From positions 744,001 to 808,000 of the forward strand of contig NZ_BBXF01000005.1 in assembly GCF_001570585.1 (NCBI RefSeq): DNA of 64,000 nt. Reading direction: 5' to 3'. Within the stretch, counting starts at the first letter, position 1; each line of letters starts with the position of its first letter. The stretch comes from Herbidospora daliensis. GTDB lineage: Bacteria > Actinomycetota > Actinomycetes > Streptosporangiales > Streptosporangiaceae. The notes under the pieces are model-generated. The model did no database searches and was not told where the DNA came from. It saw only the letters and a list, made by a program, of their open reading frames with translations. Shown here one piece after another: positions 1 to 64,000 of this stretch. Made by a program: the position numbers and the translations under genes.

Positions 1-102
1 GCCGTCGACGACGATCGGGACCAGGTCGGGGGCCGTGGCCTTCCATTGGGCGCGGCGGTGGCGGGTGTTGCTGCGGGAGGTCCTGCGCTTCGGGACGGCC
101 AT
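1..102 (-). CDS. rpmF: Ribosomal protein bL32, zinc-free paralogue (C-terminus outside window)
   Basis: Large-subunit ribosomal protein bL32. Only the first 34 residues lie in the window; the 3' end runs off the left edge. The start [20 protein letters not shown] is the conserved bL32 N-terminus. Where zinc-binding bL32 has a first CxxC after the VTC segment, this copy reads [11 protein letters not shown] without cysteine, so it appears to be the zinc-independent (C-minus) form. It begins two bases after the rpsN stop and is the last visible gene of a rpmG-rpmB-rpsN-rpmF operon behind a Zur-like operator. Known biology: such paralogues replace zinc-containing ribosomal proteins in zinc starvation. 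Confidence 0.9.
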
Positions 103-104
103 CG

Positions 105-404
105 TCACCAGCTCGCCTTCGTGATGCCGGGCAGTTCGCCCCGGTGGGCCATCTCGCGGAAGCGGATCCGCGAGAGGCCGAACTTGGTCAGGTGCCCCCG
201 GGGGCGGCCGTCGACGGAGTCGCGGTTGCGGACGCGGGTCGCGCTGGCGTCGCGGGGCTGGCGGGCCAGTTCGCGGGCCGCGGCGGTCTTCTCCTCGGGG
301 GTGCCCACCCGGATGAGGTCCTTGAGTTCGGCGCGGCGGGCGGCGTAGCGCGCGACGACCGCGCGGCGGCGGTCGTTGGCGGCGATCTTGCTCTTCTTGG
401 CCAT
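105..404 (-). CDS. rpsN: Ribosomal protein uS14, zinc-free paralogue
   Basis: Small-subunit protein uS14 of 99 residues, starting [14 protein letters not shown] and containing [19 protein letters not shown], the uS14 signature. It is the long type without the two CxxC zinc motifs of the 61-residue zinc form and contains no cysteine. Its ATG shares one base with the rpmB stop (TGATG), so the two are translationally coupled. It is the third gene of the zinc-free ribosomal operon. Assignment to family is secure; function in zinc limitation is inferred from the absence of cysteines and the upstream palindrome. Confidence 0.95.
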
Positions 405-640
405 CAGATCTTCTCTCCCCTGGCTCGGATGCGGGCCACGGCCGCCTCTATGCCGATCTTGTCGACGGTCTTGATCGCGCGGGTGCTGAGGGTGAGGCGG
501 ACGTGCCGGTTCTCGCTGGGCAGCCAGTAGCGGTGACTCTGGATGTTGGGGTCCCAGCGGCGGCGGGTGCGGCGGTGGGAGTGGGAGATCCGGTTGCCGA
601 AGACCGGCTGCACGCCCGTGAGCTGGCAGTGGGCGCTCAT
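404..640 (-). CDS. rpmB: Ribosomal protein bL28, zinc-free paralogue
   Basis: Large-subunit protein bL28, 78 residues. The core [20 protein letters not shown] is diagnostic. The N-terminus [12 protein letters not shown] keeps one cysteine but lacks the CxxC and distal cysteine pair of the zinc form. The stop codon overlaps the rpsN start by one base; the start lies within 4 bases of the rpmG stop at 637-639, giving an ATGA overlap. It is the second gene of the operon. Such zinc-free paralogues exist alongside housekeeping copies elsewhere in actinobacterial chromosomes. Confidence 0.95.
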
Positions 641-801
641 CGTTCCTCCCGGAACTCGACGTGGCGGCGCACGATCGGGTCGTACTTGCTGAGGGTGAGG
701 CGGTCGGGGTCGTTGCGGCGGTTCTTGCGGGTCACGTACGTGTAGCCGGTGCCCGCCGTGGAGCGGAGTTTGATCACCGGGCGGAGTTCGTTCCTGGCCA
801 A
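637..801 (-). CDS. rpmG: Ribosomal protein bL33, zinc-free paralogue
   Basis: Large-subunit protein bL33, 54 residues, (M)[19 protein letters not shown] then [16 protein letters not shown] place the start at the TTG at 801, preceded by an AAGGAAGGA ribosome-binding site about 10 bases upstream; the reading frame stays open to 864, but that would add 21 residues not found in the family and would run through the Zur-like palindrome. The CxxC pairs of the zinc form are absent. It is first in the operon with rpmB, rpsN and rpmF. Confidence 0.92.
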
Positions 802-835
802 GGCCGAGGTCCTTCCTTGAGCTGTGTCCGTGTGA

Positions 836-856
836 TGATAATGATAATTGTTTTCA
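836..856. promoter_or_regulatory. Zur-like operator between divergent zinc-response genes
   Basis: A 21-bp AT-rich imperfect palindrome sits in an otherwise very GC-rich region. The half-sites are TGATAATGAT and AATTGTTTTCA; bases match on both arms as TGA-AA...TT-TCA. It lies 35 bp upstream of rpmG on one side and 22 bp upstream of the COG0523 gene on the other. The shape agrees with actinobacterial Zur boxes (TGAAAATGATTTTCA-like), and the flanking genes are classical Zur targets. No Zur gene is in the window, so regulator identity is inferred. Confidence 0.8.
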
Positions 857-878
857 TTCGCCACTTGAGAGGTCCGCC

Positions 879-2030
879 ATGACCACCCCCGTCGTCCTGG
901 TCGCCGGCCTGCACCGCCGGGCCCGCACCGACACCGTCCACCGACTGCTGGCCGCCCATCCCGGCTCGGTGGCCGTCCACCACGATCTGCGCGAGGTCGC
1001 CTCCGGCCGGGTCGAGCGCACCGTCCGCGACGTCACCGGCGTGCTGGAGCGGGCCGAGGTGCGGCTGGCGCACGGGTGCGTCACCTGCACCGTCAGGGAG
1101 GACCTGCTGCCCGAGCTGATCCGCCGCGCGCCGGCCGCGTCGCTGCTGGTCGTCGACCTGTGGGACGCGGTCGAACCCCGGGCGGTCGCCGAGGCGCTCG
1201 ACACCGAGGAGGCGGCCGAGGCGCTGCGGCTGACCTGCGTGGCGACCGCGCTGCACGCCGCGCGGCTGCCGGTCGACATCGTCCGGGGCGAGCGGTTGGC
1301 GGAGACCGGGCACGGCACCGGCGGCGACCGCCGGCACCTGGCCGAGGTGCTGGCCCGGCAGACGGAGTACGCGACCGCTCTGGTCCTGTACGGCGGAGAC
1401 GAGGAGGACCACGACCTCTCGCGCGCCCTCCTGGCCCACCTCGCGCCCGCCACCCCCGTGGCCGACGGCCTCCCGGAGGTGACCGGTCCCGCCCTGGACA
1501 CCCGAACTTTGGCCGAGCGCGTCGACCCCGCCACCGCCGTGTTGCCCTGCGACGCGCGGGACGGCGAGGTCACCACCGTCGTGTGGCACCGCCTGCGCCC
1601 GCTGCACCCCGCCCGGCTGTTCGAGGCCCTCGACGACCTGGTCACCGCGTCGGTGCGCTCGCGCGGCCGGTTCTGGCTGGCCACCCGGCCCGACCGGCTG
1701 CTCGGCTGGGACGCCGTCGCGGGCGGCATGGCCGTCGAGGACGCGGGCCCGTGGCTGGCCGCGCTGCCCGGGGCCGCCTGGGACCTGGTCTCCCCCGCCC
1801 GCCGCGCGGCCGCCGCCCTCGACTGGAGCGACCCGCTCGGCGACCGCGTCCAGCATCTCGTCTTCGTCGGGCCCGACCTCGACCGCGACCACATCCACGC
1901 CGCGCTCGACGCGTGCCTGCTGACCCCGGAGGAGGCGGTGGCCGGTTCGTCGGCGTGGGCGCGCTACGACGACCCGTTCGCCCCGATCCTGGAACCGGCC
2001 GAAAGTCCGAGGCTCGGCTCCGACCGTTGA
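879..2030 (+). CDS. COG0523 (CobW-like) protein with degenerate P-loop
   Basis: A 383-residue COG0523 protein. The N-terminal strand [10 protein letters not shown] is followed by [10 protein letters not shown] where family GTPases have GxxGSGKT, so the Walker A motif is missing. The [12 protein letters not shown] segment (Cys67, Cys70) corresponds to the GCxxCT metal-motif region, and the C-terminal CobW domain is intact ([12 protein letters not shown] onward). Divergent from zinc-free ribosomal genes across a Zur-like box. Mycobacterial proteins of this type in the same context (Rv0106-like; Mrf, the hibernation-factor recruiter) also lack a good P-loop. A role in zinc-limited ribosome remodelling or zinc handling is inference. 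Confidence 0.85.
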
Positions 2031-2069
2031 CCGAGGTGGTGCGGGCGGGAGCTTCGTAGCCTCGGGCGC

Positions 2070-2870
2070 ATGACCTTTCTCGTGACCGGAGCCACCGGCC
2101 AGGCCGGCCGCCGGGTCGTCGACGCGCTGCTCGCCGAAGGGCACCGGGTGCGCGCGCTGACCCGGCGTCCCGGCGCGGCGGCCCTCCCGCCGCAGGTCGA
2201 GGTGGCCGGGGGCGACCTCACCGACCCGGAGTCGCTGCGCGACGCGTTACGCGGCGTGGTGGGCGTCCATCTGCTGACCACCGGGGGCGACGACCACGCC
2301 ACCCTCGCCACCGGGCCCGAACTGGCCGCGCTGTTCGCGGAGGCGGGCGTGCGGCGGGTCGCCCTGTTGTGGAACGGGCGGGTGGGGCCGGTCGAGGAGG
2401 CGTTCGCGGCCGCACCGGTCGAGTGGAGCCGGCTGGAGGCGACCGACTTCATGGGCAACACCTTCCAGTGGCTGCCGCAGATCGAGCGGGGCCGGGTCGA
2501 GGAGGTGTTCGGGGACGTGCCGGTGGCGGTCGTCCACGAGGCCGACGTCGGCGCGGTCGCGGCCCGGGTCCTGATCGACGGCGGGCACGCGGGGCGGTCG
2601 TACACGATCACCGGGCCGGTCGCCCTGACGGCGCGCGAGCGGCTCGCGGCGATCGGCGAGGTGCTGGGACGGCCGCTGGAGTTCGCCGAACTGGGCGAGG
2701 AACAGGCGCGGGAACGATGGCGGGCGGCCGGGCACGGGGAGGAGCTGATCGAGATCTTCGCCGCGTGGCACAGCACTCCTCACCCGGCCACCTCGGCCGT
2801 CAGGGACCTGCTGGGGCGAGAACCGAAGTCGTACCGGGACTGGCTCGTCACGACCTTCGCAGGCCGATGA
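2070..2870 (+). CDS. NmrA/atypical SDR NAD(P)-binding protein
   Basis: A 266-residue NmrA-like protein with an N-terminal Rossmann motif VTGATGQAG (residues 5-13), a typical RRPG stretch after beta-2, and no catalytic YxxxK tyrosine motif, as usual for this branch. The C-terminal part (TARERLAAIGEVLGRPLEF) is the substrate-side domain. It probably binds NAD(P)H, either as a reductase or as a redox sensor; the substrate is unknown. It starts 39 bp after the COG0523 stop and overlaps the convergent small membrane gene by 23 bp. A second, related protein is encoded at 51214-52101. Confidence 0.8.
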   Translation: MTFLVTGATGQAGRRVVDALLAEGHRVRALTRRPGAAALPPQVEVAGGDLTDPESLRDALRGVVGVHLLTTGGDDHATLATGPELAALFAEAGVRRVALLWNGRVGPVEEAFAAAPVEWSRLEATDFMGNTFQWLPQIERGRVEEVFGDVPVAVVHEADVGAVAARVLIDGGHAGRSYTITGPVALTARERLAAIGEVLGRPLEFAELGEEQARERWRAAGHGEELIEIFAAWHSTPHPATSAVRDLLGREPKSYRDWLVTTFAGR

Positions 2871-3231
2871 CCTGCAGCGCGGCGAAGGCCGCGACCACCA
2901 CGGCCTGGGCGACGGCCCACAGGGCGCCGACGGTGGTGAACGACCACGCGACCACGGCGGCGACGCTGCCCAGCGACCAGAGGAGGTTGAGGGTGATCAC
3001 GGCCAGGGTCGCGGGCCGGCTGATCGGGCGGCGCGTGGACAGCAGGCCGACCGCGAGGGCGTACACGACCAGGAAGGCGCCGATCCCCCGGAGCAGGCCG
3101 GCCTCCGGGCCGAGCAGGGAGCCCAGCGGGGCGGCGAACAGCAGGTAGGCCAGGCCGTTGCCGCCGGTGACGACGGCGTCGCCGAGGAGTGCCAGGCGCA
3201 GGAAGTCGGGGCGGTGGGTGACGGCGGTCAT
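2848..3231 (-). CDS. Small four-helix membrane protein, unknown function
   Basis: A 127-residue integral membrane protein with about four hydrophobic helices (residues ~12-35, 45-63, 75-95, 103-122) and short basic loops such as STRRPISRP. A good ribosome-binding site, GGAGGAG, precedes the ATG. It resembles the small hydrophobic proteins often found beside NmrA or HxlR genes in actinomycetes, but I recognise no functional motif. It converges on, and slightly overlaps, the NmrA-like gene. Confidence 0.75.
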   Translation of the reverse strand: MTAVTHRPDFLRLALLGDAVVTGGNGLAYLLFAAPLGSLLGPEAGLLRGIGAFLVVYALAVGLLSTRRPISRPATLAVITLNLLWSLGSVAAVVAWSFTTVGALWAVAQAVVVAAFAALQVIGLRRS

Positions 3232-3320
3232 CTCGGGCTCCTCCGGCGGAAAGGGGACGTGCTGACACTCCGAAAGATGTCAGCCGCCGCGCGGAGCCGC
3301 GATTACGCGTCAGGTAACGC

Positions 3321-4001
3321 TCAGCCCGTCTTCCCCTTCGCCGGTTCGGTGAGGGTGAAGACGCGCAGGAACGTGTCGAGGGACTCGGGGCGGCCCCAGT
3401 AGACGACCTCGCCGGCCCTGGCCGCCCTCATCAGCGCCCGGTAGGAGGGCAGGCCGTCGGGGCCGAAGGTGATCACGAGGTCGGGCTCGCGGGGGGCCGG
3501 GCCGACGCCGGAGACGAGTTCCCCGTCGTCGACCACGAGGTGCAGGACCACGTCGTGGACGTGGACCTCCCAGACGGCGTGGACGCCGCGCGCGGCCCGC
3601 GCGTCGAAGGCCGCGCGGAAGCTGATGGTCATCAGCTCGGGCCGGATGATCTCACCTGGTTCCGGGTCGCCCATCTGGCTGGCGCCCCAGCGCCCGAGGG
3701 CCAGCAGGGCGGGCTGGAGCTCGATTCCAGCGGCGGTCAGCGCGTAGAGCACGCCGCGCTTGGGCGCGGGGGCGAGGCGGCGCTCGACGATGCCCGCCTG
3801 CTCCAGCTCCTTCAGCCGGGTGGCCAGCACGTTGGTGGGGATGCCCGGCAGGCTCTCGACCAGGTCGGTGTAGCGCAGGGGGCGGACGAGCAGGTCGCGG
3901 ACGATCAGCAGCGCCCATCGTTCGCCCACGATCTCGAGGGCGCGGGCCAGGCCGCAGTACTGCCCGTAGTCACGGCGCGTCATGCAGAAATCATAGCTCA
4001 C
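3321..4001 (-). CDS. HxlR-family transcriptional regulator with C-terminal sterol-carrier-like domain
   Basis: Residues ~8-105 form the HxlR winged helix: DYGQYCGLARALEIVGERWA, then DLVESLPGIPTNVLATRLKELEQAGIVERR. The family cysteine (YCG) that often senses thiol or quinone stress is present. Residues ~115-226 form an SCP2-like ligand domain. The frame opens at a GTG at 4001; an ATG at 3983 (MTRRDYGQYC) is equally plausible and fits the family start better. The gene is divergent from an MFS transporter, and both starts lie in a 26-bp tandem repeat, so the regulator probably controls both genes. Confidence 0.88.
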   Translation of the reverse strand: MSYDFCMTRRDYGQYCGLARALEIVGERWALLIVRDLLVRPLRYTDLVESLPGIPTNVLATRLKELEQAGIVERRLAPAPKRGVLYALTAAGIELQPALLALGRWGASQMGDPEPGEIIRPELMTISFRAAFDARAARGVHAVWEVHVHDVVLHLVVDDGELVSGVGPAPREPDLVITFGPDGLPSYRALMRAARAGEVVYWGRPESLDTFLRVFTLTEPAKGKTG

Positions 4002-4032
4002 TTTCTCATGCAGAAATCATAGCTCACTTTCT
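3981..4032. repeat. Perfect 26-bp tandem duplication over the hxlR start
   Basis: Two identical head-to-tail 26-bp units (3981-4006 and 4007-4032), each CATGCAGAAATCATAGCTCA followed by CTTTCT. The unit contains the HxlR ATG on the minus strand in its first copy; the second copy lies just upstream. Because 26 is not a multiple of three, the second copy does not extend the protein. A duplicated operator or a recent slippage event are both possible. Confidence 0.9.
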
Positions 4033-4038
4033 CGAAAG

Positions 4039-4076
4039 AAGTTAACTTGCAAAAATGAAGTGCCGCTGGCTACTGT
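4039..4076 (+). promoter_or_regulatory. Promoter and palindrome for the MFS gene
   Basis: TTGCAA (4047-4052), 18-bp spacer, TACTGT (4071-4076), with the ATG 7 bp further at 4083. The -35 is overlapped by the perfect 10-bp palindrome AAGTTAACTT (4039-4048), a plausible repressor site for the divergent HxlR protein. Confidence 0.55.
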
Positions 4077-4082
4077 CACGGC

Positions 4083-5330
4083 ATGACTTCCATCAGGCTG
4101 CCGCTCGCCGTCGGCTTCGCCGGGATCTCGGCCGCGATGGTGGCGATCCTCGTCGCGGCCGGGGTGCCGACACCGCTGCTCCCGGTCTACGAAGCCTCCT
4201 GGCACCTCGCGCCGTGGGAGCTGACGCTCGCGTTCGGCGTCTACTCCCTCGCGCTCCTGCTCACGATCCTGGTGATCGGCTCGTTGTCCGACCACGTCGG
4301 CCGCCGGCCGCTCATGATCGCGGCGCTTGCGGTGGAGCTGGTGGCGATGCTGGCGTTCCTGTCGGCGTCCTCGATCAGAGGGCTCGTCGCGGCCCGGATC
4401 GTGCAGGGCATCGCCACGGGCGCGGCGTCGAGTTCGTTGTCGGCCGCCGTGGTGGAGCTCGCGCCCGCCCGGCACAAGAAGCTCGGCGCGCTGGTGACCA
4501 CGGTCGCGCCGCTGGCGGGCCTGGCGCTGGGGGCGATCTTCGCGGGCCTGCTGGCCCAGTTCGCGACCGAGCCCGTGTTCGCGGTCTGGCTCGTGCTCGT
4601 CGTGGTCATGGCGGCCGGCACGATCTTCACGTTGTTCACGCCCGAGACGTCCACCCCCAAGCCGGGCGCGTGGCGGTCGCTGCGGCCGCGCGTCTCGGTG
4701 CCGCCGCAGGTGCGGCGGCTGTTCGCCACGACCCTGCCCGGCACGATCAGCGCGTTCATGACGATGGCGCTGTTCCTCGGGCTGGTCCCGATCGTGCTCG
4801 GCGGCGAGTTCGGGGTGCACCGCCCGATCGCCGGGGCCCTGGCCGCCTTCGTCGCCTTCACCGCCGGCGGCGTCGCCTCGGTGGTCACCACCCGGGTGGC
4901 GCCTCGAACACTGCGCCTGTACGGAGCGGCTCTCGTCGCCCTCGGCGCAGTGCTGTTCGTGGCGACCGTGACCTCCGGAGCCCTGCCCCTGCTGTGGGTC
5001 GCGGCCGTCTTCGGCGGGGCCGGGGTCGGCACGTCGTTCTCCGGCATGACCCGGGGCCTGGTGCCCGAGGTGCGGCCGCACGAGCGCGCCGAGTTGTTCG
5101 CCGCCATCTACCTGGTCGGCTACCTCGCGCTGGGGGTGCCCGCCATCGTCGCCGGTCAGCTGGTCGCGGTCGTCGGCGTGACGTCGATGGCGACCGGCTA
5201 CGGCACGATCGTCGCGATCGTCGCCGTGGCGGGCACCCTCGTCACGGCCGCGCGACCCCGTCGTACTCGACCCACAGGTGGCGCGGTCCGCGCAGAACCG
5301 GACTTGGCCTATAGGGCGGCGGGTCGCTGA
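4083..5330 (+). CDS. MFS drug/metabolite exporter
   Basis: A 415-residue major-facilitator protein with 12 predicted helices. Motif A, GSLSDHVGRRPL, lies between helices 2 and 3 (residues ~61-72). The overall architecture (LPVYEASWHLAPWELTLAFG in the first loop) resembles drug:H+ antiporters. Divergent from an HxlR repressor, a common arrangement for inducible exporters. The cytoplasmic tail of about 25 residues overlaps the 3' end of the convergent P450 gene by 89 bp, a large overlap for two genes that both look intact. Substrate unknown. Confidence 0.87.
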   Translation: MTSIRLPLAVGFAGISAAMVAILVAAGVPTPLLPVYEASWHLAPWELTLAFGVYSLALLLTILVIGSLSDHVGRRPLMIAALAVELVAMLAFLSASSIRGLVAARIVQGIATGAASSSLSAAVVELAPARHKKLGALVTTVAPLAGLALGAIFAGLLAQFATEPVFAVWLVLVVVMAAGTIFTLFTPETSTPKPGAWRSLRPRVSVPPQVRRLFATTLPGTISAFMTMALFLGLVPIVLGGEFGVHRPIAGALAAFVAFTAGGVASVVTTRVAPRTLRLYGAALVALGAVLFVATVTSGALPLLWVAAVFGGAGVGTSFSGMTRGLVPEVRPHERAELFAAIYLVGYLALGVPAIVAGQLVAVVGVTSMATGYGTIVAIVAVAGTLVTAARPRRTRPTGGAVRAEPDLAYRAAGR

Positions 5331-6414
5331 CCAGCCTCGGCCCGATCAGGCGGCCGACCAGCTCGGTCAGCACGATCTGCGCCTCCAGCCGGGCCAGCGG
5401 CGCGCCGAAGCAGTAGTGGACGCCGCCCCCGAACCCCAGGTGCTCGTTGCGCGGCCGGTCGAGGGAGAACCGGTCGGGGTCGGGCACGTGGGCGGGGTCG
5501 CGGCTGCCCGCCGCCAGGGCCAGCACGATCGGCGACCCGGCCGGGATGACGACCCCGCCGACGGTGACGTCCTCCAGCGCCGTACGCGAGGAGAGCATCT
5601 GCACCGGCGGCTCGAACCGCAGCAGCTCCTCGACCGCCGGCACGATCAGGCCCGGATCGGCGTGCACACGGGCCAGGATCTCGGGGTTGCGCAGGAAGGT
5701 CAGCATGCCGTTGGCGATCAGGTTGATCGTGGTCTCGTGCCCGGCGATCAACAGCAGCACGCCGGTCCTGACGATGTCGTCCCGGGTCATCTCGCCGTCG
5801 GCGATGAAGCCCGACAGCAGGTCGTCGCCGGGCTCGCGGCGGCGGGCGTCGACCAGGCCGCCCAGGTAGCCGTCGAGCTTGGCGGTCACCTCCAGCCGGG
5901 CGCGTTCGCGTTCGGCGCGGTGCTCCTCGCCCGGCGAGAGCGTCTCGATCAGCTCGTCGGCCCAGGCGTGGAACCGTCCCTCGTCCTCGCGCGGCACGCC
6001 GAGCAGGCGGCAGATCATCGCGACCGGCAGCGGGTAGGCGACCTCCTCGACCAGGTCGGCGCGGCGTTTGCCGGCCAGGCCGTCGATCAGGCCGGTGGTG
6101 ATCGCCAGCATGTCGGGACGCAGCGCGTCGATCCGGCCGGGCGAGTCGGGCGGGCCGAAGTGGCGCATGGCCAGGCGGCGCAGCCGGTCGTGCTCGGGCG
6201 GGTCGAGGGCGATGAAGGCCGGCACGCGGTCGGCGTCGCGGCGGCGGGAGCTGATCCGCGGGTCGTGCAGCAGCGCGACGATCTCCTGGTAGGTGCTGAC
6301 GACGTAGGTGCCGTCGTCCTGCCGCGCCACCGGGGTGGCCCGCAGCTCGGCGAACAGCGGATAGGGGTCGGGGCGGCCCGACGGGTCGAGCAGCCGCTGG
6401 AACGGGCAGGTCAC
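5242..6414 (-). CDS. Cytochrome P450
   Basis: A 390-residue bacterial class I P450. The I-helix motif AGHET is at residues 224-228, the K-helix ExxR at 263-266, and the heme-ligand loop FGGGVHYCFG has Cys335. No signal or membrane anchor is present, so it is a soluble monooxygenase. The start is a GTG overlapping the stop of the upstream ferredoxin/reductase fusion by four bases (GTGA), so electron-transfer partner and P450 are made together. The frame is open further upstream, but only as a shadow of the reductase. Substrate unknown. Confidence 0.93.
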   Translation of the reverse strand: MTCPFQRLLDPSGRPDPYPLFAELRATPVARQDDGTYVVSTYQEIVALLHDPRISSRRRDADRVPAFIALDPPEHDRLRRLAMRHFGPPDSPGRIDALRPDMLAITTGLIDGLAGKRRADLVEEVAYPLPVAMICRLLGVPREDEGRFHAWADELIETLSPGEEHRAERERARLEVTAKLDGYLGGLVDARRREPGDDLLSGFIADGEMTRDDIVRTGVLLLIAGHETTINLIANGMLTFLRNPEILARVHADPGLIVPAVEELLRFEPPVQMLSSRTALEDVTVGGVVIPAGSPIVLALAAGSRDPAHVPDPDRFSLDRPRNEHLGFGGGVHYCFGAPLARLEAQIVLTELVGRLIGPRLVSDPPPYRPSPVLRGPRHLWVEYDGVARP

Positions 6415-7979
6415 GACGTGACACCTCCGGGCGTCTGCAGCAGCGAGACCCGCCGTTCGGCCGGGTCGTGGCCGGTCACGACCACGGTCGCGTCGGCGGA
6501 GGGCGACAGCCGGTCGGGCACCCGGGCGGGCTGCGCGTCGCCCGGCGGGAACGGCGCGGCCTGCTCGATCCGGTGCTGGTAGAACTCCAGCCACATGCCC
6601 TGGTCGAAGGTGACGGCCGCGGTCATCCGCCCCTGGTAGCCGTACGCCGCGACGAACCGGCGGTCGGCCGTCGAGCCCTGCGTGACGACGATCTGGTCGG
6701 CGAAGGTCGGCACCCCGACCGACTTGATGTTGATCCCGAACTGGCTCGACCAGAACACCGGCACCGCCAGGTGCGGCCAGCGGTGCGCCTGGTCGCTGAT
6801 CATGTTGTGGGCGGCGATCTCGGCCTGGGCGACCGCGTTCCCCCAGTGCTCCAGCGTCATGAACTGGTACTGGTAGAGCGGGTGCGGGAACCGCGCGATG
6901 TCGCCGGCCACGAAGACGTCGTCCAAGACCAGCCCGTTGAGGTCGACCGCGCGGCAGCCCGCGTCGCACGTCACCCCCCACACCCCGGCGGCCAGCCCCG
7001 ACCCGCGCAGCCACTCGACGTTGCGGATCGAGCCGAGCGCGACCACCGCGACGTCGGCCTCGACGACGGAGCCGTCCGACAGGTGCGCGCGGCGGAACCG
7101 CCCGTCGGCGTCGCCCTCCAGCGAGGTGACCGTGGTGCCGCAGCGCAGGTCGACGCCGTGCTCGCGCTGGATGTCGGCCGCGACGTCGCCGATCACCCCG
7201 CCCAGCGCGCTCACCAGCGGGGCCGATCCGCGCTCCACGACGGTCACCGGCAGGTCGAGCTCCCGGCAGACCGAGGCGATCTCGCTGCCGGTGAAGCCCG
7301 CACCCAGGATCAGCACCCGTTTGGGTCCCGCCGCCAGCGCCGCGCGCAGCCCGGCCGCGTCCTGCGCCGAGCGCAGGGTGAACACGCCCGTCAGCGCGCC
7401 TCCCTGCTCCTCGGGCCAGGGCCGGGCGCGGGTGCCGGTGGCCAGCAGGACCCGGTCGAACTCCACCTCGCGCCCGTCGGCCAGCAGCACCTTCTTCGCG
7501 GCGACGTCGAGACCGGCGGCCGGGGTGCCGGCCAGCCACTCGGCCTCGACCCGGCGGACCTTCGGCAGCTTGGTGTGGTCGGCCGCGACCTCCCCGGTGA
7601 GCACCTGCTTCGACAGGGGCGGCCGGTCGTAGGGCTCGCCGTCCTCCTCGCCGATCACGGTCAGCCGGCCGGTGAAGCCGTCGCGCCGCAGCGCCTCGGC
7701 CGCCCGCGCCCCGGCCAGCGACCCGCCGACGACGACGATCCGGCCGTCGAACCGGTTCCCGCACTCGCGGGAGGCGGGCAGGGCGCGCATGGCCGTCCAG
7801 TCGAGGTGGATGGCCTGGACGGGACAGGCGGCTGCCGCGCGGAGGACGTGGTCGCGCTGGTCGTCGGGCGGGTCGAGGTCGTACCGCAGCGCCTCTTCAC
7901 CCATGGTGAAGACCTCGGGCGCGAGGAAGACACACTGGCCGTAGCCCTGGCACCTGGTCAGATCGACGACCACTCTCAC
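6411..7979 (-). CDS. Fused [3Fe-4S] ferredoxin - FAD ferredoxin reductase
   Basis: A 522-residue fusion. Residues 1-~65 are a P450-type ferredoxin with Cys10-x5-Cys16 and Cys52-Pro53 (CQGYGQC...CP), the three ligands of a [3Fe-4S] cluster with Tyr at the variable position. After a short linker comes a pyridine-nucleotide-disulfide oxidoreductase: FAD Rossmann VVVGGSLAGARAAEALR (~80-97), NAD Rossmann LILGAGFTGSEIA (~222-234), and VFVAGDIARFPHP near the FAD tail. These two partners are usually separate genes. It feeds electrons from NAD(P)H to the coupled P450. Confidence 0.92.
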   Translation of the reverse strand: MRVVVDLTRCQGYGQCVFLAPEVFTMGEEALRYDLDPPDDQRDHVLRAAAACPVQAIHLDWTAMRALPASRECGNRFDGRIVVVGGSLAGARAAEALRRDGFTGRLTVIGEEDGEPYDRPPLSKQVLTGEVAADHTKLPKVRRVEAEWLAGTPAAGLDVAAKKVLLADGREVEFDRVLLATGTRARPWPEEQGGALTGVFTLRSAQDAAGLRAALAAGPKRVLILGAGFTGSEIASVCRELDLPVTVVERGSAPLVSALGGVIGDVAADIQREHGVDLRCGTTVTSLEGDADGRFRRAHLSDGSVVEADVAVVALGSIRNVEWLRGSGLAAGVWGVTCDAGCRAVDLNGLVLDDVFVAGDIARFPHPLYQYQFMTLEHWGNAVAQAEIAAHNMISDQAHRWPHLAVPVFWSSQFGINIKSVGVPTFADQIVVTQGSTADRRFVAAYGYQGRMTAAVTFDQGMWLEFYQHRIEQAAPFPPGDAQPARVPDRLSPSADATVVVTGHDPAERRVSLLQTPGGVTS

Positions 7980-8057
7980 ACCGTCAGCCGTGCCCGCCCC
8001 CGATGCCCGGCATGTTCAGAAGATGATGATCTTTGAGTAAGCACGCAGAATGTCCCC

Positions 8058-8384
8058 ATGGCCAAGCGCATCCTGTACGTGCTCCTGGCGGTCGTCCTCG
8101 TCGTCGACGTGCCGTGGGCCGAGGACCTGCGCTTCGCGCACTCGCGCGCGGAGATGGCGGAGTTCGCCCGCGGCTTAGGGAAGGGCGCCGAGGTCCGCGA
8201 CGTGCACCTCGGGTGGTTGTCGTTCGCCTTCGTCCGGCACGACGACGACGGGGTCGTCTTCTACCGGGGCCGGACCTGGGGCCAGGACGGCTACGGCTAC
8301 ATCTGGAACCCCGTCCGCAAGCCGGGCGAATTCCGCCACCTGACGGGCCCTTGGTACTGGGTCTGGAACGACGCGCACATGTGA
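8058..8384 (+). CDS. Small secreted or membrane-anchored protein, unknown
   Basis: 108 residues. The N-terminus MAKRILYVLLAVVLVVDVPWA is a signal peptide or a single anchor. The mature part is rich in tryptophan, tyrosine and glycine (FYRGRTWGQDGYGYIWNP, GPWYWVWNDAHM), suggesting a small beta-fold. No family recognised. The ribosome-binding site is weak. It lies between the P450 unit and a degraded regulator. Confidence 0.6.
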   Translation: MAKRILYVLLAVVLVVDVPWAEDLRFAHSRAEMAEFARGLGKGAEVRDVHLGWLSFAFVRHDDDGVVFYRGRTWGQDGYGYIWNPVRKPGEFRHLTGPWYWVWNDAHM

Positions 8385-8389
8385 GCGGC

Positions 8390-8655
8390 GCCAGGTCGTC
8401 AGGCGCCCCTGATGCGCGCCGAGGAGCGCGGTGACGTCGTCGGGGGTGTAGTGGCGAGGGCGTGGAGGAGGCTCGCCTCCCTGTCGGCGTCCAAGCCCGG
8501 GTCGAGCTGACCGGCGGCCTGGGCGGCCCCGATCTGGTCGGCGAGCAAGGCGAGCAGCCGCGTGTACCCCATCCGCATCGGCCGGCCCCAGGACGGTCGC
8601 CGGCAGCACGTCGAGCGGCGTGGGCTCGTGGGCGGCCACGGCCGCGATGCTGTAT
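8390..8655 (-). pseudogene. Remnant of a TetR-family regulator (C-terminal half only)
   Basis: On the minus strand, pieces of a TetR ligand domain are spread over two frames: AAVAAHEPTPLDVLPATVLG, then, in another frame, MRMGYTRLLALLADQIGAAQ continuing to LDPGLDADREASLLHALA, then back in the first frame HYTPDDVTALLGAHQGRL. The order and wording fit a TetR C-terminus interrupted by two indels. The helix-turn-helix half is missing because the glycosyltransferase gene occupies that DNA. I infer a decayed repressor; boundaries are approximate. Confidence 0.5.
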
Positions 8656-8658
8656 GGC

Positions 8659-9870
8659 ATGCGGATCATCTTCATCGGAGTCGGCACCCGCGGCGACGTC
8701 GAGCCGTACACCGGGCTGGGCGCCCGGTTGCGCGCGGCCGGGCACGAGGTCACGATCGCGGCCCACGAGCCGTACCGCGACCTGGTGACCGGCGCGGGCC
8801 TCGGCTACCTGCCGCTGCCCGGCGACCTGCTGCCCGTCTTGACCGGCCGCCTCCCCTTCACCGCCTTCAAGGTCTACGGCGAGCAGCTCGTCGAGGGCCT
8901 GGCCGGGCTCGCCGGCACCGAGGCCGACCTGCTGCTGACCGGCGTGGCGGGCGCGGTGGGCCGGCACGTCGCCGAGGCGATGGGCGTGCCGAGCATGGGC
9001 GTGCACCTGCAGCCGATCGAGCCCACCGGAGACTTCCCGCCGGTCATGAGCGTGTTCCGGGGCTCGCTCGGCCGGTGGGGCAACCGCAGGGCGGCGCGGC
9101 TGGCGTTCGAGGTGCCCGCCGCCGGTCCGATGATCGCCGGGCTGAACGCCCGGATGCGGGCCCGCCTGGGGCTGCCGCCGATGACGCCGCGCGCCGTTCA
9201 CCTCCGCCGCGAGGGCGACCGCTGGCCGGTCTTCCACGGGTTCAGCCCCCTGGTGGTGCCGCGCCCGGCCGACTGGCGGCCCGGACTGGAGGTCACCGGG
9301 TACTGGTGGCCGCACCGGCCCGAGGGCCGGCAGCCCGATCCGGTGGTGCGCGACTTCCTCGCGTCGGGCCCCAAGCCCGTCTTCGTCGGCTTCGGCAGCC
9401 TGGCCGACTCGCGGGCGGAGCAGTACACGGAACTGGCCCTCGACGCGCTGCGCCGGGCCGGGTTGCGCGGCGTCCTGCAGACCGGCGTGCGGGGACGGCT
9501 CACCGACGACGTGCTGGCGGTCGGCGACGTACCGCACGACTGGCTCTTCCCCCAGCTCGCCGCCGTCGCCCACCACTGCGGCGCGGGCACCACCGGGATC
9601 GGGCTCCGGGCCGGGGTGCCCGCGGTGGCCGTGCCCGTCATGAACGACCAGCCGTTCTGGGCGTCCCGGCTGACGGCGCTGGGCGCGGCCCCGGCCGCGA
9701 TCCCGTTCCGCCGCCTGACCGCCGCCCGCCTGGCCGCCGCCCTCACCACGGCGGTCACCGACCCCGCCTACCGGCGGCGGGCGCAGGCGCTCGCCACCGG
9801 TATCGCGGCGGAGGACGGCGCGGCCCCGGTCGTCGAGGCGGTGCGCCGGCTCAGCGACGGGGTGCGCTGA
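8659..9870 (+). CDS. GT1-family glycosyltransferase
   Basis: A 403-residue GT-B glycosyltransferase of the UDP-sugar sterol/macrolide type. N-terminal GTRGDVEPYTGLGARLRAAG is the canonical acceptor-domain start, and HHCGAGTTGIGLRAGVPAVA followed by PVMNDQPFWA is the nucleotide-sugar donor motif. I choose the ATG at 8659 because family members begin MRIxxxxxGTRGDV; upstream in-frame codons are poorly conserved. The product probably glycosylates a small hydrophobic acceptor. It starts on the edge of the TetR remnant, which may once have regulated it. Confidence 0.9.
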   Translation: MRIIFIGVGTRGDVEPYTGLGARLRAAGHEVTIAAHEPYRDLVTGAGLGYLPLPGDLLPVLTGRLPFTAFKVYGEQLVEGLAGLAGTEADLLLTGVAGAVGRHVAEAMGVPSMGVHLQPIEPTGDFPPVMSVFRGSLGRWGNRRAARLAFEVPAAGPMIAGLNARMRARLGLPPMTPRAVHLRREGDRWPVFHGFSPLVVPRPADWRPGLEVTGYWWPHRPEGRQPDPVVRDFLASGPKPVFVGFGSLADSRAEQYTELALDALRRAGLRGVLQTGVRGRLTDDVLAVGDVPHDWLFPQLAAVAHHCGAGTTGIGLRAGVPAVAVPVMNDQPFWASRLTALGAAPAAIPFRRLTAARLAAALTTAVTDPAYRRRAQALATGIAAEDGAAPVVEAVRRLSDGVR

Positions 9871-10177
9871 AGCGGTGCAGTTCGAGGATCGGGGGCATCG
9901 GGGCCAGTCCCGGGCCGCCCGCGCGGATCCAGTCGGCCACGTCGGCGGTGGCGGAGCCGTCGTTGACGAAGGCGAGCCACACCGGCCGCCCTCCGGCGGC
10001 GCGGCCCTCGGGGGTCGGCTGGACGACGATGACGTTGGCCTGGTCGCAGACGTCGAGACAGTCGGTCACCCGCACTTCGGCGACCTCGCCCAGCAGCCTG
10101 ATCTGCTCGTCGTGGTCGAGATGGGGAACCTTCCGGGTGCTGCCGCAGCAGCAGTCCCGGCACACGGTGACGCGCAC
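9851..10177 (-). CDS. Thioredoxin-like [2Fe-2S] ferredoxin-domain protein
   Basis: 108 residues. The start is the GTG at 10177, preceded by GAGAGGAC; the frame is open to 10300, but the extra 41 residues would be translated from the riboswitch. Cys-rich loops VTVCRDCCCG (residues ~4-13) and VTDCLDVCDQANVIVVQP carry the four cysteines expected for a thioredoxin-fold [2Fe-2S] site. A cobalamin riboswitch lies directly upstream, so the protein is likely tied to B12 or cobalt metabolism, for example as an electron donor or metal carrier. The 3' end overlaps the glycosyltransferase by 20 bp. Confidence 0.82.
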   Translation of the reverse strand: MRVTVCRDCCCGSTRKVPHLDHDEQIRLLGEVAEVRVTDCLDVCDQANVIVVQPTPEGRAAGGRPVWLAFVNDGSATADVADWIRAGGPGLAPMPPILELHRFSAPRR

Positions 10178-10214
10178 CGGCGCCCGTCCTCTCTCGGGGA
10201 GATCCGCCCCGGCT

Positions 10215-10330
10215 CGTGAGGAGGCGACCGCGTGAGTCTCCTGGCTCTCGGGGCGACGGTGCGCCCCGATCACAGTGGCGGGACCGCGCCGGATTCGCAC
10301 CGGTTTCCTCGTCCGCCGTCGCCTTGCCGA
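10215..10330 (-). promoter_or_regulatory. Cobalamin (B12) riboswitch
   Basis: On the minus strand the conserved core reads CCGGTGCGAATCCGG, then GGTCCCGCCACTGTGA, followed by the B12-box-like AGCCAGGAGACTC near 10232-10244. GGCGAC (around 10318-10323) can pair with GTCGCC (around 10223-10228) as the P1 stem. It ends about 40 nt before the [2Fe-2S] gene, as expected for control of translation or transcription by adenosylcobalamin. Outer boundaries are estimated. Confidence 0.92.
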
Positions 10331-10395
10331 GGCATCGTCTCATATCGGGAAAAATCGGTCGGTACGCGGATACCTCGCCTTCTAGCCTGTTTCGC

Positions 10396-11051
10396 ATGAG
10401 ACTGTCGCGGCAGACCTGGCCGACGCTGATCAGCGAGGTGCGGCTCGGCCCGGAGACCTACCGGGTGGTCCGCCCGGCGCGGGCCTCCCGGCACGGCATG
10501 CTCTGGGAACACTGGTGGGGCGCGGAACTGAGCGTCGACCGCGCGACGGCGCTGACGGTCGCGATGGCGTGGGGGCTGGCGCCCGGTCGCCGCACAGCCT
10601 GATCTACCTGCCGCTGCGCGGGGCCCGCCCCGCCGACTCCGGCAACCGGGAGCGGCTGCTCGACCTGGTGCTGCTGCACCATCGTCTGGGGTTCCCGGCC
10701 TCGCGGTGGAAGCAGGTCCGGGCCCGGCTGGGGGCCGGGCGCCCGCATCGGGTGACGCTCCCGCCGAGGTCGTGGCGGCCGCCTGTCGACCACGAGCGTC
10801 GAGACCATCGCGAGTACCGCGACCATCTCCGCTGGGACGTCGCGGCCGACACCCTCTTCCTGACCGGCAGCCGGGCCGCCTTCGAGGCACAGCTGGGCGA
10901 GATGCGCGACCTGGTCGAAGAGGGCCCGGCCTTCCGAGCGCGGCACCCCGGCGCCCACTGCTGCGCCGAAATCGAGGTCGGCCGCCCTCGCTACACCGAC
11001 CGGCACCCGTGGGCGGAACTGCACGTGAAATGGTGCCGCCAGCACGGCTGA
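10396..11051 (+). pseudogene. Frameshifted gene, hypothetical protein (~217 residues if joined)
   Basis: The frame from ATG 10396 encodes MRLSRQTWPTLISEVRLGPE and stops at 10602 after 68 residues. A second frame then carries RSPHSLIYLPLRGARPADSG and continues to 11051, ending WAELHVKWCRQHG. The codon bias of both parts is coding-like, and the join near 10575-10592 (TGGGGGCTGG) needs a -1 shift. A one-base deletion, a sequencing error at the G-run or true -1 slippage are all possible. The joined protein is tryptophan- and arginine-rich with no recognised domain. It is divergent from the B12 riboswitch. Confidence 0.6.
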
Positions 11052-11056
11052 CCGGT

Positions 11057-12295
11057 TCACTCGTCCGGCCAGGAGAAGCCCAGGCGTTCGGCGTGGGTGC
11101 TGGGGTCCTCCTCGCGTAGCCGCTCGATGACGCGGGCCAGCTGGTCGTCGAGATCGCCGTCGTCGACCGGGATGGTCCAGCCGAACTGGATCCGGGGCCG
11201 GCCCCGCTGCCAGAAGACGAGCTCGAACCGGTCCTGTTCGCCCACCTGGGCGAGCACCCAGGCGAAATCGCACTGGTGGCGTCCGAGCAGGCCGGGGTCG
11301 TCGCCGAGATGGCGGGCGAGCCGGTCGGCCAGCGTGCGGGCGGGCCACTTCCAACCCTCGTCCTGTACGGCCGCCTCGATCGCCCGGTCGTAATCGGCGG
11401 CCGGGAACCGGAAGGTCGTCAGCGCGGCGTCCGGGCGGTGTCCCCGCCAGTCGCTCCACACGACCGTGTCCCCGTCGCGGGCGACCGTCACGTAAAGCGC
11501 CCCGCAGCACCCTTCATCGCACCACGCCTCGGCCAGCCGCACCTCGCGCGGCTCCGCCGTCGCCCGCAGCGCGGGCAGCAGTCGTTCCGGCACGTCAGGC
11601 GCACCGGCACGGAACCCTTCTGCCACGATCGGCAGCCCGTCGACCAGCAGCCGGGTCTCGACTCTGCCGCCGCGTGCCGGGTCGGGCACGGCGACGTACA
11701 CCCCGAAACCGGAGGAAACGACCACGGGAGCCCTGGCTGCCCAGGCCGCCCGCCACCGGGTGAGCGGGTCGGCGGAGCCCCGCGCCTCGGCGAGAACCGG
11801 TTCCCAGCGCGGGGACACGATGAGCCGTTCGAGCCGGACGAGAGTGGCGGCCCGCTCCCCCGGCGGCCACGCCAGGCAGCCACTGGGGCCGCTGCGCAGG
11901 TCGTCGGCCATGGCGAGCGCGGAGGCCAGCAGGTCGAGCACCGGCTCCGCCGTCTCGGCGCGGGCGGCGAATGCGGTGAGCATCTGGCAGGCGTCGAGGA
12001 ACTTGCGGATGCCTACGCCGGAGAAGCGGAATTCGATCTGCTCCTGCAATAACCGGCCGAGGCGAACCACGGTCGCGTCATCGACACCATCGAGCAGCTC
12101 GGCCGCCGACACATTCCGGCTGCCCGTAGCCGTTTGCAGTTCGGTCGGTGAAACACTCTGGCTACCGGAGGCCGTCTGCGACTCTGTCGGTGACAGACCT
12201 GGGCTGTCGGAGGCCGTCTGGAACTCGGCCGGTGAGACACCTCGGTTGCCGGTGGTCGTTTGCAGTAGTGACGCCAAGGTCTCCGGGTCACTCAT
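11057..12295 (-). CDS. Hypothetical protein with four N-terminal 14-residue repeats
   Basis: 412 residues. Residues 11-66 are four tandem 14-mers: LQTTTGNRGVSPAE, FQTASDSPGLSPTE, SQTASGSQSVSPTE, LQTATGSRNVSAAE, a flexible Ser/Thr-rich linker. The remainder is a globular domain with several tryptophans and a Cys pair (WCDEGCCGALYVTV), plus a C-terminal helical part ending ERLGFSWPDE. The motif around VWSDWRGH and PAADYDRAIEAA occurs in immunity- or housekeeping-type actinomycete proteins, but I cannot name the family. No signal peptide. Convergent with the frameshifted gene. Confidence 0.75.
   Translation of the reverse strand: MSDPETLASLLQTTTGNRGVSPAEFQTASDSPGLSPTESQTASGSQSVSPTELQTATGSRNVSAAELLDGVDDATVVRLGRLLQEQIEFRFSGVGIRKFLDACQMLTAFAARAETAEPVLDLLASALAMADDLRSGPSGCLAWPPGERAATLVRLERLIVSPRWEPVLAEARGSADPLTRWRAAWAARAPVVVSSGFGVYVAVPDPARGGRVETRLLVDGLPIVAEGFRAGAPDVPERLLPALRATAEPREVRLAEAWCDEGCCGALYVTVARDGDTVVWSDWRGHRPDAALTTFRFPAADYDRAIEAAVQDEGWKWPARTLADRLARHLGDDPGLLGRHQCDFAWVLAQVGEQDRFELVFWQRGRPRIQFGWTIPVDDGDLDDQLARVIERLREEDPSTHAERLGFSWPDE
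12098..12265 (-). repeat. Four 42-bp coding tandem repeats
   Basis: 168 bp divided into four 42-bp units that encode the pattern [LFS]QT-(x4)-x-x-x-[VL]S-[PA]-x-E. Units are similar but diverged at both DNA and protein level, so the array is old rather than a recent slippage. The period is an exact multiple of three, preserving the frame. Confidence 0.85.
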
Positions 12296-12363
12296 GGGGC
12301 TTCACCGCGGAAGGGTGGGCTCGTTTCTGTCCGTCATGTCCGACACCTTGCCATAGTCGGATC

Positions 12364-12942
12364 GTGAAGTGGATTCCGTTGCTGGCGGTCGTGCTGCTCG
12401 CGGCGAACTGCCAGTGGACCTCGCCCGGGGGCCTGCTGCTCGCCCCCGCAACCCCGGCCGCCTCGATGGCGGAGGTCGCCGAGCGGCTGAGCGCGGCACG
12501 CTCGAACGACGGGTTCACCCGCCCGCTCGACGCCCCCCTCGGACCCCGGTGCGAGGCCGCCGACGATGTCGTGGTGCGGTATCCCGGTCACACCGATCTG
12601 CTGCGGCTCGCCGAGAGCAGCGATCCGCTGGCCGTCCGGGTCTGGCTCACCGGGAGCGTCGAGGGGAGGCGGCTCGCCGACCGGGTCCGGCCCTGTTTCG
12701 CGACCTTCTCCCCTCGCGAACCGATGGCGCTGGTGTACACGGGGGTCGTGGCGACCAGTTCCGACAACGGCGATCCCGTCGCGCAGGTGTACGTCGTCGC
12801 CCTTCGGGGGCCGTTCCTGGCCGAGGTCTCCTGGTGGTGGCCGGCCGAGTACGCCGAGGGTGTGGATCCGGGGCGGCTCGACCGCGGGCTCGACGCGGTC
12901 GTGGCCGTGCTCGGGGCGGTCAGCGGGGGGACAGGATCCTGA
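12364..12942 (+). CDS. Secreted protein or lipoprotein, unknown function
   Basis: 192 residues from a GTG start. MKWIPLLAVVLLAANC looks like a signal peptide, possibly a lipoprotein signal ending at Cys16, though Asn before Cys is atypical. The mature part has a Cys pair (Cys in GPRCEAADDV and VRPCFATF) and ends WWPAEYAEGVDPGRLDRGLD. No catalytic motif seen. The reading frame is open further upstream, but that part is antisense to the neighbouring gene. The 3' end overlaps the convergent PucR gene by 23 bp. Confidence 0.65.
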   Translation: MKWIPLLAVVLLAANCQWTSPGGLLLAPATPAASMAEVAERLSAARSNDGFTRPLDAPLGPRCEAADDVVVRYPGHTDLLRLAESSDPLAVRVWLTGSVEGRRLADRVRPCFATFSPREPMALVYTGVVATSSDNGDPVAQVYVVALRGPFLAEVSWWWPAEYAEGVDPGRLDRGLDAVVAVLGAVSGGTGS

Positions 12943-14530
12943 GCTGGAGCATCGCCGCGAAGCGCTGTTCCGGGTCGGTGAGGTCGATCTCGCCGACCTC
13001 GGTGACGCGGCGGAGCCGGTAGCGCAGCGTGTTGGGGTGGATGAACAGGGCGCCGGCCGCCTTGCCGACGTCGCCGAGCGCGTCGAGCCACGCCTCCAGG
13101 GTCTCGACGAGGCCCGCGTTGTTGCGTTCGTCGTAGTCCATCAGCCGGGCGATGGCGCCGCCGGGGCGTTCGTCGCGGGCGGCGGCCAGGTCGCGCAGTT
13201 CCAGGACCAGGGCGAGGGTCTGGACGTCGTCGAGCTGGGCCACCCGCAGGCCCGTGTGGCCTTCGCGCATGACCCGCAGCACGCGGTCGGCCTGGGCTTT
13301 TCCGTGGACGATGCCGCTGATGTCCGATCCGGCGGGGGCGACGGCGACGATGGCGTGCAGGTTGCCGTCGACGCGGTCGACGAAGTCGGCGGCCAGCCGC
13401 GCGGCGCGCTGTTCGGGGCTGCCGGTGGCGACGACGACCGGGAGCAGGCCGTAGACGGTGCCGCCGACGGCGGCCACGGCCGAGGCGGGCACGGTCGCCG
13501 ACAGGTGGACCGACAGGGCGTCGGCCAGGCGTTCGAGGTCGGTGTGGGGGTGGCCGGGCAGCAGGCCGGCGCCGACGATGACGAGGCGGCGGGCCGACAG
13601 GCCGAGGCGGCCGAGGGCGTCGCGGGCCCCGGCGCCGCCTTCCAGGACGGTGCCGATCAGGTCGGTGCGCAGGCGGCGCTGGACGTCGGCGCCGGCGCGC
13701 AGCCGCAGCAGGTGGAGGGCGACCAGCTTGGAGGCGTCGAGGAGCGCCTGGGTGCGTTCGCGGTCGACCTCGCCGTCCATGGCGGCCCAGATGGAGCCGA
13801 GGACCTCGTCGCCGGCGCGGACGGCGATGGCGACGCGCTGCACGGTGGTCTCGTCGTAGCCGAGGTCCTGCGGTTTGACGACGACGGGGGCCTGGTAGCG
13901 GTAGAGGTCGCGGAAGACGCCGAGTTCGGTGAGCCGGTTGGCGTACCGTTCGGGGACCTGGCGGCCGATGACGGTCTCGACGCGGGAGGGGTCGGCCTCG
14001 TCCTGGCGGCCGGAGAAGGCGAGCACGCGGGAGCTGCGGTCTTCGATCGTGATGGGGGCGTCGAGCAGCGCGGCGACGGCGTTGGCGACGGCGAACAGGT
14101 CGCCCGACGGCAGGCCGCCGAGGGACTCGTGGCCGGTGACGCCGATGTCGCCTTCGGCGAGCATGGCGCGGATGAGGGCGGTCAGCTGCGCCCACGTGGC
14201 GCCCCGGCGCAGCCCGATCAGGGCGACGCCGCTCTCCTGGACGGCCGCCCGCACCTCCGCCGTGAGCGCGACCGGGGCCCTGACGACCAGGGCGACCGTG
14301 TCGTGGCCGCCGAGGGAGCGCAGCAGCGCGGGCAGCGCTCCGGCGGCGGGGTCGACGCCGACGCCCAGCACCAGCGAGCGGGGCGCGAGCACGGGTTCGT
14401 CGAGCGGGTCGAAGATGACCAGGGCGCTGATGCCGCCGGGGTGGTCGACGTCGCCCGCGACCAGTTCCAGGAGGGTGGAGCCCAGGTCGTCGAGGACGCG
14501 GCCGAGGCTCGCACGCGGTCGCTGACTCAC
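12920..14530 (-). CDS. PucR/CdaR-family transcriptional regulator
   Basis: 536 residues from the GTG at 14530 (the open frame reaches 14551). An N-terminal purine-catabolism-type sensory domain is followed by a GGDEF-like CdaR region (residues ~280-420) and the C-terminal PucR helix-turn-helix, GALFIHPNTLRYRLRRVTEV, diagnostic for the family. It begins 22 bp after the racemase-like gene on the same strand and is the last gene of the peptide-salvage operon, so it probably activates that operon in response to an intermediate. The effector is unknown. Confidence 0.88.
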   Translation of the reverse strand: MSQRPRASLGRVLDDLGSTLLELVAGDVDHPGGISALVIFDPLDEPVLAPRSLVLGVGVDPAAGALPALLRSLGGHDTVALVVRAPVALTAEVRAAVQESGVALIGLRRGATWAQLTALIRAMLAEGDIGVTGHESLGGLPSGDLFAVANAVAALLDAPITIEDRSSRVLAFSGRQDEADPSRVETVIGRQVPERYANRLTELGVFRDLYRYQAPVVVKPQDLGYDETTVQRVAIAVRAGDEVLGSIWAAMDGEVDRERTQALLDASKLVALHLLRLRAGADVQRRLRTDLIGTVLEGGAGARDALGRLGLSARRLVIVGAGLLPGHPHTDLERLADALSVHLSATVPASAVAAVGGTVYGLLPVVVATGSPEQRAARLAADFVDRVDGNLHAIVAVAPAGSDISGIVHGKAQADRVLRVMREGHTGLRVAQLDDVQTLALVLELRDLAAARDERPGGAIARLMDYDERNNAGLVETLEAWLDALGDVGKAAGALFIHPNTLRYRLRRVTEVGEIDLTDPEQRFAAMLQLRILSPR

Positions 14531-14552
14531 GCCCGGAGTATAGGCGCGCACC

Positions 14553-15677
14553 TCAGAACGGGATCCACTCCACCGACGTCGTCACCCGGGCCAGCAGGTC
14601 GGGGATGGGGGTGACGCCCAGGCCGGGTCCGGTGGGGACGGCGACGTGGCCGTCGTCCAGGACGATGGGCTCGGTGATGTCGGTCCGGTAGAAGCGGTCG
14701 GAGGCCGACACGTCGCCGGGCAGGGTGAAGCCGGGCAGCGCGGCCAGCGCGATGTTGGCGGCGCGGCCGAGGCCGGTCTCGACCATGCCGCCGCACCAGA
14801 CCGCGACGCCGTGGGCGGCGGCCAGGTCGTGGATCCTGCGGGCCTCCAGGTAGCCGCCGACGCGGCCGGGCTTGATGTTGATGATCTGGCACGCCCCCAG
14901 GGTGATCGCGGCGGCGGCGGTCTGCGCCGACACGACCGACTCGTCGAGGCAGATCGGGGTGGCCAGCTGCCGGGCGAGCGCGGCGTGGCCGAGCACGTCC
15001 TCCTCCTCCAGCGGCTGTTCGATCAGCAGCAGGTCGAAGGCGTCGAGCTTCGCCAGGTGGCGGGCGTCGCGCAGGGTGTAGGCGGTGTTGGCGTCCACCT
15101 GCAGGAGCACGTCGCCGCCGAACCGGTCGCGGACGGCGGCGACCGGCGCCACGTCCCAGCCGGGCTCGATCTTGAGCTTGATGCGGGCGTACCCCTCGTC
15201 GAGATAACCCTCGACGGCGGCCAGCAGCGCCGGGATGGAGTCGTGGATGCCGACCGAGACGCCGCTGGGCACCCGGTCGGCGACCGCGCCGAGTTCGCGG
15301 CCGAAGGAGCGGCCGAGGGCGCGCAGTTCGGCGTCCAGGATCGCCATCTCCACCGCCGCCTTGGCCATGCGGTGTCCCTTGTACGCGTGCAGCGCCCCCG
15401 CGACCCCGGCCGCGCCCGACCGGGCGAGCGCGGCGGTCCCCTCGGGCGAGGCCAGGCGCGGCAGCAGGAAGCGGCGCAGCACGTCCTGCTGGGAGTCGAC
15501 GTATTCGGGCGAGTAGAGCGGGTCGGTCAGCGCGACGCACTCGCCCCAGCCTTCGGCGTCGTCGGTCACCGCTTTGACCAGCAGGATGTCGCGCTCGGTC
15601 TGGGTGCCGAACGAGGTGCGGAACGGCGCCACGAGCGGCATCGACAGTCGGCGCAGTTCGATTCCGCGCAGCTTCAT
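14553..15677 (-). CDS. N-succinylamino-acid racemase / o-succinylbenzoate synthase-family enolase
   Basis: 374 residues, muconate-lactonizing subgroup of the enolase superfamily. Catalytic lysines are Lys167-x-Lys169 (RIKLKI) and Lys269 (INIKPGRVGG); metal ligands are Asp195 (VDAN), Glu220 (IEQP) and Asp245 (LDES). This residue set is shared by MenC and N-succinylamino-acid racemase. The gene is joined by ATGA to a COG3375 GNAT gene and sits in a peptide-import operon with no menaquinone genes, so racemisation of N-acyl or N-succinyl amino acids is more likely than menaquinone synthesis. Confidence 0.85.
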   Translation of the reverse strand: MKLRGIELRRLSMPLVAPFRTSFGTQTERDILLVKAVTDDAEGWGECVALTDPLYSPEYVDSQQDVLRRFLLPRLASPEGTAALARSGAAGVAGALHAYKGHRMAKAAVEMAILDAELRALGRSFGRELGAVADRVPSGVSVGIHDSIPALLAAVEGYLDEGYARIKLKIEPGWDVAPVAAVRDRFGGDVLLQVDANTAYTLRDARHLAKLDAFDLLLIEQPLEEEDVLGHAALARQLATPICLDESVVSAQTAAAAITLGACQIINIKPGRVGGYLEARRIHDLAAAHGVAVWCGGMVETGLGRAANIALAALPGFTLPGDVSASDRFYRTDITEPIVLDDGHVAVPTGPGLGVTPIPDLLARVTTSVEWIPF

Positions 15678-16447
15678 GGGGTCTCCAGGTCGACGAGGTA
15701 GCCGAGGTCGCGGTCGAAGTCGACGACGCGGCCTCCGGAGGTCATCATCGGCGCGAGCTCGTCGCGGAGCCGCCGCCGCCACGCCACGGCGGCGGGCGGG
15801 TCGCCGGCCCGCAGCGCCTCGATGTCGTCGGGGACGGCGACGCGGCGGCCGGCCGGACCGGCGGCCGGGCGGTCGAAGGGCGCGCCGGAGCAGGCGGCGA
15901 CGACCCTCGGCGAGAGCAGGTCCCAGCGCATCAGCAGCCGGTCGGTGTCGTCCGTGCCGTTGATCGCGTCGTGCATCGCGCCGTAGAAGTTCGGCAGGTA
16001 CTCCACCGGCAGCGCCCCGAGTTTGACGATGTTGAAGTAGGCGTTGCGGCTGACGAGCGGGTCGAAGGTCCACTCGATCGTCGGGATGCCGCGGGCCAGC
16101 GCCCAGGCCCGCTGGTGGAGTTTGAGGGCGCCGCCGACGCCGCGGCCGCCCAGGCCCGGCACGACCCCGGCGACGTGGCTGTGCAGGGTCCGGGCCGCCG
16201 GTTCCTCGTGGAAGCCGATGCAGACGCCCACGAGGCGGTCGCCGTCGTAGGCGCCGGCGGCGTAGTTGCCGGCGCGGGTCAGCGCGCGGAGGAACTCCAC
16301 GGTGATCAGCGGACGGCCCCAGATCTCCACGAGCAGGTCGATCATGGCCTGGGCGCCGGGCAGGTCGTGGAGTTCCCGGATCTCCACGCCGGCCTTGCGG
16401 GCCCGGTCGCCGGCGTCCCGGGCCGCGTCGAGGTGGTCGGGGAGCAC
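15674..16447 (-). CDS. GNAT N-acyltransferase, COG3375 type (putative amino-acid N-succinyltransferase)
   Basis: 257 residues from a GTG two bases after the S12 hydrolase stop. GNAT fold: GVCIGFHEEPAARTLHSHVA (beta4), then GLGGRGVGGALKLHQR, the acetyl-CoA pyrophosphate loop (Q/R-x-x-G-x-G/A). The segment NAYFNIVKLGALPVEYLPNF is characteristic of COG3375. In Geobacillus a protein of this group succinylates D-amino acids for a partner racemase; the ATGA coupling to the enolase gene here matches that pair. Acyl donor and amino-acid range are inference. Confidence 0.83.
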   Translation of the reverse strand: MLPDHLDAARDAGDRARKAGVEIRELHDLPGAQAMIDLLVEIWGRPLITVEFLRALTRAGNYAAGAYDGDRLVGVCIGFHEEPAARTLHSHVAGVVPGLGGRGVGGALKLHQRAWALARGIPTIEWTFDPLVSRNAYFNIVKLGALPVEYLPNFYGAMHDAINGTDDTDRLLMRWDLLSPRVVAACSGAPFDRPAAGPAGRRVAVPDDIEALRAGDPPAAVAWRRRLRDELAPMMTSGGRVVDFDRDLGYLVDLETP

Positions 16448-16449
16448 GG

Positions 16450-17807
16450 TCAGCCGAGCTTCTTCGGGGTCGCCCGCGCGCCGTAGTGGACGTACTCCTC
16501 GCCGGTCGGCAGGGAGTAGAACGTGACCGGCACCCAGGTCTCCATGCCCTCGGGGCGGACGGCGTAGACGCCGGGCTCGACGGGGGTCATCTCGTAGGTC
16601 TGCACGGGGTCGTCCTCCAGCCCGGCCAGCGGGCCGGTGAGGATGGTGCGCAGGGTCGGCTTGCCGTCGTCGTCGAAGACCTCCATGCGGACCGACTCGC
16701 GCTCGTAGGCGCCGGCGTAGGGGGTCAGGTCGCCGGCGGCGGGTTCGGCCGGGGGCTCGAACGGCTCGGGCAGGTGGACGCCGGTCAGCTCGGCGAAGAT
16801 CTCCTCGTAGAGGTCGACGTACAGGTCGTGGGTGTGGCCGCCGTTGGTGAGCAGCGCGACCGCGACGCCGGCCTCGGGCAGCACGCGCAGGAACGCGGCC
16901 TGGCCGATGGTGTTGCCGTCGTGGCCGTAGGCGCGGTGGCCGTGCCAGTCGCAGCGGAACCAGCCCAGCCCCCACGAGTCGCCGAGCAGCCGCTTCTCGG
17001 GGCAGTCGGTCTGGTACGCCGACATCGCCGCCGCGCTCTCCTCCGAGAGCACCCGGGTGCCGTCGGCGGCGAGCCCGCCGCGCAGGTGCATGCGGGCGAA
17101 GGCGAGCACGTCGGCGACGGGCGCGGTGATGAGCCCGGCCGGTCCGACGGCGCGCGGCAGCCCCCACACGGGCGCGACCACGGGTTCGGCGCCGCCCTTG
17201 ACGTGGCCCATGGCGTGGCCGAAGACCATCGCCTCCTCGGGCAGGGTGGTGGTGCGGGTCAGGCCGAGCGGGGTGAAGAGCTTCTCCCTGATCGCCTGGT
17301 CCCACGTCTTCCCGGTGGCGACCTCGATGATCCGGCCGAGCACCGAGTAGCCCGCGTTGCAGTACGACCAGGTCGCGCCGATCGGGTGGTTCTGCGCCGA
17401 GTCGGCCAGCAGGGCGACGTACTTCTCCAGGGCGTCGTCGCCGCGGCCGGTGTCGGTGAACAGGTCGCCGTCGATGCCGCTGGTGTGGGTGAGCAGGTGC
17501 CAGACGGTGACGGCGGCGGTGGTCTCGGGGTCGCGCAGCCGGAACTCCGGCAGCACCTCGGCGACGGGGGTCCGGAGGGTGAACCGGCCTTCGTCGATCA
17601 GCTGCATGATCACGGTGGCCGTCCACACCTTGGAGATCGAGCCGATCTGCCAGACCGAGTCGGGGGCGGCGGGCTGGCCGGTTCCGGCGTGCAGCACGCC
17701 GGTGGCGAGGGTCAGCAGGTCGTCGTCGCGCAGGATGCCGAGCTGGGCGCCGGGCACACCGTGCTTGGCGGCCAGTTCGTCGAGGCGGTTCTGCCAGTGG
17801 GCCTGGT

Positions 17808-17811
<4 letters not shown>
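16450..17811 (-). CDS. S12-family serine hydrolase (D-aminopeptidase / beta-lactamase-like), copy 2
   Basis: 453 residues. Penicillin-recognising fold: Ser58-x-x-Lys61 (SISK), Tyr150-x-Asn152 (YCN) and a later GHDGNTIGQ that supplies the His-x-Gly third motif. A C-terminal beta domain (~350-453) follows, as in D-aminopeptidases and EstB-like enzymes. No signal peptide, so it acts in the cytoplasm on imported peptides. The GTG start overlaps the DppF stop (GTGA). It is a clear paralogue of the hydrolase at 22937-24289, sharing GDxFTDTGRGDDA and GQAAFLR segments. Confidence 0.88.
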
Positions 17812-18538
<727 letters not shown>

Positions 18539-18542
<4 letters not shown>

Positions 18543-20341
18543 GGGGCCTCCCCGGCCTTGTGGCAGGCCACGCCGTCGCGCAGCGGCGGCGCGACGGTGC
18601 GGCAGTGGTCGTCGGCCAGCGGGCAGCGGGGCGCGAACGCGCATCCGGCCGGCACGTCGACGGGGTCGACGGGCAGCCCGGGGATGACGGCGAGCGGCCG
18701 GTCGAGGTCGGTCTCCATGTCCGGCACGGCGGCCACCAGCGCCCGCGTGTACGGATGGCGCGCCAGCGCCCGCAGGTCCTTGGCGGGCAGCTCCTCAACG
18801 ACGCGGCCGGCGTACATGACCAGGACGCGGTCGCACACGTCGGTCACGACCGACACGTCGTGGCTGATCAGCAGCAGCGCCGCGCCGGTGTCGCGGCGGA
18901 CGTCGGCGAGCAGTTCGAGCACCTGCCGCTGCACGGTGACGTCGAGGGCGGTCGTGGGCTCGTCGGCGACGATGAGCCGGGGCTCGCCCATGAGGCCCAT
19001 GCCGATCATGGCCCGCTGGCGCATGCCGCCGGAGAACTCGAACGGGTACTGCCGGGCCCGCCGCTCGGGGTCGCCGATGCGGACCGCGCGCAGCCGGTCG
19101 ACCGCCCGCGCGAACGCGGCCCTGCGGCCCAGTCCCTGGTGGAAGCGGCTCACCTCGGCCAGCTGCGGGCCGACGCGGTGGGCGGGGTTGAACGAGGTCA
19201 TCGGGTCCTGGAACACCACGGCCAGGGAGGTGCCCAGCCGCCGGTGGGCGCCGGGCGCCAGCAGGTCCTCCCCGGCGACGGCCAGGTGTCCTGCCTGGAC
19301 GCGGACCGGCGGCTCCAGGAGCCCGGCCACCGCCAGCGCGGTCACGGACTTGCCCGACCCCGACTCGCCGACCACCCCGACGGCCTCCCCGTCGCCGACG
19401 GAGAAGCTGACGCCGCGCACGGCGTGGATCGGCCCGTTCGGGCCGGGGATGGTCACCCGCAGGTCGTCGGCCGACAACACCGAGTTCCGGGCCGGGGCGG
19501 TCGCGGGCGACGGCGGGCCGGCCGGGGGCAGCACGTGGGTGCGGCGCGGCCCGGCGGCGAACGCCTCGCCGGTGAGGTTGAAGGCGAGCCCGGCGAGCAC
19601 GACGGCGATGCCGGGGCCGAGCGCGGCCAGCGGGTGGACGTAGATGCCGTTGAGGCCGTCCTGCATGAGCTTGCCCCAGTCGTAGTCCGGCGCCTGCACC
19701 CCCAGCCCCAGGAACGACAGGCCCGCGAAGGTGAGCAGCGCCGCGCCGGCCGTCATGGTCGCGTACACGATGACCGGTTCGGCGATGTTGGGCAGCACGT
19801 GCCGCCGGAGCATGCGCGCCCGGCCGACCCCGGCGATGCGGGCCGCCGCGACGTAGTCGCGCTCGGACACCCCGGCGATCAGGGTGTGGCACAGGCGGGC
19901 GAACGCGGGCGCGCCGGCCAGCCCGACCGCGAGCGCGGCCCCGCGCGCGCCGACGCCGAACACGACGGCGAAGAACAGCACCAGCAGCAGCCCGGGGAAG
20001 GCGACCAGGACGTTGACGGAGGCGGTGACCAGGCGGCCGAGCCGCCGTCCGAGGAGCATCGGCGCGGCCCCGAGAAGGAGGCCCAGCACCATGGCGATCG
20101 CGGTCGCCGCCAGCGCCAGCAGGATCGAGAGCCGGGCGGCGACCAGCACCCGGGCGAACAGGTCGCGGCCCAGGTTGTCGGTGCCGATCCAGTGCTCGGC
20201 CGACGGCCCGGCCAGCAGGTTGGCGGTGTCGACGGCGGTGGCCCGCTCCCCCCACAGCACCGGCCCGAACGCGGCGGCGAACAGCACCAGGGCGAGCAAA
20301 ACGACCCCGGTCACGCCGACGGGCCTGCGCAGCGCCCTCAT
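18539..20341 (-). CDS. Peptide ABC transporter: permease-ATPase fusion (DppC-DppD)
   Basis: 600 residues. Residues 1-~262 are a DppC-type permease with the EAA loop SERDYVAAARIAGVGRARML; a Pro/Ala-rich linker (~263-288) leads to an ATPase with Walker A GESGSGKS (325-332), signature FSGGMRQRAMIGMGL, Walker B IVADEPT, and the C-terminal oligopeptide extension CAFAPRCPLADDHC with its cysteines. Most systems encode these separately. The ATG overlaps the DppB stop by one base. Fusion fixes a 1:1 ratio of this permease and ATPase. Confidence 0.93.
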
Positions 20342-21339
20342 CAGGCCTCCCCGATGGCCGAGCGGGGGTCGAGCAGCGCGAGCGCCACGTCGACGACCGT
20401 GTTGATGAGCAGGACGCCGACGCCGTAGACCAGTACGGTGCCCTGCACCAGCGGATAGTCCTTGGCGACGATCGAGGAGACGATGGAGGAGCCGAGCCCC
20501 GGCCAGGCGAACACGTTCTCCACCAGCACCGTCCCGGCCACCAGCGAACTGAGCGCCAGCCCGCCGATCGTCAGCGTCGCGGTCACCGCGTTCGGCAGCG
20601 CGTGCACGACGTGCACCCGCACCGGGGTGAGCCGCTTGGCGCGGGCGGTGCGCACGTAGTCGGCCTCCATCACCGCGAGCATCTCCACCCGGACGATGCG
20701 CGACAGCACCGCCGCCGGGCCGATCGCCAGGGCCAGCACCGGCAGCACGTAGGAGTCGGGCCCGGCGCGCCCGGCGACCGGGAACACGTGGGTCTGCACG
20801 GCCAGCAGGTAGACCAGGCCGACGCCGAGCAGGAAGTCGGGGATCGCGCTCACCACGACGTTGGCGCCGGTGAAGGCCAGTTCGGCGCGCCGCCCGCGGC
20901 CCCGGCGGGTGAGCACCGCCATCACCACGCCGACGGGCACCGCGACCGCGACCGCCAGCAGGAAGGCCAGCAGGGCGAGCTCGGCGGTGGCGGGCAGCTG
21001 CTGGGCGATGACCTCGCCGACCGGGAGCCGGCTGGCGATCGACACCCCCAGGTCGCCCTGGAGGAGGTGGCCGAGGAAGGTCGCGTACTGCTGCCACAGC
21101 GGGTCGAGCAGGCCGAGCTCCTCCTTGTGGGCGAGCACCAGGTCGGCGGGGGCGGTGGGGCCGAGCGCCGCGCGCACGGGGTCGCCGGGCACCAGGTGGA
21201 TCATCAGGAACGACGCGGTCACCAGCACCCACAACGACGCCAGCAGCCGCGCCGCGCGCCGGAGCGCGAAGCGCGGCCACCTGCCCACTCTGGGGCCGAC
21301 TCTGGGGCCGGCCTTGAGGCCGGCCGTCGCGGTCTTCAT
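20341..21339 (-). CDS. Peptide ABC transporter permease (DppB-like)
   Basis: 332 residues with six predicted helices. The N-terminal FALRRAARLLASLWVLVTAS and the HLVPGDPVRAALGP segment are hallmarks of DppB/OppB; the EAA loop EADYVRTARAKRLTPVRVHV lies near residue 225. It starts 2 bp after the SBP stop and is coupled to the fused permease-ATPase. A short repeat, GPRVGPRVG, occurs in the cytoplasmic N-terminus. Confidence 0.93.
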   Translation of the reverse strand: MKTATAGLKAGPRVGPRVGRWPRFALRRAARLLASLWVLVTASFLMIHLVPGDPVRAALGPTAPADLVLAHKEELGLLDPLWQQYATFLGHLLQGDLGVSIASRLPVGEVIAQQLPATAELALLAFLLAVAVAVPVGVVMAVLTRRGRGRRAELAFTGANVVVSAIPDFLLGVGLVYLLAVQTHVFPVAGRAGPDSYVLPVLALAIGPAAVLSRIVRVEMLAVMEADYVRTARAKRLTPVRVHVVHALPNAVTATLTIGGLALSSLVAGTVLVENVFAWPGLGSSIVSSIVAKDYPLVQGTVLVYGVGVLLINTVVDVALALLDPRSAIGEA

Positions 21340-21341
21340 GG

Positions 21342-22940
21342 TCAGCCGAGCATCCGGATGCTGGTCGGGACGATGCTGCCGACGACCGACAACTCCGCGC
21401 CCTTGACGAACGTCGGGACGACGTTGTTGGCGAAGGGCACGACGTCGGCGGCCTTGTAGAGGGCCTGCTCGGCGGCGAACCAGTCGGGGCACCCCTCGGC
21501 GCCGGTGGCGGCCATCGCGCGCTTGGCGGCGGCGAGGTAGTCGGGGTTGTCGATGGCGGCGAAGTTGGTGCCCTTGGGCGCGGCCGGGCCCGACACGAAC
21601 GGCATCACCTGGTCGGGGGTGCTGACGTTGAGCGGCACCCAGGCGACCTCCCAGCCGCCGGTCCCGAAGATCACGCCGGACAGCTGGGTCTGGTTCTGCT
21701 GGACGGCCTTGGCGTCGACGCCGACCGCCTTCCAGGCCGCGACGGCCAGTTCGGCGGCGGCGCTGCCCGCGCTGCCCAGGGCGCTGTCGTACAGCAGGGA
21801 GACCGTCAGGCGGTCGCCGCCCTTGGCGCGCACGCCGTCGGCGCCCTTCACCCATCCGGCGGCGTCCAGTCCGGCGCCCGCGGCGGCGGCGTCGAAGGTG
21901 GGCAGGTTGCCCGCCACGGCGTCGCCGGTGCAGCCGCTCGGGGCGAGCACGGCCAGCTGGGTCGCGGCCGCGCCCTTGCCGGAGGTGATGGCGGCCTGGA
22001 GCTGATTGAGGTCGAGCGCCCGGGTCAGCGCCATCCGCACGGCCGGGTCGGAGGTGGCGTGCCCGTCGGCGTGGTTGTACCACTGCTGGCCGATGAGGGC
22101 CTCGGTGCCGATGGACTTCAGGCCCGCGCCCGTCAGGCGGGCTGCGTCGGCGCCGGTGATCTGGACGGCGTTGGCGGCCCCCGACAGCAGCTGGTTGGCG
22201 GCGGTGGTCTCGTTGGCGACGACCTTGACGACGACCTTCGCCGGCAGACCCGGCTCGGCCGTGGTCGCGCCGCCCGGACCCCAGGTGTAGCCCTGGCGCA
22301 GCTGGTAGGTGTAGTGGTCGGAGGGCACCGCCTCGACGAGCGTGTAGGGCCCGGTGCCGTTGGTGCCGGCCTTGAGGCTCGCGCGGTTCTTCATCCCGGC
22401 GTCGCACACCATCGGCAGGTTCGCGAACGCGTTCAGCGCGAACGGCGCGGGCGCGGGCAGCTTGACGGTGACCTTGGCGCCGTCGGCCGAAGCGGTGGCC
22501 CCGACGGGGACGAACACGCCCAGGAACGGGCTCTTGTTCTCCGGGTCGGTCACGTACGCGATGTTGTCGACCACCGTCTGGGCGGTGAACGGCGCGCCGT
22601 CGGCGCAGGTGACGCCGCTCTTGATGTCGAAGGTGAGGGTGGTGCCCTCGGCGGTCCACGATCCGGCCAGCTGGGGCTGGATGCTGCCGTCCTCGGCGAC
22701 GGCGACCAGGTTGTCGTAGGCGTACTGCGTCAGCTGGAACAGGGTGCTGACCGCCGACGCCTGCGGGTCGAGGGCGCCCGGGTCGGCGGCGACGTTCAGG
22801 GTGAAGGTCTTGCCGGCGGCGTAGGCGGAGCCGGTCGTCCCGGCGGCCTGGCCGGGTGGGGCGGGGGTCTCGCCGCCGCAGGCGGCCAGGCCGACCGAAC
22901 CCGTCAGGGCGAGTGCCGCCAGTGCCATCATGCGCGTCAT
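21342..22940 (-). CDS. Peptide-binding lipoprotein (SBP family 5)
   Basis: 532 residues. Lipoprotein signal MTRMMALAALALTGSVGLAA with lipobox LAAC (Cys21), then an SBP_bac_5 domain: FTLNVAADPGALDPQASAVS at the start and LTFDIKSGVTCADGAPFTAQ, the typical second motif. It captures peptides outside the cell for the DppB/CD/F importer. Four internal cysteines in the mature protein may form disulfides. Its start overlaps the S12 hydrolase stop by four bases (ATGA). Confidence 0.93.
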   Translation of the reverse strand: MTRMMALAALALTGSVGLAACGGETPAPPGQAAGTTGSAYAAGKTFTLNVAADPGALDPQASAVSTLFQLTQYAYDNLVAVAEDGSIQPQLAGSWTAEGTTLTFDIKSGVTCADGAPFTAQTVVDNIAYVTDPENKSPFLGVFVPVGATASADGAKVTVKLPAPAPFALNAFANLPMVCDAGMKNRASLKAGTNGTGPYTLVEAVPSDHYTYQLRQGYTWGPGGATTAEPGLPAKVVVKVVANETTAANQLLSGAANAVQITGADAARLTGAGLKSIGTEALIGQQWYNHADGHATSDPAVRMALTRALDLNQLQAAITSGKGAAATQLAVLAPSGCTGDAVAGNLPTFDAAAAGAGLDAAGWVKGADGVRAKGGDRLTVSLLYDSALGSAGSAAAELAVAAWKAVGVDAKAVQQNQTQLSGVIFGTGGWEVAWVPLNVSTPDQVMPFVSGPAAPKGTNFAAIDNPDYLAAAKRAMAATGAEGCPDWFAAEQALYKAADVVPFANNVVPTFVKGAELSVVGSIVPTSIRMLG

Positions 22941-24289
22941 GGCGTTCCTTTTCTCGAGACCACGCGGCCGTAGTGGATGTGCTTCGCGCGCCCCGATTCG
23001 TCGCGTCCGACGAAGGCGAAGACGGGATGGACGCCGTGGATCGGCTCCAGGGCGATGAGCGAGTCGCCCTCCAGGTGCACCAGCCGGGTCCGCAGGGGTT
23101 TCTCCCCGATCTCGGCGATGACGTCCTTGGGGACCCGCTCCAGCCAGATCGCGCCGTCGGCGTCCTGGCTGACGGTGATGTCGTAGATCGTGTCGGCGTA
23201 CACACCCAGGTAGGGGGCCGGGTCGATCGGCTCGGGCGTGGCGGGCGGCGTCGGGCGGGGCGGCAGCGTGACGCCGGCCAGCCGCTCCAGCAGGGCCCCG
23301 ACGACGTCGGCGTAGGCGCCCAGGACGTCGCCGCCGTTGGTCAGCAGCGCGACGGCGACGCCGCGGTCAGGCACGATCCGCAGGAACGCGGCCTGGCCGA
23401 TGGTGCCGCCGTCGTGGCCGACGACGGCCCGTCCGTCGTACTCCTCCAGCTCCCAGCCGAGGCCCCACGCGCCGGCCATGGTGCTGAGCCGGGGCAGCCG
23501 CACCTGCGGCGTCCACATGGCCGCCACCGTGCCGGGCTTGAGCAGGCCCGCGCCGCCGTCGAGGTGCATGGCGGCGAAGCCGACCAGGTCGCGGGCGGTC
23601 ATCGCGAGCATCGACCCGGCGGGCGCGTTCGAGCGGGCCAGCGCCCACGTCGGCGCCGGCACCGGGCCGCCGCCCTCGCCGGGCAGGTGCCCGACGGCGG
23701 CCCGGTGCAGGATCGCCTCGTAGGGGCTCGGCGAGACGTGGCTGAGCCCGAGAGGCACGGCGAGCCGCCCGACCAGCACCCGGTCGAACGGCTCGCCGCG
23801 CATGACCTCGACCAGCCGGCCGAGGACGACGAACCCGGTGTTGTTGTACGAGAACACCTCACCGGGCGGAAAGAGCTGCGGGATGTCCTTGATCGAGGCG
23901 ACGTAGCGCTCGACGGCGTCGTCGCCCCGGCCGGTGTCGGTGAAGATGTCGCCCTCGAACCCGGCGACGTGGCAGAGCAGCTGCCGGACGGTGATCGCCG
24001 GGTCGCCGGCCTCCAGTTCGGGGAGGTAGGCGCGCACCGGGACGTCGAGGTCGACCAGGCCGTCGTCGACGAGCTGCAGCACCAGCGCGCTCGTCCACAA
24101 CTTGGTGATCGACCCGATCTGGAAGACCGAGTCGGGCGTCGCCGCGACGCCGGTCGCGGTGCTGAGCACCCCGGCGGCGGCGGTCGTCACCCGGCCCTCG
24201 GCCAGCACGGCGACCGAGGCGCCCGGCACGCCGCGTTCGGCCAGGATCCGGGCGAGGTGCTCGTCGAGCCAGCGTTCCGGCGTCGTCAT
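22937..24289 (-). CDS. S12-family serine hydrolase (D-aminopeptidase / beta-lactamase-like), copy 1
   Basis: 450 residues with Ser60-x-x-Lys63 (SITK), Tyr148-Asn149-Asn150 (YNN) and a GHDGGTIGQ third motif, followed by a C-terminal lipocalin-like domain. No signal peptide. It is the first gene of the overlapping operon that continues through the importer, the second S12 enzyme, GNAT, racemase and PucR. Likely cytoplasmic hydrolysis of D-amino-acid-containing peptides or amides; substrate not determined. Confidence 0.88.
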   Translation of the reverse strand: MTTPERWLDEHLARILAERGVPGASVAVLAEGRVTTAAAGVLSTATGVAATPDSVFQIGSITKLWTSALVLQLVDDGLVDLDVPVRAYLPELEAGDPAITVRQLLCHVAGFEGDIFTDTGRGDDAVERYVASIKDIPQLFPPGEVFSYNNTGFVVLGRLVEVMRGEPFDRVLVGRLAVPLGLSHVSPSPYEAILHRAAVGHLPGEGGGPVPAPTWALARSNAPAGSMLAMTARDLVGFAAMHLDGGAGLLKPGTVAAMWTPQVRLPRLSTMAGAWGLGWELEEYDGRAVVGHDGGTIGQAAFLRIVPDRGVAVALLTNGGDVLGAYADVVGALLERLAGVTLPPRPTPPATPEPIDPAPYLGVYADTIYDITVSQDADGAIWLERVPKDVIAEIGEKPLRTRLVHLEGDSLIALEPIHGVHPVFAFVGRDESGRAKHIHYGRVVSRKGTP

Positions 24290-24356
24290 GTGCCGAGGCT
24301 AGATCGCCGGGCGGCCGTCGTACTCAGCCGATCGAACAACCCGAACCGGCCGCCCC

Positions 24357-24370
24357 TGTCCGATCGGACA
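24357..24370. promoter_or_regulatory. Perfect 14-bp palindrome upstream of the salvage operon
   Basis: TGTCCGATCGGACA, identical on both strands, lies in the 87-bp gap between the dipeptidase stop and the first S12 gene, 68 bp from the S12 start. A partial copy (GCCGATCGAACA) occurs 30 bp nearer the gene. Position fits an operator; PucR is the only regulator encoded in the operon, so it is the first candidate. Confidence 0.5.
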
Positions 24371-24376
24371 AGGTGC

Positions 24377-25336
24377 TCAGGTCCAGACCTGGGCGGCCAC
24401 CCGCCGGAAGTTGCCGCCCAGGATGCCGCGCACCGTCTCCTCCGGATAGCCGCGCCCGACCAGCTCCCTCTCGATGAGCAGGGTCGTCTCCGGCTCGACG
24501 AACGCGATCGTGCCCCAGCGGGTGTACTCCTCGGGGAACAGCTCGGGGTTGGCCGCCAGGTCCTCCATGATGGTGTCGGCGTCGAAGGAGTAGTCGCTGC
24601 CGATGCCGACGTGCTCGGGCCCCACCAGCTCGACGGCGTAGTCGATGTGCGCGACGAACGCGTCGAGGGTGGCGGTGTTGGGGCCGAGGAAGATGCCCAC
24701 GCCGGGGATGCCGATGACGCCGCCGGTCGCGGCGCACTCGCGGGCCTGCTCGTCGGTGATGTTGCGGGCGTGGTCCCACACCCCGCGCATGGCCGAATGG
24801 GAGTAGATCATCGGCCGCTCGGAGACCTCCGACAGGTCCAGTCCGGTACGGGTGCCGCAGTGCGACCCGTCGACCAGCATGCCGACCTCGTTCATCCGCC
24901 GCACCAGGTCGCGCCCGTAGGCGGTCAGGCCGGAGTCGACGGCGTCCAGGCAGCCGCCCCCCGCGGCGTTGCCGTTGTTGTAGCTCGGCAGCAGCGACTT
25001 GACCCCCAGCCGGTAGAAGACCTCCACCATGTCCAGGTCGCCGGCCAGCGGCGCGGAGTCCTCCAGGTCGAAGGCGACCACGATCCGGTCGTCCGGCACC
25101 GCCGCGTCGACCTCCCCGACCGTCGTGGCCAGCGCCAGGTCGGGATGGGCCTCGATGGCCTGGGTGAAGTGCCCGATGTAGGCGAGCGCGTCCTCCCGGG
25201 AGTGCGGCGCGTAGCCGACGTTGACCGACACGTAGGCCCCGCCGGGGCGGCGGTAACGCAGCAGGTCGGCGACGTCGGCGTCGAGGCTGAGCGGCAGGCA
25301 GGTGTGCTGTTCCCAGAAGGCGCGGGGTGAAGTCAT
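24377..25336 (-). CDS. M19 membrane-dipeptidase-family protein with variant metal site
   Basis: 319 residues from ATG 25336 (an ATG nine bases upstream is less well placed relative to AGG). The renal dipeptidase fold is recognisable: bridging Glu in AFDLEDSAPL, His in VDGSHCG and YSHSAMRGVWDHARN, and the GIGSDY aspartate. The N-terminal metal motif, normally His-x-Asp (DGHNDL), reads EQHTCLPL here, so Asp is replaced by Cys. Family enzymes cleave dipeptides, including those with a C-terminal D-residue. It precedes the S12/importer operon on the same strand. Confidence 0.85.
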   Translation of the reverse strand: MTSPRAFWEQHTCLPLSLDADVADLLRYRRPGGAYVSVNVGYAPHSREDALAYIGHFTQAIEAHPDLALATTVGEVDAAVPDDRIVVAFDLEDSAPLAGDLDMVEVFYRLGVKSLLPSYNNGNAAGGGCLDAVDSGLTAYGRDLVRRMNEVGMLVDGSHCGTRTGLDLSEVSERPMIYSHSAMRGVWDHARNITDEQARECAATGGVIGIPGVGIFLGPNTATLDAFVAHIDYAVELVGPEHVGIGSDYSFDADTIMEDLAANPELFPEEYTRWGTIAFVEPETTLLIERELVGRGYPEETVRGILGGNFRRVAAQVWT

Positions 25337-25360
25337 GCGGCCCATCCTGCTACGCGCCGA

Positions 25361-26164
25361 TCACCGCCTGGTCAGCGCGCCGACGCTGAGCAGGAACGCC
25401 CCGCCGTCGGGACCGGTGCCCGCCTGCACCGACGCCTGACGGTGCCCGTCGCTCGCGACCGTCCAGAACGAGAGCGTGGTGCCGCCGCAGGTCTGCCCGG
25501 CCGGGTCGAGCTTGGCCGTGTTGCCGCGCGCGGTCAGCCGCCAGGCGCAGCCGTCGCCGGTGCGGGCCGTCAGCACCCGCCCGCGCCCGCTGAAGGCGAC
25601 CTCCCCCTGCCGGGGCGTCTGCGTGACCCGGTCGTCGTAGCGGGTGGTGACGACGTTCACCCGGGCCGCCGGGTCGGCCGGGTCGTACCTCCAGGAGCCC
25701 GCGAAGCGCGCCCCCGGCCCGGCGGTCGCGCGGGTGCGGCGGCCGTCGTCGAGGCGGAAGGCGTAGTCGCCGCCGGGCTGGTGGCTGACGGCCTCGATGC
25801 TCTCGCGCAGGTGGCGGCCGGCCACGGTCACCGACCATTTCGTGATCGTGTACGCCGACCCGATGACCCGGTTGAAGCAGTTCTGCGTCGGCGGGTCGAG
25901 CTCCAGCGAGGCGGGCCTGACGGCGAACGTCCACGTGCAGCCCTGGTCGGTCCGGCCGGTGATCCTCGCGCCGGTGCGGGTGAAGACGATGTCGCCGATC
26001 TGCGGGACGTGGATCGGCGGAGTCGCCCCGACGACCGCGACGTTGCGCATCGTGGCGCGGTCGGGCTGGTCGTAGTTCCAGGTGCCGAGGTAGTCGTGGG
26101 CGGGCGGGCCGAACGCGAGGGCCGTGGACAGGACGAGCGCCGGCGGCGTCAGTGCGGAGATCAT
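25361..26164 (-). CDS. Secreted protein with two homologous domains
   Basis: 267 residues with a signal-like hydrophobic N-terminus (ALTPPALVLSTALAFG). Two repeats of about 115 residues: the first starts YLGTWNYDQPDRATMRNVAV, the second FAGSWRYDPADPAARVNVVT. Each contains GCTWTF or GCAWRL and a following LDP-x-x-x-x-C, so each repeat has one probable disulfide. The fold may be a lipocalin- or META-like beta barrel. Function unknown. The stop lies 24 bp from the dipeptidase start, on the same strand. Confidence 0.75.
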   Translation of the reverse strand: MISALTPPALVLSTALAFGPPAHDYLGTWNYDQPDRATMRNVAVVGATPPIHVPQIGDIVFTRTGARITGRTDQGCTWTFAVRPASLELDPPTQNCFNRVIGSAYTITKWSVTVAGRHLRESIEAVSHQPGGDYAFRLDDGRRTRATAGPGARFAGSWRYDPADPAARVNVVTTRYDDRVTQTPRQGEVAFSGRGRVLTARTGDGCAWRLTARGNTAKLDPAGQTCGGTTLSFWTVASDGHRQASVQAGTGPDGGAFLLSVGALTRR

Positions 26165-26346
26165 GGCCGGGACTCTACGAACCGGCGGCGGCCCCCCTCA
26201 TCGGCCTGCCGGGGTGTCCCCGGGTACGCCCGGCGCGGTAGTTCAAAAGACGATCTTCATGTGGTCACCGTACGCGCGGCGAACTCGATCTTGGACGCGG
26301 AACGTTCCAGGATGATCACGCACTGCAACGCAACGGAAGGACACCA

Positions 26347-26652
26347 GTGAAGAGGATCATCCTCACCTCCGCCATCGCCGCCGTCATCGCCGGCACCGCC
26401 GGGATGGCGCACGCCTCGGTGTACGTCGCCTACGAGGGCCCCGGTTTCTCGGGCCGCAGCGTCGCCCTGAGCGCGTGCGGCATCAACAACATCCCGTTCG
26501 GGGGCTCCTACAAGTGGTACGGCACCGGCCAGAGCGGCCGGATGTACAACCAGCCCAACGCCGAGGGCGTGGCCCACTTCACGCTCGACAGCAACCGCAA
26601 CGCCGAGCAGATCTCGCCGGTCGGCTGGAAGAGCGTCTTCATCGTCTGCTGA
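26347..26652 (+). CDS. Small secreted beta/gamma-crystallin- or I36-inhibitor-like protein
   Basis: 101 residues from a GTG with GGAAGGACA upstream. Signal peptide MKRIILTSAIAAVIAGTAGM with cleavage after AHA, mature protein ~77 residues with two cysteines. VYVAYEGPGFSGRSVALSAC is a Y-x-x-x-x-F-x-G crystallin-type motif, also seen in the streptomycete metalloprotease inhibitor family I36; the protein ends WKSVFIVC. Probably an extracellular stress or inhibitor protein; target unknown. Confidence 0.75.
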   Translation: MKRIILTSAIAAVIAGTAGMAHASVYVAYEGPGFSGRSVALSACGINNIPFGGSYKWYGTGQSGRMYNQPNAEGVAHFTLDSNRNAEQISPVGWKSVFIVC

Positions 26653-26665
26653 CGTGAGACCACCC

Positions 26666-26693
26666 GCCGGGCCGCTCTCAGGGGCGGCCCGGC
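26666..26693. terminator. GC hairpin between convergent genes
   Basis: GCCGGGCCGC (26666-26675) and GCGGCCCGGC (26684-26693) form a perfect 10-bp stem with an 8-base loop, just after the small secreted gene and overlapping the last codons of the response regulator. No U-tract, as common in high-GC actinomycetes. Confidence 0.6.
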
Positions 26694-27343
26694 GCGACCA
26701 GCCCGGTCTCGTAGGCGACCACCACGGCCTGGACGCGGTCACGCAGGCCGAGCTTCGACAGGATCCGCGCGACGTGCGTCTTCACCGTCGCCACGCTCAG
26801 GCTCAGCCGCTCGGCCAGCTCGGCGTTGCTCAGCCCCGTGGCCAGCAGCCGCAGCACGTCGAGCTCCCGTGAGGTCAGCTCCCCCAGGTCGCGATGGAGC
26901 GCGGGCCGCGCCGGGTCGCGGCGGGCGAAGCGTTCCACCAGGCGGCGGGTGATCGTCGGCGCGAGCAGCGCGTCGCCCGACCGCACCAGCCGCACCGCCG
27001 CCACCAGGTGCTCGGGCGTGACGTCCTTGAGCAGGAAGCCGCTGGCCCCGGCCGCGAGGGCGGCGTACACGTAGTGGTCGAGGTCGTAGGTCGTCAGGAT
27101 CAGCACCCGGGTGTCCCCGCCGGCGGCGGTGATCCTGCGGGTGGCCTCCAGACCGTCGGTGCGCGGCATGCGGACGTCCATGAGCACGACGTCGGGCCGG
27201 GTGCGCCGGACGGCGGCGACGGCCTCGTCGCCGTCGGCGGCCTCCGCCGCGACCTCGATGCCGTCAGCGGCCAGGATCATGCGGAAGCCCGTGCGGACCA
27301 GGGCCTGGTCGTCGGCGATGACGGCGCGCAGCGGCTCGGTCAT
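26678..27343 (-). CDS. NarL/LuxR-type response regulator
   Basis: 221 residues. Receiver domain with DD at 11-12, phospho-acceptor Asp56 (VVLMDVRMP) and Lys in GFLLKDVTP; C-terminal LuxR helix-turn-helix LTSRELDVLRLLATGLSNAE continuing to VKTHVARILSKLGLRDR. It is coupled by ATGA to the histidine kinase gene upstream. The likely target is the divergent ABC exporter at 28794-30577, the usual arrangement for these pairs. Confidence 0.94.
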   Translation of the reverse strand: MTEPLRAVIADDQALVRTGFRMILAADGIEVAAEAADGDEAVAAVRRTRPDVVLMDVRMPRTDGLEATRRITAAGGDTRVLILTTYDLDHYVYAALAAGASGFLLKDVTPEHLVAAVRLVRSGDALLAPTITRRLVERFARRDPARPALHRDLGELTSRELDVLRLLATGLSNAELAERLSLSVATVKTHVARILSKLGLRDRVQAVVVAYETGLVAPGRP

Positions 27344-28584
27344 GACCGGCCCCACGGGATGCGGGCGTCGAGGCGGAAGCCGCCGTCGGCGGTCCGGCCC
27401 GCGTCGAGGGTGCCGCCGTAGACGGCCAGCCGTTCGCGCAGGCCCATCAGGCCCCGGCCGCCGGGGGCGCGCGGCCCGCCGCGGGTTCCGCCCGTGTCGG
27501 TCACCTCGATCTCCAGCCACTCGCCGTCGCCGCCGATCCGGACCGACGCCGCCGCGCCCGGCGCGTGCTTGATCGTGTTGGTGAGGGCCTCCTGGACGAC
27601 GCGGTAGGCGGCCAGGTCGATGCCCGGCGGCAGCGGGCCGGGCGGCGCGACGTCCAGGCGGACCGGCACCCCGGCGGCCCGCACCCCCTCCACCAGGGCG
27701 TCGAGGCGGTCGAGGCCCGGCTGGGGGGCGAGCCCGTCGTCGGGCCCGTCGAGGCGTTCGCCGCCGGGCCCGGCCAGCAGGCCCATCACGTGGCGGAGCT
27801 CGGCCATGGCGGCGCGGCCGCCCGACTCGATCGCCAGCAGCGCGCCCTTCGCCAGTTCCGGCTCCACGTCGACGACCTTGCGGGCCGCCCCGGCCTGGAT
27901 CACCATCACGCTGACATTGTGGGTCACCACGTCGTGCAGCTCCGCCGCGATCCGCGACCGCTCCTCGGCGACGGCCCGGCGCATGGCCTCCTCCTGCGCC
28001 CGCCGCAGCTCGCCCAGCCGGCCGACGAAACTCGCCGCGACGCCGACGCCGAGCAGCACCACGAACGGCCCCATCCAGCTCGGCACGGGCGCGACGTCGC
28101 GGAACGCGATCCCCGCCAGCACCGCCGCGAGCAGCAGGCCGCCCATCGCCAGGAACCGGTTGCGTCCGTGCACGACGGCGCCATAGGTGGCGACGGCGCA
28201 GGTCAGCACCGTGATCCAGGTGGTGGCCGCCTGGGTGGCCAGCGCGGCGGCCAGCACCACCCAGAAGGTCGCGAGCGGGTAGCGGCGGCGCGCCGCCAGC
28301 GGCAGCGCCGTCAGCGCCACCAGGAACAGCGGCGGCCGGCCCGGCAGATCGTCGCCCGGGACCTCCGGGAGCACGGGCAGCGGCGGCGGAAGCGGATCGG
28401 GCTCGGGCGGCAGCGCCAGGTAGTCGGCGGACCCGGACAGGTCCTTGGCCACGGCCATCACGACGAACGTCAGCAGGAGCGCGACCACCACGTCGGCGGC
28501 CACCGCCCAGCGGGACGGCCGCGGCCGCTCCCGGCCGGAGTCGAGCAGGAGCCGCCACCAGGGGGGACGTTCACCGGTTTCCAC
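27340..28584 (-). CDS. Membrane sensor histidine kinase (HisKA_3 type)
   Basis: About 414 residues from the GTG at 28584 (VETGERPPWWRLLLDSGRER); the frame remains open to 28680, so the start is uncertain. Several membrane helices occupy residues ~30-185. The dimerisation/phospho-acceptor motif AAELHDVVTHNVSVMVIQAG follows, then an HATPase domain with RVVQEALTNTIKHAP and DTGG. NarL-type kinase paired with the downstream response regulator; a Pro-rich extracellular loop PPEPDPLPPPLPVLPEVPG may be the sensing region. Confidence 0.9.
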   Translation of the reverse strand: METGERPPWWRLLLDSGRERPRPSRWAVAADVVVALLLTFVVMAVAKDLSGSADYLALPPEPDPLPPPLPVLPEVPGDDLPGRPPLFLVALTALPLAARRRYPLATFWVVLAAALATQAATTWITVLTCAVATYGAVVHGRNRFLAMGGLLLAAVLAGIAFRDVAPVPSWMGPFVVLLGVGVAASFVGRLGELRRAQEEAMRRAVAEERSRIAAELHDVVTHNVSVMVIQAGAARKVVDVEPELAKGALLAIESGGRAAMAELRHVMGLLAGPGGERLDGPDDGLAPQPGLDRLDALVEGVRAAGVPVRLDVAPPGPLPPGIDLAAYRVVQEALTNTIKHAPGAAASVRIGGDGEWLEIEVTDTGGTRGGPRAPGGRGLMGLRERLAVYGGTLDAGRTADGGFRLDARIPWGRS

Positions 28585-28793
28585 CCCGACATCATCACGC
28601 GGCCCCGGCCCGGCCGCATCGGCCGCGATGAGGGCGCCCCCGGCCGCCGGGAGTACATCGTGAGGATGACCCCGCCGCACCTCCTCCCCGCGAGGTAGCC
28701 GATCTCGGCGCCGCGGCCGACGCGGCCCTGCGGGTGCCGCGCCTACGTTCGGTGCCCTGCCTCATCGGACCCACTGTTTCAGGAGGACATGGC

Positions 28794-29507
28794 GTGACCG
28801 CCGTCCTGGAAGCCCGCGCCCTGGGCCGCAAGTACGGCACTCGCTGGGCGCTGCGCGAGTGCACCGTCGTCATCCCGGCCGGCCACGTCGTCGGCCTGGT
28901 CGGGCCCAACGGCGCCGGCAAGACCACCCTGCTGAAGCTGGCCTCCGGCCAGCTCGCGCCGACCACCGGCGACCTGGCCGTGCTCGGCGCGCGGCCCGGG
29001 AACACCCCCGCCCAGCTCGCCCTGGTCGGGTTCGTCGCCCAGGACACCCCCGTCTACGCGGGCCTGACCGTCGCCGACCACCTGCGGCTCGGCGCCCATC
29101 TCAACCCGCGCTGGGACGCCCCGCTCGCCCGCGACCGCGTCGCCCGCCTCGGCCTGCCGCCCGCCCGCCGCGCGGGGAGGTTGTCGGGCGGCCAGCGGGC
29201 CCAGCTCGCCCTGACGCTGGGCCTGGCCAAACGCCCCGAACTGCTGATCCTGGACGAACCCGTCGCCGCGCTCGACCCGCTGGCCCGCCGCGCGTTCCTG
29301 GAGGAGCTGGCCGAGGCCGCCGCCGCCCACGGGCTGAGCGTGCTGCTCTCCTCCCACCTGGTCTCCGACCTGGAGCGCGTCTGCGACCACGTGATCGTGC
29401 TCGTCGGCTCCCGCGTCCGCCTGGCCGGCCCGGTCGACCGGCTGCTCGCCGACCGTCCCGGCCTCAGCCTGGAGGACGCCGTCCTCACCGGCATGGACGA
29501 ACGATGA
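28794..29507 (+). CDS. ABC exporter ATPase
   Basis: 237 residues. The start is the GTG at 28794 behind AGGAGGA. Walker A GPNGAGKT (37-44), signature LSGGQRAQLALTLGLA, Walker B LLILDEPVAALDP, H-loop SSHLVSD. CcmA-type ATPase of a two-gene exporter; the permease gene overlaps by ATGA. Divergent from the two-component system that probably controls it. Such units commonly move antimicrobial peptides or lipids; substrate unknown. Confidence 0.92.
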   Translation: MTAVLEARALGRKYGTRWALRECTVVIPAGHVVGLVGPNGAGKTTLLKLASGQLAPTTGDLAVLGARPGNTPAQLALVGFVAQDTPVYAGLTVADHLRLGAHLNPRWDAPLARDRVARLGLPPARRAGRLSGGQRAQLALTLGLAKRPELLILDEPVAALDPLARRAFLEELAEAAAAHGLSVLLSSHLVSDLERVCDHVIVLVGSRVRLAGPVDRLLADRPGLSLEDAVLTGMDER

Positions 29508-30577
29508 TCTGGCTCACCTGGCGTCAGTTCCGCGGCTCGGCCGCCCTGACCGGCGCCGTCCTGCTCGTCCTGGTCGTCGCGCTCGGCGTGACCGGCCCCG
29601 GCCTGGCCGCCGAGTACGCGGCCGGGATCGCCGCCTGCGTACCGGACGAGACCTGCCTGGACTTCTTCGACCGCTTCTTCGGCTCCTATGACCTGCTCTT
29701 CCTGGCCCTCACCCTGGTCGTGCTGATCGTGCCGGCGCTGATCGGGCTGTTCTGGGGCGCACCGCTGGTGACCAGGGAACTGGAGGCGGGCACGCACCTG
29801 CTGGTGTGGAACCAGAGCGTCACCCGCGGCCGCTGGCTGGCGGTCAAGCTCGGGATCGTCGGCCTGGCGGCCGCGGTCGCGGCCGGGGTGTGCGGGCTGG
29901 CGGTGACGTGGTGGTCGGGCCCGCTCGACCGGTCGGCCGTGCCCGAGATGGCGCAGATGGCCCCCGTGGTGTTCGGCGCACGCGGCATCGCGCCGATGGG
30001 CTACGCGGCGTTCGCGTTCGTCCTCGGGGTGGCGGTGGGCCTGCTGGTCCGCCGGACGCTGCCCGCGATGGCGCTCACCCTGGTCGTGTTCGCGGCCGTC
30101 CAGATCGCCATGCCGCTGCTGGTGCGGCCCCACCTGATGCCGCCCGTCACCGGGACCTTCGAGCTCGGCCGGGAGAACGTCGACGGCATCGGCGCGGAAC
30201 GCGGCGGGACCTTGCACGTCTTCCTGCGCACCTCAGCGGTCCCCGGCCATCCGGGCGCCTGGGTCCTGTCGAGCGACCTCTCCGGCCCGACAGGGCGAAC
30301 GGCCGTCGAGGACGTCTCCGGCCCGTCGAGCACGGTCGCCCGGACGATCCCGATCTCCACGACCTCGGGCCCGTGCGGCCCCGAGGGAGGATTGGCACCG
30401 CCGGGGACGAGCCCATGCCTGACCGAGATCAACCGTCTCGGCTACCGCCAGCAGGCCGCCTACCAGCCCTTGGAGCGCTTCTGGCCCTTCCAGTGGATCG
30501 AGACCGGCATCTACGCCCTGCTCACGCTCGGCCTGGCGGGCTGCTGCCTCCGATGGATCCGGACCCGGGCGTCATGA
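29504..30577 (+). CDS. ABC exporter permease
   Basis: 357 residues, six hydrophobic segments. The N-terminal MIWLTWRQFRGSAALTGAVL is characteristic of actinomycete ABC-2-like permeases paired with CcmA ATPases. An extracellular part (~residues 215-330) carries four cysteines in two clusters (AACVPDETC in the first loop, GPCGPEG and SPCLTEIN later). The C-terminus is a last helix, GIYALLTLGLAGCCLRWI. Coupled to the ATPase gene by ATGA. Confidence 0.88.
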   Translation: MIWLTWRQFRGSAALTGAVLLVLVVALGVTGPGLAAEYAAGIAACVPDETCLDFFDRFFGSYDLLFLALTLVVLIVPALIGLFWGAPLVTRELEAGTHLLVWNQSVTRGRWLAVKLGIVGLAAAVAAGVCGLAVTWWSGPLDRSAVPEMAQMAPVVFGARGIAPMGYAAFAFVLGVAVGLLVRRTLPAMALTLVVFAAVQIAMPLLVRPHLMPPVTGTFELGRENVDGIGAERGGTLHVFLRTSAVPGHPGAWVLSSDLSGPTGRTAVEDVSGPSSTVARTIPISTTSGPCGPEGGLAPPGTSPCLTEINRLGYRQQAAYQPLERFWPFQWIETGIYALLTLGLAGCCLRWIRTRAS

Positions 30578-31935
30578 TCCCGGTGCGGATCGGGCGCGCC
30601 CTCTGCCTTCGGGGGCTGCCTGTCATGACCATTTTGCGGATCGCCGCCGCCGGCCTGTCATTGCTGCTGGCGGCGGGCTGCTCCACTCCCGCGCCGCCGC
30701 GCGCCGAGGCCGGGCTGCCAGCCTGCTCACCGCCCTCGGGCTCCGTAAAGATGACGCCCACGACGATCGACGTCGTCGAGCGGGCCTACTTCTGCATTCT
30801 CGGCGAGTCCCAGGCCGACGGCCGTGAGCTGTTGACCGTCGCCTTCGCCGCGCTGGTGCGGAAGCTCGTCCAAGACGGGCGGGACCTGCCCGGGGCGGTC
30901 ATGCCCGCGTTGACCGGTGACCGCGTGGCCGACTGGGCCGCTTTCGAGACCCGGTTCCGGGTGATCGCTGACCGGCTGCCCGTCCTGCGCGACGGCCTGG
31001 CCGCCCTCATGCTGGTGGCGATGGTGGGCGCCGTCCGCCACGCCCGTTGGGAGCGGCCGCCCGAGGTCCCGCCCGACCACCACGACGGCGACGGCTACGG
31101 CCTCGGGCTGCGGACGAGCGCGCCGCCCTCGCCGCTGTTCGTCACCGCCGTGGACGGCGGCCCGGCGCGGGCGGCGGGGCTGCGTCCCGGCGACGTCATC
31201 GAGAGCGCCGACGGGGAACTCGCGCCCGTCTACCCGGACGCCCACCCGGTGCGCCTGCGGCTGCTGCGGCCCGGCACCGGCCGCCGCTGGAGTGTGACCC
31301 TCACGCCCGGGGTCTATCCGAGGGACCCGGCCGCGTTGCGGGTGGTGCGGTCGGAGTCGCGCGGTGGCGTCGCCTACGTGCGGGTGTCCGGGTTCCCGCC
31401 CGACGCCGCCAACAGGGCGTTGCGGGCGATCTCCCGGCTGCGGGCCGGACGTGTTCTGACCGGCGTCGTGCTGGATCTGCGCGGCAACGGCGACGGCAGC
31501 TCGACGGAGGCGGTCCGGCTGCTCAGCGCGTTCGTCCACGAGAAGGTCACCGCGCACGGGTGCACGGCCGATGGGCGGTGCCAGGGCGTGTGGACCGACG
31601 ACACCGTCCCGCTGCTCGGCCTGCCCCTGGTCGTGCTCGTCGACCACGGCTGCGCGGCCGCCTGCGAGCACTTCGCCGCCGCGGTCAAGGATCTGCGCGC
31701 CGGCACGCTGGTCGGCGCCCGGACCGCCGGGGCGATCCCCGGTCCGGCCCGCCGGTTCGACCTCGGGAACGGCACCACGCTGAGCCTGCCCCACCGCCAC
31801 CACCTGGGCCCCGGCGGGGAGGTCGTCGACGGGATCGGCGTGCCGCCCGACCGGCACGTGCCGCCGACCGCCCGCGACGCCGCCGCCGGGCGTGACCGCG
31901 CGCTGGAGGCGGCCCTGACCCTGCTGCGCCCGTGA
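30574..31935 (+). CDS. S41-peptidase-family lipoprotein lacking the catalytic serine
   Basis: 453 residues from an ATG overlapping the permease stop; a second ATG at 30625 gives the neater lipoprotein signal MTILRIAAAGLSLLLAAGC. A PDZ-like segment (AAGLRPGDVIESADGELAPV) precedes the S41 domain (VVLDLRGNGDGSSTEAVRLL). Active members of this branch read GCASACE at the nucleophile; here it is GCAAACE (31651-31668), Ser to Ala. A GARTAGAIPG loop follows, as in S41 enzymes without the Ctp lysine. Probably a non-catalytic, extracellular lipid-anchored peptide binder. Confidence 0.82.
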   Translation: MIPVRIGRALCLRGLPVMTILRIAAAGLSLLLAAGCSTPAPPRAEAGLPACSPPSGSVKMTPTTIDVVERAYFCILGESQADGRELLTVAFAALVRKLVQDGRDLPGAVMPALTGDRVADWAAFETRFRVIADRLPVLRDGLAALMLVAMVGAVRHARWERPPEVPPDHHDGDGYGLGLRTSAPPSPLFVTAVDGGPARAAGLRPGDVIESADGELAPVYPDAHPVRLRLLRPGTGRRWSVTLTPGVYPRDPAALRVVRSESRGGVAYVRVSGFPPDAANRALRAISRLRAGRVLTGVVLDLRGNGDGSSTEAVRLLSAFVHEKVTAHGCTADGRCQGVWTDDTVPLLGLPLVVLVDHGCAAACEHFAAAVKDLRAGTLVGARTAGAIPGPARRFDLGNGTTLSLPHRHHLGPGGEVVDGIGVPPDRHVPPTARDAAAGRDRALEAALTLLRP

Positions 31936-31946
31936 ACGGAGTTCCG

Positions 31947-33074
31947 ATGAGACGACTGCTCGCCGCCGCGCTCCTGACCGCCGTCGCCGCCTCGGCCTGC
32001 TCGGCGCCCGAACCGCCCCGGTCCGCCGCCCCCTCGGCCGCGCCGGCCCGCCCGGTCACCCTCCCGGTCCCCGCCGGCGGCCCGATCGGCAGCACGGTCC
32101 TGCACCTGACCGACGCCTCCCGCCCCGACCCCTGGGACGAGAGCCTTCCGGCCAGGGAGCTGAAGGTCACCCTCTGGTATCCGACCAAACCGGGCGACGG
32201 GCCGCGTGCCCCGTACATGTCGGTGAAGGAGGCCGAGCTGCTGCTGACCGGCACGGGCATGGCCCCTGAGTCCTCCCAGGCATTGAGCCAGACGCGCACC
32301 CACGCGGTCAGGGACGCCGACCCGGCCGGGCGCGGGCTGCCGCTCGTGGTGCTCTCCCCCGGTTTCACCAAGCCGATGAGCACCCTCACGTCACTGGCCG
32401 AGGACCTGGCCGCCCGGGGCTACGTCGTGGCCGGGATCGACCACACCCACGAGAGCTACGCCACGACCCTGGCCGACGGGCGGGTCGTCGGCTGCCTGGC
32501 CTGCGAGTCCTCGAACGACCCCGGTTTCCGCGCCGGGCTGGTGCGGGGCCGGGCGGCCGACGTGTCCTTCGTCCTCGACCGGCTGACCACCGCGTATCCG
32601 CACCTGATCGACCGGGAGCGGATCGCCATGGCGGGCCAGTCGATCGGCGGGGCCGCCGCCGTCGCGGCCATGGTCGCCGACCCCCGTATCCGCGCCGGGA
32701 TCGACATGGACGGCACCACCTACGCCCGCATCCCCGACGGCGGCCTGTCGCGGCCGTTCCTGTTCCTCGGCACGCCGCAACACGCGCCGGGCGGCCTGGA
32801 CCACTCGTGGGACCGCGACTGGAGGAAGCTGACCGGGTGGCGGCGCTGGCTGGTGGTCGACCGGGCCGAGCACCAGACGTTCACCGACGTGCCGCTGGTG
32901 GCCGGCGTCATCGGCCTGGAGTCCCTGCCCGGCATGCTGCCGGCGGCCCGCGGCGCGGAACTGACCCGCGCCTACGTGGCCGCCTTCCTCGACCTGCACC
33001 TTCGCGGCCGGCCCCAGCCTCTCCTGGACGGGCCGTCGCCGCGCCACCCGGAGGTGAGGTTCGCCGCTCAGTAG
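31947..33074 (+). CDS. Alpha/beta-hydrolase lipoprotein (PAF-acetylhydrolase-like)
   Basis: 375 residues. ATG 31947 follows ACGGAG. Lipoprotein signal MRRLLAAALLTAVAASAC (Cys18). Hydrolase core: oxyanion region LVVLSPGFTKP, nucleophile elbow GQSIGGAAA, Asp in AGIDMDGTTY and His in DRAEHQTFTD. The layout matches bacterial homologues of platelet-activating-factor acetylhydrolase or related lipases. It starts 11 bp after the S41 gene and may be co-transcribed with it. Substrate unknown. Confidence 0.85.
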   Translation: MRRLLAAALLTAVAASACSAPEPPRSAAPSAAPARPVTLPVPAGGPIGSTVLHLTDASRPDPWDESLPARELKVTLWYPTKPGDGPRAPYMSVKEAELLLTGTGMAPESSQALSQTRTHAVRDADPAGRGLPLVVLSPGFTKPMSTLTSLAEDLAARGYVVAGIDHTHESYATTLADGRVVGCLACESSNDPGFRAGLVRGRAADVSFVLDRLTTAYPHLIDRERIAMAGQSIGGAAAVAAMVADPRIRAGIDMDGTTYARIPDGGLSRPFLFLGTPQHAPGGLDHSWDRDWRKLTGWRRWLVVDRAEHQTFTDVPLVAGVIGLESLPGMLPAARGAELTRAYVAAFLDLHLRGRPQPLLDGPSPRHPEVRFAAQ

Positions 33075-33913
33075 GCGACGATGACCTGCTCCTGGCGGCC
33101 GAGCCCGTCGATCTCCATCGTCACGACGTCGCCGACCTTCAGGTAGGGGAAGCGGCCCGACAGCGCCACGCCCTCCGGCGTGCCGGTGCTGATCACGTCA
33201 CCCGGCATGAGGAGCATGTAGTGGCTCAGGTGGTGGATGATCTCGGCGACGGAGAACACCATGTCGGCCGTGCTGGAGTCCTGCCGCGGCTCGCCGTTGA
33301 CCCACGACCGCAGCCGCAGCTTCGTCGGGTCGACCTCGGCGGCGGGCTTCAGCACCGGCCCGAGCGGGTTGAACGTCTCGGCGCACTTGCCCTTCGACCA
33401 CTGGCCGCCCGACTCCTCCAGCTGGAAGGCCCGCTCCGACAGGTCGTTCGACAGCGCGTACCCGGCGACGTAGTCGAGGGCCTGCGAGGGGTCGTCGAGG
33501 TAGCGGGGGGTGCCCTTCATGACGACGGCGAGCTCGACCTCCCAGTCGGTCTTGGCCGAGTTCGGCGGCAGGATCACGTCGTCGTCGGGGCCGACCACGC
33601 AGCCCGGGTGCTTGAGGAACACGATCGGGTAGGGCGGCGGCGCGGCGCCCGACTCGGCGGCGTGGGCGGCGTAGTTCATGCCGATGCACACCACCGCCGG
33701 CGGGCGGGCGATCGGGGAGCCGATGCGCCGTCCGGCGGTGTCGATCTCGGGCAGCGTGTCGGCGGCCAGCGCCTCGGCGATGCGCTCGATGCCGTCGTCG
33801 GCCAGGAACGGGCCGTCGATGTCGGCGGTGAGCGGCGTCAGGTCATAGTCGCGGCCCTCGTGGCGGACGGCGGGGCGCTCGGACCCGGCGGGGCCGTGGC
33901 GGAAGAGTTCCAT
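33068..33913 (-). CDS. Fumarylacetoacetate-hydrolase-family protein
   Basis: 281 residues; ATG 33913 has GAGGAA eight bases upstream. The C-terminal FAH domain contains CIGMNYAAHAAESG, PIVFLKHPGC, the metal-binding W-E-V-E-L-A-VV and ISTGTPEGVALS. Members are Mg-dependent hydrolases or decarboxylases of 2-oxo or acylpyruvate compounds in aromatic catabolism. No catabolic neighbours indicate a substrate here. The gene overlaps the convergent lipoprotein gene by 7 bp. Confidence 0.9.
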   Translation of the reverse strand: MELFRHGPAGSERPAVRHEGRDYDLTPLTADIDGPFLADDGIERIAEALAADTLPEIDTAGRRIGSPIARPPAVVCIGMNYAAHAAESGAAPPPYPIVFLKHPGCVVGPDDDVILPPNSAKTDWEVELAVVMKGTPRYLDDPSQALDYVAGYALSNDLSERAFQLEESGGQWSKGKCAETFNPLGPVLKPAAEVDPTKLRLRSWVNGEPRQDSSTADMVFSVAEIIHHLSHYMLLMPGDVISTGTPEGVALSGRFPYLKVGDVVTMEIDGLGRQEQVIVAY

Positions 33914-33954
33914 GGTGCAGTTCCTCACGATTCGTCCTGGACGACCGGCCCACC

Positions 33955-35100
33955 TTACCGATCACCGCGCAGCAGGGCGTTCAGACGGGCGGCCTGGCGG
34001 GTGAGGTGGTCGCGTTCGGGGAGGCTGGCGGCCTTGCGGGCGGCGTCGGCGTACAGGCGGGCGGCGGCAGGCCGGTCGCCGGCGCGCTCGTGCAGGTAGG
34101 CCGAGGCGGCGGTGTGGCGCGGCAGGCCCGGGTCGAGCTCGGCCAGCGCGGCCAATCCCGCGTGGGGGCCGTCGGCCTCGCCGACCGCGACGGCCCGGTT
34201 GAGGCGGGCCACCGGGTTGCCGGTCAGGCGCACCAGTTCGTCGTACCACTCGACGATCTGCACCCAGTCGGTCTCCTCGGCCGCCGGGGCGTCGGCGTGC
34301 AGGGCGGCGATGGCGGCCTGGGCCTGGAACTCGCCGAGCCGGTCGCGGGCCAGCGCCGCCTGCAGCACCTCGACGCCCTCGGCGATCAGGCGGGTGTCCC
34401 ACGTCGAGCGGTCCTGCTCGGCCAGCGGGACCAGCCGCCCGTCGGGGGTGGTGCGGGCCGGCCGCCGGGCGTGGTGCAGCAGCATCAGCGCCAGCAGCCC
34501 GGCGACCTCCTCGTGCCGGGTCATCGCGGCCAGCTGGCGGGTCAGCCGGATCGCCTCGGCCGCCAGGTCGACGTCCCCGGAGTAGCCCTCGTTGAAGACG
34601 AGGTAGAGCACGCGCAGCACGGTGGCGACGTCGCCCGGACGAGTGAACCGCACCCCCTCGACGGTGCGTTTGGCGCGGCTGATGCGCTGCGCCATCGTCG
34701 ACTCGGGCACCAGGTAGGCCTGTGCGATCTGCCGTGTGGTCAGCCCGCCGACCGCCCGCAGCGTCAGCGCCACCGCCGACGCCGGGGTCAGCGACGGGTG
34801 GGCGCACAGGAAGTACAGGCGCAGCGTGTCGTCGGCCGACTCGGCCGGGCCCGGCTCCGGCTCGTTGTCGGCGCGGAGCTCGCGCTCGCGGCGGGAGGTC
34901 TCGGCGCGGGCGGCGTCCAGGAACTTGCGCCACGCCACGGTGATCAGCCACCCCTTGGGGTCGCGCACCTCCTGCTCCCCGCGCACGGCCTCGACCAGGG
35001 CGTCCTGGACGGCGTCCTCGGCCGCCGCGAACCCGGCCCCGCGGCGGACCAGCACCCCGATCACCGCGGGCACCAGCTCCCGCAGCAGCGACTCGTTCAA
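33955..35100 (-). CDS. ECF RNA polymerase sigma factor (ECF42-like, C-terminal TPR-type extension)
   Basis: 381 residues from a TTG overlapping the DGPF gene stop (TTGA). Sigma2 region: FAAAEDAVQDALVEAVRG and DPKGWLITVAWRKFLDAAR; sigma4 region: GGLTTRQIAQAYLVPESTMA. The long C-terminal part (~180-381) ends in a TPR-like repeat (RLNRAVAVGEADGPHAGLAA). Sigma factors of this type work with DGPF/YCII proteins, encoded immediately upstream here, rather than with an anti-sigma factor. Targets are unknown; the VOC and DGPF genes are likely. Confidence 0.9.
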   Translation of the reverse strand: MNESLLRELVPAVIGVLVRRGAGFAAAEDAVQDALVEAVRGEQEVRDPKGWLITVAWRKFLDAARAETSRRERELRADNEPEPGPAESADDTLRLYFLCAHPSLTPASAVALTLRAVGGLTTRQIAQAYLVPESTMAQRISRAKRTVEGVRFTRPGDVATVLRVLYLVFNEGYSGDVDLAAEAIRLTRQLAAMTRHEEVAGLLALMLLHHARRPARTTPDGRLVPLAEQDRSTWDTRLIAEGVEVLQAALARDRLGEFQAQAAIAALHADAPAAEETDWVQIVEWYDELVRLTGNPVARLNRAVAVGEADGPHAGLAALAELDPGLPRHTAASAYLHERAGDRPAAARLYADAARKAASLPERDHLTRQAARLNALLRGDR

Positions 35101-35516
35101 TCGGCCACCCGGTCGAACACCGTCGAGTGCATGGTCAGGAACGGCCGCACCTCCAGCCACTCGTGCAGGGGCCGGCCGCCCGCGCCGGGCGCGGCCGACA
35201 GTTCGGCGGCCAGCTCGTGGGCGCGTTCGAGCGAGTCGACGTCGATCACCATCCAGCCCGCGATCAGGTCCTTGGTCTCGGCGAACGGCCCGTCGACGAC
35301 CGGCGGCCGCCCCTCGCCGTCGTACCGGACGAAGTTCCCCTCGGGCGAGAGGCCCTGGCTGTCGACGAACTCGCCGGTGCCCTCCAGGCGGGCCGCGAAG
35401 TCGACCATGTACTGGATGTGGGCGGCGACCTCGTCGGGCGTCCACTGGTCCATCGGCACGTCGTTCGCCGACGCGGGCGCGCCCCGGTAGTGCTTCAGCA
35501 GCAGGTACTTGGCCAT
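35097..35516 (-). CDS. DGPF/YCII-domain protein, partner of the ECF sigma factor
   Basis: 139 residues. MAKYLLLKHYRG opens the YCII fold, and VVDGPFAETKDLIAGWMVID contains the DGPF motif that names the family. About 30 bp separate it from the upstream VOC gene, and its stop overlaps the TTG of the sigma gene. Members are genetically linked with ECF42 sigma factors; biochemical role not established. Confidence 0.9.
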   Translation of the reverse strand: MAKYLLLKHYRGAPASANDVPMDQWTPDEVAAHIQYMVDFAARLEGTGEFVDSQGLSPEGNFVRYDGEGRPPVVDGPFAETKDLIAGWMVIDVDSLERAHELAAELSAAPGAGGRPLHEWLEVRPFLTMHSTVFDRVAD

Positions 35517-35544
35517 CTCCAGCTCCTCCTCCAGGTCCTTCAGG

Positions 35545-35985
35545 TCAGCCGAGCTGCTCGGCCAGGGCGACGATGATCCCCTCGGGGCCGCGCAGGTAGC
35601 ACAACCGGTAGCTGTCCTCGTAGCGGACCACGTCGCCGACGAGCTCGGCGCCGTGCTTGCGCAGCCGGGCCACGACGTCGTCGATGCCGGTCACGGCGAA
35701 CATGACGCGGTGCATGCCCCGCGTGTTGGGCGGCAGCGTGCCCGGGTCGGGGCCGACCGCCGCCGGGGCGTGGTACTTCGTCAGCTCCAGCCGGCCGTGG
35801 CCGTCGGGGGTGCGCATCATCGCGATGTCGCTGCTCACCCCGTCGAGTCCGACGGTACGGTCGGCGAAGCCCCCTTCGATGCGGGCGCGCCCCTCGACGG
35901 CCAGCCCGAGCTCGGCGAAGAACGCGACGGCGGCCTCCAGGTCGTCGACGACGATGGCGACGTTGTCCATCCGCTGGACGGTCAT
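35545..35985 (-). CDS. VOC-superfamily (glyoxalase-like) protein
   Basis: 146 residues with paired beta-alpha-beta-beta-beta modules: MDNVAIVVDDLEAAVAFFAE at the start and GMHRVMFAVTGIDDVVARL in the second half, ending YLRGPEGIIVALAEQLG with the usual C-terminal Glu region. Probably binds a metal and a small substrate; may act in detoxification or resistance. First gene of the VOC-DGPF-sigma unit. Confidence 0.88.
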   Translation of the reverse strand: MTVQRMDNVAIVVDDLEAAVAFFAELGLAVEGRARIEGGFADRTVGLDGVSSDIAMMRTPDGHGRLELTKYHAPAAVGPDPGTLPPNTRGMHRVMFAVTGIDDVVARLRKHGAELVGDVVRYEDSYRLCYLRGPEGIIVALAEQLG

Positions 35986-36061
35986 GGTGGTTCTCCTTCT
36001 CCGTTGGTGAACCGGGGACGGAGCCGCCGCCGCGTTCTCGACATCCCGGCGGAAAGAATTT

Positions 36062-36727
36062 TCAGAAGCTGCGCAGCACCGACACCACGACGCCCAGCAC
36101 GACCGCCTCGTCGCCGTCGATGTCGGCGTAGGCGGGGTTGCGCGGTTCGAGCACGACGTGGCCGCCGCGCCGCCGGAAGACCTTCACGGTAGCCTCGCCG
36201 TCGATCATCGCGGCGACGATCTGCCCCGAATGCGCCTCGGGCTGCTGCCGCACCACGACGATGTCGCCGTCGCAGATGGCCGCCTCCACCATCGAGTCGC
36301 CCCGCACCCGCAGCCCGAACACGGTGCCCCGGCCGGTCAGGTCGCGCGGCAGCGTCAGCGCGTCGTCGACGTACTGTTCGGCCGGGATCGGCACCCCGGC
36401 GGCGATGTCGCCGACGACGGGCACGCTGACCAGGTCGGCGGCCGGCCGCGCCGCCGGGCCGCGCAGGAACGCCCGCACGTCCATCGGCCGGCTCATCGCC
36501 GTGCCGCGGCGCAGGAAGCCCAGTTCCTCCAGGCTGCGCAGGTGCCGCGACACCGCCGACGCCGACCGCAGCCCGACCGCGTCGCCGATCTCCCGGGTGC
36601 TCGGCGGATAGCCGTGCCGGACCACCCAGTCGTGGATCGTGGCCAGGATCCGCTGCTGGCGCGGCGGCAGCGCCGCGGTGTCGAGGTGCTCGAACAGGTC
36701 GTCGTCGTAGGCGGTCACCTGCGACAT
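36062..36727 (-). CDS. LexA-like S24-family repressor
   Basis: 221 residues with a LexA winged helix (residues ~20-75: PPRQQRILATIHDWVVRHGY, REIGDAVGLRSASAVSRHL) and an S24 self-cleavage domain. The scissile pair is Ala110-Gly111 (GDIAAGVPI), the catalytic serine is Ser145 (RGDSM) and the lysine is Lys182 (ATVKV). A 19-residue N-terminal extension and the SAVSRHLRSLEELG helix depart from housekeeping actinobacterial LexA (typically SSVAHQL). No LexA-type operator is visible upstream, and the gene sits behind yfcE-like and unknown genes, so it may be a paralogue rather than the SOS master regulator. Confidence 0.87.
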   Translation of the reverse strand: MSQVTAYDDDLFEHLDTAALPPRQQRILATIHDWVVRHGYPPSTREIGDAVGLRSASAVSRHLRSLEELGFLRRGTAMSRPMDVRAFLRGPAARPAADLVSVPVVGDIAAGVPIPAEQYVDDALTLPRDLTGRGTVFGLRVRGDSMVEAAICDGDIVVVRQQPEAHSGQIVAAMIDGEATVKVFRRRGGHVVLEPRNPAYADIDGDEAVVLGVVVSVLRSF

Positions 36728-36754
36728 CGTAGGCGGCGGGCGGCCCGGCGGGGG

Positions 36755-37237
36755 TCAGGTCACCGGCACGATCCGCGCCTCGGCGAGCCTCCCCTGCTCC
36801 ACGCGCAGCAGGCCGAGGGTGCCGTGGGGCTGGCGGCGCTTGTCGGTGGGCGAGCCCGGGTTGAAAATGTGCACCGCGCCGGAGGCGTCGTCGAGGGGGA
36901 TGTGGGAGTGGCCGTACACGACCAGATCGGCGTCGGGGAACCGGGCCCGCATCCGGGCCGGCCGCCCCTTCGCCGGCCCGCTGTCGTGGATCATCGCCAC
37001 GCGCAGCCCGCCGAGCGTCAGCTCCAGCGTCTCGGGCGCGCGCACGTCGGGGCCGTCGTTGTTGCCCTTGACGGCGTGGACGGGCGCGAACGCGGCCAGC
37101 TCCTCCAGCACCCATCCGGCGCACACGTCACCGGCGTGCAGGATGACGTCGGCGCCGCGCAGCTGCTCGGCGACCCGCGGCGGGCACGCCTTCCAGAAGC
37201 GCGGCGCGTGCGTGTCCGACAGAACGACGATCTTCAT
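36755..37237 (-). CDS. YfcE/MJ0936-type metallophosphoesterase
   Basis: 160 residues. Calcineurin-like motifs: VVLSDTHAP (Asp, His), HAGDVC, KGNNDGP, IHDSG and VYGHSHIPL, ending with NPGSPTDKRRQ, the conserved tail loop of the YfcE group. Phosphodiesterase on small substrates; physiological substrate unknown. The ATG overlaps the stop of the upstream gene (ATGA), and the LexA-like gene follows 27 bp later. Confidence 0.92.
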   Translation of the reverse strand: MKIVVLSDTHAPRFWKACPPRVAEQLRGADVILHAGDVCAGWVLEELAAFAPVHAVKGNNDGPDVRAPETLELTLGGLRVAMIHDSGPAKGRPARMRARFPDADLVVYGHSHIPLDDASGAVHIFNPGSPTDKRRQPHGTLGLLRVEQGRLAEARIVPVT

Positions 37238-37917
37238 GGGCCCTCGACGTGGAACTGGTCGTAGGGGAACGGGTCGCCCGGGTCGACCAGGGTGCCGCAG
37301 CGGTGGCGGACGAGGTCGATCTCCTCCTGGCTGGACGGGGGTTCGGTGCCGTCGACGTTGTAGTGGAACCGGCCGTCGACCAGGTAGTCGCGGCGGGCGT
37401 CGGTCCGCCACTGCGAGTTGTGCCCCCAGCCGTGGGACAGGTCGCGGGCGGGACGGTCGCGGCGGTGGTAGGTCCAGTAGAGGGGCGAACGGTCGGCGAC
37501 CCCGGCGACCAGATGCCGCTCCCCGGCGGTGACGACGACCCCCGCGCGGGACACCAGAAGCGAGCCGAGCAGGAAACCGGGCCAGCGTTCTTGGACGATC
37601 TCGGGGGGTTCGCCGGGATCCGAGCTCTGCCGGACCTCGGCGACCTCGTGGAAGAACGGGTGGAAATCCGGGTGTGTTATGCGTTCCGCGCCGAGGGTGG
37701 CACAGAAGGCCGGATAGGCGTCGAGGTGGTCGGCGAGGAGCCGGTCGATGACGCGGCCGACGGCGTAGAGGTCCCACAAGGCGTCCTGGTCGGGGGAGCT
37801 CTCATGGCTGCCCAGCTTCCGGATGTCGGCGACCGGGTCGGGGTGCGCGGCCAGCCACGGCCACAGGGGGTCGGGCGAGTCGTGCAGGCTTTCGTACAGG
37901 AACCGCCAGTCGCTCAC
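37234..37917 (-). CDS. Conserved hypothetical protein
   Basis: 227 residues, soluble, rich in His/Trp/Asp: MSDWRFLYESLHDSPDPLWP, RITHPDFHPFFHEVAEVRQS, HGWGHNSQWRTDARRDYLVD. The histidine-acid clusters could bind metal, but I recognise no family. Coupled to the YfcE-like gene by ATGA, which suggests a shared function with that phosphoesterase. Confidence 0.75.
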   Translation of the reverse strand: MSDWRFLYESLHDSPDPLWPWLAAHPDPVADIRKLGSHESSPDQDALWDLYAVGRVIDRLLADHLDAYPAFCATLGAERITHPDFHPFFHEVAEVRQSSDPGEPPEIVQERWPGFLLGSLLVSRAGVVVTAGERHLVAGVADRSPLYWTYHRRDRPARDLSHGWGHNSQWRTDARRDYLVDGRFHYNVDGTEPPSSQEEIDLVRHRCGTLVDPGDPFPYDQFHVEGP

Positions 37918-37983
37918 CTGTCCAACCTAGTACGTGGTCCACTCTGGTCACGTTCCGTAATCGACGGTGAGGGAGTGACCTTG

Positions 37984-38226
37984 ATGAAGAAGACGCTGAT
38001 GACGGTCGTGCTGGCACTGGGCGTGGCCTGGACGGCGGGCGCCGCGCACGCCGACGACCCCGACTCCAACTTCGGGGGTGGCGTGAACGCGGCCAACAAC
38101 TGGAACTTCACCGCCGCGGCCGTCTGCCTGCAGGAGGTCGCCGTGGTCCCGGTGCTCGGAGACTGGGTAGGCAACCACGTGAACAACTGCTCCAACGGCA
38201 ACGTGATCGACCACAGCGGAAAGTAG
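37984..38226 (+). CDS. Small secreted protein with one disulfide, unknown
   Basis: 80 residues. Signal peptide MKKTLMTVVLALGVAWTAGA ending AAHA, mature peptide about 57 residues. The mature part is Asn-rich with two cysteines (AAVCLQEVAVVPVLGDWV and NNCSNGNVIDH), reminiscent in composition of small surface-active secreted proteins of actinomycetes but without the chaplin motif. GGGAG lies 12-16 bp upstream of the ATG. Followed by a strong hairpin. Confidence 0.75.
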   Translation: MKKTLMTVVLALGVAWTAGAAHADDPDSNFGGGVNAANNWNFTAAAVCLQEVAVVPVLGDWVGNHVNNCSNGNVIDHSGK

Positions 38227-38231
38227 AAGCG

Positions 38232-38274
38232 GGAGACCGCCGCCGACTACACGGTGTAACCGGCGGCGGTCTCC
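38232..38274. terminator. Strong bidirectional hairpin terminator
   Basis: GGAGACCGCCGCCG (38232-38245) and its exact complement CGGCGGCGGTCTCC (38261-38274) form a 14-bp stem; the 15-base loop itself holds a TACAC/GTGTA mini-stem. It separates the small secreted gene from the convergent ligase gene and can serve both. No U-tract. Confidence 0.85.
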
Positions 38275-38304
38275 GATCACTCTCCCCGCGATCGCCAGGA
38301 AAGG

Positions 38305-40383
38305 TCACAGGAAATCGGCGACCAACTCGGCGAACTCCTCTGGGCTCGTCACGCGGACCTCCAAGCTCTCGGCCTTGGCCCGCTTCGAGCCCGCCTTGTC
38401 GCCCGCGACCACCAGCGACGTCTTGGCCGACACCGACGACGACGACTTGCCGCCGGCCCGCTCGACCAGTTCGTTCATCTCGTTGCGCGACAGCGCCGCC
38501 AGCGGGCCGGTCATCGTGCCGGTCACCACCACCGACATGCCCGCCAGGGGCAGGTCGAGCGGCTCGCCCGCCGCTTCCGCCGTGTCGGCGCTGCTCGGGG
38601 TCACGCCGGGCTGGGTCATGTTCACGCCCGCCTTGATCAGCTTGTCGATCAGGGCGTCGAGTTCGATCAGTTCGGCGACCACGACCGGGGCCTTCTCCGG
38701 GCCCATGCCGTCGACCTCCTGGATCGCGGCGGCGTCGGCGGCGCGGATGGCGTCCATGGAACCGAAGTGCGCGGCGATGCGGCGGGACATGCTGCGGCCG
38801 GTGCCGCGCACGCCGAGCGCGCAGAACACCCGGTTCAGCGGCTGCCCCTTGGCGCGGTCGAGGGCGGCGAGCAGGTTGTCGGTGCTGGTCTCGCCCATGC
38901 GCTCCAGGCCCAGCAGCTGCTCGCGGGTGAGGAAGAACAGGTCGGCGAAGTCGGCGATGAGGCCGGCGTCGAGCATCTGCTTGATGCGGTTGACCGCCAG
39001 GCCCTCGATGTCGAGCTGGTCGCGGCCCACCGCGTATTCGATCGAGGCGATGGCGCGGCAGGCCCGGCCGCGCACGCACCGCCACCGTTCCTGGCTGGCG
39101 TCGATCGCGTCGCCGCACGACGGGCACACCTGCGGGATGTCGATCGGTGTCTCGTCGCCGGTCCGCAGGTGCACGACCGGGGCCTCGACGCGCGGGATCA
39201 CGTCGCCCGCCTTGTAGACGACGACCGAGTCGCCCAGCATCAGGCCGCGCCGGGCGATGTCGGCCGCGTTGTGGAGCGTGGCGTAGGTGACGACCGAACC
39301 GTCGAGCTCGACCGGCTCCAGCACCGCGCGCGGGGCGATGATGCCGGTCCGGCCGGTGTTCCACTCCACCCTCACCAGCTTGGTGATCTTCTCGGTGGCG
39401 GGCAGCTTGTAGGCCACCGCCCACCGGGGCGCCCGCGAGCTGAAGCCCGCCGTCGCCTGGTCGGCCGCCAGGTCACACTTGATCACGATGCCGTCGATGC
39501 CGAACTCCAGCCCGGCCCGCGCGGCGGCGATCTCCTCCACCCGCGCCTGCACCGCCGCCAGGTCGGCGACCAGCACCCCCGCGACCGGCGTCACGGCCGT
39601 CGTCTGCACGCCCTGGCCCGCCACCCACTCCATGATCTGGCTGTGCGGCAGCTCCCGCAGCCGGACCGCCAGCGGCGAATCGTCACCCGGCGGCAGCGGC
39701 AGCGCGCCGTAGCCGAAGAACGTCAGCTCGCACACGTAAGGACGGTCCTTGGTCCGCAGCGTGCCCGCCGCCGCGCTGCGCGGGTTGGCGAACGTGGTGC
39801 CGTCGTGGGCCTGCCGCTTGGCGCACGCGTCGGCGAACTGCGCCGTCGTCATCATCACCTCGCCGCGCAGCTCCACCGTCACCGGCTCGGCCAGCCGCTC
39901 GGGCAACCCCACGATCGTGCCGATCGAATGCGAGACGTCCTCACCCGCCAGGCCGTCACCGCGCGTCACCAGCTGCACCAGCCGGCCCCGCCGGTAACGC
40001 GCCGACACCGCCAGCCCGTCGAGCTTGGCCTCCACGCTCCACGCCGTCACCGGACGGTCGAGCCGCCGCTCCAGCGACGCCGCCCACGCCGTCAGCTGGT
40101 CGGGGCCGAACACGTTGTCAAGGCTGAGCATCGGCACCGAGTGGGGCACGTCGCCGACCACCGCGCCGCCCGCGACCTTGCCGGTCGGCGATTCGGGCAG
40201 CACCTGCCCGGGATGGGCGGCCTCGTAGGCCTCGATCCCCCGCACCAGCCGGTCGTAGGCGTCGTCGTCGAGCGTGGAGGTGCCGTCGCCGTAGTAGGCG
40301 GCCGACGCGTCGACGGCCAGCTGAACGGCCTCGGCGTAGGCGGTCTCATCGGCGATCGCCGTCAGGGGAGGTGTCTCACTCAT
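38305..40383 (-). CDS. ligA: NAD-dependent DNA ligase (LigA type, divergent)
   Basis: 692 residues; ATG 40383 follows GATGAGGGC. Adenylation motif KLDG with Lys120 (VEAKLDG), OB fold, a zinc finger CPSCGD...CVRGRAC, HhH motifs ([20 protein letters not shown]) and a C-terminal BRCT domain ([20 protein letters not shown]). NAD-dependent nick sealing. The N-terminal Ia domain ([20 protein letters not shown]) differs from the usual REHxxxYY wording, so this may be a second LigA. It lies 40 bp downstream of tenA on the same strand. Confidence 0.92.
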
Positions 40384-40423
40384 GCCCTCATCATCGCGAA
40401 CCCGACCGACAAATTCCGGCCCC

Positions 40424-41086
40424 TCACACGGGCCAGGACTCCCGCCGCCACGCCGCGTCCCAGAACATCCACTCATACCGGGACGTGGTCAGGAAATGCT
40501 CCGCCGCCCGTGCCCGCTGCCCCTCGGTCGCCTCGGCGCCCATGCGGTCGGTCAGCGCGACCACCCGCCGCACCGTCTCCTGGAACTCCTCGTTCCCGTA
40601 CGCCGCGATCCACCGCTCGTACAGGGGATCGGGCGACGACCGCGCGAGCAGATCGGCCCCGACCCGCGCGTAGATCCAGTAACACGGCAGTACCGCCGCC
40701 AGCCCGTCGAGGAACGAACCGCCGTACACCGTCGCCAGCACATAACTCGTGTACGCCCGCGTCGCCGGCCCCACCGGCTCGGCCGCCGCCTCCGCCGCCG
40801 ACCCGCCCAGGTCGGCCATGAACGCCGCGTGCATCTCCCGCTCGGCCGCGATCGCCCCGACCGCGTCACCCGCGAACGCCCGCGTCACCTCCTCGTCGGG
40901 CCCCTTGGCCGCGCACACCGCCAGCGCCCGCGCGTAGTCGCGCAGGTAGTGCGAGTCCTGGACGACGAAATGCCGGAACGCCTCCTTCGGCAGCGTCCCG
41001 TCGACGAGCCCCGTGATGAACGGATGGCGAAGGATCGCCTCGTAGACGGGGGTCGCGGCAGCCCACAGAGCAGTGCTGTACGTCAT
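40424..41086 (-). CDS. tenA: Aminopyrimidine aminohydrolase TenA
   Basis: 220 residues. All catalytic positions known in Bacillus TenA are present at the same numbers: Asp44 and Tyr47 (QDSHYLRDY), Cys135 (LPCYWIYA) and Glu205 (SRYEWMF). It salvages thiamine pyrimidine breakdown products. A TPP riboswitch immediately upstream explains regulation. The ligase gene follows 40 bp later and may be read through from the same promoter. Confidence 0.95.
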
Positions 41087-41095
41087 GATGAGACC

Positions 41096-41182
41096 TTCTC
41101 CCTACGCCGGCATGACCCGGTCAGGTTCAAGCGGTCTGCGGCCGGTCAGCCGCACTCTCAGCCCGGTACGCCGGGCTCCCGC
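41096..41182 (-). promoter_or_regulatory. TPP (thiamine pyrophosphate) riboswitch
   Basis: Minus-strand Thi box: GGGAGCCCGGCGTACCGGGC, then CTGAGAGTGCGG, then GAACCTGACCGGGTCATGCC and GGCGTAGGGA. All conserved THI-element blocks (CTGAGA, ACCTGA, ATGCCxGCGxAGGGA) are recognisable. The end lies about 10 nt before the tenA ATG, in position to mask its ribosome-binding site. Confidence 0.95.
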
Positions 41183-41228
41183 GATGTCAAGATCAACCTA
41201 ACCGACGCGCCGCCCGCCGCAAAGAGGG

Positions 41229-43112
41229 TCAGACGATGACATCCCTCACCCATCCCATGCTCACCAGACCACTCGACGCCCCCGTCAGCTCCCCCACCGC
41301 CGGACGCAGCGCCACCCGCGCCCGCTCCAGCGCCTCCGCGTCACCCCGCGCCCGCGCGGCAGCCGCCAGCAGCGCCCACAACGCCTCCGCCAGCGGATCA
41401 CACGGCGGATCGGGCACCGCCCCCAGATCGGCGTCCGGCCGCAGGACCGCATCCGCCCACGGCGCGAACCGGCCGTACACCCCCGGATCGACCGGCTCCG
41501 CCGCCCGGCCATGCCGCACCCGCAGGCACAACGACGCCAGCGCCGACAAGCCCTCGCTCAGCCCCGGCATCCCGGCGCCCTCCTCCAGCAGCCCGGCCGC
41601 CTCCCGATAAGCCGCCTCCTTCGCGGCGAACGGGACCGCCGGATCCTCCGCCCGCCGCAACGCCCGGTACCACGCCGTGAACACCGACGTCAGCGGCCGA
41701 TCATGCCGCACCGCCAGCTCATCCAGATGCACGGCGAGCCCGTCGGCCCGATCCCAGTCGCCCACCGCGCACGCCGACTGCAGGCCGATCAACCGGCCCA
41801 GGATCTCGTAACTCGCCAGCCCGTGCCGGACCGACACCGCCACGATCTCCGCGCCGATCCGCGCCCGCCGCCCCGACAGCCCCGCCCGCCCGAACGCCTG
41901 CATGTACGCCCCGTTCAACGCGAACACCAGCACCACCGGATCGGCCAGCCCCCGCGCGAGCTCCACCGCCTCGGCCGCCGCCGCACCCGCCCGCACCGAC
42001 CCGCCGCCCCGCGACTCCACCGCGACCGTCGCCAGCAACCGCGCCCGCATCCCCGGCGCCGCCCCCGCGCCCAGCCGCGCCAGCGTGCGCTCCGCCGCCC
42101 CGACCACCCGAGCCGCCTGCACCGGATCATCGGCCCTCGGCCACACCGCCGGCACGTCGTAACCGCCGATCACCCGCGCCACCAGATCGGCGTCACCCAG
42201 TTCCTCGGCCGCCTCCACCGCCGCCGCCCGATGCTCCCGCGCCGCCACCAGCCCCTCGCCGCCGGTCACCGCCAGCCCGCGCATCAGGCCCACCGCCGCC
42301 TCCAGCCGCGGCCCCGCCGCCAACGTCACCCGATCATGCGCCGCCGCCGCGCCTGCCCACACCCGCGCCGCCGCGTCGCCGAACGCCAACCCCGCGTCCT
42401 GCCGCAGGATCGCCCCCTCCAGTTCCCGCAACCCCGGGCCCGGATCGAGCCCCAGCCCCGCCAGCTCCGCCCGCGCCGCCCGCAACACCGCCAGCGCGTC
42501 GGCCTGCCGCCCCACCCGGTAGAGCGCCAGCGCCAGCAGCCGCCACACCTCCTCCCGCCACGGATGCGCCCGCGCCAGCGCCTCCAGATCGGGCACCACC
42601 TCACCCGCCCGGCCCAGATCCAGCAACGCCTGCGCCCGCCGCTCCACCACCCGCAGCCGCACCTCCGCCAGCCGGGCCCGCTCCCCCTCGGCCCACGCCA
42701 GGCCCGCATAGGCCGGACCCCGCCACGACGCCAACGCCTCGTCCAACCGCGCCGAAACCACGGCCGGCGGCCCCGCCACCCGCGCCGCCTCCTCGAAACG
42801 CCACACGTCGGCCTCGGCCCGCAACGCGTACCCCGGCCCCGACGTCACGATCACCCCCGCCGGCGACCTCGGCGCCCGGCCCGGCTCCACCGCCCGGCGC
42901 AACGCCGCCACGAACGTCCGGATCGCGCCCACCGCACCCGGCGGCGGCGCCTCCCACAGATCGGCCGCCAGCACCTCGACCGGCACCACCCGGCCGCCCG
43001 CCGCCACCAGCCGCGCCAGCACCTCACGATGCCGCGGCCCCGGCAACGCGATCACCGACCCCGACGCGTCCCACGCCTCCACCGGCCCGAGGACCCCCAC
43101 CACAACGGACAC
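41229..43112 (-). CDS. SARP/AfsR-type transcriptional regulator
   Basis: 627 residues. An OmpR-like winged helix (VVVGVLGPVEAWDASGSVIA to ~residue 100) is followed by a bacterial transcriptional activation (BTAD) domain (HPWREEVWRLLALALYRVGR at ~180) and a long alpha-helical TPR-like half. There is no NB-ARC/Walker motif, so it is a medium-sized SARP. Such regulators often control secondary metabolism, yet no biosynthetic cluster is adjacent; targets unknown. Divergent from a dehalogenase-like gene with only 54 bp between starts. Confidence 0.88.
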   Translation of the reverse strand: MSVVVGVLGPVEAWDASGSVIALPGPRHREVLARLVAAGGRVVPVEVLAADLWEAPPPGAVGAIRTFVAALRRAVEPGRAPRSPAGVIVTSGPGYALRAEADVWRFEEAARVAGPPAVVSARLDEALASWRGPAYAGLAWAEGERARLAEVRLRVVERRAQALLDLGRAGEVVPDLEALARAHPWREEVWRLLALALYRVGRQADALAVLRAARAELAGLGLDPGPGLRELEGAILRQDAGLAFGDAAARVWAGAAAAHDRVTLAAGPRLEAAVGLMRGLAVTGGEGLVAAREHRAAAVEAAEELGDADLVARVIGGYDVPAVWPRADDPVQAARVVGAAERTLARLGAGAAPGMRARLLATVAVESRGGGSVRAGAAAAEAVELARGLADPVVLVFALNGAYMQAFGRAGLSGRRARIGAEIVAVSVRHGLASYEILGRLIGLQSACAVGDWDRADGLAVHLDELAVRHDRPLTSVFTAWYRALRRAEDPAVPFAAKEAAYREAAGLLEEGAGMPGLSEGLSALASLCLRVRHGRAAEPVDPGVYGRFAPWADAVLRPDADLGAVPDPPCDPLAEALWALLAAAARARGDAEALERARVALRPAVGELTGASSGLVSMGWVRDVIV

Positions 43113-43166
43113 ACCGCCACGCTAACGCTCATCCACTGCTCATCCGCACCCGGCAACCTCGACCCC

Positions 43167-44021
43167 ATGAACGCCGAATTCACCCACCACCGCATCCCCG
43201 TCACCGACGACGTCGCCCTCCACGCCGCCGTCGCCGGCAGCGGACCCGCCGTCGTCCTCCTCCACGGCTTCCCGCAGACCCACCTCATGTGGCGTCACGT
43301 CGCCGCCGACCTCGCCACCACCCACACCGTCATCTGCCCCGACCTGCGCGGCTACGGCGACAGCGACAAACCCGCCACCGGATACTCCAAACGCCGCATG
43401 GCCGCCGACGTCATCACCCTCGCGCACGCCCTCGGCCACCAGCGCTTCGCCCTCGCCGGCCACGACCGCGGCGCCCTGGTCGCCTTCCGGGCCGCCCTCG
43501 ACCACCCCGAGACCATCACCCACCTGGCCTGTCTCGACGTCCTGCCCACCCTCGACATGTGGGACGTCCTCCACGGCGCCCCCGCCGCCGTCGCCTGGCA
43601 CCTCTACCTCATGGCCCAGCCCCCCGGCCTGCCGGAAGCCCTCATCGCCGCCGACCCCGACGCCTTCTTCGGCCACTTCCTCGACGCCTGGACCCGCGAC
43701 CCCGCCGCGCTCAGCGATGTCCGCGACACCTACCTCACCGCGTCGCGCAACGCCATCGCCTCGATCGTCGCCGACTACCGCGCCTCCGCCGGCGTCGACC
43801 TCGACCACGACGCCGAAGACCGCGCCAACGGCACCCGCCTCACCATGCCCGTCACCGTCGTCCAGCAGGACTGGGGCGCCGCCCTCGGCTACGACGCCGC
43901 CGCCCTCTGGCGCGCCTGGGCCCCCGACCTCCACCACAACACCACCACCGCCGGCCACTACATGGCCGAAGAGGCCCCCGCCGAGACCACCCGCCACATC
44001 CGCCGGCTCCTGGCCCGCTGA
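43167..44021 (+). CDS. Alpha/beta hydrolase related to haloacetate dehalogenase / epoxide hydrolase
   Basis: 284 residues. HGFPQTHLMWR oxyanion region, GYGDSDKP, nucleophile elbow GHDRGA with Asp100, and catalytic His in AGHYMAEEAP. The whole-length wording (VLDVLPT, YLMAQPPGLPE, DYRASAG) is close to fluoroacetate dehalogenases. Key residues of those enzymes differ, though: the second carboxylate-binding Arg is Leu104, and the halide-site Trp following His145 is Leu146. A neutral ester or epoxide substrate is therefore more likely. Divergent from the SARP regulator. Confidence 0.85.
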   Translation: MNAEFTHHRIPVTDDVALHAAVAGSGPAVVLLHGFPQTHLMWRHVAADLATTHTVICPDLRGYGDSDKPATGYSKRRMAADVITLAHALGHQRFALAGHDRGALVAFRAALDHPETITHLACLDVLPTLDMWDVLHGAPAAVAWHLYLMAQPPGLPEALIAADPDAFFGHFLDAWTRDPAALSDVRDTYLTASRNAIASIVADYRASAGVDLDHDAEDRANGTRLTMPVTVVQQDWGAALGYDAAALWRAWAPDLHHNTTTAGHYMAEEAPAETTRHIRRLLAR

Positions 44022-44115
44022 CCAGGCCAAATTCCGGCAAACCCTGGCACGTCGTCAAGCCCCCGCAGCACCCCGCCATGAACATCATGGAGCCCTTCCA
44101 CAGAAGGGACATCCC

Positions 44116-44604
44116 ATGCGCCACCTGCTCTCCATCGCCGCCCTGGCCCTCACCCTCACCCCCCTCCCACCCGCCGCCGCCGACACCGGCGAGATCACCT
44201 GCCACGGCGGCAGCATCAGCCACCACTACACCCCCGGCGTCACCTACCGGAGGAACACCACCTGGATGACCGCCAACGGCGACCTCGGCGTCTGCGCCTC
44301 CCAGACCCACCCCGGCATCACCGGCGGCACCATCCGCATCGAGGGCAACCTCACCAGCCAGTGCCCCGGCCCCATCGGCCCCGGCTACACCCGCCTCACC
44401 ATCAGCTGGAACGACGGCACCACGACCACCGTCAACCAGGCCACCCACAAAGGCGACCTCACCAGCTACACCGTCGACAGCGGCGCCGCCCACCTCAGCG
44501 GACGCACCACCACCAGCCTCCTCGACCTCGGCGCCAACTGCGTCCTCAACGGCGTCACCCAGACCACCGCCACCATCGACCAGTTCACCAGCAGCCACGA
44601 ATAG
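44116..44604 (+). CDS. Secreted protein, unknown function
   Basis: 162 residues with ribosome-binding site AGAAGGGAC and a signal peptide MRHLLSIAALALTLTPLPPA ending AAAD. The mature protein is Thr- and Gly-rich with four cysteines (ITCHGGS, GVCASQ, SQCPGP, ANCVLNG), likely two disulfides in an extracellular beta-sandwich. I recognise no family. Its stop lies 4 bp from the convergent prenyltransferase stop. Confidence 0.75.
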   Translation: MRHLLSIAALALTLTPLPPAAADTGEITCHGGSISHHYTPGVTYRRNTTWMTANGDLGVCASQTHPGITGGTIRIEGNLTSQCPGPIGPGYTRLTISWNDGTTTTVNQATHKGDLTSYTVDSGAAHLSGRTTTSLLDLGANCVLNGVTQTTATIDQFTSSHE

Positions 44605-44608
44605 CCGC

Positions 44609-45394
44609 TCACCGGCCGAAACGCCGGCCCCGGCCCGCATACGAACGAAGCGCCCGGAGAAAATCGATCTCCCGGAAATCCGGCCAGTAACACTCGCAGA
44701 AGTGCATCTCCGCGTAGGCCGACTGCCACAACATGAAACCCGACAGGCGCTGCTCGCCGCTGGTCCGCACGATCATGTCGAGCGGCGCCTGCGCCGCCGT
44801 GTACACATGCCGCCCGATCGCCTCCGCGTCGAACCCGTCGAGAATGTCCTCCAACGCCACACCCGCCGCCAGCCGCTCACCGATCGCCGACCGCACCGCG
44901 TCCGCGATCTCCCGCTGGCCCCCGTAACCCACGGCCACGTTCACCTTCACCCCGCCCCGCCGGCCTGCCGTCCGCGCGGCCGCCCCCTTGATCGCCCGCG
45001 CCGTCGCGTCAGGCAGCAGATCGAGGCTCCCGATCGGCGTCACCTCCCACCGCCGGCCCGGCGCCGCCAGTTCGTCCACGACCCCCTCGATGATCTCCAG
45101 CAGAGCCGCCAGCTCCGCCTCGCCCCGGCCCAGGTTGTCGTCGGACAGCAGATAGATCGTCACCTGTTCGATCCCGTAGGCGTCACACCAGCTCAGGAAC
45201 GTCGGAATCTTGGCCCCACCGGCCCGGTGACCGTCGGCCGGATCCCGGAACCCCGCCGACCGCGCCCACCGCCGATTCCCGTCGACCATGATCCCGATAT
45301 GCCGCGGCATCAGCTCCCGGGGAAGCCGGCCCGCCAGGCGCCGCACGTAGATCCGGTCGAGGACACCCCGCACCCGCTGTCGCATCCACACCAT
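44609..45394 (-). CDS. Cis-prenyltransferase (UppS-like)
   Basis: 261 residues. HIGIMVDGNRRWAR (Asp38) binds diphosphate/Mg; RTSGEQRLSGFMLWQSAYAE and the C-terminal YWPDF are conserved motifs 4-5. It adds isoprene units to allylic diphosphate with Z geometry. The sequence ADGHRAGGAKIPTFLSWCDA and lack of family-typical Ser in the motif after RLS suggest a short-chain or secondary copy rather than the essential undecaprenyl synthase. The start could also be the Met at position 4. Confidence 0.88.
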   Translation of the reverse strand: MVWMRQRVRGVLDRIYVRRLAGRLPRELMPRHIGIMVDGNRRWARSAGFRDPADGHRAGGAKIPTFLSWCDAYGIEQVTIYLLSDDNLGRGEAELAALLEIIEGVVDELAAPGRRWEVTPIGSLDLLPDATARAIKGAAARTAGRRGGVKVNVAVGYGGQREIADAVRSAIGERLAAGVALEDILDGFDAEAIGRHVYTAAQAPLDMIVRTSGEQRLSGFMLWQSAYAEMHFCECYWPDFREIDFLRALRSYAGRGRRFGR

Positions 45395-45526
45395 GACGCC
45401 ATCGTCGACCGGCCCTCAGCGCCCGGACAACCGCCTGCACCGAACCCTCACCCGACCTTCACGAACACGGGCACGGCGTCCCTGGCTGAAGGTCGTGATC
45501 TGTTCGTGGACGACATTCGCCACCGC

Positions 45527-45548
45527 CCGACGCCTTTACAAAGTAGAT
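45527..45548 (+). repeat. Left copy of a 22-bp direct repeat
   Basis: Begins CCGACGCCTTTACAAAGTAG and ends AT. It is identical to 49214-49235, 3,687 bp away. The two copies bracket the hemerythrin-fusion gene and the trpBA-gntR operon. Similarity continues weakly for ~20 bp beyond the repeat on the right (TAACGGCGTT versus TTACGGGGTGTT). Confidence 0.85.
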
Positions 45549-45559
45549 TCCTAACGGCG

Positions 45560-45588
45560 TTGACGGGACGACTTCCGGGCGGTCTAAT
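45560..45588 (+). promoter_or_regulatory. Promoter for the deazaflavin-hemerythrin gene
   Basis: TTGACG (45560-45565), 17-bp spacer, TCTAAT (45583-45588); a near-consensus housekeeping sigma promoter 11 bp downstream of the 22-bp repeat. Transcription would start near 45595, leaving a ~145-nt leader. Confidence 0.65.
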
Positions 45589-45740
45589 GACCCTCGATGT
45601 CGCGTGACTCCGGCCAAAGAGCAGTGGGCCGGCCGGTGATCGGGCGAGCATCCCGACCGCGAGGGGTCTCTCCAATGAGTGCACACTCCCCCTCCCTCTG
45701 ATCCGCCACGCTTTCCCCTGATTTCCGGAGACACATCCGC

Positions 45741-46490
45741 ATGCCCACGTCATCAGACTTTCTACTGCTCACCACCACCGGCGCGACATCCGGCGAGCAG
45801 ACCACCACTCCCCTGCCCTACGTCCACCACGACGACCTGCTACTGGTCGTCGGCTCCGACCCGGCCTGGTACGACGACCTGCTCGCCCATCCGTCGGTAC
45901 AAGTCGAACTCGCCGGCGAGACCTTCGAAGCCCTGGCGGTCCCCGCCGAAGGAGCCCGTCGCGACGAGCTGCTCAAGCAGGTCGCGCACTCCGGCTACGT
46001 CGTGATCCTCGATCGGGTCGATCTCGGGGAGCCGCGTGAGGTCGCCAATCTCGCGGACAAGCTCGTCGAGATCCACACCTGGCTCCGCGAGCAGTTGCGG
46101 CACGTCCGAGCAGAGGTCGACGCGCACTTCGCCGCGCAGCCGGGCGAACCGCCGAGCCTGGGTCTGCAGATCCGGCAGCGTTGTCTGGCGTTCTGTCAGG
46201 CGCTGGAGTTCCATCACACCAGCGAGGACGGGCACCTGTTCCCCGGCATGGCTCCGCACCACCCGCACCTGAAAGCCACCTTCGAGCGGCTCGCCGACGA
46301 GCACCGGGCCGTGGCGCGCATTCAGGGTGAGCTCGCCTCTCTGCTCGCCGACATCGGGGCCGCCGATCCGCGGCGGTTCCGGGCCGAGCTCGACCGGATG
46401 GCGGCCGAACTCAACGCGCATCTCGACCACGAGGAGGCCGCGCTCTTGCCCCTGCTGGCCGAGATCCCGTGGCCTCCGCCGCGTCCGTGA
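45741..46490 (+). CDS. Fusion of deazaflavin (F420)-dependent reductase-like domain and hemerythrin
   Basis: 249 residues. Residues ~5-85 match the DDN/F420H2-dependent reductase fold (LLLTTTGATSGEQTTTPLPY, LAHPSVQVELAGETFEALAV), shortened at the N-terminus. Residues ~100-245 are a hemerythrin-like helical bundle with candidate iron ligands in EIHTWLREQL, EFHHTSEDGHLFP, ADEHRAVARI and NAHLDHEEAALLPLL. A di-iron oxygen or nitric-oxide sensor joined to a deazaflavin domain is plausible. Located inside the 22-bp-repeat segment, upstream of trpBA. Cofactors are inferred. Confidence 0.83.
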   Translation: MPTSSDFLLLTTTGATSGEQTTTPLPYVHHDDLLLVVGSDPAWYDDLLAHPSVQVELAGETFEALAVPAEGARRDELLKQVAHSGYVVILDRVDLGEPREVANLADKLVEIHTWLREQLRHVRAEVDAHFAAQPGEPPSLGLQIRQRCLAFCQALEFHHTSEDGHLFPGMAPHHPHLKATFERLADEHRAVARIQGELASLLADIGAADPRRFRAELDRMAAELNAHLDHEEAALLPLLAEIPWPPPRP

Positions 46491-46502
46491 CCCGTTGGGG
46501 TA

Positions 46503-46533
46503 CTGTTCTAGAACAGATGCTGTTCTAGAACAG
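46503..46533. promoter_or_regulatory. Twin 14-bp palindromic operators before trpB
   Basis: CTGTTCTAGAACAG occurs twice, at 46503-46516 and 46520-46533, with centres 17 bp apart, ending 17 bp before the trpB ATG and just upstream of its GGAGGA ribosome-binding site. Each copy is a perfect palindrome. GntR regulators of the HutC group bind short palindromes of this size, and a HutC-type GntR gene is the third gene of the operon, so autoregulated repression is likely. Confidence 0.8.
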
Positions 46534-46550
46534 TTCGGAGGACGACGTCC

Positions 46551-47720
46551 ATGACCACCCTGATGAACGACCCGGGGACCACCGGCCGGTTCGGCGACTA
46601 CGGCGGGCGATACGTGCCGGAGTCGCTGATCCCGGCCTGCCAGGAGATCGAGGCCGCGTTCCGGGACGCCTGGGCCGATCCCGGGTTCCGCGACCGGCTG
46701 ACCACGCTGCTCACCGTGTACGCCGGCCGCCCCACCCCGCTGACCCCCGCGCGGCGGCTCTCCGAGGAGCTCGGGATCACGCTGCTGCTCAAGCGGGAGG
46801 ACCTCACCCACACCGGCTCCCACAAGATCAACAACGTGGTCGGCCAGGCGCTGCTCGCCCAGCGCATGGGCAAGCGGCGGCTGCTGGCCGAGACCGGCGC
46901 GGGGCAGCACGGCGTCGCCACCGCCACCGCCGCCGCGCTCCTCGGGCTCCGCGCGACGGTGTTCATGGGCGAGCGCGACATCGAACGCCAGGAGCTCAAC
47001 GTGCTGCGCATGCACGTCCTCGGCGCGGAGGTGGTGCCCGTCACCAGCGGCAGCCGGACTCTCAAGGACGCCTGCAACGAGGCGATGCGCCACTGGGTGG
47101 CGTCCACCGACGACTCCTACTACTGCCTCGGCTCGGTGCTGGGCCCGCACCCCTACCCGTGGATGGTGCGCGAGTTCCAGCGCGTCATCGGCGAGGAGGC
47201 CCGCGCCCAGTGCGCCGCCGAGCTGCCCGCCGCGGTGCCCGACTACGTGGTCGCGTGCGTCGGCGGCGGCTCGAACGCCGCCGGCACGTTCGCCGGGTTC
47301 ATCGGCACCACCGCCCGGCTCGTCGGGGTCGAGGCCGAGGGCGGCGCGGCGGCCACCTCCGGCCGGGCCGGGGTCCTGCACGGCTTCCGCTCGCTCGTGC
47401 TCCAGGACGAGCACGGCCAGGTCAGGGAGGCCCACTCGGTCGCGGCCGGGCTCGACTACCCGGGCATCGGGCCCGAGCACGCCCACCTGCGCGACGGCGG
47501 CCGGGCCCGCTACGCGACCGTCACCGACGACGAGGTGGTCCGGGCGCTCGTGCGGCTGGCCCGCACCGAGGGCATCGTGGCCGCGCTGGAGTCGTCCCAC
47601 GCCCTGGCCTGGGTGATCAGGGCCGCGGAGTCCGGCGGGATCGCGCCGGGGTCGACCGTGATGCTGACGCTTTCCGGCCGGGGAGACAAGGACATCGCGT
47701 CCATCAAGGAGCTGCTGTGA
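46551..47720 (+). CDS. trpB: Tryptophan synthase beta chain
   Basis: 389 residues, TrpB1 type. PLP lysine Lys92 (HTGSHKINN), catalytic Glu in AETGAGQHG, phosphate loop GGGSNAAG, and the C-terminal LSGRGDKD. It condenses indole and serine, with indole supplied by the alpha subunit. The gene follows two GntR-type palindromes and is coupled to trpA by GTGA. No trpC, trpD, trpE or trpF is nearby, so this is a stand-alone trpBA unit. Full length with no missing residues seen. Confidence 0.95.
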   Translation: MTTLMNDPGTTGRFGDYGGRYVPESLIPACQEIEAAFRDAWADPGFRDRLTTLLTVYAGRPTPLTPARRLSEELGITLLLKREDLTHTGSHKINNVVGQALLAQRMGKRRLLAETGAGQHGVATATAAALLGLRATVFMGERDIERQELNVLRMHVLGAEVVPVTSGSRTLKDACNEAMRHWVASTDDSYYCLGSVLGPHPYPWMVREFQRVIGEEARAQCAAELPAAVPDYVVACVGGGSNAAGTFAGFIGTTARLVGVEAEGGAAATSGRAGVLHGFRSLVLQDEHGQVREAHSVAAGLDYPGIGPEHAHLRDGGRARYATVTDDEVVRALVRLARTEGIVAALESSHALAWVIRAAESGGIAPGSTVMLTLSGRGDKDIASIKELL

Positions 47721-48496
47721 CCACGCTCGAAGAGTCCCTGCTCGCCCGCCGCGCCACCGGGCGCCTCCTGGTGCCCTACGTCACCGCCGGGGCCGCCCCC
47801 GGGTGGACCGACGTCGTGCGCGCCTACGCCGACGCCGGGGCCGACGCCGTCGAGATCGGCTTCCCGTTCTCCGACCCGATGCTCGACGGGGTCACCATCC
47901 AGGAGGCCTCCGATCGCGCGATCGCCCGCGGGACCACGGTCACCGCCATCCTGGACGAGGTCACGGCGCTCGACGTGGGGGTGCCGCTGGTCGCGATGAC
48001 GTACGGGAACCTGGTCTTCCAGCGGAGCGGCGCGGAGTTCTGCGCGGCGCTGGCCGCGAGCGGGCTGCGCGGGCTCATCGTGCCCGACGTGCCGCTGGAG
48101 GAGTGCGGCGAGCTGGCCGGCGCCGCCGCGAAGGAGGGCCTCGACCTGGTGCTGCTGGCCGCGCCGTCGACCCCGCGCCCCCGGCTGCGCGACATCGCCG
48201 AGCGCAGCCGCGGCTTCGTCTACGCGCTGACCCGCATGGGCACCACCGGCGAACGCGACGAGGTGCCGGAGCAGGCCGCCCGGCTCGGCCGCGACCTCAA
48301 GGAGCTCACCGACCGGCCGGTCCTGTTCGGCTTCGGGGTCTCCAGCCCGCGCCCGGCCGCCGACCTCGCCCGGCACGCCGACGGCGTCGTGGTCGCCTCG
48401 GCGCTGATGCGCCGCCTCCTCGACGGCGCCCGGCCGCGCGAACTGGGAGAGTATGCAGCGAGCATCCGCCGCGCACTCGACCAGGGAGCCCGATGA
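47717..48496 (+). CDS. trpA: Tryptophan synthase alpha chain
   Basis: 259 residues from a GTG overlapping the trpB stop. Catalytic Glu47 and Asp57 lie in EIGFPFSDPMLDGVTIQ (canonical EIGIPFSDPLADGPxIQ), with variant residues around the second acid. FVYALTRMGTTGER is the phosphate-binding loop 6 region and VLFGFGVSSP the final strand. It releases indole from indole-3-glycerol phosphate. Somewhat divergent wording suggests a specialised or secondary copy. Coupled to gntR by ATGA. Confidence 0.94.
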   Translation: MTTLEESLLARRATGRLLVPYVTAGAAPGWTDVVRAYADAGADAVEIGFPFSDPMLDGVTIQEASDRAIARGTTVTAILDEVTALDVGVPLVAMTYGNLVFQRSGAEFCAALAASGLRGLIVPDVPLEECGELAGAAAKEGLDLVLLAAPSTPRPRLRDIAERSRGFVYALTRMGTTGERDEVPEQAARLGRDLKELTDRPVLFGFGVSSPRPAADLARHADGVVVASALMRRLLDGARPRELGEYAASIRRALDQGAR

Positions 48497-49233
48497 GCAG
48501 TACGCCCCGCTACCGCGCCATCGCCGACGACCTGAGCGACAAGATCAGGTCGGGCCGCTACCGCGCGGGCGAGGCACTGCCCGCGCAGCGTGAGCTCAGC
48601 GCCTCCTACGGCGTGACGATGATGACGCTGCGGCAGGCGTTGCAGGTCCTCAGCGCCGAGGGCCTGATCGACCAGCGGGCGGGCCGCGGCACCTACGTGG
48701 CGCGGCCCGGCGCCGAATATCCGCTCGACACCCTGCGCAGCCTCGGCGACGACCTGCGCAGGCAGGGCCACCCCCTGCGCACCGAAGTGGTCTCGGCCGC
48801 GCTGCGCCCCGCCCCGCGCTCCCTCACGCCGTTGCTCGGCGACGTGCGGGCCCTGCGGCTCACGCGGGTACGCCACCTGCGCGACCGGCCCGTCGTCCAC
48901 CAGGTCTCCTGGGTCGCCGAGCCGCACGCCTCGGCCGTCAGGGGCGCCGACTTCACCGAGGTCCCGCTCTACACCGCCCTCACCGAGGCCGGCGCGCGCA
49001 TCCACCGGGCCGCCGAGCGCATCAGGCCCGCCCTGCTCACCGCCCCCGTGGCGGCCCGGCTGAACCGTCCCCCGGGCGGCCCGGTGTTCGTCAGCGAGCG
49101 TGTCACCTACGACGACCGGGGCACGCCGATCGTCGTCGACCACGCCACGATCCTCGGCGAGTGGATGGAGATCCGGGCCGAGCGCAAGGCGACCGACCTG
49201 TCGCTGCACTGGACCGACGCCTTTACAAAGTAG
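48493..49233 (+). CDS. GntR-family (HutC subfamily) regulator of trpBA
   Basis: 246 residues. N-terminal winged helix: YRAIADDLSDKIRSGRYRAG, ELSASYGVTMMTLRQALQVL, RGTYVARPG. C-terminal UTRA effector domain (~85-240): LTRVRHLRDRPVVHQVSWVA, GPVFVSERVTYDDRGTPIVV. Third gene of the operon, coupled to trpA; twin palindromes stand upstream of trpB. Its last codons (DAFTK-stop) lie inside the right 22-bp repeat. Presumably senses tryptophan, indole or a related metabolite; effector unknown. Confidence 0.92.
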   Translation: MSSTPRYRAIADDLSDKIRSGRYRAGEALPAQRELSASYGVTMMTLRQALQVLSAEGLIDQRAGRGTYVARPGAEYPLDTLRSLGDDLRRQGHPLRTEVVSAALRPAPRSLTPLLGDVRALRLTRVRHLRDRPVVHQVSWVAEPHASAVRGADFTEVPLYTALTEAGARIHRAAERIRPALLTAPVAARLNRPPGGPVFVSERVTYDDRGTPIVVDHATILGEWMEIRAERKATDLSLHWTDAFTK

Positions 49234-49235
49234 AT
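49214..49235 (+). repeat. Right copy of the 22-bp direct repeat
   Basis: Identical to 45527-45548. It covers the last codons and TAG stop of the GntR gene and lies ~30 bp before the SAM-IV riboswitch, so it is both the end of the 3.7-kb segment and part of the next leader's upstream region. Confidence 0.85.
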
Positions 49236-49264
49236 CTGTTACGGGGTGTTATAGTCCTCGCGAA

Positions 49265-49378
49265 GGTCATGAGTGCCAGCGCACAGCCCCGGCTTGCTGG
49301 CCGGCAACCCTCGCGTCCGCGGCGGGGTGCCCCGGGTGAAGACCTGGTCCGTCGCGGGGTGCGGCGGGCAAGCGCGTG
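49265..49378 (+). promoter_or_regulatory. SAM-IV riboswitch
   Basis: GGTCATGAGTGCCAGCG, AGCCCCGGCTTGCTGGCCGG, CAACCCTC, GCGGCGGGGTGCCCCGGGTG, then GACC closing P1 (49341-49344), and a 3' extension with GGCGGGCAAGCGCG. These are the conserved blocks of the actinobacterial SAM-IV class. A -10-like TATAGT is at 49250-49255. It leads directly into the cysteine-desulfurase-like gene, whose GGAGG lies 10 nt downstream. Confidence 0.9.
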
Positions 49379-49396
49379 GCTTCTCCTGGAGGCGTT

Positions 49397-50587
49397 GTGT
49401 CCCCCGTGTTGTCCCTTGACGTGCCCGTCCGCGACGGCGCCCTCGTCCCCTACGCCAATCTCGACTACGCCGCCAGCGCCCCCTGTCTCGAGGCGGTCAG
49501 CCGCGCCGTCGCCGAGGCGCTGCCCGCCTACTCCAGCGTGCACCGGGGCGCCGGCTACGCCTCGCAGCTCACCACCACCCGCTACGAGCAGGCCCGGCAC
49601 ACCGTCAAGGCGTTCGCCCGCGCCCGGACCGACGACGCGCTCGTGTTCACCCGCAACACCACCGACGCGATGAACCTGCTGGCCCGCAGCCTGCCCGAGG
49701 GCACGACGGTGGTCGTCTTCGACACCGAGCACCACGCGACCCTGCTCCCCTGGCCCGCGCCGGTGCGCCTCGCGCCGCCCGCGCTGCCCGGCGAGGCGGT
49801 CCGCGCCGCCGACGAGGCGCTCGCCGCGATCGAGGGCCCGGCGCTGCTGGTCGTCACGGCCGCCTCCAACGTGACCGGCGAACTGTGGCCGATCGCCGGC
49901 CTGGCCCACATCGCCCACCGGCACGGCGCGCGCATCGCGGTCGACGCCGCCCAGCTGGCGCCCCACCGGCCGCTGAACGTCGCCGCCCTCGACCTCGACT
50001 ACGTCGCCTTCTCGGGCCACAAGCTGTACGCCCCCTTCGGCGCGGGCGTGCTGATCGGCCGGCGTGACTGGCTGGAGCGGGCCGAGCCCTACCTGAAGGG
50101 CGGCGGCGCGACCGTGGCCGTCGGCGAGCAGACCGAATGGCAGTCCGACGTGGAGGCCCGGCACGAGGCCGGCACCCCCAACGTGCTGGGCGCCATCGCG
50201 CTGGCCGCGGCCTGCGACCACCTGAGCCGGAGCGGCTGGACCGGCCTGATCGAGGAGGAGGACCGCCTGCTCACCCGGTTGCGCACGGGGCTCGCCGCGA
50301 TCGAGGGCGTGCACGAGCTGGCGCTCTGGCCCGCCGACCATCCGCGGGTGGGCATCGTGTCCTTCGTCGTGGACGGTTACACGGCGCGTGAGGTGGCCGA
50401 GCGGTTGTCGGCCGACCACGGGATCGGGGTGCGCGACGGCAAGTTCTGCGCGCACCCGTTCGTGCGGCACCTGCTGGGGGCGAACTCCGGCAGTGCGGTC
50501 CGCGCCTCGATCGGGCTCGGCAGCACCGAGGAACACGTCGACCGCCTGCTGACGGCCCTGCGCAGGCTCACCGAGGTTCGGGGCTGA
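49397..50587 (+). CDS. Cysteine desulfurase-like class V aminotransferase (SufS type)
   Basis: 396 residues from the GTG at 49397 behind GGAGG. PLP lysine is Lys209 (SGHKLYAPFGAGVLIG); RHEAGTPNVLG and the C-terminal GVRDGKFCAHP correspond to the RFEAGTPN and R-x-GHHCAQP motifs of SufS, including the persulfide-forming cysteine. A SAM-IV riboswitch controls it, which points to methionine or sulfur economy rather than ordinary Fe-S assembly. No suf or isc partner is adjacent. Convergent with the TetR gene (20-bp overlap). Confidence 0.87.
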   Translation: MSPVLSLDVPVRDGALVPYANLDYAASAPCLEAVSRAVAEALPAYSSVHRGAGYASQLTTTRYEQARHTVKAFARARTDDALVFTRNTTDAMNLLARSLPEGTTVVVFDTEHHATLLPWPAPVRLAPPALPGEAVRAADEALAAIEGPALLVVTAASNVTGELWPIAGLAHIAHRHGARIAVDAAQLAPHRPLNVAALDLDYVAFSGHKLYAPFGAGVLIGRRDWLERAEPYLKGGGATVAVGEQTEWQSDVEARHEAGTPNVLGAIALAAACDHLSRSGWTGLIEEEDRLLTRLRTGLAAIEGVHELALWPADHPRVGIVSFVVDGYTAREVAERLSADHGIGVRDGKFCAHPFVRHLLGANSGSAVRASIGLGSTEEHVDRLLTALRRLTEVRG

Positions 50588-51116
50588 GGCCTGCGACGGT
50601 CAGGGCGAACAGGCGGCCGGCCTCGCCCGCCGGGTCGGGGTGGTCCTCCGTCGCCAGGGCGATGCCCGTGATCAGGGCCAGCAGGTCGGCGACGGTGACG
50701 CCCGGGGCCAGGACGCCGGCCGCCTGACGGACCAGGGGTTCGCCCGCCTCCGTCAGCTGGGTCGTCGCGCAGTGTTCGTGTTCGGTGTCGGCCGACCGGT
50801 CGCGGTTGAGGGCCATGGCCAGGCCCCTGATCGTCGCGGCCGAGGTGGTCACCTCGCCGAGCCATTCGAGCAGCGCCGCGCGGGTGTCGGGGCGGCCGAC
50901 GCGGTCGCGGGCGTGCGCGCACAGCGTTTCGACGCGGTCGCGGAAGACGGCGGCGAGCAGGGCGTGCCGGTTGGGGAAGTGGCGGCGGACCGTGCCCGAG
51001 CCGACCCCGGCGAGGCGGGCGATCTGTTCCAGTGACGCGTCGGCGCCGTTGAGCGCGATCTCCTCCTCGGCGACGGCGAGCAGGCGCGCGTAGTTGCGCT
51101 GGGCGTCGGCGCGCAT
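50568..51116 (-). CDS. TetR-family repressor
   Basis: 182 residues. Helix-turn-helix: RLLAVAEEEIALNGADASLE, then IARLAGVGSGTVRRHFPNR. The C-terminal SBD-like domain ends LTVAGLSPEPR. Divergent from an NmrA-type gene across 97 bp that hold a strong inverted repeat, so it very likely represses that gene and itself. Confidence 0.92.
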   Translation of the reverse strand: MRADAQRNYARLLAVAEEEIALNGADASLEQIARLAGVGSGTVRRHFPNRHALLAAVFRDRVETLCAHARDRVGRPDTRAALLEWLGEVTTSAATIRGLAMALNRDRSADTEHEHCATTQLTEAGEPLVRQAAGVLAPGVTVADLLALITGIALATEDHPDPAGEAGRLFALTVAGLSPEPR

Positions 51117-51137
51117 GGGGCTTCACCTCGGGGATTG

Positions 51138-51196
51138 CTAAACGGCGGGGGTCTCCGTATCGTATCGGAAAAGAAACGGCGGGCCCCGCCGTTTAG
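51138..51196. promoter_or_regulatory. TetR operator region with inverted repeats
   Basis: CTAAACGGCGGGG (51138-51150) and its exact complement CCCCGCCGTTTAG (51184-51196) flank the divergent promoters. A third half-site, AAACGGCGGG (51174-51183), forms with the right arm a 21-bp palindrome centred on 51184. Three half-sites around two starts is the normal layout for an autoregulating TetR protein. Confidence 0.8.
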
Positions 51197-51213
51197 ATCT
51201 CCGAGGAGTCGTC

Positions 51214-52101
51214 ATGTCCAGCGTTCTCGTCACCGGCGCCACCGGCCAGCAGGGAGGCGCGACCGCCCGCGCCCTGATCGCGGCGGGGGTGCCCGTCCGG
51301 GCGCTGGTCCGCGATCCCGGCGCGGCGAAGGCAAAGGCCCTGGAGTCCCTCGGGGCCGAGCTGGTGACCGGGGATCTGTTCGACCGCGACTCGCTGGTCG
51401 CGGCGGCGCAGGGGGTCAGAGCCGTGTTCTCGGTGCAGATGCCGCCGATGACCGGCGACGCCATCGACTTCGACGGCGAACGCCTCCAGGCGGAGAACCT
51501 CATCGAGGCCGCGCTGGCCGCCGGGGTGCCGCAGTTCGTGCACACCGCCGTGTCGGGGGCCGCGCAGAAGATCACCAACGAGCGGTGGGCGTCGCTGCAG
51601 CCCTACTACACCACCAAGTCCGGCATCCAGGACCGGGTCAGGGAGGCCGGGTTCCGCCACTGGACGCTGATCAATCCGGGCTGGTTCATGGAGAACTTCC
51701 TGCCCTCGGCCGCCTACCTGCTGCCGCGCGGAATCGAGGGCGGCCTGGTCACGGTGCTGAAGCCGCAGACCCGGCTGTCGCTCGTCGCGGTCGACGACAT
51801 CGGGCGGGCCGCCGCGGCGGCGATCGCCGAGCCCGAGCGTTTCCACGGGGTCGAGCTGGAGCTGGCGAGCGAGCTGCTGTCGATGACGGAGATCGCGGCG
51901 GTGCTGTCGAAGGCGTTCGGGACCGAGCTGACCGCGCCCGACCTGACCGAGGAGGAGGCGCTCGCCCAGGGCATGCCGGTCTGGGCGGGCGTCTCGCACG
52001 AGCGGACCGGCGCGGTCGGGCAGCCCGCGCGTCCGGAGTACGCGCGGGCGCTCGGCATCCCGCTGACCACCTTCGAGGAGTGGTCGCGCCAGTACCTCTA
52101 A
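51214..52101 (+). CDS. NmrA-family NAD(P)-binding oxidoreductase
   Basis: 295 residues. Rossmann motif VTGATGQQGGATARAL at the N-terminus, FVHTAVSGAAQK and YYTTKSGIQD (Y-x-x-x-K) in the middle, NPGWFMENFLP, a motif of NmrA-like reductases. Likely an NAD(P)H quinone or carbonyl reductase induced through the divergent TetR. The 3' end overlaps the GH5 gene by 4 bp. Confidence 0.88.
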   Translation: MSSVLVTGATGQQGGATARALIAAGVPVRALVRDPGAAKAKALESLGAELVTGDLFDRDSLVAAAQGVRAVFSVQMPPMTGDAIDFDGERLQAENLIEAALAAGVPQFVHTAVSGAAQKITNERWASLQPYYTTKSGIQDRVREAGFRHWTLINPGWFMENFLPSAAYLLPRGIEGGLVTVLKPQTRLSLVAVDDIGRAAAAAIAEPERFHGVELELASELLSMTEIAAVLSKAFGTELTAPDLTEEEALAQGMPVWAGVSHERTGAVGQPARPEYARALGIPLTTFEEWSRQYL

Positions 52102-53468
52102 CCGGCCATCATCTGGTCGCGCAGGGTGGTGCGGACGTCGCAGTTGGCCAGCGCGAACGAGTCGGCCAGGGCGATCAGCTCGTCGTCGGTGAGGCCGCGG
52201 AACAGTTCCGCGTACTCGTAGGCGAGCGGCTGGGCCACCGTGAGGTTCAGCAGGAGGGTGCGGACCCAGTCGTACTGGCCCCACGGGTAGGGGTCGAAGC
52301 CGGGGAACTCGTCGGCGATCATCTGGTAGAACGGGCCGGTCACCTCGGCCACGCCCCTGCCGTCGCTGCCCCACTGGTCGGCGCCCAGGCGCACCTTCTT
52401 GGCGACGAAGTCGCCGAACCGCTTCAGGTACGGGGAGTCGGGGCGCACCGTGACCAGGCCCTGGCGGCCCAGGTCCTTGTACATCCAGATCGACCAGCCG
52501 GCGTCGTCGCGCTTGAAGATCTCCAGCTGGTCGGCGAGCAGCTGCCGGAGTTCGGCGTCGCGGGGCTCCGAGCCGGTGTAGATGGGGCCGAACTCGCCGA
52601 CCCACACCGGGGTGCCGGTGCGGTTGCTGTACTCGGTGCGCTCGGCGTACTTCTCCTCCAGGGTGGACTTGTCCCAGTGCTTGCCGGCGGTCTCGCCCGG
52701 GTAGGGGCCGCCGCCGCCCAGGCCGGGGGCGGCGTAGTCGTGGGCGGCGTACACCGTGTTGGCCCACGGCTCGTCGAAGACGTCGAACTCGGTGGAGTAG
52801 GTGTTGCCGTCGAGGAAGAGGATGTGCCGGTCGTCGATGGCGCGGATGGCGTTGACCAGGCGGGTGTAGACGGGGCCGACCACCTTGCGCGACTCGTCGG
52901 CGGGCTCGTTGATCGGGTTGTAGCCGGCCACCCAGGGGTTGTCCTTGTAGTGCTCGGCGATGTGCTCCCACATCTTGACCACGCGGTCCTGGAAGTGGGG
53001 GTGGTCCCAGAACAGGGGCCGGTGGGTGATGTTGTCGGAGTGCCAGTGGTGGTTCTGCGAGCCGGGCAGGGCGTGCAGGTCGATGACGGTGTAGATGCCG
53101 TGCTTCGCGCACGCCTCCACGGCCCGGTCGAGGTGCTTGAAGCCCTCGGTCTTGAACTCGAACGGCCTCTCGTCGTCCTCGAAGTGACGGTAGTTGACCG
53201 GGAGGCGGACGCAGTTCATGCCCATCTCGGCCAGCAGTTTCGCGTCGTCCTCGTTGAAGAAGGCGGTCAGGAGGCGGTCGAAGAACAGTTCGTACTGGGC
53301 CTCACCGAGGACCTCGCGGACCGTGCTGCGCATCAGCGCCTCGTTGGCCGCGTAGCCGGTGATGAAGTTCTCCATGTTCAGCCAGCCGCCGACCGCGACG
53401 CCGCGCAGGCGGACGGCTGCGCCCGACTCGTCGACGATCTGGCGTCCTTCGACCCGGAGGAAGGTCAT
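52098..53468 (-). CDS. GH5-family glycoside hydrolase
   Basis: 456 residues, no signal peptide, so cytoplasmic. TIM-barrel GH5: GVAVGGWLNMENFITGY (early loop), NCVRLPVNYRHFEDD, DLHALPGSQNHHWHS, acid/base in NPINEPADE, nucleophile in VWVGEFGPIY. The wording resembles exo-type GH5 enzymes that act on aryl or short beta-glucosides rather than cellulases. Last gene of the minus-strand ABC operon, 13 bp after the permease. Its intracellular location implies imported glycosides as substrate. Confidence 0.88.
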   Translation of the reverse strand: MTFLRVEGRQIVDESGAAVRLRGVAVGGWLNMENFITGYAANEALMRSTVREVLGEAQYELFFDRLLTAFFNEDDAKLLAEMGMNCVRLPVNYRHFEDDERPFEFKTEGFKHLDRAVEACAKHGIYTVIDLHALPGSQNHHWHSDNITHRPLFWDHPHFQDRVVKMWEHIAEHYKDNPWVAGYNPINEPADESRKVVGPVYTRLVNAIRAIDDRHILFLDGNTYSTEFDVFDEPWANTVYAAHDYAAPGLGGGGPYPGETAGKHWDKSTLEEKYAERTEYSNRTGTPVWVGEFGPIYTGSEPRDAELRQLLADQLEIFKRDDAGWSIWMYKDLGRQGLVTVRPDSPYLKRFGDFVAKKVRLGADQWGSDGRGVAEVTGPFYQMIADEFPGFDPYPWGQYDWVRTLLLNLTVAQPLAYEYAELFRGLTDDELIALADSFALANCDVRTTLRDQMMAG

Positions 53469-53481
53469 GTGAGGGGTTCCT

Positions 53482-54279
53482 TTACTTGACGGCGCCCGCG
53501 GCGAGGCCGCGTTCGAACAGGCCCTGGAGGCAGAGGTAGGCGACGATCTCGGGGATGGCCGTGATGACCGCGCTGGCCAGGACCTTGGTCTGGTCGTTGC
53601 TGAACTGGCTGACGAAGAACTGCGGCAGCAGGGTCACCGTCTGCTGGGCCGGGTCCTGGATGAGGACCAGCGGCAGCAGGTAGGCGTTCCACGAGCCGAT
53701 CAGCGTCAGCACCACGATCGCGGCCCCGATCGGCCGCGTCATGGGGATGATGATGTAGCGGAAGGACGTGAACGTGCTCGCGCCGTCGATGCGGGCGGCG
53801 TCGAACAGCGCGTCGGGCACGCCGTCGACGAACCGGCGGGCGATCAGCACGGTGAAGGGGATCTGCAGCGCGGCCAGCGGGAGCACGACCGCCCAGTAGG
53901 TGTCGTACACGCCGAGGGCCAGCGTCGTCGCGAACAGCGGGGTGAGCAGGACGACCTCGGGCAGCGTCAGCGCCGCCAGGATCATCCAGAAGTAGACCTC
54001 CTTGCGGCGCACCCGCAGCTTGGAGAACCCGAACGCGGCGAGCATCGTCAGGATGTACACGATGACGATCGTCGAGACCGAGATGATGACGCTGCTCTTG
54101 AAGAAGGTGCCGATCGTGCCGACCTCGAAGACGGCGCGGTAGTTGCCCCAGCCCTCCCCCGCCAGCGACCCCTGGACCATCACGACCAGCGGGAACAGGT
54201 AGGGGATGACCATCGCGGTGACCAGGATCTGGAGCAGCAGCCTGGCCGACGGGCGGCGGGCCTCAAACACCGCTCTCAC
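53482..54279 (-). CDS. Carbohydrate ABC transporter permease 2 (MalG type)
   Basis: 265 residues with six helices. EAA loop DALFDAARIDGASTFTSFRY and the C-terminal SWNAYLLPLVLI are MalG-type signatures. The GTG start overlaps the upstream permease by 17 bp; a GTG three codons later is also possible. Works with the permease and SBP upstream; no ATPase is in the operon, as is usual when a shared MsiK-like ATPase exists. Confidence 0.92.
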   Translation of the reverse strand: MRAVFEARRPSARLLLQILVTAMVIPYLFPLVVMVQGSLAGEGWGNYRAVFEVGTIGTFFKSSVIISVSTIVIVYILTMLAAFGFSKLRVRRKEVYFWMILAALTLPEVVLLTPLFATTLALGVYDTYWAVVLPLAALQIPFTVLIARRFVDGVPDALFDAARIDGASTFTSFRYIIIPMTRPIGAAIVVLTLIGSWNAYLLPLVLIQDPAQQTVTLLPQFFVSQFSNDQTKVLASAVITAIPEIVAYLCLQGLFERGLAAGAVK

Positions 54280-55216
54280 CGTCCTTCCGGTTGGAGCGGG
54301 CGGCGACGGCGATGGCGCCGAGCAGGGCCAGCACGAGGAGCATGATCGACAGCGCGGCCCCGTAGCCGACGTGGGCGCTGGGGATGCTGATCCGGTAGAT
54401 GTAGGTGCCGAGGAACTCGGTGGCGTAGTTGGGGCCGCCGATCGTCACCAGGTAGGGGATGTCGAAGGTCTTCAGCGCGCCGATGACGCTGAGCATGGCG
54501 AGCGCGACCGTGGTGCTGCGCACGCCGGGCCAGACGATGCTGACGAGGGTGCGCAGGTTGCTGGCGCCGTCGGTGCGGGCGGCCTCCAGCACCTCGGGGT
54601 CGATCTGGCCCATCGCGGCGTAGTAGAGCACGAAGGTCAGGCCGGTGAAGTTCCAGACGGTGATGAACATGATCACCGGCATCGCGGTGCTCGACTGCGC
54701 CAGCCAGGGCTGAGAGAGGAAGCCCAGGCCGACGTGGTCGAGGAACCAGTTGAGCTGGCCGTCGGCGGCGAACATCTGCCGGAACACCGGCGCCATCGTG
54801 GCCGGCGCGATGACGACCGGGGTGAACACGATCACCTTGTAGACGGTGGCGAGCTTGACCTTCGAGTGCAGCAGCGCCGCGAACGTGAAGCCGATGGCCG
54901 TCTGGGCGGTGAAGGTCACCAGGAAGAAGATCACGGTGTGCCAGATGGCCTGCCAGAAGATGGGGTCGACCAGGATGTCCTGGTAGTTCTGCAGGCCCAC
55001 CGAAGTGGGGGTGGGGCTGGTGCCGTCCCAGTCGAGGGTCGACAGGTAGCCCGTCTCGCCGATGCAGTAGTAGAGGATGCCGACCACGAAGACGAACGCG
55101 GGCAGGATCCAGGGAAGGCCGGAGGGGCGGATCGCCCCGCTCCGGGAACCGTGTCCCGGAGCGGAGGATCCGGAAGGACGGCGTGCCCCGGTCTTCGATG
55201 TGGTCGTGGAGGTCAA
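54263..55216 (-). CDS. Carbohydrate ABC transporter permease 1 (MalF type)
   Basis: 317 residues from a TTG preceded by GAGGAC. Six helices; EAA loop PEVLEAARTDGASNLRTLVS. A Ser/Thr/Arg-rich cytoplasmic N-terminus (MTSTTTSKTGARRPSG) precedes the first helix at ~34. Second gene of the operon, 18 bp after the SBP. Confidence 0.92.
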   Translation of the reverse strand: MTSTTTSKTGARRPSGSSAPGHGSRSGAIRPSGLPWILPAFVFVVGILYYCIGETGYLSTLDWDGTSPTPTSVGLQNYQDILVDPIFWQAIWHTVIFFLVTFTAQTAIGFTFAALLHSKVKLATVYKVIVFTPVVIAPATMAPVFRQMFAADGQLNWFLDHVGLGFLSQPWLAQSSTAMPVIMFITVWNFTGLTFVLYYAAMGQIDPEVLEAARTDGASNLRTLVSIVWPGVRSTTVALAMLSVIGALKTFDIPYLVTIGGPNYATEFLGTYIYRISIPSAHVGYGAALSIMLLVLALLGAIAVAARSNRKDGESGV

Positions 55217-55234
55217 GGGTTCCGTCCTCGGGGG

Positions 55235-56626
55235 TTACTTGATCTTCGAAGCGGTGTCCTGCAGCGTGGCCGCGGCCTCCTCGGGGGTGGCCTCGCCGGC
55301 CGCCACCGTGGTGGACGCGACGCCGATCGCGGTCTGCAGGTCGGCGACGACCGTGGCCAGCCGGGGCTCGTCCGACTTGCCGGCGTCGGCGATCAGCTTC
55401 TCCAGCGCGGGCTTCTGCGCCTCGGGGTTGACCAGCTTCACGGTGTCCCAGTTGGGCTGGGCGCTGACCAGGGCGGGGATGTCGTTGAGGATGTCGGCCA
55501 CCGCCTGCTGGCCCTCGGCGGAGGTGCCGAGCCAGGTCGCGAAGGTGGTGGCGGCGGCGATGTTCTTCGACTTCTGGTTCACGGCCAGGCCGAAGTCGGC
55601 GTCACCGTAGAGGGAGCCGACGTTGCCGGTGCCGGCGATGTCGGGGAAGGCGATCGGGAGCTGGGTGAACGGCTTGGGGTCGGCGACGCCGGCGCCGGAG
55701 ATGGCGGCCGTCATGCCCTCGACCGTGGAGTACTGCATGTACCAGCTGCCCATCATGACCATGGCGTACTTGCCGGACATGAAGCCGTTGTTGGCGTCGG
55801 GGTACTGCTGGGTGCCGAGGGCGCCCTCCTGCATGATCCCGTCGTCGAACAGGCCCTTCCACAGGGTCAGCGCCTTGACGATCGTCGGGTCGGTCCAGGG
55901 CACCTCCTTCTTGAGGGCCTTCTCCCACACGCCCGGCTGGACGTTGTTGGAGATCGCCTGGAGGGTGTCCTCGTTGAACGCGGTCTGGGCCGCGCCCTGC
56001 ACGAAGCAGCCGACGTTGTTGGCCTTGAAGGTCGCGCAGACCTTCTTCCACTCGTCGTAGTTGGTGGGGGGCTGCAGGTTGTACTTGTCGAACAGGTCCT
56101 TGTTGATCCAGACCGTGCCGGAGAACACCGAGCCGACCGACAGCGCGGCGAGCTTGTCGCCGTTCTTGAGGCTGGAGACCCCGATGGGGGCCAGCTTCGA
56201 CTCCCAGTCGGCGCCGAGCACCTTCTCCACGGCGGGCTTCAGGTCGATGGCGTTGACGCCGTAGATGTCGACCGACCCGTTGGCCGCGCCCGGGGCGACG
56301 TCGAAGACGTCCGGGCCGACCGACGAGGCGAGCGCGGGCCGGATCGCCGCGTCGTAGCCGTCGATGGTGAGCTTCTTAAAGGTGACCTTGATATTCGGGT
56401 AGACCTTGTTGAAGGCCTTGATGTACGCGTTGGCGGGGGCGGCATCGGGGGTCCAGCCCCACCAGGTGATCTCGCCCGAGTCGGCGGATCCCTGATCCGC
56501 GTTCTGGGCGCCGTTCTGCGCCGGCGCCCCGCCGCCGGCACACCCGGCGAGCACCAGCGCACCGCTCATGATCGCGGCGGCGAACCCGAGGGGACGACGC
56601 TTCCAGATTCGCGAAGATCCCAGCAT
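55235..56626 (-). CDS. Carbohydrate-binding lipoprotein (SBP family 1)
   Basis: 463 residues. ATG 56626 lies behind AAGGAGAG. Signal MLGSSRIWKRRPLGFAAAIM with lipobox LAGC. The mature protein begins AGGGAPAQNGAQNADQ and contains EITWWGWTPDAAPANAYIKA, the usual SBP_1 opening, and GAAQTAFNEDTLQAISNNVQ. First gene of an importer operon with two permeases and GH5. Expression is probably controlled by the divergent LacI protein. Confidence 0.93.
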   Translation of the reverse strand: MLGSSRIWKRRPLGFAAAIMSGALVLAGCAGGGAPAQNGAQNADQGSADSGEITWWGWTPDAAPANAYIKAFNKVYPNIKVTFKKLTIDGYDAAIRPALASSVGPDVFDVAPGAANGSVDIYGVNAIDLKPAVEKVLGADWESKLAPIGVSSLKNGDKLAALSVGSVFSGTVWINKDLFDKYNLQPPTNYDEWKKVCATFKANNVGCFVQGAAQTAFNEDTLQAISNNVQPGVWEKALKKEVPWTDPTIVKALTLWKGLFDDGIMQEGALGTQQYPDANNGFMSGKYAMVMMGSWYMQYSTVEGMTAAISGAGVADPKPFTQLPIAFPDIAGTGNVGSLYGDADFGLAVNQKSKNIAAATTFATWLGTSAEGQQAVADILNDIPALVSAQPNWDTVKLVNPEAQKPALEKLIADAGKSDEPRLATVVADLQTAIGVASTTVAAGEATPEEAAATLQDTASKIK

Positions 56627-56717
56627 GTGTCTCTCCTTGCGCGTGATAGGCACGCACCGTGGTACTGACGCCGTTCCGCGCCCTGTGAGAAGTCGAGAGC
56701 CGGATCAGGCAAGGCTT

Positions 56718-56823
56718 CCGAAAACTCCGAAAGTTTCGAAAGCGGTCTCGAAAGAGAGAAACACCGAGCTCTCGGAAGTGTCAAGAATTTGGGCTAAATT
56801 GTTTCCGTCGAGTTTCGAAACTC
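56718..56823 (-). promoter_or_regulatory. SBP-operon promoter with LacI-type operators
   Basis: On the minus strand TTGACA (56784-56779), 17-bp spacer, TTTCTC (56761-56756). Upstream lies the perfect palindrome GAGTTTCGAAACTC (56810-56823); downstream of the -10 lie TTTCGAAA (56734-56741) with further CGAAA/TTTCG half-sites (56718-56752). The rest of this 356-bp intergenic region (56627-56717, 56824-56945) shows no gene. Confidence 0.7.
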
Positions 56824-56945
56824 TCGATCTTGTCAGCCGCGTGTCCACCGCCGTTCGCGGCTGCCGTCCACTGAACTGATCAAAGTCTTTGCAGTTCAGA
56901 AGCGCTCTGGACGGCACCGACCCTGCCGGTGCTACGGTGATGGAA

Positions 56946-56965
56946 AGTTTCGACAGATCGAATCT
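56946..56965 (+). promoter_or_regulatory. Probable LacI autoregulatory site
   Basis: AGTTTCGACAGATCGAATCT, an imperfect inverted repeat with TTCGA/TCGAA arms, 17 bp before the LacI GTG start. Same half-site as the other operators in the cluster. Confidence 0.55.
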
Positions 56966-56982
56966 ACGCATGATGAGGTGTC

Positions 56983-58029
56983 GTGCCGAAGCGGGTCACA
57001 ACCAGGCGCGCCGACCGGGTGACCATCGCGATGGTCGCCACGGCGGCGGGGGTATCCGTGCCGACCGTGAGCAAGGTGCTCAACGGCCGTGACGCCGTGG
57101 GTCCGGAGACCCGGCGGCGCGTGCAGGATGCGTTGGAGGCCACAGGCTACCAGCGAAGGGCCAGGTCAGAGCCGCGCAAAGTGGGTCTGGTCGACTTCGT
57201 GATCACCGAGCTCGACACCGCCTGGGCGAGCGAGCTGCTGCGCGGAGCCGAGCAGGAGGCCTACCGGCTGGGGGCCCGGCTGGTGCTCACCGTCACCCAC
57301 GACCGGCAGGCCAATCCGCGCGAGTGGCTGGCCGCCCTCGCCTCGCGGCCGACCGACGGCGTGGTCCTGGTCGGGTCGGGCGCCCAGCACCTGGGGGCGG
57401 CCCGGCTGCGCACGATCGACGCCCCGTTCGTGGTCGTCGACCAGGTCGGCGGCTTCGACAAGGACATCCCGACCATCGGCGCGACCAACTGGGCCGGAGG
57501 TTTCGCGGCCACCGAGCACCTCATCGACCTGGGCCATCGCCGCATCGGCATGATCACCGGGCCCGACGGCGTGCCGTGCAGCATGGAGCGCCTCGACGGC
57601 TACCGGGCCGCGCTGCGCCGGGCCGGGCTGCCGGTCGACGAGCGCCTCATCCGGCCGGGCGACTTCTACCCCGAGAGCGGCCGTCAGGGCGCGGCCGACC
57701 TGCTTGACCTGCCCGAACCTCCGACCGCCGTGTTCGCCGCCTCCGACCAGCAGGCCGCCGGCGTCTACGAGGAGGTACACGCGCGCGGCCTGCGGGTGCC
57801 CGACGACCTCAGCGTCGTGGGTTTCGACGACACCGAGGTCTGCGAGTGGACGACCCCGAAACTCACGACGATCCGGCAGCCCCTGGCGCAGATGGCGATG
57901 CTCGCCGTGCGCAACGTGCTGGAGGCCGACCACCCGGCCGAGGAGCCGCTGCGGCTGGAGCTCTCGACCAGCCTGGTGATCAGGGACAGCACCGCCGCGC
58001 CGTCCGAAACTTCCTCGAAACAGTCTTGA
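56983..58029 (+). CDS. LacI-family transcriptional repressor
   Basis: 348 residues from a GTG. Helix-turn-helix ATAAGVSVPTVSKVLNGRDA (residues ~19-38) and hinge TRRRVQDALEATGYQ, then a periplasmic-binding-like effector domain ending LSVVGFDDTEVCEWTTPKLT. Located between two divergent operons, with TTTCG-type inverted repeats before both. The effector is probably the imported glycoside or a breakdown product. Confidence 0.95.
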   Translation: MPKRVTTRRADRVTIAMVATAAGVSVPTVSKVLNGRDAVGPETRRRVQDALEATGYQRRARSEPRKVGLVDFVITELDTAWASELLRGAEQEAYRLGARLVLTVTHDRQANPREWLAALASRPTDGVVLVGSGAQHLGAARLRTIDAPFVVVDQVGGFDKDIPTIGATNWAGGFAATEHLIDLGHRRIGMITGPDGVPCSMERLDGYRAALRRAGLPVDERLIRPGDFYPESGRQGAADLLDLPEPPTAVFAASDQQAAGVYEEVHARGLRVPDDLSVVGFDDTEVCEWTTPKLTTIRQPLAQMAMLAVRNVLEADHPAEEPLRLELSTSLVIRDSTAAPSETSSKQS

Positions 58030-58093
58030 CGTCCGGAAAAGTCAGCCCTACGGTGTCTCCGAATGCTCGGAGTTTCGGATAATTCCCGAAACT
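58026..58093 (+). promoter_or_regulatory. Catabolic operon promoter and LacI operator
   Basis: TTGACG (58026-58031), 17-bp spacer, TACGGT (58049-58054). Just downstream, AGTTTCGG (58071-58078) and CCGAAACT (58086-58093) form a perfect 8-bp inverted repeat with 7-bp spacer, before GGAG and the tautomerase start. The -35 overlaps the LacI stop codon. Binding there would block initiation or early elongation. Confidence 0.72.
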
Positions 58094-58112
58094 TTCTTTA
58101 AAGGAGTCCCCG

Positions 58113-58478
58113 GTGCCTCTCGTGCAGATCGACCTCGACCGTTCCCTCGCCGAACGGCTGGGCCCACAGATCAGCGAAGGCGTCCACCAGGCTCTGGTGG
58201 ACGGGCTCGGGATGGACCCGACCGACAAGTTCCAGATCTTCCGCACGCACGCCCCCGGCGAGCTGATCGCCGACCCGGGGTACAACGGCGTCGACCGCCG
58301 CGACCTGATCAGCATCCAGATCCAGATGGTGCACATGTACGACGTGACCACCAAGTGGGCGACCTTCGACCTGATCGCGAAGAACCTGGCCGACCTCGGC
58401 ATCCGCAACGACGACCTGCTGATCAGCGTCGTGGAGAACGGCTTCGAGGACTGGTACGCCGGCAAGTCCCGCAACTAG
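58113..58478 (+). CDS. Tautomerase-family protein (4-oxalocrotonate tautomerase-like)
   Basis: 121 residues from a GTG with AAAGGAG upstream. Begins MPLVQIDLDRS, so Pro1 of the processed protein can serve as catalytic base, the hallmark of the family. The length corresponds to the fused two-module type (DDLISIQIQMVHMY marks the middle; LAKNLADLGI the second module). Probably isomerises a keto-enol sugar or ring-cleavage product in the catabolic pathway. First gene of the LacI-controlled plus-strand operon. Confidence 0.85.
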   Translation: MPLVQIDLDRSLAERLGPQISEGVHQALVDGLGMDPTDKFQIFRTHAPGELIADPGYNGVDRRDLISIQIQMVHMYDVTTKWATFDLIAKNLADLGIRNDDLLISVVENGFEDWYAGKSRN

Positions 58479-58489
58479 GAGATTTCACG

Positions 58490-59506
58490 ATGAAGGTTCT
58501 CTACATCGGCGGCACCGGCACGATCAGTTCGTCGTGCGTGGCCGAGTCGGTCCGCCAGGGCCAGGACGTGTACGTCCTGAACCGCGGCAAGACCAGCAAG
58601 CGCCCCCTCCCCGCCGGGGTCACCCCCATCACCGGCGACGTGCAGGACCCGGCGTCGCTCGCCGAGGTCTTCGAGGGCACGGCGTTCGACAGCGTGGTCA
58701 ACTTCCTCAGCTTCGGCGCCGGCGACGCCGCCGCCATGGTGGACCTGCTCGACGGCCGCGTCGGCCAGTACGTCCACATCAGCTCGGCCTCGATCTACCA
58801 CAAGCCGGTGCGGCAGTGGCCGGTCACCGAGTCGACCACCCGGCGCAACCCCTACCTGGCCTACGCCCGCGACAAGATCGCCGCCGAGGACGTGCTGCAC
58901 CGCGCCTACGAGGAGCGCGCGTTCCCGGTCACGATCGTGCGCCCGTCGCACACCTACGACGACGCCAACCCGCCGCTGCCCGGCGACTGGACCGCCTGGG
59001 ACCGCATCGCGCGCGGCGACGAACTGGTCGTGCCCGGCGACGGCACCAGCCTGTGGACGCTCACCCACGCCCGCGACCTCGCCGTCGGCCTGGCGGGCCT
59101 GATCGGCAACTGGCAGGCGATCGGCGAGGACTTCCACATCACCTCCGACGAGTCGCTGACCTGGGACGAGATCTACGGCATCATCGCCAGGACCGAGCAC
59201 GTCGAGCCCCGGCTCGTGCACCTGCCCTCGGAGTTCCTGCCGACGGTGGCGCCCGACTGGTTCTGGTCGACGCTGATCCTCGGCGACCTCGCCCACACGG
59301 CGGTCTTCGACAACAGCAAGATCAAGCGGTTCGTGCCGGCCTTCAACCCGACCATCACGTGGTCCGAGGGCGCCCGGCGGCTGCACGCCTGGCGGTCGGC
59401 CAACCCCGAGCAGACCCGCCCCGACGCCGAGACCGACGAGGTGCTCGGCCGGCTCGTCGCCGCCCACCACGCCGCCCTGGCGGCGATCACCCCGCCGGCC
59501 CGCTGA
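58490..59506 (+). CDS. NAD-dependent epimerase/dehydratase (extended SDR)
   Basis: 338 residues. N-terminal Rossmann VLYIGGTGTISSSCVAESVR, and the YxxxK-type pair in NPYLAYARDKIAAEDVL. Further conserved segments are PSHTYDDANPPLPGDW and GDGTSLWTLTHARDLA, typical of the family acting on sugar derivatives. Its ATG follows the tautomerase by 11 bp. Likely oxidises or epimerises an intermediate of the glycoside pathway; substrate unknown. Confidence 0.87.
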   Translation: MKVLYIGGTGTISSSCVAESVRQGQDVYVLNRGKTSKRPLPAGVTPITGDVQDPASLAEVFEGTAFDSVVNFLSFGAGDAAAMVDLLDGRVGQYVHISSASIYHKPVRQWPVTESTTRRNPYLAYARDKIAAEDVLHRAYEERAFPVTIVRPSHTYDDANPPLPGDWTAWDRIARGDELVVPGDGTSLWTLTHARDLAVGLAGLIGNWQAIGEDFHITSDESLTWDEIYGIIARTEHVEPRLVHLPSEFLPTVAPDWFWSTLILGDLAHTAVFDNSKIKRFVPAFNPTITWSEGARRLHAWRSANPEQTRPDAETDEVLGRLVAAHHAALAAITPPAR

Positions 59507-60351
59507 TGGCGGACGTCTGGCTGGACGTCGGGGGCGTCCACCTGGAGGGAGTGACCTGGGACGACGTCGCGGGCCGCCTGCGGTTCGTGGACATCCCCCG
59601 GGGCCGGGTCTTCGACGCCGGGCCCGAGGGCGACGTCACCTGGGTCGACCTGCCCGCGCCGGTCACGGCCGTGCACATGACCACCGACCCCGCCACCCTG
59701 CTGATCGCCGACGGCGACGGCATGGCGCTGACCTCCGGCGGGGTCGTCACCGAACGGCTGGCCGCGCCGCTGGCGGGCCGGCCGGAGATCCGGATGAACG
59801 ACGGCAACGTCGACCCGGCCGGGCGCTATTTCGCCGGGAGCATGGCCTACGCCTTCACGACCGGCGCGGCCGCCCTCTACCGGCTCGACGCCGACCGGTC
59901 CCTGCACACCGTGCTCACCGATGTGACGTGCAGCAACGGGATCGACTGGTCGCCCGACGGCGCCCGCTGCTACTACGTCGACACCCCGACCCGGCGGATC
60001 GACGTCTTCGACGCCGGCATGACCGGCCGCCGGACCTACGCCGACACCTCCGACCAGCCCGGCATGCCCGACGGCCTGACCGTCGACGCCGAGGGCGGGG
60101 TGTGGGTGGCGTTCTGGGGCGGCGGCCGGGTGGTGCGCTACTGGGAGGGCGAACCCGACGTCGTCGTCGAGCTGCCCGTCACCCAGGTCACCTCGTGCGC
60201 GTTCGGCGGGCCGGACCTCGGCCTGCTCTACATCTCGACCTCCACCGAGGAGCTCTCCCCCGCGCAGCTCCGCGACCAGCCCGCCGCCGGTGCGATCTTC
60301 CGGGCCGAGCCCGGCCACCGCGGCCGACCCGCGAACAGGTTCGTGATCTGA
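59506..60351 (+). CDS. SMP-30/gluconolactonase-family protein
   Basis: 281 residues, six-bladed propeller. Metal-site residues: Glu in HLEGVTWDD, Asn in RMNDGNVDP, Asn in CSNGIDWSPD and Asp in GMPDGLTVDA; all ligands of the lactonase family are present. It opens a sugar lactone. The ATG overlaps the SDR stop by one base (TGATG). Together with the next reductase gene it suggests a dehydrogenase-lactonase route of sugar oxidation. Confidence 0.9.
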   Translation: MADVWLDVGGVHLEGVTWDDVAGRLRFVDIPRGRVFDAGPEGDVTWVDLPAPVTAVHMTTDPATLLIADGDGMALTSGGVVTERLAAPLAGRPEIRMNDGNVDPAGRYFAGSMAYAFTTGAAALYRLDADRSLHTVLTDVTCSNGIDWSPDGARCYYVDTPTRRIDVFDAGMTGRRTYADTSDQPGMPDGLTVDAEGGVWVAFWGGGRVVRYWEGEPDVVVELPVTQVTSCAFGGPDLGLLYISTSTEELSPAQLRDQPAAGAIFRAEPGHRGRPANRFVI

Positions 60352-60352
60352 G

Positions 60353-61279
60353 ATGGACAAACGGCCCTTCGGCCGGACGGGCCTCGCGGTGACGCCGATC
60401 TGCGTCGGCACCAGCCCGCTGGCCAGCATGCCCGCCCTGTACGGCTACGCCGTCGACGACGCCCGCGCCGAGGCGACCGTGGCCGACGTCTTCGACGGCC
60501 CGGTCAACTTCCTCGACACCTCCAACAACTACGGCGCCGGCAGCGCCGAACGCCGCATCGGCGCGGTGATCCGCCGCCGCGGCCTGCCGGAGGGGTTCGT
60601 GCTGGCCACCAAGGCCGACGCCGACCCCGACACGGGCGACTTCGACGGCGAGCGGGTGCGCCGCTCGGTCGAGGAGAGCCTGGAGCGCCTCGGCGTCGAC
60701 TTCGTGCCGGTCATGTACCTGCACGACCCCGAGTACCACATCACCTTCGAGGAGGCGATGGCGCCCGGCGGCGCCGTGGAGGCGCTGATCGCGCTGCGCG
60801 ACGAAGGCGTCGTCGGCCACCTCGGCATCGCGGGCGGCCCGGTCGACCTCATGCGGCGCTTCGTCGGCACCGACGTGTTCGACGCCGTGATCAACCACAA
60901 CCGCTGGACGCTGGTCGACCGCTCGGCCGAGCCGCTGATGGACGACGCCGCCGCGAAGGGCGTCGCCTTCGTCAACGGCGCCCCCTACGGCGGCGGCATG
61001 CTCGTCAAGGGCCCCGACGCCCAGCCCCGCTACGCCTACCGGGAGACCGCCGAGTCGGTCCGCGAGGCGGTCAGGGCCATGGCCGCGGCGTGCGCCGCCC
61101 ACGGCGTGCCCCTGGCGGCGGCGGCGCTCCAGTTCTCGCTGCGCGACCCCCGCGTGACCTCCACCATCGTCGGCGTCTCCGAACCCGGACGCGTCGCCGC
61201 GACGATGGACCTGGCGTCCATCCCGATCCCCGCCGAGTTGTGGGACGAACTCGACCGCATCAACCGGAGAGACACATGA
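60353..61279 (+). CDS. Aldo/keto reductase (sugar dehydrogenase type)
   Basis: 308 residues. Catalytic tetrad: Asp in FLDTSNNYG, Tyr in NNYG, Lys in LATKAD, His in YLHDPE. C-terminal NAD(P) segment STIVGVSEPGRV. The overall order resembles L-fucose or D-arabinose/galactose dehydrogenases that oxidise pyranoses to lactones. One bp separates it from the lactonase gene; ATGA couples it to the GH3 gene. Confidence 0.9.
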   Translation: MDKRPFGRTGLAVTPICVGTSPLASMPALYGYAVDDARAEATVADVFDGPVNFLDTSNNYGAGSAERRIGAVIRRRGLPEGFVLATKADADPDTGDFDGERVRRSVEESLERLGVDFVPVMYLHDPEYHITFEEAMAPGGAVEALIALRDEGVVGHLGIAGGPVDLMRRFVGTDVFDAVINHNRWTLVDRSAEPLMDDAAAKGVAFVNGAPYGGGMLVKGPDAQPRYAYRETAESVREAVRAMAAACAAHGVPLAAAALQFSLRDPRVTSTIVGVSEPGRVAATMDLASIPIPAELWDELDRINRRDT

Positions 61280-63582
61280 CCATCGTGGACACCCCCGCCG
61301 CCCCCTGGAAGGACGCGGGACGCTCTCCCGAGGAGCGGGCCGAGGCGCTGATGGCGCGGATGAGCCTGCCGGAGAAGATCGCCCAGCTGTACGGGGTGTG
61401 GGTCGGCATCGACAACACCGACGGTGAGATGGCGCCCCACCAGCACGAGTTCACCGCGCTGCCGGTCCCGTGGGACGACCTGGTCAAGGACGGCATCGGC
61501 CAGCTCACCCGGCCGTTCGGCACCACGCCGGTCGACCCGGTCAAGGGCGCGGCGACCCTCGCGGCCGCGCAGCGCTCCCTCATGACGGCCGGGCGCTGGG
61601 GCGTGCCGGCGCTCGTCCACGAGGAGATCCTGACCGGCGTGGCCGCCTGGCAGGCGGGCGTCTACCCGAACCCGCTGTGCTGGGGCGCCACGTTCGACCC
61701 CGAGCTGGTCGAGGAGATGGGCGCCCAGATCGGCGCGACCATGCGCCGTCTCGGCGTCCAGCAGGGGCTGGCCCCGGTCCTGGACGTCGCCCGCGACCTG
61801 CGCTGGGGCCGGGTCGAGGAGACCATCGGCGAGGACCCGCACCTGGTGGGCGTCATCGGCAGCGCCTACATCAGGGGCGTGCAGTCGCAGGGCGTCGTCG
61901 CCACGCTGAAGCACTTCGTGGGCTACTCGGCGTCCAAGGGCGGCCGCAACCTCGCCCCGGTGTCGGCGGGCCGCCGCGAGGTGGCCGACGTGCTGCTGCC
62001 GCCGTTCGAGATGGCCCTGCGCGCGGGCGCGGGGTCGGTGATGAACTCCTACGCCGACATCGACGGCACCCCCGTCGCGGCCGACGTGACCCTGCTGACC
62101 GACCTGCTGCGCGACACCTACGGCTTCACCGGCACGGTCGTGGCCGACTACTTCTCGGTGGCGTTCCTGCAGACCCTGCACCACGTCGCCGCCTCGCCCA
62201 CCGACGCCGCCCGGCTGGCGCTGACCGCCGGGATCGACGTCGAGCTGCCGACCGTGAACACCTTCGGCCCGGCGCTGGTCGAGGCGGTGGAGCGGGGCGA
62301 GGTCGACCTCGCGCTGATCGACCGCGCGCTGCGCCGGGTGCTGGTCCAGAAGGCCGAGCTCGGCCTGCTCGACGAGGACTGGAACCCCGAGCCGCCGATC
62401 CTGGGCGAGGCCGACCCGGTGCTCGACGGGCCCGAGGTCCGCGAGCTGGCCGGCCGCCTGGCCCGCCGCTCCATCGTGCTGCTGCACAACCGGGACGCGG
62501 CGCTGCCGCTGGCCCCCGGCGCGAAGCTGGCCGTGGTGGGGCCGCGCGCCGACACCGCGCAGGCCATGATGGGCTGCTACTCCTTCCCGATGCACGTCGG
62601 CGTGCACCACCCGGAGACGGGCATGGGCGTGGAGATCCCCACCCTGCTCGACGCGCTCAAGGACGAGTACGCCGTCACCCACGCGCAGGGCGTGCCGGTG
62701 ACCGGCGGCGACGACGAGGGCATCGCGGCGGCCGTCGCGGCCACCGCCGACGCCGACGTGATCGTGGCGGTGCTCGGCGACCAGGCCGGGCTGTTCGGGC
62801 GCGGCACCTCCGGCGAGGGCTGCGACGCCCCCGGCCTGGCGCTGCCCGGCCGCCAGGAGGAGCTGCTGGAGGCGCTGCTGGACACCGGCAAGCCGGTCGT
62901 GCTGGTGCTGCTGGTCGGCCGTCCCTACGAGCTCGGCCGGCAGATCGACCGCCTGGCCGCCGTGGTGTGCGGGTTCTTCCCCGGCGAGGAGGGCGCCTCG
63001 GCGCTGGCCGACGTGCTGTCGGGCCGGGCCGACCCGGCCGGGCGCCTGCCGGTGAGCTTCCCGCGCGACGGCGGCAACCAGCCCGCCACCTACCTCGGCG
63101 CGCCCCTGGCGCAGCAGAACGAGGTCAGCACCGTCGACCCGACCGCGCTGTTCGCCTTCGGCCACGGCCTGTCGTACGCCCCGGTCACCTGGGGCGAGGT
63201 CGCCGGCCCGGCCTCGTGGAGCACCGACGGCACGTTCGACGTCACGGTGACGCTGCGGAACGAGAGCGACCGGGAGTCCTCCGAGGTCGTCCAGGTCTAT
63301 TTGCACGACCCGGTCGCCGAGGTCGCCCGGCCGGTGCAGGCGCTCATCGCGGCGCGGCGCGTCGACCTGGCCCCCGGCGAGAGCCGCGAGCTCACCCTCA
63401 CCCTGCACGCCGACCAGACCTCCTACACCGGGGCGTCGTGGCGGCGGCAGGTCGACCCCGGCGACGTCGAGCTGCGGGTGGGCGCGTCCAGCGCCGACAT
63501 CCGCGGCGTGCTCGCCGTCACGATGACCGGCCCCCGGCGTTTTGTCGGATTCGACCGAGTCATGGAAGCATCCGTCGTCTGA
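61276..63582 (+). CDS. GH3-family beta-glucosidase
   Basis: 768 residues. Catalytic nucleophile Asp291 (TVVADYFSV); KHFVGYSASKGGRNLAPV is the conserved substrate loop; the C-terminal sandwich carries SGEGCDAPGLALPGRQEELL with the likely acid/base Glu, and a fibronectin-III-like end (VVQVYLHDPVAEVARPVQAL). No signal peptide, so intracellular. Together with GH5 and the importer it points to degradation of an imported beta-glycoside. Coupled to the reductase by ATGA; followed by a terminator. Confidence 0.93.
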   Translation: MTIVDTPAAPWKDAGRSPEERAEALMARMSLPEKIAQLYGVWVGIDNTDGEMAPHQHEFTALPVPWDDLVKDGIGQLTRPFGTTPVDPVKGAATLAAAQRSLMTAGRWGVPALVHEEILTGVAAWQAGVYPNPLCWGATFDPELVEEMGAQIGATMRRLGVQQGLAPVLDVARDLRWGRVEETIGEDPHLVGVIGSAYIRGVQSQGVVATLKHFVGYSASKGGRNLAPVSAGRREVADVLLPPFEMALRAGAGSVMNSYADIDGTPVAADVTLLTDLLRDTYGFTGTVVADYFSVAFLQTLHHVAASPTDAARLALTAGIDVELPTVNTFGPALVEAVERGEVDLALIDRALRRVLVQKAELGLLDEDWNPEPPILGEADPVLDGPEVRELAGRLARRSIVLLHNRDAALPLAPGAKLAVVGPRADTAQAMMGCYSFPMHVGVHHPETGMGVEIPTLLDALKDEYAVTHAQGVPVTGGDDEGIAAAVAATADADVIVAVLGDQAGLFGRGTSGEGCDAPGLALPGRQEELLEALLDTGKPVVLVLLVGRPYELGRQIDRLAAVVCGFFPGEEGASALADVLSGRADPAGRLPVSFPRDGGNQPATYLGAPLAQQNEVSTVDPTALFAFGHGLSYAPVTWGEVAGPASWSTDGTFDVTVTLRNESDRESSEVVQVYLHDPVAEVARPVQALIAARRVDLAPGESRELTLTLHADQTSYTGASWRRQVDPGDVELRVGASSADIRGVLAVTMTGPRRFVGFDRVMEASVV

Positions 63583-63589
63583 CGGATCC

Positions 63590-63623
63590 GGGGGCGGTCC
63601 GTCGGCCGGGCCGCCCCCTTTTT
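63590..63623 (+). terminator. Intrinsic terminator after the GH3 gene
   Basis: GGGGGCGG (63590-63597) pairs with CCGCCCCC (63611-63618), loop of 13 bases with further pairing, followed by TTTTT (63619-63623). A true U-tract terminator, rare in this window, only 18 bp before the next start. Confidence 0.88.
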
Positions 63624-63640
63624 CTCTCCCAGGAGTTGTG

Positions 63641-64000
63641 ATGACCTCTTCCCCTCCCCTGCGCTGGGCGATCATCGGCACCGGCGGCATCGCCCGCCAG
63701 TTCGCCGACGACCTGCGCCTGACGGAGGCCGCCGAACTCGTGGCGGTCGGCTCGCGGACCCAGGAGCGCGCCGAGGCGTTCGCCGCCGAAGTGGGCGCGG
63801 CCCGCGCCTACGGCGACCAGGCCGCGATGCTCGCCTCCGACGACGTCGACGCCGTGTACGTCGCCACGCCCCACCCCGCCCACCACGCCGGCGCCCTGGC
63901 CGCGATCGAGGCGGGCAAGGCCGTCCTGGTCGAGAAGCCGTTCACCGTCAACCGGCGCGAGGCCGAGGAACTGGTCGCGGCGGCCCGCGCGCGCGGCGTG
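63641..64000 (+). CDS. Gfo/Idh/MocA-family oxidoreductase (3' end outside window)
   Basis: The first 120 residues are in the window. N-terminal Rossmann WAIIGTGGIARQFADDLRLT, then AVGSRTQERAEAFAAEVGA, SDDVDAVYVATPHPAHHAGA and the active-site motif VLVEKPFTVN (EKP). NAD(P)-dependent dehydrogenase of sugars or cyclitols. AGGAG stands 6 bp before the ATG. It lies just past the terminator, so it needs read-through or its own promoter; no promoter fits the short gap. Confidence 0.92.
   Translation, partial: MTSSPPLRWAIIGTGGIARQFADDLRLTEAAELVAVGSRTQERAEAFAAEVGAARAYGDQAAMLASDDVDAVYVATPHPAHHAGALAAIEAGKAVLVEKPFTVNRREAEELVAAARARGV

Follow-up and report, generated by a model that had tools for sequence, protein, structure and literature searches.

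An RNA element whose fold is supported by covariation precedes the gene for an F420-reductase-like/hemerythrin fusion protein in Herbidospora daliensis and in relatives from six actinobacterial families. The H. daliensis copy lies in a stretch of 64,000 nucleotides (the window; contig NZ_BBXF01000005.1, positions 744,001 to 808,000). Our preferred reading, to which we give a probability of a little over two in three, is that the fusion family is expressed under a structured 5′ leader working in cis through a small ORF, and that the F420 half of the protein has decayed in the Herbidospora lineage. The leader RNA is the finding of main interest; the fusion gene itself is real and of a common architecture. 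Actinobacteria commonly have F420 enzymes, few of which, to our knowledge, have a known role or regulator. The features concerned are as follows.

45560 to 45588, + strand: promoter-like pair from a pattern search, −35 TTGACG (45560-45565), 17-nt spacer, −10 TCTAAT (45583-45588)
45594 to 45679, + strand (G000:C5:789594-789679): conserved leader element, found with covariance models at 75.8-76 bits
45597 to 45651, + strand: two-helix RNA core of ~55 nt (P1 and P2), from alignments and folding
45661 to 45666, + strand: Shine-Dalgarno-like GAGGGG of the small upstream ORF, from the sequence
45675 to 45701, + strand: small upstream ORF MSAHSPSL, eight codons and TGA, from sequence and comparison
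45741 to 46490, + strand: F420-reductase-like/hemerythrin fusion gene, ORF call with ATG start, 249 aa
45756 to 45986, + strand: reduced FDOR-A (Ddn-type) domain without F420-binding elements, from Pfam, alignments and an AlphaFold2 model
46053 to 46457, + strand: hemerythrin HHE domain, from Pfam, structure matches and ligand alignment

The RNA core is predicted to form two helices, P1 (45597-45603 with 45644-45651, one A bulged) and P2 (45606-45615 with 45631-45641), the loop of the latter containing AAAGAGCAGTGGG. Covariation in an alignment that was not fitted to the fold supports this structure. On this fold-independent MAFFT alignment (A1), RNAalifold returned 13 pairs, five of them with changes on both sides. 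A 17-pair structure was paired in 89.4% of the cells of A1, with seven pairs changed on both sides compared to 3.7 in shuffled alignments (0 of 500 shuffles as high) and a covariation score of 0.245 compared to 0.157 (0 of 500 as high; 0.017-0.088 in slid controls). Further pair types were no more numerous than in the shuffles (17 vs. 17.5; 401 of 500 as high). Alignments A2 and A3, unlike A1, were fitted to the model; with 78 sequences (76 distinct) fitted in this way, 10 pairs changed on both sides, with 92 cells compared to 23.5; pair 9-90 is standard in just 28 of 76 sequences. Folding of single sequences yielded z values of −2.79 (window), −3.19, −0.55 and −0.66, two of the four being no better than shuffles. 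Across loci the P2 loop varies from a few to ~30 nt and the element from 69 to 103 nt. Because these element lengths differ out of frame, one long ORF reading through the RNA was rejected.

No Rfam 15 match overlapped the leader RNA, either at E ≤ 5 in positions 44000-50000 of the window or at E ≤ 10 in 18 loci that included the window locus. In Rfam 15 and in the literature searched, which comprised titles and the beginnings of abstracts, the RNA appears undescribed, and no paper on an F420 riboswitch was found among the matches listed. Like the riboswitches and other leader RNAs collected in Rfam 15, for example SAM-IV, the element is compact, covaries, sits at the 5′ end and is linked to one gene family; unlike them, it has no family match and is followed by a conserved small ORF.

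The linkage between RNA and fusion is close. Of 299 named loci the best 80 were compared, and 79 of these have the RNA 5′ of the fusion and on its strand, or 64 of 65 when the 15 loci that had fed the model are set aside; the exception, L140, retains the 3′ half of the RNA alone. The leader block is common to the congeners, where it lies between the upstream gene and the fusion, and it stands before all of the 30 best fusions (L016-L045). Genome scans gave 105 distinct RNA sites, 103 of them with a fusion or part of a fusion downstream; many of the named loci belong to the same species as scanned sites, and strand was read for scan sites outside L257-L306, the downstream stretch alone being compared for those 50 loci. 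Specifically, model R1 with strict filters made 31 matches, spread over 30 of the 394 class genomes and 29 of them with a fusion match downstream, and model R2 found the RNA in a second family, Streptomycetaceae, where 83 of 394 genomes carry it. All 74 new scan sites had a fusion match downstream. In a phylum sample, R2 matched 4 of 396 genomes, all at sites already found. Named hosts come from Streptomycetaceae, Streptosporangiaceae, Pseudonocardiaceae (Saccharopolyspora spinosa), Micromonosporaceae (Longispora albida), Nocardiopsidaceae (Actinorugispora) and Thermomonosporaceae (Actinomadura xylanilytica).

Some targets are partial: L091 has the FDOR domain only, in L103 and L277 the match is confined to the hemerythrin part, and that of L278 is gapped. 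The RNA is thus kept before genes that have the FDOR or the hemerythrin domain alone, which means that its link is not to one domain in particular. Nothing was recognised downstream of the site in G192, and in G003 (L308) an Abhydrolase_3 gene (162.6 bits, 3212-4096) lies directly behind the RNA copy, making this α/β hydrolase a possible second target.

A promoter pattern of TTGACA/G, a spacer of 16-18 nt and mostly TGTAAT or TCTAAT was present in 73 of the 79 named loci, where it ends 3-6 nt before the element; each of four windows shifted upstream gave 0 of 79. Judged by this pattern, the RNA core would lie at the presumed transcript start. Behind it, the small ORF was present in 75 of 79 named loci and had nine codons in 51 of the 75, while the same ORF rule applied to six shifted controls gave 9-32 of 79, with nine codons in 0-2. 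The ORF is missing in four of the 79, and also in congener L017 and in Herbidospora solisilvae. There are 46 distinct nine-codon peptides, commonly M-S-S-(Y/H)-S-A-P. Mean entropies at codon positions 1, 2 and 3 were 1.1, 0.64 and 0.85; position 1 is thus more variable than position 3, and selection on the peptide itself is therefore not supported. From the small ORF to the gene, the leader is rich in C (0.452) relative to G (0.276), with C exceeding G in 76 of 76 leaders, and an excess of 0.1 or more is seen in 67 of the 76 leaders compared to 29 of 76 coding controls and 10 of 79 upstream controls. A general anti-Shine-Dalgarno hairpin looked convincing by eye, but z exceeded 2 in only 12 of 74 cases (mean 0.20), and this candidate was rejected.

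More divergent fusions appear to have additional controls. Among 20 fusions at 41-48% identity, the leader RNA was detected at E < 0.01 in 9 (filters off), always on the gene's strand, and was not found at that threshold in the other 11. Five (L213, L215, L221, L225 and L227) have a divergent MarR-like gene, an assignment Pfam-tested on the L213 protein alone, together with a TTTGCTnnnAAAGCAAA site, and three (L219, L222 and L228) have a second conserved leader. The remaining three showed neither the RNA, the MarR-like gene with TTTGCTnnnAAAGCAAA, nor the second leader, the upstream sequence of one ending at a contig edge. The second leader consists of GTGACTGCCGGGTCGGCCATGGGCCA ... CCCGGC ..., followed by a GC-rich hairpin, and was seen in L219, L222, L228 and L234-L256 (except L240, L241 and L254), with a mean column identity of 79% over 20 sequences; in L219, L222 and L228 it has no Rfam match. 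A search of 200 family genomes gave 72 occurrences of its motif, in 67 genomes (~10 occurrences in a reversed control); 45 of them are located 186-739 nt 5′ of a listed fusion, on the fusion's strand. Among the matches listed, this leader precedes 45 of 105 divergent fusions. In L235, L236, L243 and L250 it stands before small genes that look S1-domain-like by eye.

We propose that transcription would start just ahead of the RNA, as the promoter suggests; that the two-helix RNA would govern in cis the translation of the tiny ORF behind it; and that this translation event would decide whether the downstream fusion gene is made. The leader, being long, rich in C and poor in G, would fit Rho-dependent attenuation coupled to the small ORF. 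Actinobacterial leader-peptide and small-ORF attenuators combine a short ORF that has its own Shine-Dalgarno with a long C-rich leader; here, by contrast, the conserved structure precedes the small ORF, behind which a general anti-Shine-Dalgarno is absent. Tentatively, and at well below even odds, the RNA may represent a riboswitch-like actinobacterial class that acts via the nine-codon ORF in response to a signal of redox or cofactor type, be it iron, NO, a quinone-type compound, F420 or a related flavin, and is near-exclusive to F420-reductase-hemerythrin fusions, the second leader doing the same in the divergent branch.

The conserved stem could instead be a protein-binding site, recognised by the fusion protein itself or by an RNA-binding regulator, and not a metabolite sensor. 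A simple two-helix architecture speaks for such a site, and the near-exclusive tie to one gene (103 of 105 sites) suits autogenous control. We nevertheless regard it as somewhat unlikely, since the RNA is kept with half proteins (FDOR only in L091, hemerythrin only in L103) and precedes an unrelated hydrolase in G003, and the conserved neighbours include no candidate binder. The element might also be read as DNA, namely as an imperfectly palindromic operator over the transcription start, with the small ORF incidental: the presumed start site coincides with the beginning of the element, palindromes in DNA covary too, and some divergent fusions (the five of 20 that have a MarR-like gene divergent to them) seem to be controlled by a transcription factor. 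The variable lengths of the P2 loop and of the element, the 24 U-G combinations that pair 8-91 shows beside CG, UA, GC and AU, and the nine-codon ORF in 51 of 79 loci compared to 0-2 in shifted controls make an operator highly improbable. We retain a leader RNA acting in cis through the small ORF as the preferred reading.

The gene downstream encodes what the earlier note had proposed, a deazaflavin-reductase-like domain fused to a hemerythrin. The protein exceeds the cut-offs of PF04075 (F420H2_quin_red; 59.3 vs. 22 bits, aa 6-82), TIGR00026 of NCBIfam (61.3 vs. 46.35 bits) and PF01814 (Hemerythrin; 65.4 vs. 25.3 bits, aa 105-239), and its AlphaFold2 model (mean pLDDT 88.1, pTM 0.78) comprises a split barrel and a four-helix bundle. 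In Foldseek searches, the best solved matches of the barrel were Ddn and other FDOR-A proteins. The window model matched Ddn (3r5r) with a TM (target) of 0.72, an rmsd of 2.3 and 24% identity, and the H. solisilvae model did so with 0.91, 1.4 and 40%; the full-length H. solisilvae model matched 8d4w with a TM (target) of 0.89, an rmsd of 1.3 and 47% identity. Because profile, fold and relatives, the check named beforehand, all support homology to DDN, the idea that the first domain is unrelated to DDN falls. Its description as shortened was also correct: the PF04075 match spans only positions 24-106 of the 130 in the profile, a derived state, the relatives being longer. Thus, the window protein has the split-barrel fold and family motifs in common with Ddn/FDOR-A reductases (PF04075, TIGR00026; Ddn, MSMEG_2850, MSMEG_2027); unlike them, it is fused to a hemerythrin bundle and is without the N-terminal helix, part of the post-β3 loop, the tail Lys and helix D.

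The second half appears to be the di-iron bundle that had been claimed for it: PF01814 is above its cut-off, and all six ligands presumed from the alignment (His112, His158, Glu162, His188, His227 and Glu231) are kept. The pattern H-HxxxE-H-HxxxE is complete in 26 of 26 aligned members. VIA-align matched the bundle to 2p0n_A (Z 10.9, 142 residues, span 99-246) and to 3waq, the hemerythrin domain of DcrH (Z 9.9); both values are unremarkable among helical bundles by the program's own note. HHE/RIC (YtfE) di-iron proteins (PF01814, TIGR03652) share the four-helix bundle with this ligand pattern; unlike RIC, the window protein falls far below the cut-off of the RIC/YtfE equivalog TIGR03652 in NCBIfam (29.8 vs. 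204.7 bits) and carries an FDOR domain.

The F420H2-reductase/hemerythrin fusion is a common architecture in actinobacteria, usually of ~300 aa. Matches to the window protein occur in 195 of 200 genomes of the host family, some of them not fusions, and the best 30 loci (L016-L045) are all fusions, mostly of ~300 aa by script-picked starts. The H. daliensis genome itself has 13 hemerythrin places and 7 PF04075 places. Of seven matches in plasmid records, five are annotated "nitroreductase/quinone reductase family protein" and two carry no annotation. We found no description of the architecture or of the RNA in the titles and abstract beginnings searched or in the available parts of PMC3267046, PMC4919030, PMC6429828 and PMC5069765; the figures of PMC4919030 could include it.

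The available part of PMC3267046 gives R54, K55, T56, R60, N91, K79, M87, W88, P63, A76 and Y133 as Ddn–F420 contacts. Among 25 aligned relatives, Lys or Arg occupies Ddn position 55 in 23, and all 25 have Trp at position 88, Asn at 91 and a Y133-type Tyr, with N or A in place of K79. In the window protein, the equivalent of K55 is Thr16 and that of N91 is Asp46, six residues are deleted from the post-β3 loop (the Ddn 76-85 loop), and deletions of 2 and 12 residues in the helix D region have removed the Y133 equivalent. The N-terminal helix and tail Lys are also missing; Trp43 and Ser39 are retained. Aligned with the contacts in that part of PMC3267046, the F420-contacting elements of Ddn (K55, the K79 loop, N91 and Y133) are thus absent or changed. 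The N-terminal and D helices are present in the H. solisilvae model and absent from the window model. Because elements of the Ddn F420 site have been lost, these two helices included, F420 coupling is unlikely in the window protein. Its reductase half looks cofactor-dead, F420 chemistry has probably been lost here, and the suggestion in the earlier note that oxygen or NO sensing might be coupled to deazaflavin redox chemistry is unlikely to apply to this protein. Sensing of O2 or NO as such may or may not occur, the di-iron ligand set being intact. F420 coupling in full-length relatives is plausible.

The losses are partly shared within the genus. Congener L021 (G083) has the N-terminal loss, the Thr and the Asp in common with the window protein; it differs in its loop, a 16-residue insertion and a His for the Tyr. 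Congener L017 has lost part of the N-terminus. By the Nei-Gojobori method on eight sequences, dN(FDOR)/dN(HHE) was 1.20-3.53 in the 13 pairs with L016 (the window locus) or L021 and 0.54-1.26 in the remaining 15 pairs. In pairs with the window, FDOR omega was 0.34-0.58; the reduced domain is therefore still constrained, and some function may persist.

These data bear on whether the window protein may still bind F420, or FMN, coupled to its di-iron site. The PF04075 and TIGR00026 cut-offs are passed, the barrel is predicted to be well folded, Trp43 and Ser39 are present, and the genome holds 7 PF04075 and 2 CofD-family places. Against these stand the K55-to-Thr and N91-to-Asp changes, the six-residue loop deletion and the deleted Y133 and N-terminal helices, as well as the fact that L021 reached the same losses partly through other changes, and we judge retained binding improbable. 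The faster change in the first domain might also suggest a decaying pseudogene or an assembly error; with the deletions in frame, the hemerythrin ligands whole, the leader RNA and promoter retained and part of the losses common to a second species, the chance of this is very slim. According to the reading we prefer, the enzyme half of most relatives probably uses F420H2 beside the di-iron bundle, and its possible tasks include reducing a quinone, enone or nitro compound or handling O2 or NO. In the Herbidospora lineage the F420 half would be reduced to a folded scaffold, and because of this decay the window product, while remaining under the RNA, would function chiefly as a hemerythrin-like di-iron protein.

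Conserved neighbours of the fusion were not found: in 833 ORFs from 80 named loci, retained after length and GC-pattern filters, the fusion cluster occurs in 77 of 80 and the next commonest in 9 of 80. The earlier statement that the gene travels with trpBA inside a repeat-bounded segment stands in part. A trpB-trpA-GntR block follows the fusion in the window and in three of five congener regions (G033, G163 and G083). The fusion adjoins an aminotransferase in G149, with no such block between, and lies in another context without it in G109; a trpB or trpA match was found in 0 of 15 other-genus regions, with flanks of ~5.5-10 kb per side. Among the regions compared, trpBA accompanies the fusion in some Herbidospora only. 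The 0 of 15 count, and the window trpA being one of two in the genome, led us to reject trpBA as a functional partner. The window trpBA spans 46551-48496, and the second trpA lies at G000:C3:64634-65392. Just 5′ of trpB, two CTGTTCTAGAACAG palindromes 3 nt apart (46503-46533) are kept in the window and three Herbidospora relatives; they are perhaps a candidate operator of the GntR-type gene behind trpA.

The repeat is likewise real, with 22 nt identical at 45527-45548 and 49214-49235. Its 16-nt core CGCCTTTACAAAGTAG (45531-45546 and 49218-49233) is dispersed over 10 genome places at up to one mismatch (control 0), and the left copy, at up to three mismatches, is found in one of four congeners sharing the locus (G033 only), being absent in G163 and G149 and degenerate in G083. 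G149 has the core once, 5′ of the aminotransferase. With the core dispersed genome-wide and the single G149 copy so placed, a mobile segment bounded by the repeats was rejected. By eye, CGCCTTTACAAAGTAG sites lie near promoters and terminators and also inside coding sequence. A SAM-IV riboswitch (49265-49380, 97.9 bits) lies 3.6 kb downstream of the leader RNA, and the gene after it was named by eye as class V aminotransferase/cysteine desulfurase-like.

With a single fusion gene linked to this RNA across six actinobacterial families, there is a direct handle on the role of the enzyme: the signal of the RNA should point to the enzyme's function. The Herbidospora pair amounts to a natural experiment, since its F420 half is fading and the RNA and the di-iron half are kept.
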